In this document: one piece after another, positions 1 through 35,289 of the stretch
How positions within the stretch are numbered: position 1 is the stretch's first letter
Layout of the letters: every line of letters starts with the position of its first letter
Source of the DNA: an uncultured Clostridia bacterium
GTDB lineage: Bacteria; Bacillota; Clostridia; Christensenellales; UBA1242
Length of the DNA: 35,289 bases
Direction of reading: 5' to 3'
NCBI GenBank assembly: GCA_944376825.1
Contig: CALWDY010000006.1
Location: forward strand, 1-35,289
Translations under genes and position numbers: made by a program
Notes under the pieces: generated by a model
Databases searched by the model: none
What the model was told of the DNA's origin: nothing
Seen by the model: the letters and a program-made list of their open reading frames with translations, nothing else

Positions 1-10
1 TATATTGACA

Positions 11-39
11 AGTATACTGTGTATGTTTATTCTAAACAA
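11..39 (-). promoter_or_regulatory. second leftward promoter P2
   Basis: On the minus strand, -35 TTGTTT (39-34), a 17-base spacer and -10 TATACT (16-11). It lies about 100 bp downstream of P1 and points the same way, so the two look like tandem promoters of one unit off the left edge. A minimal 8-codon ORF (86-60, minus) lies between them and is not called. Confidence 0.45.
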
Positions 40-111
40 TTAACCTTTACTATTCTTTCTTATTCAATTGCTATGGTTCTTGCCATCCACTTTCCTGTGA
101 ACAGCATACAA

Positions 112-140
112 ATATTACCACATACACCTTGTCTTGTCAA
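112..140 (-). promoter_or_regulatory. SigA-type promoter P1 (leftward) with phased T-tracts upstream
   Basis: Read on the minus strand there is a perfect -35 TTGACA (140-135), a 17-base spacer and a -10 TAATAT (117-112). Immediately upstream on that strand lie A-tracts at 145-150, 154-160, 165-170, 175-180 and 183-187, about 10 bp apart, as in an UP element or curved DNA. It would transcribe out of the left edge. The target gene is not in the window. Confidence 0.6.
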
Positions 141-367
141 CGACTTTTTTAACTTTTTTTAAACTTTTTTCATCTTTTTTCGTTTTTCTTTGTACACACC
201 GTATAGTTGTACTGGTTTTTGTTATTGTTAAGCACAACAGAGTACCCTTTTTATTGTAATTACACCACATTTATAATATTATATTAATTAAGTTTTACTA
301 TAAAAACATTTAAATAATACTGTTGCAAGTTAAAATCAATTGTGATATTATAAACCTAGGAGATATT

Positions 368-1762
368 ATGAAAAGCACAGTTAATAAAGGTATTCTTTTT
401 TATATTTTACTTTTATGTTCCATTGTTGTTGGTATTGCATGCGTAATTATGGCAATTTTGATATTTTCGCCTGGAACAGAAATTTTTGGTATAAGTTACT
501 ATGGGAAAAAAGTTGATTCTAGCGTTACAAAAATAAGTGCAGAAGAAAACTCAGCCTATATTGATACACTTGTTGAAAATAATTTAATCAACTCATTTAA
601 CATTAAAACCGACTATATAAACATTAATGTTGTTATGAAAGATGTAAACAGGGTTCAAATTGAACTAGATTCCAAAACATCTGGAATTATTAAAAGCGGA
701 AATCAAAATAATTTTATTTGGAACTATAATTATGATGAAGCAAATAAAAGTTTTAATTTTAGTGTAACCGGACCTGATTGCTGGTTCTACTTTTCAAAAA
801 ATGCCACAATAAAATTAGCTTTACCTCTTGATTTTAATAGAACCGACATAGATTTAAATTTATACACAGAAAGTGGAAACATTAATATAGGCACTGAAAA
901 AAATAATAATTTCTCATTTTCTTCTTTAAAAATTGAAACAAAAGAGTCTTCTAACATAAATTTAGGCAACAATGTTTCGTTTACCAGTTTAGTTGATATC
1001 AACTCGCCAAGTGGAACAATAGACGTAAATTCTGTTGTGAATGTAAATAATTTAAACATAACATCAAACTCATCAAAAATTGTTGTTGGAGACGTTACAG
1101 CAAACGAGTTTAAACTTAAAACAGATTCATCAATTGCAAAGATTGGTGCATTGTATGGCAATTTAACATATGATGCAAAAAAAGGTGTTCTTGATGTTGA
1201 AAAGATAACCGGCAAACTTTCATGCAGTGAAGATTTAATTTCTAATATTTTTGTAGATGAAATTTTAGGAGAAGTTTTGTTGCCAAATGCAAAATCTTCT
1301 AGCATTACAATAAACACACTTCATTCTAGATGTAGAATTTCAACAATATCAGGAAATGTAACAATTAACAATGCTTTAAATGCTGTTGATATTGAAACAG
1401 ATAGTGGAGAAATATATGTAATTTTGAACACACCAGAAAATGTTTCAAAGCCAACAAATTCGGCACTTTCTCACATAAAATCAAATTCCGGAAATATTAC
1501 CACAAAATTTAACAATATCAAGTACAACAACACAATTGAAACAACATCTGGAACAATCAACTGTTCATATAGAAATGGTTTGGAATTTACATTAACCTAT
1601 AATTGTGAAACAAACAAACCAACGCTCTCTTCTGGAATTACAACAAATGAAATTAAAAACTCGGCATCAATTGAAATTGGCTCACCAAATTCTTATGACA
1701 CAATAACCATAAACAACAAAAATGGCCAAACAAGCATTGATGATCAATATGTTTTAAAATAA
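368..1762 (+). CDS. DUF4097-like beta-strand repeat membrane-anchored protein
   Basis: A 464-residue protein with one N-terminal membrane segment (about residues 8-35) followed by a long extracytoplasmic region of short beta-strand repeats of the type SGNINIGTE, SGTIDVNS and SGEIYVIL. This pattern is typical of the DUF4097 / putative adhesin right-handed beta-helix family, whose function is not established. The start at 368 is preferred over an upstream in-frame TTG at 323 because an AGGAGAT ribosome binding site lies just before it and the hydrophobic segment then sits at the N-terminus. It is rich in Asn, Ser, Thr and Ile. It is convergent with the metal exporter gene and shares a hairpin terminator with it. 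The family assignment rests on repeat style, not on a catalytic motif. Confidence 0.7.
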   Translation: MKSTVNKGILFYILLLCSIVVGIACVIMAILIFSPGTEIFGISYYGKKVDSSVTKISAEENSAYIDTLVENNLINSFNIKTDYININVVMKDVNRVQIELDSKTSGIIKSGNQNNFIWNYNYDEANKSFNFSVTGPDCWFYFSKNATIKLALPLDFNRTDIDLNLYTESGNINIGTEKNNNFSFSSLKIETKESSNINLGNNVSFTSLVDINSPSGTIDVNSVVNVNNLNITSNSSKIVVGDVTANEFKLKTDSSIAKIGALYGNLTYDAKKGVLDVEKITGKLSCSEDLISNIFVDEILGEVLLPNAKSSSITINTLHSRCRISTISGNVTINNALNAVDIETDSGEIYVILNTPENVSKPTNSALSHIKSNSGNITTKFNNIKYNNTIETTSGTINCSYRNGLEFTLTYNCETNKPTLSSGITTNEIKNSASIEIGSPNSYDTITINNKNGQTSIDDQYVLK

Positions 1763-1768
1763 AAATAA

Positions 1769-1808
1769 AAACCATCGCAACTGCAAACGCTTTTGCGATG
1801 GTTTTTTA
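1769..1808. terminator. bidirectional hairpin terminator
   Basis: An 11-bp stem, AACCATCGCAA (1770-1780) with TTGCGATGGTT (1793-1803), and a 12-base loop. The plus strand continues into a T-run, and the minus strand ends in TTTTATTTTTA. It sits between two convergent genes and can serve both. Confidence 0.85.
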
Positions 1809-1827
1809 TTAAATAAAATTTAATTGA

Positions 1828-2781
1828 TCACACAAATAAATTGCATAAAATGCCCACTAAACTACCAATTAAAAACAACGATAAAACAATTATAACATTC
1901 ATAAGCATATGTTTTCTGTTTTTTGCAAAAAGAATAAAAATACCTATTCCGCTACCTGCGCAAAGTCCAGCAATCATTGCACCAAATGTTATGCCACCTG
2001 CCATGTAAAATTCAACCAAAAACACAGATGATGCGCAAGAGGGTATAAGCCCAACTAAAGATGCAATAAAAGGTGATATAAACTTATTTGTAGTAAATAT
2101 TTTAGACAAATTTTCAACACCTGCGTAGTTTACAATAAGACCTATTATAAATGTTGCAACAAATAAAAATGCAGTTATTTGCAAAGTGTGAACAAGGGCA
2201 TCTAAAAAAATATTATCTACACAAGCATGATGTTCATGTTTTGTTTCTTTGTCGTGATGTTCGCATTTTTCCCCTTGCTCTTCATTATGACAGTGAATTA
2301 CATGAGCATGAGAACATGATGTTAACTGGCAATCATGATTGTGAATTTTGCTAAAAGCATCCACTTCTATTTTTTGTGGTTTATTAAATAACTTTAAAAT
2401 TATATCAAACAAATATCCAAAAAACACAGCAACAACAAGTTTAATTGCAATCATTATAAGCATTGGAACAATGAAGTCGGGATTTGATATCATTATTGGA
2501 ATTGCCTCATCACTTGTTGCAAGCATAACCGCAATTAAGGTTCCTGCTGTTATTGCTTTCTTTGAATATAAGTCTGCCATAACCACAGAAAAACCGCATT
2601 GTGGAATGCACCCTGTTATTCCACCAATAAGCGGTCCATATTTTTTTGTTTTATTCATAAGTTTTGCATATCGATTATTGTTATTGTGCCCAAGATAACT
2701 AACCAACAAATAAACTAAATACAAAATTGGCAAAATTTTTATTGTGTCTAAAAACGCATCTATTATAATATCCCAAATCAC
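1828..2781 (-). CDS. ArsP_2-family putative manganese/heavy-metal exporter
   Basis: A 317-residue polytopic membrane protein matching the 10-TM ArsP_2 family (often annotated 'putative manganese transporter'). It consists of two pseudo-symmetric halves, each with the family-type motif: GGITGCIPQCGFS near residues 53-65 and GLIPSCASSVFL in the second half. The halves are joined by a hydrophilic loop (about 147-187) holding 11 His and 5 Cys, a likely metal-binding segment. The start is GTG at 2781, sharing a 4-base GTGA overlap with the stop of the upstream solenoid gene, so translation is probably coupled. The family role is metal efflux across the cytoplasmic membrane. The substrate (Mn, Zn or other) cannot be read from the sequence. 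No yybP-ykoY riboswitch fits in the short leader of the operon. Confidence 0.8.
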   Translation of the reverse strand: MIWDIIIDAFLDTIKILPILYLVYLLVSYLGHNNNNRYAKLMNKTKKYGPLIGGITGCIPQCGFSVVMADLYSKKAITAGTLIAVMLATSDEAIPIMISNPDFIVPMLIMIAIKLVVAVFFGYLFDIILKLFNKPQKIEVDAFSKIHNHDCQLTSCSHAHVIHCHNEEQGEKCEHHDKETKHEHHACVDNIFLDALVHTLQITAFLFVATFIIGLIVNYAGVENLSKIFTTNKFISPFIASLVGLIPSCASSVFLVEFYMAGGITFGAMIAGLCAGSGIGIFILFAKNRKHMLMNVIIVLSLFLIGSLVGILCNLFV

Positions 2782-3572
2782 TTTTCTATTTCTCCGCTTA
2801 AATTGTAATTATTTTGATTTCGTTTTTTTTCACTTGTTTGAGATTTTGATTGTTTTTTTTGTTTGTTTAAATACACAATAATTGCATTGCCATTCTTTTG
2901 CCTTATTCTTCCACCTATTTTTTGCCCTACAATTGAATTGCCCATTATTTCATTAACAACGCCACCATTAATTGTGCCTATTTCACAATTATCGCAAACC
3001 TCATTTATTTCTCCTGAATTTATCGTTCCAACCTTTGCTGAGTTTAACATATAATTAATTGTTCCATGGTTAAAGGTTACCACTTTTGCACCTTCCAAAA
3101 GCCCCTCTATTTTTGCGTTGTTTACAGTTGAAATTTTTGAACATCCCCTTATGTAAAAAATTTGCGCATTATTTATTGTATCAATTTTTGCTTTGTCATC
3201 TACAAATCTTACTATTCCGTTGTTTATAGTTCCAATTCTTGAATTTTTACACAAATAAAATATATTACAGTTGTTTATTGTATCAATTTTAACATTTCCA
3301 GCAATAGTGTTTATTGTTCCTTCTTCAATAATTCCAATTTTAGCGTTTTGTGTTGCCATGTATATTTCTCCACTGTGCATAACATTAATTTTTGAATTCC
3401 CAGAAATTAAAGTATATGTTGAATCTGTGGTTTCTAGAACAACAGCATTACCAGACAGCGAAACCCTTTTACATCCAATTATTATGTGTGCACCATCAGT
3501 TAAATTTAAATTATCTTCGCTTTCATGAATTTGTGGCTCTATAATTTTTTTCTTGAACTTGAAAATTTTCAT
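2778..3572 (-). CDS. cytoplasmic 17-residue-repeat beta-solenoid protein
   Basis: 264 residues, no signal peptide and no membrane segment. Residues 42-228 consist of eleven consecutive 17-residue units without any insertion, of the form N-x-K-I-G-T-I-N-N-G-x-I-x-x-I-x-x, for example NSRIGTINNGIVRFVDD and SAKVGTINSGEINEVCD. Alternating beta-branched residues, Asn and Gly indicate a right-handed beta-solenoid (compare polymer-forming bactofilin-type or pentapeptide folds, although the period differs). The N-terminus is Lys-rich and the C-terminal tail is Lys/Gln/Asn-rich and probably disordered. It has an AAGGAG ribosome binding site and its own promoter at 3593-3621, and its stop overlaps the exporter start. 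I do not recognise a named family. A scaffold, polymer or partner of the exporter is possible but is inference. Confidence 0.75.
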   Translation of the reverse strand: MKIFKFKKKIIEPQIHESEDNLNLTDGAHIIIGCKRVSLSGNAVVLETTDSTYTLISGNSKINVMHSGEIYMATQNAKIGIIEEGTINTIAGNVKIDTINNCNIFYLCKNSRIGTINNGIVRFVDDKAKIDTINNAQIFYIRGCSKISTVNNAKIEGLLEGAKVVTFNHGTINYMLNSAKVGTINSGEINEVCDNCEIGTINGGVVNEIMGNSIVGQKIGGRIRQKNGNAIIVYLNKQKKQSKSQTSEKKRNQNNYNLSGEIEK

Positions 3573-3592
3573 TTTTGCTCCTTACAGTGTGA

Positions 3593-3621
3593 ATTATATC
3601 ACATATTTCATGTTAGCGCAA
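3593..3621 (-). promoter_or_regulatory. promoter of the solenoid-exporter operon
   Basis: On the minus strand, -35 TTGCGC (3621-3616), a 17-base spacer and -10 TATAAT (3598-3593), about 20 bases before the start at 3572. It lies directly after the gerAC stop codon with no terminator between, so some read-through from the ger operon is possible. Confidence 0.6.
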
Positions 3622-3623
3622 TT

Positions 3624-4874
3624 TTAACTAGCAAATATTTTTGCATCTACTTTCATGTTAATTTTTACAAATGACAAAAAATCTGTTTTATCGTTTAAAG
3701 ATTCTAAAAACTCGTTAAATTTTTTGTGATTATTGCTATACAGAATTTTATAAATTCCAACCACATCAGTTTTTTCTTTACGCAACTTATTTAAAGTTAA
3801 TGCCACTTCTTTTTTTATTGTATCGTTGATTTTATTATTTAATTCTTCGGTGATAACAATATCCTTTGGACTTTTCATTTGCTTTGTTTGTTGAATTATT
3901 TCAACGGGATTTAACTTTAAAGACAATTCAAAAGTTATTATTGGTTTATTGTTTCTAAAAGCAACATTTGGCTTAATGATGTTTTGTTGAACTTCAAAAG
4001 ATAAACTTGCATTGTTTAAGCCTTGCTCATTTACACCTGTAATTGTTAAAAGTTGTTGCAAATTATTTTCAACTATCCAATTTATTCCTTTCATTTCATC
4101 AACACTTAAAATGTATTTTAATTTACCATCAACAAACACAGCATGTTCTCTTTGCAATGATATCACATTGTTTGTTTTTGTTTGTTGTGATTGATTAGAT
4201 TCATTTTCGTTGCTTGCCCCATCCGTTTCTGGACTAGAATTAATGCCTGTGCTGGCATCTTTGTCCAATTTTAAATATACCAAAGTTGATGTTTTTGTTG
4301 CAGAAAAGTAACCTTTTAAAAAGTTGTTCAAACTTGTATCTTTTGTGTAATTAACATTGAATTCATTTTGAATAATTTCTCTTAGTTTATACATTGATGA
4401 TTGTTCCAATTTGCTGGCTTGACTTAGCACATCTTTTGCACTATCCCTGCTCATTATTAAAGAAACAGAATTTGGTAATTTGGTTGTTATTGTAAGAGTG
4501 TTCAAAACAGATGCAATATCCTCAGTTGCAAAACTTTGAGAAACGATTACATATCCCACATGCCCCATTTTTAATCTCCTACCTATTTGAGATTCAATTG
4601 AACTTATAGCATTTGCAACAGTAGAATTTTTGCCCGACACAACTTTTGTGTTTTCTCCCATATTATCCTTTGAGATATCCGAAAGAGTTAAAACAGAAAA
4701 TTCAACTTCGTCTTCAACCTTATCAATGCCAATTGCTGTTATAATTGCCCCCCTAAAACTAAGTGATGGCATGGTTATTGCAGTTGGCAAAAAAATTATC
4801 ATAATAATAAAAAAATATGATAAAGCAAAACTTTTTTCAAATTTTTTTAGATATTTTTTTATATTTTTTATCAT
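3624..4874 (-). CDS. gerAC: spore germination receptor C subunit, Ger(x)C family, lacking a lipobox
   Basis: A 416-residue GerAC-like subunit of a germinant receptor. The N-terminus has a hydrophobic segment (about residues 17-33) followed by FRGAIITAIGIDK, which matches the conserved strand at the start of Ger(x)C proteins. The C-terminal half carries the family-type region around HAVFVDGKLKYILSVDE. Normal GerAC proteins are lipoproteins with a Cys after the signal peptide; here no Cys follows the hydrophobic segment, so it is probably a signal-anchored or cleaved protein. The start at 4874 is chosen because AAGGAG lies 8 bases upstream; the in-frame TTG at 4892 would place that site inside the gene. 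It overlaps the end of gerAB by 38 bases. A Ser/Asn/Gln-rich linker occurs around residues 210-230. Confidence 0.85.
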   Translation of the reverse strand: MIKNIKKYLKKFEKSFALSYFFIIMIIFLPTAITMPSLSFRGAIITAIGIDKVEDEVEFSVLTLSDISKDNMGENTKVVSGKNSTVANAISSIESQIGRRLKMGHVGYVIVSQSFATEDIASVLNTLTITTKLPNSVSLIMSRDSAKDVLSQASKLEQSSMYKLREIIQNEFNVNYTKDTSLNNFLKGYFSATKTSTLVYLKLDKDASTGINSSPETDGASNENESNQSQQTKTNNVISLQREHAVFVDGKLKYILSVDEMKGINWIVENNLQQLLTITGVNEQGLNNASLSFEVQQNIIKPNVAFRNNKPIITFELSLKLNPVEIIQQTKQMKSPKDIVITEELNNKINDTIKKEVALTLNKLRKEKTDVVGIYKILYSNNHKKFNEFLESLNDKTDFLSFVKINMKVDAKIFAS

Positions 4875-5952
4875 ATTTTTTCTCCTTGTCAAAAATTAAC
4901 AACAAAATGTAAATAAAAGGAATAATAATCCACAATAAAACACCAAAATATTTAAAATATAATAAAACAAATCCTGTTATTTTTTGTATATTATAAAATA
5001 CAAAATATGTTAAAAAAATTAAAACACCATTTGTTGCAATTAAAAAATGATATATATTGTTATATCCAAAAATTTTGTTATAACAAATTTTTAAACAGTT
5101 CATATACAAAGAACCTTGAAAGTAAATTACAAACAAATATACAAGTATTGAAACAATATCTATATTACCCGAATTGCCTATATTTCTATTATATTCTGTT
5201 ACATCTGCTATGGCTGTTTTATGCAAAAATGCAGTAACTCTAAAAAGTCTAAAATAAACAAAATATAATATCATAAGTAAAAATGTTATAAATATCACAT
5301 ATGAAAATATTTTTCTTTTCATGTTTTTTTCAATTTTTATTTTGTCTGCCAAAATTGCAACAAATAAAAAATCTGAAAACCAAAAGTTTAAATCGAAGCA
5401 AGCATTTATAATGTTATTTGCATCCTCAACAAATAAAGAGCCTATTTCTCCAAAACCGAGTGATACTTCAGACAAAAACAAACAGATTATAAAACCTATT
5501 AAAATAAACACAAATCCAAATTCGCACGTGCGTGCACAACTTTTTAATCCGCCATAACAAAGTGCAGTAATAACAGGTAAATAAGTTAATAGAAAAACAA
5601 CCAAACTGCAATCTTCATCAACCACATCTTGCATATACGAAAGTCCTTCGTTTATTAACATGCATAGTTTAAATGTAAAAAATGTAAAAATAAAAAGATA
5701 TAATATTTTTGCCGTAATTTTACCCAAAAATTTTTCTATTATTTCATATAAAGAACAATCTGGATATTTTTGCTTTATTTTTAAAAACAAAAAAAGCATT
5801 AAAAAATCTGCAACAAACATCACTATTGCAACAACTAAGCCTGAACTACTACTTTTTTCAAAAAGCAATGATGGCAATGCTATCAGTTTTAATGCCAACA
5901 ACGAAATTGCACAAAAGCACGCCGTCTGTCTAACAGTTATTTGTTCTTTCAT
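4837..5952 (-). CDS. gerAB: spore germination permease subunit B (GerAB family, APC superfamily)
   Basis: A 371-residue polytopic membrane protein with about ten hydrophobic segments and the GerAB N-terminal pattern (ITVRQTACFCAISLLALKL), the length expected of endospore germination permeases. In the family this subunit sits in the spore inner membrane and is thought to bind the germinant. Its start overlaps the end of gerAA by four bases (ATGA) and its end overlaps gerAC, as in a tightly coupled gerA operon. Very Phe/Ile/Leu-rich, with a Lys-rich C-terminal tail. Confidence 0.88.
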   Translation of the reverse strand: MKEQITVRQTACFCAISLLALKLIALPSLLFEKSSSSGLVVAIVMFVADFLMLFLFLKIKQKYPDCSLYEIIEKFLGKITAKILYLFIFTFFTFKLCMLINEGLSYMQDVVDEDCSLVVFLLTYLPVITALCYGGLKSCARTCEFGFVFILIGFIICLFLSEVSLGFGEIGSLFVEDANNIINACFDLNFWFSDFLFVAILADKIKIEKNMKRKIFSYVIFITFLLMILYFVYFRLFRVTAFLHKTAIADVTEYNRNIGNSGNIDIVSILVYLFVIYFQGSLYMNCLKICYNKIFGYNNIYHFLIATNGVLIFLTYFVFYNIQKITGFVLLYFKYFGVLLWIIIPFIYILLLIFDKEKKYDKKYKKISKKI

Positions 5953-7370
5953 TTATCAACATCCAACCCCCTATGCTCATCAATATTTTTTATAACTTTT
6001 GGTCTTGTTTTCATTTTTGATATTGGTTTTCTTGTAAGCCCATCTTTTAAATCATTTTTAATTCTAGGTGCATAAGGTGCTAAATTTGGAGTGTTAAATT
6101 CATTCATAGTGTTTAAATAATTTACAAAATACACCATGGCTCCAACAATACCAAAAAGCCCCAGTGTTCCTCCAATTATAAGAAAAACAAATCTAAGTAT
6201 GGTTAATTGAGGTGCTTGGTTTGGTACTGTATACATTGATATTAAACTTAGAGCAATTACTATAATGCCCGGAGATGAAATTAATCCAGCTTGAACACCA
6301 GTGTCACCTAGCACAAGCGCACCGACAATACTTGTTGCCAACCCTAAATATCTAGGCAATCTTAAACTGACCTCATATAACATTTGGAATAATATTAAAA
6401 TAAACAAAAGTTCTATAAAAGGAGTGAACGGCAAATTTTGTGTTGTTGCGTTTATTGTTAAAATGTATTTTAAAGGAACAACTTTATAATGATACAACCT
6501 AAAACTCAAATACACCCCCGGAACAACTGTGGCCATAATAATCCCTAGTGCCCTTATAAATCTAATAAAAGATGTGTAATGTGCGTTTGTGTAGTAGTCA
6601 TTGCTGTTTTGCAAATCTTCCATAATCATGAATGGAATAGTAATCACAATAGGAGAACCATCAACGGCAATTGCAACTCTTCCTTCAAGAATTTTTGCAG
6701 TTACAATGTCAGGCTTTTCTGTCATGCCAAATTGTTCAAAAAGCGAATTGGGTCTATTTGAAAGATAATTAATAAGATAGTGCGAATCTAAAATTGCATC
6801 TGTATTTATTTTTTTTATTTTTTTTTCCACATCTTTTATCAATTTTTTATCAGCCAAATTATCCAAATAAAAAATAGAAATTTGAGTATGAGTTAATTCT
6901 CCCACAAAAAAATTTTTAATTATTAAATGTTTGGTTGGCAATTGTTTTCTAATTAAAGCAATAGTGGTTTTTACACTTTCTGTAAAACCTTCTCTTGGTC
7001 CCTGAATTGTTGGAGATGTTGGTGGCTCCGCTGGTTGTCTTGTTGGAAAAAATTCAACATCTAAACAAAGAGCATCACTTTCACCCTCAACAAACAAAAG
7101 GACTTTATTTCTTATTACATTTTTAACAAAATCTTTTTCTTTTATTTTTTCTATTTCAATAACTTTAAGGACTTTGTTTTTTAAATTATCTAATGTAACC
7201 TCTCCCTTGTAATCTATTAATGGAGATATTATTGACTGCACCAAAAGCATTTTATCTATTGTGCTCTTTAAGAAAATTAGAGATATTTTTTTATTTGAAA
7301 TAATAAAATCCCTAACCAAAACGTCAGGGTTATTGTTAATCTGCATTTTAATTTTTTCAACAATTTCCAT
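5949..7370 (-). CDS. gerAA: spore germination receptor A subunit (GerAA family)
   Basis: 473 residues. An N-terminal hydrophilic domain carries the conserved segment PTIQGPREGFTE and further on GRVAIAVDGSPIVITIP, both hallmarks of GerAA/SpoVAF-type proteins. This is followed by a C-terminal membrane domain with about five hydrophobic helices and a basic tail (KPISKMKTRPK). Family role: the A subunit of the germinant receptor, a nutrient-gated ion channel in the spore inner membrane. First gene of gerAA-gerAB-gerAC. The ribosome binding site AAGGGG is embedded in the loop edge of a hairpin directly before the start (see 7371-7405). Length is normal for the family. Confidence 0.92.
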   Translation of the reverse strand: MEIVEKIKMQINNNPDVLVRDFIISNKKISLIFLKSTIDKMLLVQSIISPLIDYKGEVTLDNLKNKVLKVIEIEKIKEKDFVKNVIRNKVLLFVEGESDALCLDVEFFPTRQPAEPPTSPTIQGPREGFTESVKTTIALIRKQLPTKHLIIKNFFVGELTHTQISIFYLDNLADKKLIKDVEKKIKKINTDAILDSHYLINYLSNRPNSLFEQFGMTEKPDIVTAKILEGRVAIAVDGSPIVITIPFMIMEDLQNSNDYYTNAHYTSFIRFIRALGIIMATVVPGVYLSFRLYHYKVVPLKYILTINATTQNLPFTPFIELLFILILFQMLYEVSLRLPRYLGLATSIVGALVLGDTGVQAGLISSPGIIVIALSLISMYTVPNQAPQLTILRFVFLIIGGTLGLFGIVGAMVYFVNYLNTMNEFNTPNLAPYAPRIKNDLKDGLTRKPISKMKTRPKVIKNIDEHRGLDVDK

Positions 7371-7405
7371 AAAAAAACATACCCCTTTTTTGTAGTATGT
7401 TTTTT
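7371..7405 (-). promoter_or_regulatory. hairpin in the gerAA leader that contains the ribosome binding site
   Basis: An 11-bp AT-rich stem formed by 7372-7382 and 7395-7405, with a 12-base loop. On the minus strand the loop ends in AAAAAAGGG, the gerAA Shine-Dalgarno site, and the second arm ends in a T-run that abuts the ATG at 7370. It can be read as a weak terminator of the upstream gene or as an RBS-presenting or RBS-masking structure. Which one applies is inference. Confidence 0.5.
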
Positions 7406-7436
7406 ATTGTAAATTATATTCTAAAATAAATAAATT

Positions 7437-8708
7437 CTATAAAATACCAGCCAATATATATTCCGAATCAGTTATATAGTCACCATCGCCAAGAGCCTTT
7501 ATTTTTAAATTTGAAACAGTTTCTCCTTTCTTTAAATAAGGAGTCAAATCAAATATATTATTCTCTAAAATAGAATCAATTTTGCATATAAAGGTTTCAT
7601 TATCATTTATAACAATTTCATAAAAATTTGTTATAGTTTTTAAAGTGTCAATTTTAAACGACAACATATTATTTTCATTATTAAAAGTTGCACTTACAAC
7701 ATCAGCAAGTTTGGTTTTGTTTGCGTATAAAATTGGTTTACTTAGCTCACTATTTTTATAAAAATTGCTTTCATCGGCAATCGCTTGTACATACAAAGTA
7801 TAGTTCCCCGCATTTAAATTGTTAAACTGTGAAAACTCAAACACAACATTTGTGGTTGTTGATGCTGGTTGAGCAACGGTAAAATAATTTAAATTTTCAT
7901 CTTGCATTCCATAATAAACTCTATACTCTTTTGCATTGACAACTTTAAGCCAAGTCAATGTTTGCTGATCACTTGAAACATATACACTTGGGATATCTAA
8001 ATACTCATAATAATAAAAAGTAAGTTTTATTGAATCATTGGAAGTTTCTTTTGAATTTTTCCCTCCATATCTTGCCCAAATATAATATTCACCAGGTGTA
8101 CTTAATTTGCTTTTTATTGAAACCTCATTTGTGTTTGAAGAAATGTAGGCAATGTTTGTTTCACCTTTTTTTTGAATATAAAATTCATATAAAATTGCAT
8201 CTTCATTTTCTTCAACATGTAATATTGTTTGGTTGCTTAAAGAGTATATTTGAAGAACGGGCGGATCCATTTTGTTTGTTTTTGGAACCAAAAAAATTGT
8301 TAATGTTATTACAAAAGCACAACATGCAATAGCCAAAAGAATTGATAAAATTGTTACTTTTGTTTTTTTAGAAAATTTCTTGTTTTTATTGCTATCATCT
8401 TCTTGTATTTTTTTTTCTTTTACATTTTTATCTTTTTTTAATTTTTCTTCTTTGTTAGACTTTTCTTTTTTTTGTTTTTTAGATTTTTTTTGTTCTTCTT
8501 TGTGTTCAATATTTACAGGTAAAACTTCGCTTTCTTGGTTTTTATTATCAAATTTATCTTTTTTTAATGTGTCAATTTCTTCAACAAAAGTATTGGCTTC
8601 GACTTTTGTATCTTGCTTTGCCACACCATTTTGTTTTTGCTCAAAAAGTTTTTTTATACTTTCTGGCATTTCTTTTTTTCCTATATTTTTATTCGACTTT
8701 TCAACCAT
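7437..8708 (-). CDS. Lys-rich single-pass membrane protein with Fn3-like extracellular domains
   Basis: 423 residues in three parts. A highly charged, Lys/Glu-rich, probably disordered cytoplasmic region spans about 1-117. One membrane helix lies around 118-141 (TILSILLAIACCAFVITLTI). An extracellular part of about 280 residues follows, with at least two beta-sandwich stretches that look like fibronectin type III (ALTWLKVVNAKEYRVYYG-like 'W..v..A..Y.vy' pattern near residue 250, and a YTLYVQAIAD strand near 310). AAGGA precedes the start, and a near-consensus promoter lies at 8751-8780. It is upstream of and co-directional with gerAA but separated by 66 bases and a hairpin. The function is unknown. 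The domain call is by pattern only. Confidence 0.7.
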   Translation of the reverse strand: MVEKSNKNIGKKEMPESIKKLFEQKQNGVAKQDTKVEANTFVEEIDTLKKDKFDNKNQESEVLPVNIEHKEEQKKSKKQKKEKSNKEEKLKKDKNVKEKKIQEDDSNKNKKFSKKTKVTILSILLAIACCAFVITLTIFLVPKTNKMDPPVLQIYSLSNQTILHVEENEDAILYEFYIQKKGETNIAYISSNTNEVSIKSKLSTPGEYYIWARYGGKNSKETSNDSIKLTFYYYEYLDIPSVYVSSDQQTLTWLKVVNAKEYRVYYGMQDENLNYFTVAQPASTTTNVVFEFSQFNNLNAGNYTLYVQAIADESNFYKNSELSKPILYANKTKLADVVSATFNNENNMLSFKIDTLKTITNFYEIVINDNETFICKIDSILENNIFDLTPYLKKGETVSNLKIKALGDGDYITDSEYILAGIL

Positions 8709-8750
8709 ACCACATTCCTTTTTAACATTACTCTTTCTTATTGTATGTAT

Positions 8751-8780
8751 ATTATAATTTACTAATCAAATAATTGTCAA
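8751..8780 (-). promoter_or_regulatory. SigA-type promoter of the Fn3-like gene
   Basis: On the minus strand, perfect -35 TTGACA (8780-8775), an 18-base spacer and perfect -10 TATAAT (8756-8751), with the start codon about 40 bases downstream. This vegetative-type promoter is unusual next to a sporulation operon and suggests that the Fn3 gene is not itself forespore-specific. Confidence 0.75.
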
Positions 8781-8941
8781 ATATTTAAAATTAAATAAAT
8801 ATTTTAATCAACATATAATGTTAGTTTAAAATATTTAATGTTTATATGAACATATGTGCTTATTTAAATTGGTTGTTTTTGTGTTTTGTAATTATTATCG
8901 TTTAAAGGAATATTTAAATAAAAAATAGCATTTATATTTAT

Positions 8942-9418
8942 ATGTATAATAGACAAAAAGCAATTGAATATGCGTATCAATGGTGGAATAAAAGAAACCC
9001 TTTGTTTTTTAACTTTGATGGATATGGTGGAGACTGCACCAATTTTATTTCGCAATGTTTATTTTATGGTGGCATAGAAATGAACACATTTTTACCACCT
9101 TTTTGGTTTTATAAAAGCTCTTACAATCGTTCATATAGTTGGACAGGTGTTGTGGAATTTTATAATTTTGCAACCACCAACACAACAGATGTTGGACCAA
9201 GAGCAAAAGTGGTAACAATCAACGATGTTAGAATTGGAGATATAGTTCAACTTTTACAAAGTGGAGAAAGATTTCATCACAATTTACTTATAACAAAAAT
9301 AGAAGGAAAAAACTCGCTTGAAAACATTTATGTCACTTGCCACACCAACGATGCAAAAGACAAAAAATTAAACGACTATTATTTTAAACAAATAAGATTT
9401 TTAAAGATATTAAACTAG
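8942..9418 (+). CDS. stand-alone Amidase_6 (putative amidase) domain protein
   Basis: 158 residues that cover almost exactly one Amidase_6 domain. The family N-terminus YNRQKAIEYAYQWWNKRNP is followed by GGDCTNFISQ with the presumed nucleophile Cys32, then FHHNLLITK (His112/113) and TCHTND (His134, Asp137) as the remaining active-site region. Members are usually domains of secreted wall or spore proteins. This one has no signal peptide, membrane segment or binding domain, so it is cytoplasmic or packaged in the spore unless exported by another route. The Pfam-like start leaves little room for an upstream start: a stop codon occurs at 8915-8917. No Shine-Dalgarno site lies at a normal distance (AAAGGAA is about 30 bases upstream). 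Confidence 0.85.
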   Translation: MYNRQKAIEYAYQWWNKRNPLFFNFDGYGGDCTNFISQCLFYGGIEMNTFLPPFWFYKSSYNRSYSWTGVVEFYNFATTNTTDVGPRAKVVTINDVRIGDIVQLLQSGERFHHNLLITKIEGKNSLENIYVTCHTNDAKDKKLNDYYFKQIRFLKILN

Positions 9419-9427
9419 CACAACAAA

Positions 9428-9453
9428 AAAACCAACCACAAAGGTTGGTTTTA
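9428..9453. terminator. hairpin terminator between the amidase gene and tRNA-Asn
   Basis: Stem AACCAACC (9430-9437) and GGTTGGTT (9443-9450), followed by TTTA on plus and by a run of T (complement of AAAAAA) on minus. It can end the amidase transcript and the oppositely oriented tRNA-Asn. Confidence 0.8.
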
Positions 9454-9454
9454 T

Positions 9455-9529
9455 TGGCTCCCCGTGTCTGGTTCGAACAGACGACCTACCGGTTAACAGC
9501 CGGTTGCTCTACCGCTGAGCTAACGAGGA
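9455..9529 (-). tRNA. tRNA-Asn (anticodon GTT)
   Basis: Folds as a complete 75-base cloverleaf on the minus strand. It has a 7-bp acceptor stem (one wobble), the TAGCTCAGCGGTAGAGCA D arm, anticodon GTT at 9497-9495, the GTTCGAAC T loop, discriminator G and an encoded CCA. Confidence 0.95.
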
Positions 9530-9553
9530 ATATGCTTTTACAAAAGCATTATA

Positions 9554-9582
9554 ATAATATCAAACATGTTTTTATATGTCAA
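9554..9582 (-). promoter_or_regulatory. promoter of tRNA-Asn
   Basis: On the minus strand, perfect -35 TTGACA (9582-9577), a 17-base spacer and -10 TATTAT (9559-9554), about 25 bases before the tRNA. A small palindrome, ATGCTTTTGTAAAAGCAT, lies between the promoter and the tRNA. Confidence 0.75.
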
Positions 9583-9654
9583 CCATTTTTTTAAATATTT
9601 TCAATATTTTTAAAAAGGTTATTTTTTTCATCAACAAAAACAAATTTAAATGAA

Positions 9655-9683
9655 TTGATTTTTTTTATTTTGTGTGCTACACT
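9655..9683 (+). promoter_or_regulatory. promoter of tRNA-Arg(CCT)
   Basis: -35 TTGATT (9655-9660), a 17-base spacer and -10 TACACT (9678-9683), 13 bases before the first base of the tRNA. Confidence 0.7.
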
Positions 9684-9696
9684 ACTTGATGTATGT

Positions 9697-9773
<77 letters not shown>

Positions 9774-9816
9774 TTTTTAATGTATTTTTTTATAAATTTT
9801 GAATATATTTGTATAT

Positions 9817-10383
9817 ATGAAAACAACAAAGCAGTTGATTTGGTTTTGTTTTTGGGGTTTTGTTTTTGTATGTACATTTGGCTCTCTCACACATTTTTTA
9901 TATGATTGGAGCGACAAAAACGTTCTTGCCGGAATTTTATTCCCTACAAACGAAAGCACTTGGGAACATTTAAAAATGGCAATACTACCTATGCTTGTTT
10001 ATTTTATTTGTGCAAATAATTTTTTAAAGAGTAAAAACTATTTGTTTGCAATGTTTATATGCATATTAACACCAATAATTTTAATACCTTCAATCTTTTA
10101 TTCATATACCGCAATTTCTGCAAAACCAATACTCATTGTAGATATATTAACCTTTTTTATTAGTGTTTTTTTGGGCTTTTTATTTGCTTTTTTAATATTA
10201 AAGCAAACTGAAAGTTTTCCAATGCTTAAAGTATTTTCCATGATTGGTATAATTGTAATAATAACATGTTATTTGCTATTTACAATTTTTCCACCAAAAT
10301 GTTTTTTATTTCAAGACCCAACTAATGGAACTTACGGCTTATACCAAGTTTTTCTTGCTATATTTAACAACTTTATGCATTAA
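9817..10383 (+). CDS. DUF6512-like polytopic membrane protein
   Basis: 188 residues with about five to six hydrophobic segments. It contains the family-type signature NESTWEHLKMAILPML after the first helix, and a C-terminal segment DPTNGTYGLYQ. These match DUF6512 membrane proteins as I know them; no biochemical role is established. The start at 9817 is used because the upstream in-frame codon (9799) is a TTG with no ribosome binding site. The ATG also lacks a Shine-Dalgarno site, and a TATATT hexamer ends 7 bases before it, so a very short leader or transcription from the upstream tRNA promoter are both possible. Confidence 0.7.
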   Translation: MKTTKQLIWFCFWGFVFVCTFGSLTHFLYDWSDKNVLAGILFPTNESTWEHLKMAILPMLVYFICANNFLKSKNYLFAMFICILTPIILIPSIFYSYTAISAKPILIVDILTFFISVFLGFLFAFLILKQTESFPMLKVFSMIGIIVIITCYLLFTIFPPKCFLFQDPTNGTYGLYQVFLAIFNNFMH

Positions 10384-10618
10384 TTACGTAATTATTTTTA
10401 AACAATTATTAAAAATTGCAATCATGCAATTAAAATTTTTGTAAAAACTAATACTTTTAACTTCAATTTGCTATTGCAAATTTTCGCTCTTCACTCCGTT
10501 TCTCCTCTCCCCAAATAATTTTTTAAATTCTTTGGGGTCCCCATTTATTTTAAAGGTTGGGGATTCTTGTTTTCATTAAAAAAAAGTACTATCTTTATAA
10601 AAGTACTTTTCTTATTAC
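10384..10618. other. intergenic stretch with several palindromes
   Basis: No gene seen. Contains small hairpins AATTGCA/TGCAATT (10414-10431), AATTTGC/GCAAATT (10464-10481) and CCCCAAA/TTTGGGG (10509-10537), then a 15-base segment AAAGGTTGGGGATTC (10552-10566) that is an inverted copy of part of the tRNA-Arg gene at 10639-10653, and finally the tRNA terminator. The first hairpin may end the DUF6512-like transcript. Confidence 0.5.
10578..10610 (-). terminator. terminator of tRNA-Arg(ACG)
   Basis: On the minus strand a 9-bp stem AAAAGTACT/AGTACTTTT with an uninterrupted T-run directly after it, eight bases downstream of the encoded CCA. Confidence 0.8.
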
Positions 10619-10695
10619 TGGTGCGCCGTGAGGAGTTCGAATCCCCAACCTTTGGTTCCGTAGACCAACGCTCTATCCAGTTGAGCTAACAGCGC
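10619..10695 (-). tRNA. tRNA-Arg (anticodon ACG)
   Basis: A complete 77-base tRNA on the minus strand: acceptor GCGCTGT/ACGGCGC (one wobble), D arm with CAACTGGATAGAGC, anticodon ACG at 10661-10659 in loop CTACGGA, T loop TTCGAAC, discriminator A and encoded CCA. Its first 42 bases are duplicated in damaged form at 10852-10893. Its anticodon 3' arm and variable region are complementary to a segment of its own 5' flank (10729-10741). No clear promoter is seen immediately upstream. Confidence 0.93.
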
Positions 10696-10851
10696 ATATT
10701 TAATTGTTCACCTTTGTAAACCGAAATAGGAACCAAAGGTTTTAGAGGACCCCGAGAAACTTGCAAAGTTTATTGGGGGGCGCAGACTTTGTGCACTCGT
10801 GCGACGTCTTTGCGTTTAGCAAAGCAAGCCATCAGCACAATAAGTCGAGCA
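10654..10851. repeat. tandem repeat unit 1 (about 198 bp) including the 5' part of tRNA-Arg
   Basis: Starts inside the tRNA gene and ends where the same sequence (GGTTCCGTAGACCAACG) begins again at 10852. Contains the conserved hairpin 10750-10778 (CCCC...AAACTTGCAAAGTTT...GGGG) and a second stem-loop at 10808-10824. Visibly richer in G+C than the neighbouring DNA. Repeat borders are approximate. Confidence 0.75.
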
Positions 10852-10893
10852 GGTTCCGTAGACCAACGCTCTATCCAGTTGACATATGGGCGC
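10852..10893 (-). pseudogene. broken 5' half of tRNA-Arg(ACG)
   Basis: 31 bases identical to the functional tRNA-Arg (D-arm part and anticodon arm, including the ACG anticodon) are followed by an altered acceptor/D-arm 5' end. The variable arm, T arm and 3' acceptor strand are absent. It cannot fold as a tRNA and is a remnant created with the tandem repeat. Confidence 0.75.
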
Positions 10894-11056
10894 ATATTTA
10901 ATTGTTCACCTTTGTAAACCAAAATAGGAACCAAAGGTTTATAGGGAACCCCGAGAAACTTGCAAAGTTTATTGGGGAACGCAGACTTTGTGCGCTTGTG
11001 CAATGCCTTTTCTTTTAGAAAAGCAAGCCATAGCCATATGTACAACAAGTCGAACA
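10852..11056. repeat. tandem repeat unit 2 (about 205 bp), diverged copy
   Basis: Direct copy of unit 1 with scattered substitutions and small indels. The hairpin at 10949-10977 is identical to that of unit 1; the stem-loop at 11007-11023 differs from its counterpart by a compensated base pair. A third start of the unit seems to decay after about ten bases (11057 onward). A minus-strand open frame over 10770-11057 is judged non-coding. Confidence 0.72.
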
Positions 11057-11097
11057 AGTTCGGTAATTTGTCGCTCTTTTAGTTTATTTTGCACATA

Positions 11098-11135
11098 AAT
11101 GTTGAAACTTAACTTTTAGTTAAAGTTTCAACATT
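11098..11135. repeat. long inverted repeat (hairpin) between the HD operon and the tRNA repeat region
   Basis: The arms AATGTTGAAACTT.AACT and AGTTAAAGTTTCAACATT pair over about 17 bp with a single bulge and a three-base loop. There is no U-run after it on either strand, so it is not a classical terminator. It still could end or protect the 3' end of the leftward HD/GT2 operon. Confidence 0.6.
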
Positions 11136-11181
11136 GCAAATTATATCACAACTTTTATATTGTGTCAATAAAATAAAATTT

Positions 11182-11874
11182 CTATTTTTTATTACTTACA
11201 TTTTGTTTTGGCTTTTCTTTTAACAAATCTTTTATTTTGTGCTTTTCTATGTATTTGTTTATTTTTAAAAATATATCATCTTCATCATTTTTTAAATCTT
11301 TTTCAAAAATCGCCCTATCAAAATGTATGAAAAATGTTGAAGCGTTTTTTGCACCACGATCTTGCAATTTTTTAATTCTTTCATCTTGTTTGATTTTTTC
11401 ATCGGCATTTTCCAATTTAATTTGACCGTTTTCATCATAAATTTTTGCTTGCAAATCACATTCCAATTTATCACATTTATAAGCAAAAATCGCCTCAGGT
11501 GTTGATTTGTTATCAAAATTTTCTAATAAAGTAACAAAAACATCTTTTGCTATTAAATCTTTAAAAATTTCCTTAACTGCATTTTCGCCTTCTTGCTTTT
11601 TTGTTTTATAACCGGCATCAAAAGGTGTTAAATCCCCAATTATTATTTCCTCAGTTTCATGTAGTGCCAAAGTTAAAAGAACTTCTGCAAGATTAACCGG
11701 TGGAAGTGTTTCCGACCAAATTGCAGTTGCAAGCATACATGTTCCATACACATGCTCCGCAACACTTTCCAATCTTTGCTTGTTGACATTCCAATATTTC
11801 CAGCCCGACCTTACTGTGTCTTTTAATTTATTTGTTAATAAATAATATTTTAATATACTTTCAATTTTTTCCAT
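11182..11874 (-). CDS. HD-domain phosphohydrolase (YfbR/HDDC2-like, HD_3)
   Basis: 230 residues. The metal-binding HD pattern is complete: His41 in SVAEHVYGTC, the HE pair at 72-73 (ALHETEEII), Asp81 in GDLTPFDAG, and a later Asp in CDKLECDLQAK. This arrangement fits the YfbR/HDDC2 group of 5'-deoxynucleotidases, although the nucleotide substrate is not proven. The ATG at 11874 is chosen because AAAGGAGT ends a few bases before it; the in-frame GTG at 11880 overlaps that site. Third gene of a leftward operon; its ribosome binding site overlaps the stop codon of the glycosyltransferase. The C-terminal tail is Lys-rich. Confidence 0.82.
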   Translation of the reverse strand: MEKIESILKYYLLTNKLKDTVRSGWKYWNVNKQRLESVAEHVYGTCMLATAIWSETLPPVNLAEVLLTLALHETEEIIIGDLTPFDAGYKTKKQEGENAVKEIFKDLIAKDVFVTLLENFDNKSTPEAIFAYKCDKLECDLQAKIYDENGQIKLENADEKIKQDERIKKLQDRGAKNASTFFIHFDRAIFEKDLKNDEDDIFLKINKYIEKHKIKDLLKEKPKQNVSNKK

Positions 11875-11884
11875 AATCACTCCT

Positions 11885-13231
11885 TTAAGTTAATATGCTT
11901 TCATCATCATCTATTTGCCTTGCCGATTTGCTTTCTTCTAAATTTAATTCAATTTTTTTATTTTTTGACATATCCATGGTTACAGAATGAGCAATTGGTT
12001 TCCACTCCACTTCTTTTTTGAAAAGTGATGTAAAATAAATTGGAATGTAAAAAGACATATAAATTGGGAACATTAAACAACAAATAAACTTGTTTTTTAA
12101 TGTTATATTTGTATGTTTTCTCTCTGCATAAAGCATAACTATCGCATAACAAACAAAAAATAGATATATTGACAGCGATGCAATTATAAACGCGCGATAA
12201 ACTTTGTATGCAATGGGATCACCAATGCAAGAACCAACAATTGCAAGAACCAAAGTAAAAAATGCATATATAAATGCGGTTGCCAATATACACATAACTG
12301 GCAAAATACTCATTGTATATTCAAATTTACTCCATCTGTTTTGTTTGTCAAAGAGCATACCTTTTAACAGTTTCTTTTTGTATTTTTTATTTACCTGGCT
12401 ATACCCTTTTACCCATCTTAATCGCTGATTCCATGAAGCCTTAAACTTTGATGGTTGTTCATCATAGTATTCTGCGTACTCATTATAAGTTGAATTAATA
12501 TTGTTTACAGTTGAAAACATAGACAATTCAACATCTTCTGTAAGCGTAAAAAATTTCCAGCCACCCATCTTTTCTAAAACATCACAAGAAATGTAAAAAC
12601 CAGTTCCGCTTAAAATTACATTTTGATTAAATCTTGAACGACATTTATTGTGGAAAGTATTTATCATAGAAAATGTCAAAGCACTGCAACTTGCAATCCA
12701 ACCACCATTCCAATTTTTACTATTTCTATACCCTAGTGCAATTTTATAACCAGCATCAAATGTTTTATTCATTTCTTTTATAAAATTAGGTGTTAAAACA
12801 TTATCCGCATCACAAATGAAAAAGGCCTCATACTTTTTGTTTGACTTAAAAATATGCTCAATAACCTCATTAAGTGCATGACCTTTGCCCTTTCTTTCTA
12901 AATGTTGTCTAACAAAAATATAAGTATTTTGATAATTTTTTGCAATTTCGCAAGTTTTATCTTTTTCATCTTCAACAATTATATAAGTGTCAAGAAGATC
13001 ATGATTATAATTTTGGTCTTTAATTGATATTAACAATTGTTCAATAACTTTACTTTCATTTCTCGCAGGAATTAAAATTGCGTACTTATGATCTTTTTTT
13101 GCATCTTTAAATTTTTTTGTAGGAAATAGTCCAACAATATGATATATGATTTTTTGCATAAGCAAAATAACGCTTATACCTAGCAAAACATAAAAAACAA
13201 TATTACCTATATGAAAAATGTTATAATACAT
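11885..13231 (-). CDS. membrane glycosyltransferase family 2 (processive polysaccharide synthase-like)
   Basis: 448 residues. An N-terminal membrane helix (about 8-35) is followed by a GT-A domain: YAILIPARNE start, the UDP-sugar/metal-binding DAD at 141-143, LTED at 230-233 and QRLRW at 269-273. Three or more C-terminal membrane helices follow. The D, D, D, Q(Q/R)xRW set is that of inverting, often processive synthases (chitin, hyaluronan, IcaA/cellulose type). It probably makes or modifies a surface polysaccharide from a UDP-sugar; the product is unknown. AAAGGA overlaps the stop of the preceding gene. In one operon with a small membrane protein and an HD hydrolase. Confidence 0.87.
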   Translation of the reverse strand: MYYNIFHIGNIVFYVLLGISVILLMQKIIYHIVGLFPTKKFKDAKKDHKYAILIPARNESKVIEQLLISIKDQNYNHDLLDTYIIVEDEKDKTCEIAKNYQNTYIFVRQHLERKGKGHALNEVIEHIFKSNKKYEAFFICDADNVLTPNFIKEMNKTFDAGYKIALGYRNSKNWNGGWIASCSALTFSMINTFHNKCRSRFNQNVILSGTGFYISCDVLEKMGGWKFFTLTEDVELSMFSTVNNINSTYNEYAEYYDEQPSKFKASWNQRLRWVKGYSQVNKKYKKKLLKGMLFDKQNRWSKFEYTMSILPVMCILATAFIYAFFTLVLAIVGSCIGDPIAYKVYRAFIIASLSIYLFFVCYAIVMLYAERKHTNITLKNKFICCLMFPIYMSFYIPIYFTSLFKKEVEWKPIAHSVTMDMSKNKKIELNLEESKSARQIDDDESILT

Positions 13232-13245
13232 TATTATTTATCCTT

Positions 13246-13827
13246 TTAGTATACTTCAAATTCAATTATCTCTACCTTTGCACAACATAGTCTGTAAGAT
13301 TTTAACTTTTCTAACTGCATCATTCTTCTTTCCAAAAAGAAAGCATCTATACCTTCCCACAAAAACACCCAAGACAACAAATCTAGAACATATTTTACGG
13401 GTTGAATTGTTATGTTTTCAATTAATAAATATGTTGTACAAATCAATATTCCAATAAACAAAAATACAATTGAAAATATTGTTGCTCTGTTCATTCTTTT
13501 ATCTATTCCCTGTATTTCGCTTTTGTAATTTTCTCTTAAAGCAAGTTCAATTTCTTTACGCTTATCTTCGTTTGCGTTTTTAACATGGAAACGAATTGTA
13601 AGGTCATAATCAAGTGGAATTGCATTTGCTTTTTGTTGCAAATATCCAACCAAATCAGAAGAAAGAGTGTCTCCACCTTTATAACAATAGGGCGAAAATA
13701 TGTCATCATAATTCTCTGCCCCAACATTTATTATTGCTCTATTTCCATCATCACACAAAAAACCATCGTTGTTTGGTTTTATGTTCAATTCTTTTTTATA
13801 TTTTTTTATTCTATTTTTGCCAAACAT
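13246..13827 (-). CDS. unknown two-helix membrane protein
   Basis: 193 residues. A soluble N-terminal part (about 1-112) is followed by a basic stretch and two hydrophobic helices (around ATIFSIVFLFIGILICTTYLL and VKYVLDLLSWVFLWEGIDAFF), then a short cytoplasmic tail with ERRMMQLEKLKSYR. The 'LLSWVFLWEGIDAFFLERR' second helix looks like a recurring uncharacterised Firmicute motif, but I cannot name a family. First gene of the operon with the GT2 enzyme and the HD protein. GGAG lies before the ATG, and a promoter is at 13861-13890. A role next to the glycosyltransferase is inferred only from position. Confidence 0.7.
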   Translation of the reverse strand: MFGKNRIKKYKKELNIKPNNDGFLCDDGNRAIINVGAENYDDIFSPYCYKGGDTLSSDLVGYLQQKANAIPLDYDLTIRFHVKNANEDKRKEIELALRENYKSEIQGIDKRMNRATIFSIVFLFIGILICTTYLLIENITIQPVKYVLDLLSWVFLWEGIDAFFLERRMMQLEKLKSYRLCCAKVEIIEFEVY

Positions 13828-13860
13828 AAATCTCCAAAAAATTTTATTATCTTCAATTTA

Positions 13861-13890
13861 AGTATAACATATTTTAAAAGAATGTTTCAA
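13861..13890 (-). promoter_or_regulatory. promoter of the membrane protein-GT2-HD operon
   Basis: On the minus strand, -35 TTGAAA (13890-13885), an 18-base spacer and -10 TATACT (13866-13861), about 33 bases before the ATG. Confidence 0.6.
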
Positions 13891-13930
13891 CATAAATAAA
13901 AAATTTTATAATAATTTTAATTTTAAAACT

Positions 13931-13964
13931 ATTAAAAAAATAAAGACCTTGAAGGTCTTTATTT
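13931..13964 (-). terminator. secA terminator
   Basis: An 11-bp stem (13938-13948 with 13954-13964, core AAAGACC/GGTCTTT) followed on the minus strand by seven T. The stem overlaps the secA stop codon. Confidence 0.88.
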
Positions 13965-16634
13965 TTTGCCACAACAGTTTTTATATTTTTTGCCACTCCC
14001 ACAAGGACACGCATCATTTCTGCCAATTTCTTTGTCTTTTGTTATTGTTTTTGGCGGAGCATTTTCAACAACATCAGCAGGCTTAAAAGTGTGTTGTTTT
14101 GGCATTTGAACTTTTCTATTTATCTCTATTTTTGCATTTAATAAGAAAGCTGTTACATCGTCATGAATTCTATCAATCATTTTATCAAAGAGTTCATAAC
14201 CTTGTTTTTCATATTCTGTTACTGGGTCTTTTTGTCCAAATGCTTGAACCCCTATTTCGTTTTTAAGCATTTGCATTTGATCGATATGATCCATCCATAA
14301 AGTATCAACAACTCTAAGCAGAATTAGTCTTTCAAACATAGAAAAGTCTACTCCAACTTCTTTTGTTTTTTCAACATTTTCTTGATACTTGTTTTTTATT
14401 ATTTCCATAATTTTGTCTATAACATCTTGAATTTCAAGATTTTCAACAAAGGCCTTATCAACTAAATTGGTGCCCTTTGGGAACAACTTGTCTTCAAGCC
14501 CCCTATTTAATGGTTCTAATTCCCATTCAAAATATGGCTTGTCTTCATCAAGATATAATTTACAAATTCTCTCGACAACATCTGGATACATTTCCATAAT
14601 TTGCTCATGAACATCAATTCCATCTAAAACTTTGTTTCTTTCTCCATAAATTAAAAGCCTTTGTTTATTCATGATTTCATCAAATTTCAACACTGTTTTT
14701 CTAGATTGATAGTTCTGTGCTTCAATTCTCTTTTGAGCATTTTCAATTTGTTTAGAAAGCATACGCATTTGAAGTGGAGTATTGTCATCTATTCTTAAAA
14801 AGTCGGCAATTTTTTGTAATCTATCGCCACCAAAACGCATAAGCAAATCATCTTCTAGTGATAAGAAAAATATTGATGAACCTTTATCCCCTTGTCTTCC
14901 AGCACGACCACGAAGCTGGTTGTCAATTCTTCTTGATTCGTGTCTTTCTGTTCCAATAATGTGCAAGCCACCTACTTTTATAACTTCTTCTTTTTCTTTA
15001 TCAGTTATTTCTTTAAATTGTTTGTAAAATTTATTGTATTCTTCTCTCGCACTTATTAACCTTTCATCTTCGCTTGGAGCAAAAGATGTTGCAAATGAAA
15101 TTTGTTCTTCATCGAAGTTTTCTTCTCTCATCTTTTTTACTGCCATATATTCGGCATTACCGCCAAGCAAAATATCCGTTCCACGACCAGCCATGTTTGT
15201 TGCAATTGTAACAGCGCCAAGTCTTCCGGCTTGTGCAATAATTTCACTTTCTTGTTGGTGATTTTTTGCGTTTAAAACATAGTGTTTAATTTTTTCTTTT
15301 TGAAGCGCTTTGCTTAATTCTTCCGATTTGTCAATAGTTATTGTGCCAACTAGAATTGGTTGACCAAGTTCATGTCTTTCTTTTATCTCTTCAATAATTG
15401 CGTTTATTTTACCTTTTTGGCTTCTGTAAACAACATCATTATAGTCTATTCTATTGTTTGGTCTGTTTGATGGAATTGTAATTACATCGACATTATAAAT
15501 ACCATTAAATTCTTCTTCTTCTGTTTTTGCAGTTCCTGTCATACCACTAAGTTTGTAGTATAGTCTAAAATAATTTTGAAAAGTTGTTGTTGCAAGCGTT
15601 TTATTTTCATCTTTAATTTTAACGCCTTCTTTTGCTTCTATTGCCTGATGAAGGCCTTCGCTATATCTTCTTCCTTGCATAAGTCTTCCGGTAAATTCAT
15701 CAACAATTAAAATTTCATCATCTTTAACAATGTAATTTTCATCACGAATCATAATATAATTTGCTTTTAATGCGTTCATTATATAATGATTTAACTCTAA
15801 ATTATCAACATTTGAAAGATTATCTATTTTAAAGAATCTTTCTGCTTTTTCTATACCTAGCTCAGTAAGATGAATTGCTTTAACTTTTGCATCAATTTCA
15901 TAATCTTGTTCATTTTTTAAGGTTTTTGCAAATCTATCGGCTGATGTATATGTCTCGCTTGACTTCATCCCCCTACCAGAAATAATCAAAGGAGTTCTCG
16001 CTTCATCTATAAGAATGCTATCCACCTCATCCACTATTGCAAAATGCTGACCTCTTTGAACTCTTTGTCTTTTGTCAACAACCATATTGTCGCGTAGATA
16101 GTCAAAACCAAGTTCGTTGTTTGTACAATAAGTGATGTCACAGTTATAAGCATTACGTTTTGCATTTTCATCCATTCCACTTATTGCGACTCCAACACTT
16201 AGTCCCAAAAATTTATATACCTTTCCCATCCATTCAGCATCTCTTTTTGCAAGGTATTCATTTACTGTAACAACATGCACTCCTTTGCCTGAAAGTGCAT
16301 TTAAATATGCAGGGAGCGTTGCAACAAGCGTTTTACCTTCACCAGTTCTCATTTCTGCAATTCTGCCTTGATGAAGCGCAATTCCCCCCATTATTTGAAC
16401 TTTAAAGTGACGCATGTTTAAAACTCTTGCAGATGCTTCCCTAACAACAGCGTAAGCATCTGGCAATATGTCATTTAATGTTGCACCATCTGCAAGCCTT
16501 TTCTTTAAAACCTGTGTTTGGTTTATAAGAGTTTCATTATCTAATCCTTTGTATTTATCTTCTAATGCCAAAACTTGGTCTGCTATTTTTTCTAAAACTT
16601 TTAATCTTTTTTTTTCGCCTGAAAATAAGCCCAT
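13959..16634 (-). CDS. secA: preprotein translocase ATPase SecA
   Basis: 891 residues, full length. The DEAD-type motor is intact: Walker A GEGKT at 98-102, DEVDSILIDEARTPL as motif II, NMAGRGTDILLG and QLRGRAGRQGD in the second helicase half. NMRHFKVQ and the preprotein cross-linking region follow the usual order, and the C-terminus ends in the zinc-binding SEC-C motif CPCGSGKKYKNCC. It drives post-translational export through SecYEG. AGGAGATT precedes the ATG. It lies 67 bases after comFC and may be read from the recD2 promoter, with a weak internal promoter possible. It has its own terminator. Confidence 0.97.
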   Translation of the reverse strand: MGLFSGEKKRLKVLEKIADQVLALEDKYKGLDNETLINQTQVLKKRLADGATLNDILPDAYAVVREASARVLNMRHFKVQIMGGIALHQGRIAEMRTGEGKTLVATLPAYLNALSGKGVHVVTVNEYLAKRDAEWMGKVYKFLGLSVGVAISGMDENAKRNAYNCDITYCTNNELGFDYLRDNMVVDKRQRVQRGQHFAIVDEVDSILIDEARTPLIISGRGMKSSETYTSADRFAKTLKNEQDYEIDAKVKAIHLTELGIEKAERFFKIDNLSNVDNLELNHYIMNALKANYIMIRDENYIVKDDEILIVDEFTGRLMQGRRYSEGLHQAIEAKEGVKIKDENKTLATTTFQNYFRLYYKLSGMTGTAKTEEEEFNGIYNVDVITIPSNRPNNRIDYNDVVYRSQKGKINAIIEEIKERHELGQPILVGTITIDKSEELSKALQKEKIKHYVLNAKNHQQESEIIAQAGRLGAVTIATNMAGRGTDILLGGNAEYMAVKKMREENFDEEQISFATSFAPSEDERLISAREEYNKFYKQFKEITDKEKEEVIKVGGLHIIGTERHESRRIDNQLRGRAGRQGDKGSSIFFLSLEDDLLMRFGGDRLQKIADFLRIDDNTPLQMRMLSKQIENAQKRIEAQNYQSRKTVLKFDEIMNKQRLLIYGERNKVLDGIDVHEQIMEMYPDVVERICKLYLDEDKPYFEWELEPLNRGLEDKLFPKGTNLVDKAFVENLEIQDVIDKIMEIIKNKYQENVEKTKEVGVDFSMFERLILLRVVDTLWMDHIDQMQMLKNEIGVQAFGQKDPVTEYEKQGYELFDKMIDRIHDDVTAFLLNAKIEINRKVQMPKQHTFKPADVVENAPPKTITKDKEIGRNDACPCGSGKKYKNCCGKK

Positions 16635-16701
16635 TTTTAATCTCCTAATAATACTTCTTATACTTTACAACATTTATTGCCAATTTCAAAACAAATTTAA
16701 C

Positions 16702-17421
16702 TTATTCTTCAATAATGGTATGAGCCAAAGTTAATGCAAACACTTTATTTGCATTTGCTTTTTTAATTTCACCAGCACAACTTCCTATTGTTGCACCCGT
16801 TGTGAAAATATCATCAACAATTAAAACATTTTTATTTTTAAAAGCATTTTTGTCAACAACCTTAAAAACATTTAATAAATTTGATTGTCTTTGTTTGTAA
16901 TTTAAATCTGCTTGTGCCAAAGTTTTCTTTGTTTTTATTATTGCATTTTCAACAAATGGTAAATTTAATATTTTTGCAAGTTCTTTTGCCAAAAGTTCTG
17001 CTTGGTTATATCCTCGCATTTTTAATCTTGTTTCATGAATTGGGACATATGTTATAACATCACAATCAAAACTTTCTTCTTTATATTTTTTTGCCATAAA
17101 TTTCGCAAAAGGTTTATAAAGATATTTACAACCATCAAATTTAAACTTTTTTAGACAATTTCTTATTTCATCCTTATAATAAAATACAGAGCGAGCCTTA
17201 TCGTAATATGTTTTAGATTTTTGACAATGATCACAAAATGTTGCCATAGATTTTATTACATCTCCACACCTTTCGCACACTTTTTCTTTAATAAAAGGCA
17301 AATTCTTTTGACAGTTTTCACAAGTACAAAATGTATTATTATCAAAAATCTCTTCATCACAAAATATACATGTTAAATTTTCAGGATATAATAAATTTAA
17401 CAAACCATTAAATATTTCCAT
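16702..17421 (-). CDS. comFC: ComFC-type phosphoribosyltransferase-fold competence protein
   Basis: 239 residues. The N-terminus carries zinc-finger cysteines (CIFC at 18-21, CTCENC at 32-37, CERC at 49-52, CDHC at 63-66), followed by a type I PRTase domain with the PRPP loop VLIVDDIFTTGA at 199-210. Family role: ComFC/GntX proteins act with ComFA in taking up transforming DNA, and a role in recombination has been proposed. The start at 17421 is used because AGGAGAG sits before it and overlaps the recD2 stop; the longer frame from 17463 would run into recD2. No comFA is present here. Confidence 0.88.
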   Translation of the reverse strand: MEIFNGLLNLLYPENLTCIFCDEEIFDNNTFCTCENCQKNLPFIKEKVCERCGDVIKSMATFCDHCQKSKTYYDKARSVFYYKDEIRNCLKKFKFDGCKYLYKPFAKFMAKKYKEESFDCDVITYVPIHETRLKMRGYNQAELLAKELAKILNLPFVENAIIKTKKTLAQADLNYKQRQSNLLNVFKVVDKNAFKNKNVLIVDDIFTTGATIGSCAGEIKKANANKVFALTLAHTIIEE

Positions 17422-17428
17422 AACTCTC

Positions 17429-19660
17429 CTAACCAAAAAGTTCTTGTGCTTTTGTGTTTGCATTAATTAAAAAATCTTTAAGCATAGTAAATCTTTGCAC
17501 GGTGTACACATTAGAAATCATGCGTTTCAAGTTCTTTTTTTCACCAACAAGCACAACCATTTGTTTTGCTCTTGTAACCGCTGTGTAAATTAGATTTCTG
17601 TTCAATATTAATCCCGTGCCACTTATTATAGGAATTACAACAACATCAAATTCACTACCTTGGCTTTTGTGAATTGTAATTGCGTACGCAAGTGAAAGTT
17701 GATAAATTTCCGTTCTTGGATAAACACACTCCCTGCCATCTTCAAACCATACAATCGTTTCGCCAGTTTGCCTGTCTATTTTATGAATATATCCAATGTC
17801 CCCATTAAAAACACCTGCACCATCTTCATGCATGTAACCATCTCTTTTAATCCAATTCAAATCATAATTATTTGACATTTGCATAATTTTGTCGCCTTCC
17901 CTAAAAATTGTTGTGCCAACAACAAGTTCCATTTTCATAATAGAAGGCGGATTTATCACTTCTTGCAAACTCTTATTTAAATTTTCTATTCCACACACGC
18001 CCGCTTTAAGTGGTGCCAAAACTTGTATTTTGCTGGTGTCCATTTTCTTAAAATTTGGAATTCTTTTTGTTACCATTTCCACAATCGTTGTTTTTATGTC
18101 TTCAAGTTCGGTTTTTTGGTCAAAGAAAAAATCATTACTTGAATTGTCAATAATCGGCATTTCGCCATCATTTATCATATGTGCATTTGATATAATTAAA
18201 CTATTTTCACTTTGCCTAAATATTTTTGTTAAATAACTTACAGAAATGATGTTGCTTTTTAAAATATCATCCAAAACATTTCCAGCCCCAACACTTGGCA
18301 ACTGGTCTTTATCTCCAACTAAAATAAGTTTACAATCTCTATTTAATGCTTTAAGTAAAGAATTCATTAAAAGCACATTAACCATTGAAACCTCATCCAC
18401 AATTACAACATTGGCATCCAGCGGATTGGTTTCGTTGTGAATAAAAACGCCTTTATCACCTCTAAAATCAACTTCAAGCCCCCTATGAATTGTTTTTGCT
18501 TGTTCTCCTGTGCTTTCACTTAATCTTTTTGCCGCTCTACCTGTTGGTGCTAAAAGCATAATTTTATTTTTGTGCTGTCTTAATATTGTCATTATACATT
18601 TAATAATAGTAGTTTTTCCGGTTCCCGGACCACCAGTAATTAAACTGACGCCACAGTTTACACTGTTGATTATTGCTTGTTTTTGATTAGCATCAAATTG
18701 CATTTTATTTAACTTTTCAAATTCCAAAATGTCTTTTTCAACGCTTAAATTAGAATACTTTGAACTTATATTTAAAAGTGCCAATTTTTGCGCAACACTT
18801 GTTTCTATAAAATAATACTTTGTTAGCATTACCACAGTGTGTGGATGTTTGTAAAATGTTGTAACAATTTTGTCTAAAATAAGGTTATCCAAAACTGCCA
18901 AAAACTCATTTTCAAATTCATCTTTGTTAAGAGATAAAAGCGTTGATAAATTTTCCAAAAAAGAATTCCTAGGCATATAAGTATTGCCATTTTTTTCACT
19001 ATTTTCATTTAAAATGTGCAACATTCCTGCTCGTATTCTAAAAGCGCTGTCCGCCTTTATTCCCATAGACTTTGCAATTTTATCTGCCGTTAAAAATCCT
19101 ATTCCTTCAATTTCTTCCACCATTCTATATGGATTTTCTTTAACAAGACTTATTGTTTTATCTTGATATGTTCCATATATTTTAAGTGCCATGTTTGTAG
19201 ATATATTGTAGCCTTGCAAAAACATAACACTGTTTTGAATTTTTTTTAATTCGCTAAAAGCATCTCCAATTGCCTGCGCCTTTTTTTCACTTATACCTTT
19301 AACTTTGCTAAGCAAATTTGGAGAAAACTCTATAACCGAAAATGTATCCTCTTTAAAAGTATCAACAATAGCACTTGCGGTAACTGATCCAATTCCTTTA
19401 ATTAATCCACTTGATAAATACTTTTTTATTCCATCAATAGAACTTGGATATAAAGTTTCACTGGCGTCAAAACTAAATTGTTCGCCATATTTTGAATTTG
19501 TTACAAATTGTCCATTTAATCTAACATTTTCACCAACATTTATTGTTAAAAATTTACCAACTACTGTTGTATATTCATTGCCATGACTAAGCATAGCAAC
19601 AGTATAACCATTGCTATCATTTCTAAATATAATTTCTTCTATTGTTCCCTCTAATATCAC
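17429..19660 (-). CDS. recD2: ATP-dependent 5'-3' DNA helicase RecD2
   Basis: 743 residues. An N-terminal OB-like and helix-hairpin-helix region (about 1-200, with LIKGIGSVTA and GIGFLTADKIA) precedes a superfamily 1B helicase core: Walker A GGPGTGKTT at 343-351, VVIVDEVSMVN, LVGDKDQLPSVGAG, IFRQ, and the C-terminal YAITIHKSQGSEFDVVV motif. RecD2 is the RecBC-independent RecD of Gram-positives, implicated in repair and fork stability. The family N-terminus begins at GTG 19660. No Shine-Dalgarno site is visible and a TACAAT -10 ends six bases before the GTG, suggesting a leaderless transcript. Heads a leftward group with comFC and probably secA. Confidence 0.94.
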   Translation of the reverse strand: MILEGTIEEIIFRNDSNGYTVAMLSHGNEYTTVVGKFLTINVGENVRLNGQFVTNSKYGEQFSFDASETLYPSSIDGIKKYLSSGLIKGIGSVTASAIVDTFKEDTFSVIEFSPNLLSKVKGISEKKAQAIGDAFSELKKIQNSVMFLQGYNISTNMALKIYGTYQDKTISLVKENPYRMVEEIEGIGFLTADKIAKSMGIKADSAFRIRAGMLHILNENSEKNGNTYMPRNSFLENLSTLLSLNKDEFENEFLAVLDNLILDKIVTTFYKHPHTVVMLTKYYFIETSVAQKLALLNISSKYSNLSVEKDILEFEKLNKMQFDANQKQAIINSVNCGVSLITGGPGTGKTTIIKCIMTILRQHKNKIMLLAPTGRAAKRLSESTGEQAKTIHRGLEVDFRGDKGVFIHNETNPLDANVVIVDEVSMVNVLLMNSLLKALNRDCKLILVGDKDQLPSVGAGNVLDDILKSNIISVSYLTKIFRQSENSLIISNAHMINDGEMPIIDNSSNDFFFDQKTELEDIKTTIVEMVTKRIPNFKKMDTSKIQVLAPLKAGVCGIENLNKSLQEVINPPSIMKMELVVGTTIFREGDKIMQMSNNYDLNWIKRDGYMHEDGAGVFNGDIGYIHKIDRQTGETIVWFEDGRECVYPRTEIYQLSLAYAITIHKSQGSEFDVVVIPIISGTGLILNRNLIYTAVTRAKQMVVLVGEKKNLKRMISNVYTVQRFTMLKDFLINANTKAQELFG

Positions 19661-19666
19661 GTAAAT

Positions 19667-19695
19667 ATTGTAAAATAAATTTATAAAAACTGCAA
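19667..19695 (-). promoter_or_regulatory. recD2 promoter (close to the start codon)
   Basis: On the minus strand, -10 TACAAT (19672-19667), a 17-base spacer and a weak -35 TTGCAG (19695-19690). An alternative pairing uses TTGACT (19700-19695) with TATTTT. With the first pairing, transcription would begin at or next to the GTG at 19660. Confidence 0.5.
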
Positions 19696-19715
19696 GTCAA
19701 TTTGTTTAGTTTTGT

Positions 19716-19744
19716 TTGACATAAACATTTAAAAAATTTATGAT
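19716..19744 (+). promoter_or_regulatory. marR promoter giving a probable leaderless mRNA
   Basis: Perfect -35 TTGACA (19716-19721), a 17-base spacer and -10 TATGAT (19739-19744). Only six bases (AAAAAT) separate the -10 from the ATG at 19751, so +1 should fall on or next to the start codon. Divergent from the recD2 promoter, whose -35 is about 20 bases away. Confidence 0.8.
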
Positions 19745-19750
19745 AAAAAT

Positions 19751-20137
19751 ATGAGTATTTCAAGAAAACTTTTGGAAATAAAATCTCTTTCCCAAACCAT
19801 TTGCAACATAACAAAAAACGAAACTACCAACACACAAATAAAAGTGTTGTACTTTATTGATGAGTATACAAGTGTATCACCTCAAATTTTAATTTCAAAA
19901 CTAGGAATAGTAAAATCCAACTTGGCACTTATAACAAAAAAAATGATAAAAGAAAATTTAATAGTTTCAAAAAAAAGTTTAAGCGATAAAAGAGCAATAT
20001 TTTATTCCATAACCCCTAAGGGGAAAAAAATGCTTGATACATACACTGCCGAACTCGACAAAATTTTTCACGACCAAGATAATGAAATTGAATATAACCT
20101 GGATATAATTTTAAAATACCTTAATAAAAAAGTATAA
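19751..20137 (+). CDS. MarR-like winged-helix transcriptional regulator
   Basis: 128 residues with a MarR layout: N-terminal helix, winged helix-turn-helix around SPQILISKLGIVKSNLALITKKMIKENLI (residues about 38-66), the wing KSLSDKRAIFYSITPKGKKML that is diagnostic of MarR/PadR-type proteins, and a C-terminal dimerisation helix. It probably binds a palindrome and represses or activates itself or neighbours; the ligand is unknown. No ribosome binding site: the ATG follows the -10 box by six bases. Next to the yab genes downstream and divergent from recD2. Confidence 0.8.
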   Translation: MSISRKLLEIKSLSQTICNITKNETTNTQIKVLYFIDEYTSVSPQILISKLGIVKSNLALITKKMIKENLIVSKKSLSDKRAIFYSITPKGKKMLDTYTAELDKIFHDQDNEIEYNLDIILKYLNKKV

Positions 20138-20187
20138 GATGTTAATTAAGATATGGTGTGTTTTTGTTCTAATGCACTAATATATTT

Positions 20188-20195
20188 AATACAAT
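20188..20195 (+). promoter_or_regulatory. candidate SigE-type -10 element of yabP
   Basis: AATACAAT matches the mother-cell SigE -10 consensus (CATACAAT) at seven of eight positions and ends five bases before the yabP ATG. No convincing -35 is seen. It would give a leaderless or near-leaderless yabP message. Confidence 0.45.
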
Positions 20196-20200
20196 ATAAC

Positions 20201-20482
20201 ATGAACGAAAAAAACGAACAAAAATTTATTAAAGAAAACATTGTAAGAATAATAAATAGAAACGATTTAATGATTAGTGGAGTTAAAAAAGTTATTTCTT
20301 TTTCACCAACACAAATCATTTTAGTTGCGTTGGATTGCGAAATGTTAATTTTAGGCGAACAACTTCAAACAACAAAACTTGATGAAGAAAATGGTGAACT
20401 TGTTGTTTCTGGTTTAATAAACAGTATAAAATGGACTGAGAAAAAAGAAAAAACAAGCCTACTAAAAAGGATTTTCAAATGA
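20201..20482 (+). CDS. yabP: sporulation protein YabP
   Basis: 93 residues. Fits the YabP/YqfC family: IINRNDLMISGVKKVISFSPTQI, a middle LILGEQL and the LDEENGELVVSGLINSIKW end are the conserved strands. Family role: a small mother-cell protein required for spore cortex formation together with YabQ. The start at 20201 is chosen over the in-frame codon at 20153 because the family begins about here and the extra 16 residues are not conserved in type. It has a four-base ATGA overlap with yabQ. No ribosome binding site is visible; a SigE-like -10 is adjacent. Confidence 0.85.
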   Translation: MNEKNEQKFIKENIVRIINRNDLMISGVKKVISFSPTQIILVALDCEMLILGEQLQTTKLDEENGELVVSGLINSIKWTEKKEKTSLLKRIFK

Positions 20483-20850
20483 TTTTATTTGAAACATTAT
20501 CTCAACCATACATTTTAGTATGGTTAATTTTTTCTGGATTTTGCAGTGGCTTTTTATTTGATGTAACAAACACCATAACTTTTTTGTGCAATAATAATAA
20601 AGTTGTAAAAAATGTATTTGAGGCACTTGCAACAATATCTTGCTTTTTTATTTTGTTTTTTGTTAATTTACATACAAATTATGGTCAATTTAGAATTTAT
20701 GTTTTAATTGTATTTTTGTTGTTTTTGTTTTTACAGCGTTTAACTCTTGGCAAATTGATTGCAAAAACTAATACATTGTGTTATAATACTTTTAAACGAT
20801 TTGTAAATTTGTTAACAAAAGTGAAATTAAATGGAAAACGAAAGAAATAA
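20479..20850 (+). CDS. yabQ: spore cortex biosynthesis membrane protein YabQ
   Basis: 123 residues with about three to four membrane helices (from PYILVWLIFSGFCSGFLFD to the FLLFLFLQRL segment) and a basic C-terminus ending in KRKK. The N-terminal segment with a GFLFD motif is typical of YabQ. It follows yabP with ATGA overlap and overlaps divIC by 20 bases, the same gene order as in Bacillus and Clostridia, which makes the assignment firm although YabQ proteins diverge. Localises to the outer forespore membrane in Bacillus and is needed for cortex synthesis. Confidence 0.83.
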   Translation: MILFETLSQPYILVWLIFSGFCSGFLFDVTNTITFLCNNNKVVKNVFEALATISCFFILFFVNLHTNYGQFRIYVLIVFLLFLFLQRLTLGKLIAKTNTLCYNTFKRFVNLLTKVKLNGKRKK

Positions 20851-21148
20851 AAAAAATTTTAAAATATTATTTATTTGCATGGGTATTGTTCTCTGTTGTT
20901 TTTTTGTTGTTGGAATTGTGCAAACTTTTGTACTTAAATCAAAACAAGCCAATTTATCTAACCTTCAACAAACAAATTCAAAACTTGAACAAGAATATAA
21001 CCAAACAAAAGATGAATATGAATACAAAGGCGAAGTTGATGAAAATGGCAATGTAACAGTTAGCGATGATTATTATAATGATTATTGGGAAAACAATGGG
21101 GACGTCCCATATGGAGAAGATGGCGATAAAGTTATTGAAATAAACTAG
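20831..21148 (+). CDS. divIC: FtsB/DivIC-type septum formation protein
   Basis: 105 residues: a short basic cytoplasmic tail, one membrane helix (about 11-36, ILFICMGIVLCCFFVVGIVQ), a short coiled coil (ANLSNLQQTNSKLEQEYNQTKDEYEYKG) and an extracellular acidic, Tyr-rich end with a final PYGEDGDKVIEIN resembling the 'pGE..y.i' end of DivIC proteins. The position after yabP-yabQ is the canonical one. It belongs to the FtsB/DivIC-FtsL-DivIB divisome subcomplex. The coding start lies inside yabQ and has only a weak ribosome binding site. Confidence 0.82.
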   Translation: MENERNKKNFKILFICMGIVLCCFFVVGIVQTFVLKSKQANLSNLQQTNSKLEQEYNQTKDEYEYKGEVDENGNVTVSDDYYNDYWENNGDVPYGEDGDKVIEIN

Positions 21149-21213
21149 TAAAAATATTAAAATAATTAGTAACAAGCAAAAATCTTGAAAAAATTTAATT
21201 TAAATTACTATAT

Positions 21214-21246
21214 TTTGAGTTCGGCAAAATGCCGAACTCATTTTAA
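21214..21246. terminator. bidirectional terminator
   Basis: A 10-bp stem TGAGTTCGGC (21216-21225) / GCCGAACTCA (21231-21240) with loop AAAAT, then TTTT on plus. It separates the yabP-yabQ-divIC operon from the convergent zinc-ribbon gene. Confidence 0.88.
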
Positions 21247-21737
21247 TTATCATTTATTTTAAATTTTGCATTGCAATATTTACATACAACAACTTTGTCC
21301 GTAAGTTCAATATTTGCCCCGCAGTACGGACATTTTTTGGTTATTAAAATATCTTTTTTTTGTTCTATTTTTTTTAATTCTTTATTATCAACAAACAAGT
21401 ATCCCGACAAATATCTTTTGTTAATTAAAAAGTTAATAATTTTTTTTACTTCAGCATCTGTAATCCCAAGATTTTGTTTGATATTTTCAACTTTTAATAT
21501 ATTGTCATTAACAATACTCGATAGCACTGCCATATATTTTCCCCTTTCGCCATAAATCACCCAGCAGATTGGCATTACATAAAACCCTAAAACTGTGCAA
21601 ATAATGCCTAAAACTAACAATAAAACAATTCCTTTGGATGCACCAAAAATAATGGCTGGTATGCCACCTATTAAAAATATTGTTAATGTTATGGATAAAA
21701 ATAACAAGTTACTTCTACTTTTTTTCAACTCTTTCAT
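21243..21737 (-). CDS. two-helix membrane protein with winged-helix-like segment and zinc ribbon
   Basis: 164 residues. Two N-terminal membrane helices (about 11-34 and 38-62, ending in PICWVIYGERGKY) are followed by a predicted helical segment of 45 residues (MAVLSSIVNDNILKVENIKQ onward) that resembles a small winged-helix or PCI-like domain. The C-terminus is a zinc ribbon with CPYCGANIELTDKVVVCKYC. It faces the cytoplasm. No named family recognised. Shares a terminator with divIC. Confidence 0.68.
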   Translation of the reverse strand: MKELKKSRSNLLFLSITLTIFLIGGIPAIIFGASKGIVLLLVLGIICTVLGFYVMPICWVIYGERGKYMAVLSSIVNDNILKVENIKQNLGITDAEVKKIINFLINKRYLSGYLFVDNKELKKIEQKKDILITKKCPYCGANIELTDKVVVCKYCNAKFKINDN

Positions 21738-21780
21738 ATAAATATGATATCATAAGTTATGACAAAATAAAACTTAAATT

Positions 21781-21816
21781 AAACAAAAAAACGGGACATT
21801 GCCCGCCTTTTTGTTT
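21781..21816 (-). terminator. terminator of the YjzC-like gene
   Basis: An AAACAAAAA/TTTTTGTTT outer stem with a CGGG/CCCG core and loop ACATTG, followed on the minus strand by TTTTTTTG. The outer arm touches the stop codon at 21815-21817. Confidence 0.75.
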
Positions 21817-21976
21817 AATTTTCTTTTTTGTATGTGCTACCACTGTGTTGAGTTGCAGGAAATCTCTGCCCTTTTTCAAGGTAAACACTTCCGCCACAGT
21901 TGCCATTTTCATCATAACAAGCGTAGTTTCCGCTTTCTGGGGCTTGTTCCCCTGGTCTGTATGCTGTATTATCCAT
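21815..21976 (-). CDS. YjzC-like small protein (53 aa)
   Basis: A short gene easily missed because of its size. The sequence begins MDNTAYRPGEQAPESGNYAC and ends with a FPATQHSGSTYKKEN segment. The opening 'fkPGe.AP..G.Y' and closing 'G..FP.t......y.k' match the small YjzC family of Firmicutes, whose function is unknown. A perfect GGAGG lies six bases before the ATG, and a terminator follows immediately, so it is an independent, probably well-translated unit. Two Cys (20 and 27) frame DENGN. Predicted soluble; no signal peptide. Confidence 0.8.
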   Translation of the reverse strand: MDNTAYRPGEQAPESGNYACYDENGNCGGSVYLEKGQRFPATQHSGSTYKKEN

Positions 21977-22028
21977 ATTTAACCTCCATTTTTAGAATTT
22001 GCAAATTTTTTTTTATTATTCATTTTTA

Positions 22029-22057
22029 TTTACAATTCTTTTTCATAATAATATACT
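22029..22057 (+). promoter_or_regulatory. promoter of the helical protein at 22079
   Basis: -35 TTTACA (22029-22034), a 17-base spacer and -10 TATACT (22052-22057), 22 bases before the ATG, with GGAGG in between. Confidence 0.65.
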
Positions 22058-22078
22058 AAAATAAATTATGGAGGAATA

Positions 22079-22471
22079 ATGAACGAAAATATAAAAGTTT
22101 ATGCCGAACTAATAGAAAGTGCAAACCAATGTTCAAAACTTTTAATACAAAGTCAACTTTCTATTGAAAACGGAGATTTAGCTCTATCGCAAAAACAATT
22201 TTTGCAAGTAAAAGATATTTTAAATACTCTTGTAAATGATACATTTAATGAAATAAAAGAATTATGTCACACACCCGTTGTTGAAAGCGATGATTATGAT
22301 ATTTCATCATTATATTTGGCATCATTATTAAATGATTCTTGCCATCTGGCTGGGGTTTTGATTTCGCTTGAAAATGAAGAGCAAACCCACTCAATTAAAG
22401 AAGCAATCTTAACAAAATTAATAAAAAGTTTAAATGCTTGCACAGAACTTTTTTTTACTCTTTTCAATTAA
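22079..22471 (+). CDS. hypothetical helical protein
   Basis: 130 residues, no membrane segment, mostly predicted alpha-helical (about four to five helices), acidic. GGAGG precedes the ATG and a promoter lies just upstream, so the gene looks real. I do not recognise a family; the pattern suggests a small four-helix bundle. It is convergent with the tetR gene, only 16 bases apart and without a visible terminator between them. Confidence 0.65.
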   Translation: MNENIKVYAELIESANQCSKLLIQSQLSIENGDLALSQKQFLQVKDILNTLVNDTFNEIKELCHTPVVESDDYDISSLYLASLLNDSCHLAGVLISLENEEQTHSIKEAILTKLIKSLNACTELFFTLFN

Positions 22472-22487
22472 GGTTGAATAACATCTT

Positions 22488-23027
22488 TTAAATATTTGAT
22501 ATCCTTTTATCCAAATCAGAAATAACATTTTTGTAGATTTCAAACATTTCATTTGGCTTTTTATTGCTGTCTTTTTTTAACCATTCGTAAAAAATTCTAT
22601 ATATTCCGCCTGCAACAAACGAAACATAATAATCTGTATATTCTTTGCTCCAACTCTTTGATTCTTGGTGCCTTGCCAAAACAATTTCCCTAACTATATC
22701 AACAATAGCAGAAGAAATGCTTCCCAGCAAACCGTTTTTGTATGCAATAATAAACACCTCTGAATTGTCAAATATAAATTGAAAACTAGACAAAACAATG
22801 TTGCCTTTATCCATATTCTCTTGTAACTTTTTTCTATACAACGATATTAAATTGTCAAAATATTCGCACAGAATCATTTTTTTGTTTTCAAAATATCTAT
22901 AAACAGTTCGCCTGGACACCCCTGCCTTGTTTGCCACCATACTCATTGTAACTTTTTCATATGGCACATTTTTCATAAGCAAAAACAGGGATTGCATAAC
23001 ATACGCTTTTACTTCATCTTTTTCCAT
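22488..23027 (-). CDS. TetR/AcrR family transcriptional regulator
   Basis: 179 residues. N-terminal TetR DNA-binding domain: helix-turn-helix around VTMSMVANKAGVSRRTVYRYFENKKMIL (residues about 26-53). The C-terminal ligand/dimer domain is of the TetR type with VSFVAGGIYRIFYEWLKK, reminiscent of the TetR_C_8/DhaS-like group common in Firmicutes. The ATG is preceded by GGAGATGA. A perfect 12-bp palindrome (23051-23062) lies 24 bases upstream, and a divergent degV starts 208 bases away. Confidence 0.85.
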   Translation of the reverse strand: MEKDEVKAYVMQSLFLLMKNVPYEKVTMSMVANKAGVSRRTVYRYFENKKMILCEYFDNLISLYRKKLQENMDKGNIVLSSFQFIFDNSEVFIIAYKNGLLGSISSAIVDIVREIVLARHQESKSWSKEYTDYYVSFVAGGIYRIFYEWLKKDSNKKPNEMFEIYKNVISDLDKRISNI

Positions 23028-23050
23028 TTCATCTCCATATTTTTAGTATG

Positions 23051-23062
23051 GCACAATTGTGC
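23051..23062. promoter_or_regulatory. candidate TetR operator
   Basis: GCACAATTGTGC is a perfect 12-bp palindrome just upstream of tetR; a half-site GGCACAA recurs at about 23105. It overlaps the likely tetR promoter region on the minus strand. Binding is inferred. Confidence 0.5.
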
Positions 23063-23166
23063 AAAAAACACAAATGTTTGTAAAATTTTAATTTTTTTTG
23101 TTTTGGCACAAAAAGCAAAAAATTGATACAAATATAATTTTTGACAAAAAGGTACTCATTTTATAT

Positions 23167-23194
23167 TTGCCAAATTTATATAATAATGTATAAT
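23167..23194 (+). promoter_or_regulatory. candidate degV promoter
   Basis: -35 TTGCCA (23167-23172), a 16-base spacer and -10 TATAAT (23189-23194), about 40 bases before the degV ATG. A TTGACA at 23141-23146 has no well-spaced partner. Confidence 0.5.
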
Positions 23195-23234
23195 TAAAAT
23201 AACATTTACCTGTTAATTTTTTAAGGAGATAATA

Positions 23235-24068
23235 ATGATAAGATTAATAGTTGACTCCACTTTTGGAGTTTCAGAAAAATATGCAAAAAAAAATAAAATT
23301 GAAGTTGTAAATTTAAAAATGATTTTAGATGGACAAATTTATGATGAAGGTTTTGAAAACACCTGGGATGCTTTTTATGAAAAAATGAAAAATTCAAAAA
23401 GTTTTCCAACAACATCACAACCATCACCTCAAGATTTTATGGATGCAATAGATAGAATATTAAAAGAAGATGAAAATGCCGAAATTTTAATATTAACTAT
23501 TGCAAATTCATTAAGTGGAACAATAAATTCAGCAACAATAGCCGCAAATAGTTATCCTAATAAAAAAATTGTTGCACATGACACACAAAACGCTACAACT
23601 TGTTGCAGACTTCTAACCGAAGAAGTTATAGAACACATAAAAAACGGAATAAGTTTTGATGAACTTTTAAATTTATTACCAACCATAGAGAATGCTTTAA
23701 AAATTCAATTCATTCCAGACAATATGGATGCTTTAAAAAGAGGCGGAAGAATTGGAACGCTTAGTGCCACATTAGCAAACATATTAAAAATTAAACCACT
23801 TTTTAAGTTTGCAAATGGAAAAATAACAATAACCAAAAAAGTTTTAGGATTATCCAAAGCAATATCTGATGCAATATTGGAATTGCCTAAAAAACTAAAA
23901 AAACTTTGCATTTGTTATATTTATGATAAAGTAAATGTACCAACAATAGTAGAAAAATTAAAAACAATGTTAAATTTAACAAATGTTGAAGAAGTAAAAA
24001 TAGAGCCAGTTTTTGGCGTACATGTTGGAATAGGAGCAATAGGTCTTGCATCATTAGAAGAATATTAA
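23235..24068 (+). CDS. DegV family fatty-acid-binding protein (FakB-like)
   Basis: 277 residues, complete DegV/EDD fold. Hallmarks are IRLIVDSTFGVSEKYA at the N-terminus, TSQPSPQDFMDA, the SLSGTINSA loop and the LKRGGRIG motif in MDALKRGGRIGTLSA, with the family C-terminal HVGIGAIGLA. FakB proteins hold a fatty acid for phosphorylation by FakA, so a role in recycling exogenous fatty acids into phospholipid is likely. AAGGAG precedes the ATG. Divergent from a TetR gene that may control it. No fakA is in the window. Confidence 0.9.
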   Translation: MIRLIVDSTFGVSEKYAKKNKIEVVNLKMILDGQIYDEGFENTWDAFYEKMKNSKSFPTTSQPSPQDFMDAIDRILKEDENAEILILTIANSLSGTINSATIAANSYPNKKIVAHDTQNATTCCRLLTEEVIEHIKNGISFDELLNLLPTIENALKIQFIPDNMDALKRGGRIGTLSATLANILKIKPLFKFANGKITITKKVLGLSKAISDAILELPKKLKKLCICYIYDKVNVPTIVEKLKTMLNLTNVEEVKIEPVFGVHVGIGAIGLASLEEY

Positions 24069-24106
24069 AACAAAGGGGGTTAAAATTAACCTCCTTTGTT
24101 TATAAT
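24068..24106 (+). terminator. degV terminator
   Basis: Stem of about 12 bp (24069-24081 with 24088-24100; core AACAAAGG/CCTTTGTT, one wobble) with a six-base loop, immediately after the stop codon. The following tract is AT-rich rather than pure T. Confidence 0.75.
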
Positions 24107-24123
24107 AAATTTGTTAAAAACAC

Positions 24124-24152
24124 TTGATTTTAATTTAAAAATCGTATATATT
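24124..24152 (+). promoter_or_regulatory. promoter of tRNA-Ser
   Basis: -35 TTGATT (24124-24129), a 17-base spacer and -10 TATATT (24147-24152), 15 bases before the tRNA. Confidence 0.72.
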
Positions 24153-24167
24153 AGAAGAGTTGAATAT

Positions 24168-24255
24168 GGAAAGTTGGCTGAGTGGTCGAAAGCGGCGGTC
24201 TTGAAAACCGTTGACCTGAAAGGGTCCTGGGGTTCGAATCCCTAACTTTCCGCCA
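24168..24255 (+). tRNA. tRNA-Ser (anticodon TGA)
   Basis: 88 bases: acceptor GGAAAGT/ACTTTCC, D arm TGGCTGAGTGGTCGAAAGCG, anticodon TGA at 24202-24204 in loop CTTGAAA, a long class II variable arm (TTGACCTGAAAGGGTCC), T loop TTCGAAT, discriminator G and encoded CCA. Confidence 0.96.
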
Positions 24256-24261
24256 AAAAAA

Positions 24262-24300
24262 TAAAGGTTGCTAAGCTTATTTGCAACTTTTTTATTTTTT
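24262..24300 (+). terminator. terminator of tRNA-Ser
   Basis: Stem AAAGGTTGC / GCAACTTTT closing an apical AAGCTT-containing loop, followed by TTTTATTTTTT. Confidence 0.85.
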
Positions 24301-24304
24301 AATT

Positions 24305-24341
24305 TTAAAAAGGCTGATCACATAAATGTCAGCCTTTTATT
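24305..24341 (-). terminator. leuS terminator (bidirectional capable)
   Basis: Stem AAAAGGCTGA / TCAGCCTTTT with an 11-base loop; on the minus strand it is followed by TTTTTAAAATT. It lies about 85 bases after the leuS stop and back to back with the tRNA-Ser terminator. Confidence 0.8.
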
Positions 24342-24426
24342 TACTTTTTTATTGTAAAATTTTTTATATTAAACAAAATAAATATTAAGTTATATTTTAT
24401 TATATTATTACTCAAAGTTGATATCA

Positions 24427-26844
24427 TTATTTAATTATATTTATAATTTTATCCTTAACATATATGATTTTTTTAACTTCTTCCATTTTTATATCTATAT
24501 TGTTGTTTTTTATTTCTTCAACAACCTCATCTTGCGATGCACCACGATTAATTGTTATGACCTTATACAATTTTCCATTAATTTGAATTGGGATATTAAT
24601 TGTATCTTCTAAAAGATATTTTTCATCATATTTTGGCCAACTTTCATCAGTTATTTGTTTGTTAAATATAATTTCATACATTTCGCTGGTTATATGAGGT
24701 GCCAATGGATTTAATAATATTAAAAAATATTGTAATTCCTTCATGGTTATATAACCATCAGCCTTTATTTGTTTTATAAAAGACATGAATGCAGCAATTG
24801 CTGTGTTTAATCTTAACGCTTCTATATCCTCGGATATTTTTTTAATTAATCTATTTAATACGTATATATGGTTTTTTGAAATACTATTATCATTGGTTAC
24901 CATATCTTGCAACGACCAAACCTTTTCTAAAAAAGATGTAATTCCTGTTATCCCTTGATATGTCCAAGGAACATTATCCTCATAAGCCCCCAAAAAATGC
25001 AAGTGAAGTCTTGTTGCGTCTGCACCATACTTATCTATAACCTCAAGTGGAGAAACGCCATTTGTTGAACTTTTGCTCATTTTTTTGCCTTGATCATCTA
25101 AAATCAAGCCACTTCCCATTTTTCTAATAAAAGGGTTTCTGTTTGGCACAGCACCTATTTCATAAAGAAAATTTTGCCAAAAGAATGCGTATAAAACATG
25201 TCTTGTGATATGTTCCGTTCCCCCAGTGTAGCAATCAACACTTCCCCAATATTTTAATTTTTCATAATCTGCAAGCTTGTTTGGATTATGCGGATCTGCA
25301 TAACGCAACCAATACCAACTTGACCCTGCCCAGTTTGGCATTGTGTCCGTTTCTCTGTATGCATCTGCACCACATTTAGGACACTTGCAGTTCACCCAAT
25401 CTTTAACTTTTGACAATGGAGAATCACCTTCTGCATTTGGAAGATAATCATCAACCTCAGGCAAAACCAACGGAAGATCTTTTTCTTCTAATGCAACCAC
25501 ACCGCATTTATCACAAAATACAACAGGAAAAGGCTCTCCCCAATATCTTTGTCTGTTAAATGGCCAATCTTGCATTTTGTAATTTATTTTTTTTGTTCCG
25601 CAACCAATTTTTTCTGCCTTTTGAATAATTAAATTTTTGGCTGTTTTTACATCTAATCCAGTAAATTCTTCTGAATTTAACATCGTGCTGTTATTTTCTA
25701 AATATTGTGTTTTTTCAACAGCACAATTTTCACAAATACCTTGAATAACTTGAACAAGTGGAATGTTGAATTTTTTTGCAAACTCATAATCTCTTTGGTC
25801 ATGAGCAGGAACTGCCATAACTGCACCCGTTCCATAATTGTTTAAAACAAAGTCTGCAATATAAACCGGCACTTTTTTTTGAGTAAATGGATTAATTGCA
25901 AAAACCCCTTCAACAACACATCCTGTTTTATTCTTTTGATCTGATAATCTATCAAACTCGCTTCTTTTTGCTGTTTGTTCAATATATTTATCCACTTCTT
26001 TTATGTTTTTTATTTGCTCGCGCAATTGACTTATAAGCGGATGTTCAGGAGCAAGAACAACATAAGTTACTCCATAAATGGTTTCGATACAAGTTGTAAA
26101 GATATCAACTTTACCAACATTTTTTTCATTTTCATCTTGCAAATTAAAAGTAATTTGCATCCCCTCACTCTTACCTATCCAGTTCCTTTGCGCATCTTTT
26201 AAATGTTCAGCCATTTCTATATTGTCAACATTATTTAAAAGTTTTTCTGAATATTCTTTCATTTTTAAAAACCATACGGCTCTTTCTTTTTGTATAACAA
26301 TTCCACCACATCTATCACATTTGCCGTTTCTACAATCTTCATTAGATAAAATTGTCTGGCATCCAGTACAAAAATTAACATGACCTGTTTTTTTGTATGC
26401 CTTGCCGTTTTTTAAAAGTTGCAAAAATATCCACTGTGTCCATTTATAATACTCAGGGTCGCTTGTACAAATTGTTCTATCCCAATCAAATGACAAACCA
26501 AGCATTTTTGATTGTGAAAGCACCTTTTGCATTCCATCGGCAACAAATTTTGATGGTTTTATCTTAGACTTAATTGCAGCATTCTCTGCTGGCAATCCAA
26601 AAGCATCTCCTCCAATTGGGAACAATACATTATAACCACAAAATCTCTTATATCTTGCCAATGCATCCGAAGGAACAGTGCCCTTTAAGTGTCCCATATG
26701 AAGATTTCCGCTTATGTTAAAAAATTCATATAATACATAATATTTAGGCTTTGTTGGATGAAAATCAATTGCTTTAAATGTTTTTTCACTTACCCATTTT
26801 TCTTGCCATTTTTTTTCAATATCTTTAAATAAATATTCTTTCAT
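24427..26844 (-). CDS. leuS: leucyl-tRNA synthetase
   Basis: 805 residues, the usual bacterial LeuRS length. The class I signature HMGH is at 49-52 (NISGNLHMGHLKG) and KKMSKS is present in GKKMSKSSTNGVSPLEV. Zinc-type CTGCQTILSNEDC and CDKCG/CPKCG cysteine pairs are visible, and the editing domain CP1 has TGAVMAVPAHDQRDYEF. The ATG at 26844 starts the family N-terminus MKEYLFKDIEKKWQEKW with a weak GGGGTG site before it; the longer frame (26889) adds unconserved residues. No T-box leader is seen: the upstream gap is about 130 bases and lacks a specifier-type structure that I could find. Confidence 0.96.
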   Translation of the reverse strand: MKEYLFKDIEKKWQEKWVSEKTFKAIDFHPTKPKYYVLYEFFNISGNLHMGHLKGTVPSDALARYKRFCGYNVLFPIGGDAFGLPAENAAIKSKIKPSKFVADGMQKVLSQSKMLGLSFDWDRTICTSDPEYYKWTQWIFLQLLKNGKAYKKTGHVNFCTGCQTILSNEDCRNGKCDRCGGIVIQKERAVWFLKMKEYSEKLLNNVDNIEMAEHLKDAQRNWIGKSEGMQITFNLQDENEKNVGKVDIFTTCIETIYGVTYVVLAPEHPLISQLREQIKNIKEVDKYIEQTAKRSEFDRLSDQKNKTGCVVEGVFAINPFTQKKVPVYIADFVLNNYGTGAVMAVPAHDQRDYEFAKKFNIPLVQVIQGICENCAVEKTQYLENNSTMLNSEEFTGLDVKTAKNLIIQKAEKIGCGTKKINYKMQDWPFNRQRYWGEPFPVVFCDKCGVVALEEKDLPLVLPEVDDYLPNAEGDSPLSKVKDWVNCKCPKCGADAYRETDTMPNWAGSSWYWLRYADPHNPNKLADYEKLKYWGSVDCYTGGTEHITRHVLYAFFWQNFLYEIGAVPNRNPFIRKMGSGLILDDQGKKMSKSSTNGVSPLEVIDKYGADATRLHLHFLGAYEDNVPWTYQGITGITSFLEKVWSLQDMVTNDNSISKNHIYVLNRLIKKISEDIEALRLNTAIAAFMSFIKQIKADGYITMKELQYFLILLNPLAPHITSEMYEIIFNKQITDESWPKYDEKYLLEDTINIPIQINGKLYKVITINRGASQDEVVEEIKNNNIDIKMEEVKKIIYVKDKIINIIK

Positions 26845-26973
26845 AACACCCCGCATTTCATGCAAATATTCAACAAATAATATCATCAAACTTTAATATT
26901 GTCAAATTAATAATATTGGGTTAAATAAATATAATATATAAATCTTCTATGAATTAATATAAAAAATTTTAAG

Positions 26974-27756
26974 TTAGATTGGCTCATAATAGCATTTTTC
27001 AAAATCTATTTCTTTACAATAAACTGGCATCCCTTTTTCAAAGTCATTCTTTATCGCATATGAAGCAAAACCCTCTTCATCTTCTTCCAATTTATAAAAC
27101 CCCATTCGCTTATAAAAACTTTCAAGTTTTTGTTGTGTTCCTTTGCCAGTTTTATCGCTATCATAAGAACTCGCATTTAATACTACATGTCTAATGTTTG
27201 CTTTTCTGCATATTTTTTCAATCATATAATTTAAAACCTGTGAATAAAGCCCTTTACCCCGCTCAAAACTTTCTGCACTTTCTATAAAAATTCTTTTAAC
27301 TTTTTGTTTGTTCTTTTTTATATTTTGAATTTTAAAATTCATTTTAAACACCGCTGGCTTTTGGATTTTACCATTTTGATTTATTTTATATCCAACAACA
27401 ACATTCTCTTTTTTTAAACTATATTTATCATTTGTTTTGGTTTGGTCTTGCAAAAAACTTAAAAAATTTTCTTTTGTTTTGTTTGGAAAATTCTTGCTTA
27501 AATAAAACTTTGTTAAAAAATTAAGTACGCTGGGATTATCAACATAACATTTACTCAATTCTTCAAATGTTTTACCACCTTTTAGATAAGATTGAATTTG
27601 TTGCTTGATTTTTAATATTGTTTGGCTTTGTTGATGAAAATTGCAAAAAAAAACATACTGTGCCCCATCTTTTTCGCAAACATAATAATGAAAAAACGTT
27701 TTTGGAAAATTTGGATATTTTTTAAAAAAATTTGATGTGAATTTAACTTTTTTCAC
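26974..27756 (-). CDS. GNAT-family acetyltransferase with unusual N-terminal half
   Basis: About 260 residues. The C-terminal half is GNAT-like: VKRIFIESAESFERGKGLYSQVLNYMIEKI carries the acetyl-CoA-binding R-G-K-G-x-Y type loop and FYKRMGFYKLEE is the closing strand. The N-terminal 120 residues are basic and aromatic, and I do not recognise them. The substrate is unknown. Start is uncertain: the open frame begins at a TTG (27780) whose downstream AAAGGAG would better serve the GTG at 27756, though with a long 12-base spacing. Upstream of leuS in the same direction, 130 bases away. Confidence 0.65.
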   Translation of the reverse strand: MKKVKFTSNFFKKYPNFPKTFFHYYVCEKDGAQYVFFCNFHQQSQTILKIKQQIQSYLKGGKTFEELSKCYVDNPSVLNFLTKFYLSKNFPNKTKENFLSFLQDQTKTNDKYSLKKENVVVGYKINQNGKIQKPAVFKMNFKIQNIKKNKQKVKRIFIESAESFERGKGLYSQVLNYMIEKICRKANIRHVVLNASSYDSDKTGKGTQQKLESFYKRMGFYKLEEDEEGFASYAIKNDFEKGMPVYCKEIDFEKCYYEPI

Positions 27757-28015
27757 TTTATTGAAAAACTCCTTTATCAAAATTATAAAAATATTGCTTT
27801 GTGAAAGATTAATTAATATGGTTATCCTTTTTATTTAAGCTTTAACAAAGCAATTGTTATTGCTAATGCTATTATAACACGATAATAAAAGAATTGGAAT
27901 GCATTTTTTATTGTTTTTTTAAAAAAGATTTAAAGTATTTTAAATTTATTAAATATTGTTGAAAATGTTATGGTTTTATGATAAAGTTTAAAGGTAATTA
28001 AACTTTGGAGAAATT

Positions 28016-29293
28016 ATGAAAAAAATTTTAATATTAACAGTAACTGCCGGAAATGGCCATAATGCCTGTGCAAAAGCAATGAAAGAAAAACTTGAAAATG
28101 AATATAAAGATGTTGAAGTGAAAATTATTGATTTGTTAAAAGAATATTCTTCCTCACTTAAAATTTGGACGGTAGACAAAGGATATAGCATTGCCATTGG
28201 CAGATTAAGACATTTATATCATTGGTTTTATGAGTACTATATATCCAGAAATCCTTCACGCAGATACAAATGTGCCACACAAAACATTGCAATGAGTGTT
28301 GTTAAAGGCTTATACAAAGAAATAAATGAATTTAAGCCTGACGTTGTTTATAGTACACACTTTTATGGTGGAATGGCTTTAACAAATTTAAGACTACAAT
28401 ATAATGTTCCATGCAAGGTTATTGTTACAAATTTAGATTATGTAAATTCACCTTTTTGGGAAGCGTGTATAGGTGTAGATTATTTTATAATCCCCAACGA
28501 CGATTTTATTAAGCCAACATTACAACTAGGCTTTAAAGAAAATCAATTAAAATCATTTGGACTTCCTGTTAATGAAAAGTTTTACAAAGAGATTGATAAA
28601 AAAACTGCAAGACAAGAACTTAACCTTGATCCAAACACATTTACAATTATGATTATGTATGGCGGAGGTCAATGGGGTGGCGGATTTTCAATTTTTAAAA
28701 AAGTTTTGTCTTGTTTTAAAGAAGAAAAAGTGCAAATTGTTATGATAAATGGACACAACAAAAAGGACTATGAAAAAATAAGCAAAATGCAATTCCCTTC
28801 AAACATAAAAGTAATAAATGTTGGTTTTACAAACAAGGTAGACTTATATATGTCGGCAAGCGATGTAATAATAAACAAATCTGGCGGAGCAAGCACAGCT
28901 GAAACGATAAACAAAAAACTTCCAGCAATAATAACTCCAAAAGTTTCTGGTCAAGAAAAACACAATTTATCGTATTTGTTAAAAAAAGGTATTGTTAAAA
29001 CATACAAAAATCAAAAAAGTCTTAAAGAAATATTGTTTTCTTTAATGAAGAATAAAGAAAACTATAATAAAATGGTTGACAATATTTGCAAATTAAGAAT
29101 CAATTCAATAGATGAACTTGCAAGGTTTATAATGCAACAACCATCTGCTAATTATGATGAAAACTACATAAAAAACATAGATTATAAAAAAATCAAAAAA
29201 AATGTATATAAAGCAAAAAGTAAAGCTTATAAAAAAGATAGAAAAGATTTTAAACATAAACACGCCAAAAGCAAAAAAACAACAGAATCTTAA
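28016..29293 (+). CDS. UgtP/MGDG-synthase-like lipid glycosyltransferase (GT28)
   Basis: 425 residues. The N-terminal Rossmann half begins ILILTVTAGNGHNACAKAM (GNGHN at 13-17), the signature of MGDG synthase/UgtP glycosyltransferases. The C-terminal GT28 half has the nucleotide-sugar site VDLYMSASDVIINKSGGASTAETINK followed by LPAIITPKVSGQEKHN. Such enzymes transfer glucose or galactose from UDP-sugar to diacylglycerol, making glycolipid anchors. The C-terminal 50 residues are strongly basic (Lys-rich), probably for membrane contact. GGAG precedes the ATG. The terminator stem begins in the last codons. Donor and acceptor are inferred from the family. Confidence 0.86.
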   Translation: MKKILILTVTAGNGHNACAKAMKEKLENEYKDVEVKIIDLLKEYSSSLKIWTVDKGYSIAIGRLRHLYHWFYEYYISRNPSRRYKCATQNIAMSVVKGLYKEINEFKPDVVYSTHFYGGMALTNLRLQYNVPCKVIVTNLDYVNSPFWEACIGVDYFIIPNDDFIKPTLQLGFKENQLKSFGLPVNEKFYKEIDKKTARQELNLDPNTFTIMIMYGGGQWGGGFSIFKKVLSCFKEEKVQIVMINGHNKKDYEKISKMQFPSNIKVINVGFTNKVDLYMSASDVIINKSGGASTAETINKKLPAIITPKVSGQEKHNLSYLLKKGIVKTYKNQKSLKEILFSLMKNKENYNKMVDNICKLRINSIDELARFIMQQPSANYDENYIKNIDYKKIKKNVYKAKSKAYKKDRKDFKHKHAKSKKTTES

Positions 29294-29309
29294 AAAGGTT
29301 CTGTTTTTT
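29281..29309 (+). terminator. terminator overlapping the end of the GT28 gene
   Basis: Stem AACAGAATCTT (29281-29291) / AAGGTTCTGTT (29295-29305) with one wobble and loop AAA, followed by TTTTT. The 5' arm contains the last sense codons and part of the stop. Confidence 0.85.
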
Positions 29310-29430
29310 AATTAAAATATCAATTTATTTTATGTTTAGTATTTTAAATAAAGTAGTAAATGTGTTTATATAAAAGTTTTTTTAATTTAACACCAAAATA
29401 ATTTTATTTAACTTTTTTTAAATAATTTTT

Positions 29431-29850
29431 TTATTTTTCAATTACACCACTATTTATTTTATTATTTTTATCTAATGTTTTAACCAATAATGTTTCATAA
29501 TACTCTTTTATTATTTTGTACCCATTTTTTATATATAAAGGTTTTGCGAACTCATTTTCTGGATAATACTTTCCTTCTATATTGTAATATTTGTTTTTTA
29601 TGCAAAATTTTTCAAAACATTTTAAAAGAAATTTTCCAAATCCCATTGATTGATAATTTTTATATACTTCAATTTTATTAAGCCAAACATATTTATATGG
29701 TTCATTATAAAACTTAAAATTAATATAACCAATTTCCTGATTGTTGCTAACATCAATTAATTTTATTTCATTAAAAATATGCATAGAATCATAATTATAT
29801 TCTAACTTAATTTCGCCTATTTTACTGTTTATTGTATTTGTTTTTTTCAT
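29431..29850 (-). CDS. GNAT-family N-acetyltransferase
   Basis: 139 residues. The central motif A VYKNYQSMGFGKFLLKCFEKFC (acetyl-CoA loop Q-S-M-G-F-G) and the closing strand segment YIKNGYKIIKEYYETLL identify a small GNAT domain. Substrate unknown. No ribosome binding site is present; a consensus promoter places +1 about three bases before the ATG. Followed by a short AT-rich intergenic stretch shared with the GT28 gene. Confidence 0.78.
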   Translation of the reverse strand: MKKTNTINSKIGEIKLEYNYDSMHIFNEIKLIDVSNNQEIGYINFKFYNEPYKYVWLNKIEVYKNYQSMGFGKFLLKCFEKFCIKNKYYNIEGKYYPENEFAKPLYIKNGYKIIKEYYETLLVKTLDKNNKINSGVIEK

Positions 29851-29859
29851 CTTGAAATA

Positions 29860-29888
29860 ATTATAATATAACTATTCTTTTTTTTCAA
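29860..29888 (-). promoter_or_regulatory. promoter of the GNAT gene, nearly leaderless
   Basis: On the minus strand, -35 TTGAAA (29888-29883), a 17-base spacer and perfect -10 TATAAT (29865-29860). Nine bases (TATTTCAAG) separate it from the ATG, which leaves a leader of about three bases. Confidence 0.7.
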
Positions 29889-29890
29889 GA

Positions 29891-30361
29891 TTAATTTAAA
29901 ATCCAAAGTGCAAGATTAAACGAAGTAGCAATAAACAACCATAAAACATAAATCCATAAAATATTTACATAAATTTTATTTGTTTTATTTAATGATATTA
30001 AAAGTAATACACCGAAAAATGCATTTAGAATTATTATTATATTGCCGAGCAAGAGCTGGTTTAAGATAAAGAAAACTAAACACCATAAAACATTTAGTGC
30101 ACCATTTATTGTGCATAAGTATATACTTTTTATGGAAAGCAAATTACCTTTTGACAATAAAGATAAAACAATAGCAAAAAGAATATAAACAATTGTCCAA
30201 ACTAGTGGAATCACAAAATTAGGTATCCATTGATTAGGAATTAACAAATTATTATACCAATCCATTCCTATGTTTACAAAAATACTACCTAAAATTGCAA
30301 TTATTAAAATAGAAACACATATAATTAAAATTTTGTAATTTTTTTCAAAAAACTTTCTCAT
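29891..30361 (-). CDS. tspO: TspO/MBR family membrane protein
   Basis: 156 residues with five membrane helices. TspO marks are NQWIPNFVIPLVWTIVYILF (the W.P......VWT..Y motif), the GALNVLWCLVFF helix with the N..W pair, and the final LWLFIATSFNLALWILN. The family binds porphyrins and related ligands and affects tetrapyrrole handling and stress responses. The first helix is unusually extended for the family. No ribosome binding site: a TATAAT ends six bases before the ATG. Upstream of the GNAT gene, but that gene has its own promoter. Confidence 0.85.
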   Translation of the reverse strand: MRKFFEKNYKILIICVSILIIAILGSIFVNIGMDWYNNLLIPNQWIPNFVIPLVWTIVYILFAIVLSLLSKGNLLSIKSIYLCTINGALNVLWCLVFFILNQLLLGNIIIILNAFFGVLLLISLNKTNKIYVNILWIYVLWLFIATSFNLALWILN

Positions 30362-30367
30362 AATAAT

Positions 30368-30373
30368 ATTATA
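30368..30373 (-). promoter_or_regulatory. -10 element of tspO (leaderless candidate)
   Basis: TATAAT on the minus strand, six bases before the ATG at 30361. The best -35 is TTGAAT with a long 19-base spacer. No Shine-Dalgarno site is available. Confidence 0.5.
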
Positions 30374-30435
30374 TTAATACATACAATATAATATTCAAAT
30401 GAGTTAATTTTTAAATTTGATATATAACAAAAAAT

Positions 30436-30464
30436 TTGACAACACAATAATTTTTTGTTATGCT
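30436..30464 (+). promoter_or_regulatory. promoter of the pseudo-YugP/SHOCT operon
   Basis: Perfect -35 TTGACA (30436-30441), a 17-base spacer and -10 TATGCT (30459-30464), followed by an AAGGAG site and the ATG at 30483. Here a normal leader is present, unlike the neighbouring leaderless genes. Confidence 0.75.
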
Positions 30465-30482
30465 CGCTATAAGGAGATTATT

Positions 30483-31229
30483 ATGGAACTTATTATTTGT
30501 TTAATAATATTAGGTATACTTTTAGTTATTGCTTGCGTTGTTGGAATAATTAGATGGAATGCAAGAAGAATAACAACTTGGTTTGCACTAAAAAAACTTG
30601 ACATAAACAAACCTATTGAAGAATACACAAATTTATTATTAGAAGAACACGGTTTAATTGATGTAAAAGTTAAAAAAACAGGATTTTTTGCATCAATGTT
30701 TGTTGGAAACACATATAGTGTAAAAAAGAAAACAATTAAACTGGGTTGGTATGCATCAAAAAGAGCAACGGCAACAACTCTTGCACAAGCGTGCAGACTT
30801 GTAGGTTTGGCTAAAATGCACAACGATGGTGTAAAAGGTCTTAAAACAATAGAGATGTATAGATGGTTATCTTGGTTACCTGTACTTTTATTGCCACTTG
30901 CAATAATTGGACTTATTGTTGACCTTATTTTGCAACCACAAATTGGTTTATATACACTTATATTTAGTGGAGTAGGTTTAGTTTTAACTTTATTTACTTT
31001 TATATTAGCTTGTATCGCTTCTAGCAAAGATATTAAGGCTTGCAATGAAGGAGAAAAAATAATTCTTGAAATTGGAATACTTAACGAGCAAGAAGAAACA
31101 AAAATCAAAAAACTGTTTAAAGCATGGAAACAATTAACCATTGTCAATGTTCTATACAATACATTTATAATGTTGTTCTTCTTGATAAGGGCAATATTCT
31201 CATCGTTTAAATTATTTGGGAGAAAATAA
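30483..31229 (+). CDS. YugP-like (Zn_peptidase_2) membrane protein lacking the HExxH motif
   Basis: 248 residues with an N-terminal helix, a soluble segment and three C-terminal membrane helices. The layout and several stretches follow the neutral zinc metallopeptidase family YugP: GLIDVKVKKTG, then NTYSVKKKTIKLGWYASKRATATTL in place of the family's 'N.YDPR.K.LRLS..VY...S.AA', then membrane helices, then ACNEGEKIILEIGILNEQEE matching the family's 'NAS.RA...L...GIL...E'. At the active-site position, where HEAGH is expected, it has CRLVGL (residues 104-109), so both zinc His and the catalytic Glu are gone. Probably a pseudoenzyme. Start 30483 is fixed by AAGGAG. Cotranscribed with the SHOCT protein two bases downstream. 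Confidence 0.62.
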   Translation: MELIICLIILGILLVIACVVGIIRWNARRITTWFALKKLDINKPIEEYTNLLLEEHGLIDVKVKKTGFFASMFVGNTYSVKKKTIKLGWYASKRATATTLAQACRLVGLAKMHNDGVKGLKTIEMYRWLSWLPVLLLPLAIIGLIVDLILQPQIGLYTLIFSGVGLVLTLFTFILACIASSKDIKACNEGEKIILEIGILNEQEETKIKKLFKAWKQLTIVNVLYNTFIMLFFLIRAIFSSFKLFGRK

Positions 31230-31231
31230 AT

Positions 31232-32056
31232 ATGAATGATTTAAAATTTTTAAACAAAGATACAAAAGTGTTTTCAGTAGTAACAAGCGTTTTGCTTGGT
31301 ATTGCACTTTTAGTGTTGGTTATTGTTGGTCTTATTAGTGGCAACTTTTTAGGAATATCAGTTGTTGGTTCTTGCGTAGTTGTTTTTGTTTCAGCAATTT
31401 TTATGGGTTCAATGCAAATAAGAGTATTTAATAACTATAAAAGTCAAAAAAAATATTTATGTGCTGATGGAATATTTTATATATGTTTAACAGTTTTAGT
31501 GGCAATAGCAGGACTCGTTTTTGTGCTTGTACCAAATGCCAAAGTTGATATAAGATACTTTATTTTCGTTTTTGCTCTCGCCTTCGCTATATGGAAAATG
31601 TTAATTGCAGTGCTAGGTTTTAAAAACAAATATTATAATGCTTTTTTGGAATTAGTAATCGCAATACTATGGCTTTTAAGCGGTTTGGCAGTTTTGTTTA
31701 GTTTATTTAACAATTTAAGTGTAATTGGTCAATATTTACTTTGCGTATCTAATTATATACTTGGTGCAGTAACTATATTTTATATTTTGTTTTCTTATGT
31801 ATTTAAAGAACCAGACTTTTTAGTTACAGAAAAAGCAAAAGAAATTCTTTTAAGAGAACAAGAAGAAAGACAACAAAGAATAAATAGATTTAATAATAGA
31901 TTTGGAGTTAGCGAACCACAAAATAGTACTAAACCTGTTACAAAAGAAGGAGTTGAAGATAAACTTAAAAAATTACAAAACTTAAAAAATAATAATTTTA
32001 TTACCGAAGAAGAATTTGAAAAAAGAAAACAACAAATTTTAGATGAAGAGTTTTAA
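31232..32056 (+). CDS. six-helix membrane protein with C-terminal SHOCT domain
   Basis: 274 residues: six membrane helices in residues about 12-195, a charged linker (REQEERQQRINRFNNRFG) and a C-terminal SHOCT domain, VEDKLKKLQNLKNNNFITEEEFEKRKQQIL. SHOCT domains are short C-terminal modules of unknown function often found on membrane proteins and thought to mediate oligomerisation. GGGAG precedes the ATG, and only two bases separate it from the pseudo-YugP gene, so the two are translated from one message and may form a complex. I do not recognise the membrane part. Confidence 0.72.
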   Translation: MNDLKFLNKDTKVFSVVTSVLLGIALLVLVIVGLISGNFLGISVVGSCVVVFVSAIFMGSMQIRVFNNYKSQKKYLCADGIFYICLTVLVAIAGLVFVLVPNAKVDIRYFIFVFALAFAIWKMLIAVLGFKNKYYNAFLELVIAILWLLSGLAVLFSLFNNLSVIGQYLLCVSNYILGAVTIFYILFSYVFKEPDFLVTEKAKEILLREQEERQQRINRFNNRFGVSEPQNSTKPVTKEGVEDKLKKLQNLKNNNFITEEEFEKRKQQILDEEF

Positions 32057-32057
32057 T

Positions 32058-32102
32058 AAAAAAACCATCATTTTAGCAATATGCTAGTTTGATGGTTTTT
32101 TT
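32058..32102 (+). terminator. terminator of the pseudo-YugP/SHOCT operon
   Basis: Long hairpin: outer stem AAAAACCATCA / TGATGGTTTTT and inner TAGCA/TGCTA, followed by TT G TTT. Starts right after the stop codon. On the minus strand it can also serve the guanine deaminase gene. Confidence 0.85.
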
Positions 32103-32130
32103 GTTTGCAAATTTGAAAAAGCAAAAATTT

Positions 32131-32589
32131 TTAATATTTTGTTTTATTTTCAATTGTATTGTATTCTTCAAACAGTTTTAAACATTCTTCTCTGTCCATT
32201 TCTTCCAAAAAGTTTTTAGGCGGTGTAAACTTAAAACATTTATAAAGTTCATCATCTCTAAATCCAATTTTGTCTATATCTTTTTGATTGCAACCATAGT
32301 ATACCTTATCAATATTTGCCCACATGCACGCACATGCACACATTGGACATGGTTGACCTGTTGTATAAAGTTCGCAACCTTTTAAATTAAAAGTTCCAAG
32401 TTTTTCTCCTGCCTTTCTTATGGCATCTATTTCTCCATGGCATGTTGGATCATTATGTGCAACAACATGATTATGTCCAACACTTATAATTTGACCATCT
32501 TTAACAATACATGTTCCAAATGGTCCGCCATCGTTGTTGTTTATTCCTTGCCTTGCTTCATTTATTGCTATTTGCATATACTTATTCAT
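32131..32589 (-). CDS. guaD: guanine deaminase-like nucleoside deaminase (GuaD type)
   Basis: 152 residues. Zinc deaminase site: His51-Gly-Glu53 in PTCHGEIDAIRKA and Cys81-Pro-Met-Cys84 in QPCPMCACACMWANI. The N-terminal DGGPFGTCIVKDGQIISVGHN and the length resemble Bacillus GuaD, which converts guanine to xanthine with release of ammonia. TadA tRNA adenosine deaminases share the fold, but the HGEIDAIRKA and long C-terminal tail point to GuaD. Its 3' end lies close to the operon terminator at 32058-32102. A ribosome binding site (GAGGTAAGAAATG type) is weak. Confidence 0.8.
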   Translation of the reverse strand: MNKYMQIAINEARQGINNNDGGPFGTCIVKDGQIISVGHNHVVAHNDPTCHGEIDAIRKAGEKLGTFNLKGCELYTTGQPCPMCACACMWANIDKVYYGCNQKDIDKIGFRDDELYKCFKFTPPKNFLEEMDREECLKLFEEYNTIENKTKY

Positions 32590-32740
32590 TTCTTACCTCA
32601 AATAAAGATTATATCATAATTTTTTTGTTTAAAAAAATTTTATTTGTATATTTTTATTAATTATTAGTCAAAAAAAGCTCTTTTATTACAACATAATTTC
32701 AAGTTTTTTTCACAAAGTAAATGTGTTAAAGGAGAATGAA

Positions 32741-33634
32741 ATGAAAAAAAAGATTTTTGTTATGGGTTTAATATTTGCATTATTTGTTTCTGGCATTTTG
32801 TTTAGTGGCACAATTTCACCTAATGAAAAAGTATTTGCGTTAAATGCAAACAAACAATTTGTTGTTGTAATTGGAAACGGCAAGGTTGAAACTGTACCAG
32901 ACAGCGTTAGAATAAATTTTGGAATTAAATTAAGAGCCGATTCAATTAAAGAGGGACAAGAAAAAATTTCACAAACATATGAAAATTTGGTGGCAAAAAT
33001 TAAAGAATTAGATGCCAACAGCACAGTTTTTGTTAATTATTCTTCATCTCATCCAGTATGCGAACATGGGATTTTAAGTTATGAATTTAATTATGATATT
33101 TCAGTAAAGAGCAACACTTTGGAAAATGCCGATAAAATTGTTGCGCTTGCATCCGAAAACGGTGCTACAAGTTTTTACAATACCGTTTATACTCTTGAAA
33201 ACCAAAATAGTATATATAACGATGCTTTAATTAAAGCAAAAGAAAATGCAATGGAAAAAGCTAATGCTCTATACTCAAACACCAATTTAAAAGAACTAAT
33301 TGAAATAAGCGTATACAGTTACAGCGAAGGTGGAAAAGATGGAAAAATTATGGTTGAAGCAAGAGTTAAGGCAAGATTTGAATTAAATAACGATAATACT
33401 GTTAATGACTCAAACGACAGTTTTAACAACCAAGACACATCAAACGACAATGCAACCAACAATGACAATACAATTAATGACGAAACAATGCCAAATGAAA
33501 ACGACTTTAATAACGACACAACAATGAATGAAGATAATAATAATATTGTCCAAGATGAATCCAATTCAACATATGAACAACCAACATTTGAAGATAATAA
33601 TGAAAAAGATAAACTTTGGGGTTTATCTTTTTGA
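32741..33634 (+). CDS. exported SIMPL-domain (DUF541) protein with Asn/Asp-rich tail
   Basis: 297 residues. Signal peptide (KKKIFVMGLIFALFVSGILF, predicted cleavage after VFA near 34), then a SIMPL/DUF541 domain (about 39-214: VVVIGNGKVETVPDSVRINFGI at its start, the ENADKIVALASENGATSF middle, ALIKAKENAMEKANAL helix). The last 75 residues (215-290) are an extremely Asn/Asp/Thr-rich acidic low-complexity tail, ending in KLWGLSF. SIMPL proteins (YggE, BP26) are periplasmic or surface proteins of unclear function. The start 32741 is chosen because AAAGGAG precedes it; an in-frame codon at 32723 lacks one. Convergent with trpS, seven bases apart, no terminator seen. Confidence 0.82.
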   Translation: MKKKIFVMGLIFALFVSGILFSGTISPNEKVFALNANKQFVVVIGNGKVETVPDSVRINFGIKLRADSIKEGQEKISQTYENLVAKIKELDANSTVFVNYSSSHPVCEHGILSYEFNYDISVKSNTLENADKIVALASENGATSFYNTVYTLENQNSIYNDALIKAKENAMEKANALYSNTNLKELIEISVYSYSEGGKDGKIMVEARVKARFELNNDNTVNDSNDSFNNQDTSNDNATNNDNTINDETMPNENDFNNDTTMNEDNNNIVQDESNSTYEQPTFEDNNEKDKLWGLSF

Positions 33635-33641
33635 ATACATA

Positions 33642-34634
33642 TTAATTTTCCACACCTATTGCTTTTCTTATTTTTTGTAAATATACAATTGCTTGTTTTT
33701 GTGCTTTTATTGCGCCTTGTTTTAATATTTCATCAACCAAATTTTTATTTTCCATATAGTAAAAGAATTTCTCACGCATTGGTTTGATATAGTCATTAGC
33801 AACTTCAAACAACATTGCTTTTGCCTCTCCCCATGAAAGTCCTTCTTTTAACTTTTGTTCAAACTCCTGCGCTTTATCTTTATCTACAAAAAGTTTATAA
33901 AGTTTATTTATTGTGCAATTGGGGTCTTTTGGTTCACCTGGAAGTTTAGAGTCAGTAACAATTCTGTTTATTTTCTTTTTTAGTTCTTTTTCATCTGTAA
34001 AAAGTTGGATTGTGTTGTTATAACTTTTGCTCATTTTTCTTCCATCAAGTCCAACCAATGTGCTTACATTATCTTGAATTATGCAATCTGGCATAACAAA
34101 AACATTTTCGTATTTTTTATTAAAAGCATTTGCAATGTCCCTTGCAATTTCAATATGCTGTTTTTGATCCAGACCAACTGGAACCAAATCCGTGCCAAAA
34201 GACAAAATGTCGGCAGCCATTAGTATTGGGTAATTATATAAACCCATATTAACATTGGCATCTTTGTCTAAATTGTTTTGTTCGTTAAACTCAACGCATG
34301 CTTTATATGCATGAGCCCTATTCATTAGCCCTTTTGGTGTAACATTGCACAATATCCAATTTATTTCAAAAACTTCCTTTATGTCACTTTGTTTATAAAA
34401 TACAACCTTATCTGGGTCAAGCCCACAAGCAAGCCATGTACATGCAATGTTATAGAAATATTCTTTCATATCCTCTTTGGATTTAAGAGTTGTAAGCGCA
34501 TGATAATCAGCAATAAAATAAAAACATTCATATTCACCATTTTTACTTAGTTCAATTGCTGGTTTAATTGCACCAAAATAATTTCCAAGATGTGCATATC
34601 CTGTTGGTTTAATTCCTGTTAGTACCTTTTTCAT
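33642..34634 (-). CDS. trpS: tryptophanyl-tRNA synthetase
   Basis: 330 residues, normal length for TrpRS. Class I signatures are present: TGYAHLGNYFGAI (HLGN at 15-18, the HIGH equivalent), DILSFGTDLVPVGLDQKQHIE for Trp/ATP binding and KMSKS at 200-204. It charges tRNA-Trp. No T-box leader fits in the short gap before the gene (65 bases to the next gene). Convergent with the SIMPL gene. Confidence 0.95.
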   Translation of the reverse strand: MKKVLTGIKPTGYAHLGNYFGAIKPAIELSKNGEYECFYFIADYHALTTLKSKEDMKEYFYNIACTWLACGLDPDKVVFYKQSDIKEVFEINWILCNVTPKGLMNRAHAYKACVEFNEQNNLDKDANVNMGLYNYPILMAADILSFGTDLVPVGLDQKQHIEIARDIANAFNKKYENVFVMPDCIIQDNVSTLVGLDGRKMSKSYNNTIQLFTDEKELKKKINRIVTDSKLPGEPKDPNCTINKLYKLFVDKDKAQEFEQKLKEGLSWGEAKAMLFEVANDYIKPMREKFFYYMENKNLVDEILKQGAIKAQKQAIVYLQKIRKAIGVEN

Positions 34635-34699
34635 TTTTCACCTTTTAGATAATTAAATAACTTTTATAGTGTAATTGTAAAAATGTATTTTGTCAAATA

Positions 34700-35224
34700 T
34701 TAAATTTTCTTACATTGATAATCGTGTGCACAAAGTTCATAAAAATCGAATTGGACATTTTGGTTAGTTATGTGACTTATCCTATTGTTGTTAGAGCAAA
34801 TATATTTAAACCCAAATTTATTTAAGATCCTTTTAGAACTAAAATTATCAAACTGACAATCTGCTTTAATTTTTAAAAAATTCCAGTTTAAAAATGCATT
34901 ATCTAAGATTTCTTTAACACTTTCACTTGCGTAACCTTTATTCCAATATTTTTGATTAAAAACATAGGACAATTCACCTATGTTGGTAATTTTTTCTTTA
35001 ATACCAACAGTGCCGATCATTTTATTGTTATTTTTCAAAACAACTGCAAATGAAAATGGATTTGGACTATATTGTTTTCTTTTTTCAAAATAAGTTTTTA
35101 CTTGTTCATACGACATTTTTTTTACAAAAGCATCAACTTTATCGCCACTAAAAATTTCATAAAAATCATTTATATCGCCATTAGTTAATGGTCGTAATAA
35201 AAGTCTTTTTGTTTGTAAAATCAT
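34700..35224 (-). CDS. RimJ/RimL-like GNAT acetyltransferase
   Basis: 174 residues. Begins LQTKRLLLRPLTNGDINDFYEI, the classical opening of RimJ/RimL-type GNAT proteins, with the CoA region WNKGYASESVKEILDNAF and SSKRILNKFGF at the end. Members acetylate protein N-termini or small amines; the substrate is unknown. Starts at 35224 with AAGGATT upstream. The last 20 residues are Cys/His-rich (CAHDYQCKK). Confidence 0.85.
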   Translation of the reverse strand: MILQTKRLLLRPLTNGDINDFYEIFSGDKVDAFVKKMSYEQVKTYFEKRKQYSPNPFSFAVVLKNNNKMIGTVGIKEKITNIGELSYVFNQKYWNKGYASESVKEILDNAFLNWNFLKIKADCQFDNFSSKRILNKFGFKYICSNNNRISHITNQNVQFDFYELCAHDYQCKKI

Positions 35225-35289
35225 AATTAATCCTTATATAATAACAATATTGTATATAATATTTTTACAAAATAAAATAATTTTTAAAT

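Follow-up and report, generated by a model that had tools for sequence, protein, structure and literature searches.

A lineage-restricted family of predicted beta-solenoid proteins with an exact 17-residue repeat, often encoded directly upstream of an ArsP_2-type exporter in uncultured Clostridia

The locus and its repeat protein

The window analysed here (the whole stretch of 35,289 nucleotides) carries on its reverse strand a gene, referred to below as X, which lies between three spore-germination genes and an exporter-type gene (Table 1). The GTG start codon of the exporter overlaps the stop codon of X by 4 bases (GTGA), and X is present in a single copy in its own 1.05-Mb genome. The gerA–gerB–gerC set looks complete in this genome and, judging from gene content, spore germination appears to be kept in these small genomes. 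Convergent to the exporter, at 323–1762 (+), lies a gene for a DUF4097 'toastrack' protein (PF13349, 50.2 bits) with a weak likeness to LiaG; G012, a genome of the same genus, has a similar gene, of 464 residues, whose end adjoins the exporter. Farther along the window a MarR-like and a TetR-like regulator gene, recognized by eye, are found at 19751–20137 (+) and 22488–23027 (-), among short ORFs between a RecD2 helicase (identified by Pfam) and leucyl-tRNA synthetase.

Table 1. Positions of X, its parts and the neighbouring genes in the window
Feature	Position	Strand	Basis or remark
Gene X	2778..3572	-	264 residues; ATG start; AAGGAG five bases before ATG
N-terminal hydrophobic-basic peptide of X, residues 1–12 (MKIFKFKKKIIE), candidate membrane-targeting peptide	3537..3572	-	Pattern count; likeness to bactofilin consensus
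Predicted beta-solenoid of X, about residues 14–234, about 12 to 13 coils	2871..3533	-	AlphaFold2 strands and confidence
Eleven 17-residue units of X, residues 42–228	2889..3449	-	Period test and unit scores
Tail of X, residues 235–264, predicted disordered from 241; no Q-motif here	2781..2870	-	pLDDT <50 for 241–264
Exporter-type gene, 317 residues, downstream of X	1828..2781	-	NF037962 279 bits (cut-off 100); ArsP_2 82.6 (cut-off 32.5)
Histidine-rich loop of exporter, about residues 147–187	2221..2343	-	Read from ORF translation
gerC, gerB and gerA spore-germination genes, upstream of X, 51 bases away	3624..7370	-	Pfam

The repeat of X is strictly periodic. The lag-17 BLOSUM62 autocorrelation of residues 24–237 was 1.12, or 12 standard deviations over the mean of shuffled sequences (-0.82, SD 0.16), and none of 2000 shuffles matched this score at any lag from 2 to 59. 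The outstanding lags were 34 (1.22), 17 (1.12) and 51 (0.79), with the next best at -0.05, and when periods of 12–23 were tried a positive mean unit-to-unit score was obtained for 17 only. The division into eleven units free of insertions and deletions, proposed in a first-pass annotation of this DNA, is thus confirmed. The consensus given there, N-x-K-I-G-T-I-N-N-G-x-I, describes the nine middle units (residues 59–211) but not the two end units, which are weak, with mean BLOSUM scores to the other ten of 2.0 (first) and 3.9 (last) against 14.6–27.1 for the others. Hydrophobic residues occupy columns 4, 7, 12 and 15 of the nine middle coils, and variation is lowest in columns 10 (Gly 82%), 6 (Thr 70%), 12 (Ile 86%) and 8 (Asn 51%), which include the Thr, Asn and Gly ladders of columns 6, 8 and 10. 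The same annotation had noted the lack of a signal peptide, and indeed no membrane-helix-like or signal-peptide-like stretch was found in X, its highest 19-residue mean hydropathy being 1.17.

Distribution and constant length of the family

Searches with X returned no significant match in Pfam, NCBIfam, PHROG or the PDB sequences, in keeping with its initial description as a protein of no recognized family. Its sole Pfam match, PF07986, lay below the cut-off (20.3 of 24.8 bits, over 34 residues) and was seen in one of 18 relatives, and a link to tubulin-binding cofactor C was rejected. Also set aside as chance-level were the PDB sequence matches to mercuric reductase (E 0.09) and mS38 (E 0.22), PHROG matches at E about 0.02 in two of four proteins, and a PADLOC match to Cas7b (E 0.016).

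A full-length homologue of X was found in 28 of 148 relatives. When a profile of X was run on whole genomes of the bacterial family, 108 of 309 matched and 107, in seven of the 42 genera, were kept; the one dropped, G043 (E 1e-8), has a 621-residue frame in which no repeats can be seen and whose N-terminus is hydrophobic. A further candidate carrier, G018, was also dropped; its weak match by sequence (E 0.0095) did not recur in the genome profile search. A 391-genome sample of the class yielded six matches, all of them inside the same bacterial family. A single-sequence search of 5.8 billion proteins returned two relatives, and a profile search of a protein database, which scored just the 7992 candidates sharing most words, returned ten matches, all X or pieces of X and none with a Pfam domain. 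The 19 named records matching X are metagenome-assembled genomes (MAGs) of uncultured Clostridia, Clostridiales and Christensenella, with animal gut in three of the titles. X is a real, well-defined, new protein family, which is restricted to one lineage and found in about a third of it.

The length of the repeat region hardly varies. We aligned 111 sequences, comprising 104 distinct proteins of 105 loci and seven database proteins, some of which duplicate loci (P0006 is L236 with a longer start). From P13 to Y234, 109 of the 111 align without a gap, and identity to the X of the window drops to 36% in an 18-member alignment; whether repeat number varies among homologues had been raised in the first-pass annotation, and no such variation was seen. 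The two exceptions are L258, which is cut by a contig end, and L246, in which nine residues are gone within one coil. The latter (from genome G608) is the sole full-length X with a deletion, having lost about half a turn; the deletion could come from faulty assembly or else be a natural experiment on the solenoid. Positions that are at least 95% constant include K9, P13, H16, G27, H29, C34, E47, Y106, F123, R142 and D194.

Predicted fold and likeness to bactofilins

AlphaFold2 models of two distant members of the family are both beta-solenoids with one turn per repeat (mean pLDDT 85.8 and 84.1), and the predicted solenoid spans, and extends past, both weak end units. The one-turn-per-repeat solenoid envisaged from the sequence is therefore predicted with high confidence for two members and, as a prediction, the fold is well supported; X is predicted to be a rod of constant length. 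Right-handed beta-helices superpose on the model at about 3 Å. A Foldseek search with it found nothing at E 0.001 or better in the PDB or a viral library. A solved bactofilin was absent among the best 50 structural matches listed, which does not in itself exclude that fold. The AIDA/Ag43-type autotransporter passengers, for example TibA (4q1q), share a right-handed beta-helix with the X model but, at 9% identity, differ from X, which lacks a signal peptide; AIDA/Ag43-type autotransporters are exported outer-membrane adhesins. The beta-helical antifreeze protein of an Antarctic bacterium (3p4g), described in its source as Ca-dependent and hyperactive on ice, has no sequence relation to X.

The bactofilins (PF04519, DUF583; Caulobacter BacA, Myxococcus BacM and BacP) resemble X more closely. 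They too are described as cytoplasmic beta-helical proteins without a signal peptide, with a short hydrophobic-basic N-terminus and a flexible tail. The first-pass annotation had suggested that X, while possibly like bactofilins, has a different period, and this is corrected here: repeats of 16–18 residues are given for the BacM beta-helix (PMC4372379). The difference lies instead in number and regularity, since bactofilins have six repeats in a domain of about 98 positions, as opposed to a solenoid of about 220 residues and 12–13 coils in X, where every coil has exactly 17 residues, and X is limited to one bacterial family. None of 18 X members matched PF04519 at E 10, and comparison of the X profile with 28 clostridial bactofilins, for which there was no positive control, gave a probability of 1.9% over 22 columns. 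No bactofilin was detected in 36 genomes of the bacterial family of X at E 0.01, whereas 13 of 24 genomes from elsewhere in the order gave at least a weak match, two of them over the cut-off. The N-terminus and disordered tail of X recall those of bactofilins, but because there is no profile match and X has about twice the coils, it is not filed as a bactofilin.

The N-terminus reads MKIFKFKKK in the X of the window and MFGKKKEK, MWFKRKEK or MSFFNLFKEK in relatives, and PMC12448750 gives MFSKKKK as the membrane-targeting consensus of bactofilins. A pattern of F or W at positions 2–5 plus at least two K or R at 3–10 was present in 89 of 104 X proteins as opposed to 56 of the 386 remaining ORFs at these loci, and a looser one in 101 of 111 as opposed to 115 of 286 controls, all counts that relatedness inflates; in g1, the genus of the window, just seven of 14 X proteins have the stricter pattern. 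It also fits 11 of 28 clostridial bactofilins, whose start sites are poorly called, and the likeness is based on the published consensus and not on these called starts.

The tails of X are 16–120 residues long and rich in E and K. Of 110 tails, 68 contain the motif Q[LIMV][KE][LIMF], against a mean of 2.7 and a maximum of 9 after shuffling. It was found in 56 of 63 tails of genus g34, six of eight of g26, one of seven of g13 and five of the seven database proteins, and is absent from those of g1 (0/14), g11 (0/5), g31 (0/1) and g36 (0/5); all five g11 tails have QxS[LIM]L. In homologues from g34, g26 and g11 (e.g. L199, L211 and L251) these motifs, the latter QTSLL-like, are conserved and lie near the C-terminus. 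They resemble the sliding-clamp motifs QLxLF and QLxLxL (PMC4564189), and a stricter, hexamer-like clamp pattern is present in 26 of 110 tails. We take this resemblance as a lead only; besides the tail motif, no tie of X to replication was found. Among bactofilins, the disordered tail of BacP is reported to bind PadC, encoded immediately downstream of bacNOP (PMC5703909).

Pairing with the exporter and a working hypothesis

Clear membership of the NF037962 'arsenic efflux protein' and ArsP_2 (PF11449) families belongs to the gene downstream of X, not to X itself. The two genes are paired, with the exporter directly downstream, in 80 of 105 loci and in three of seven genera. In 79 loci the exporter is the next gene after X on the same strand (g1, 15/15; g11, 5/5; g34, 59/64). 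The eightieth pair, L225 in genome G631, is counted by coordinates: the match to X ends at 56295 and the exporter starts at 56557 on the same strand and contig, with just one short opposite ORF called between them. As for the remaining four g34 loci, two are at contig ends (L214 and L258) and two are in genomes in which no exporter was detected (L206 in G551 and L215 in G595). In g1 the two ORFs are -4 to 1 bases apart and in g11 -1 to 3, whereas distances in g34 range from -1 to 238, with a median of 16 and 36 of 59 pairs within 20 bases. The other four genera, g13, g26, g31 and g36, have no pairing in any of their 21 loci, one of which (L256) stops at a contig edge. By hand counts uncorrected for kinship, the exporter is present in 98 of 107 genomes with X and in 146 of 202 without; the nine X genomes with no detected exporter are MAGs, some of which may be incomplete. 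The pairing is well supported and the link strong, though not universal: the coupling of X to a metal exporter claimed initially is seen in g1, g11 and g34 but not in the other four genera, which answers the question, raised there too, of whether homologues keep the gene pair. The word 'metal' comes from family names, from a histidine-rich loop and from the ZIP- or Fur-family neighbours of some relatives.

The predicted exporter may well move a divalent metal rather than arsenic, because it has a histidine-rich loop and because ZIP- and Fur-family genes are neighbours in some relatives. A divergent ZIP-family gene lies beside X in four of five g11 loci (Pfam for one; L021 has another gene). 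In two X-less genera (L095 and L102) the exporter has a divergent Fur-family regulator beside it, identified by Pfam in the case of L095. The loop region has a median of 11 histidines both with and without X (67 and 34 distinct sequences), and the idea that X replaces the loop was discarded. A metal riboswitch was likewise rejected, Rfam at gathering thresholds giving just tRNAs in the window and the loci of eight relatives. Among the titles listed by a literature search, none was on this exporter family.

The ZIP-family neighbours in g11, together with the pairing itself and four residues toward the N-terminal end of X that are almost invariant in the alignment (H16 and H29 in 110/111, C34 and E47 in 111/111), would suit a role for X as a metal-binding sensor for the exporter. 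We think this unlikely, as the same residues are equally conserved in genera without the pairing and X has no match to a metal-binding family in Pfam or NCBIfam.

The genes on the other side of X differ between genera. In all 15 g1 loci the preceding gene is on the same strand, 45–60 bases away; in the window it is gerC, following gerA and gerB, and the stretch separating gerC from X showed no terminator-like site. X might on this account be the fourth gene of a gerABC operon serving spore germination, a proposal that we regard as very improbable: gerA is present in 76 of 87 relatives tested, genera without X included, gerA and X are on separate contigs in G049, and the gene preceding X is divergent in nearly all g11 and g34 loci. 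Moreover, in G012 (g1, without X) the exporter follows a gerC-like gene after a 175-base gap. In many g34 loci the divergent gene by X is of a MarR-like or ABC-transporter kind (Pfam MarR for one, the rest by eye), and genes of these kinds are also divergent from the exporter in 10 of 17 X-less g34 loci (by eye), while in G007 (g1, without X) the exporter follows an unrelated repeat protein. On the simplest reading, the exporter persists and X, as an accessory gene, is acquired or lost ahead of it.

It is possible, if doubtful, that X is an independent membrane-side structural protein, whose adjacency to the exporter reflects shared expression or chance descent. All 21 loci of g13, g26, g31 and g36 have X unpaired, the exporter persists in most X-less genomes as counted above and, because gene order is inherited, no more than three events may be needed to explain the 80 paired loci. 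On the other hand, the pair is repeated in three genera whose upstream genes differ, and in g1 and g11 all 20 loci have the two ORFs abutting or overlapping.

Our current working hypothesis, to which we assign a probability of about 0.4, is that X works on the membrane side as a bactofilin-like scaffold or adaptor for the predicted exporter. What we infer for X is membrane binding, scaffolding and assembly. The predicted fold of the protein is a right-handed beta-solenoid of fixed length, which the hydrophobic-basic N-terminal peptide is likely to tether to the membrane on its cytoplasmic side, an attachment suggested by the resemblance of this peptide to that which targets bactofilins to the membrane. 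The disordered tail may recruit a partner, through the Q-motif in g34 and g26 and through another in g11, and X would aid the exporter through clustering or regulation, perhaps assembling end to end as bactofilins do. Since four genera keep X away from the exporter gene, a general membrane-side scaffold that is recruited to the exporter is more likely than an obligate exporter subunit. A more far-reaching version, which we consider quite unlikely, is that X represents a new class of membrane-tethered bacterial scaffold. It would be a self-assembling solenoid of constant length that has replaced bactofilins, none having been detected in this lineage, and that assembles metal exporters into arrays in the membrane and links them to a second cellular machine by a Q-motif, of the sliding-clamp-binding kind, in its disordered tail.

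X adds an unnamed family of unusually exact geometry, with one coil per 17 residues and a coil count that is fixed down to about 36% identity, and as such offers a clean natural system in which to ask what determines solenoid length. We know of no demonstration that bactofilins organize transporters, and the pairing with the exporter offers a direct test of whether beta-helical scaffolds do so. X is also a candidate partner for the little-studied ArsP_2-type exporters.
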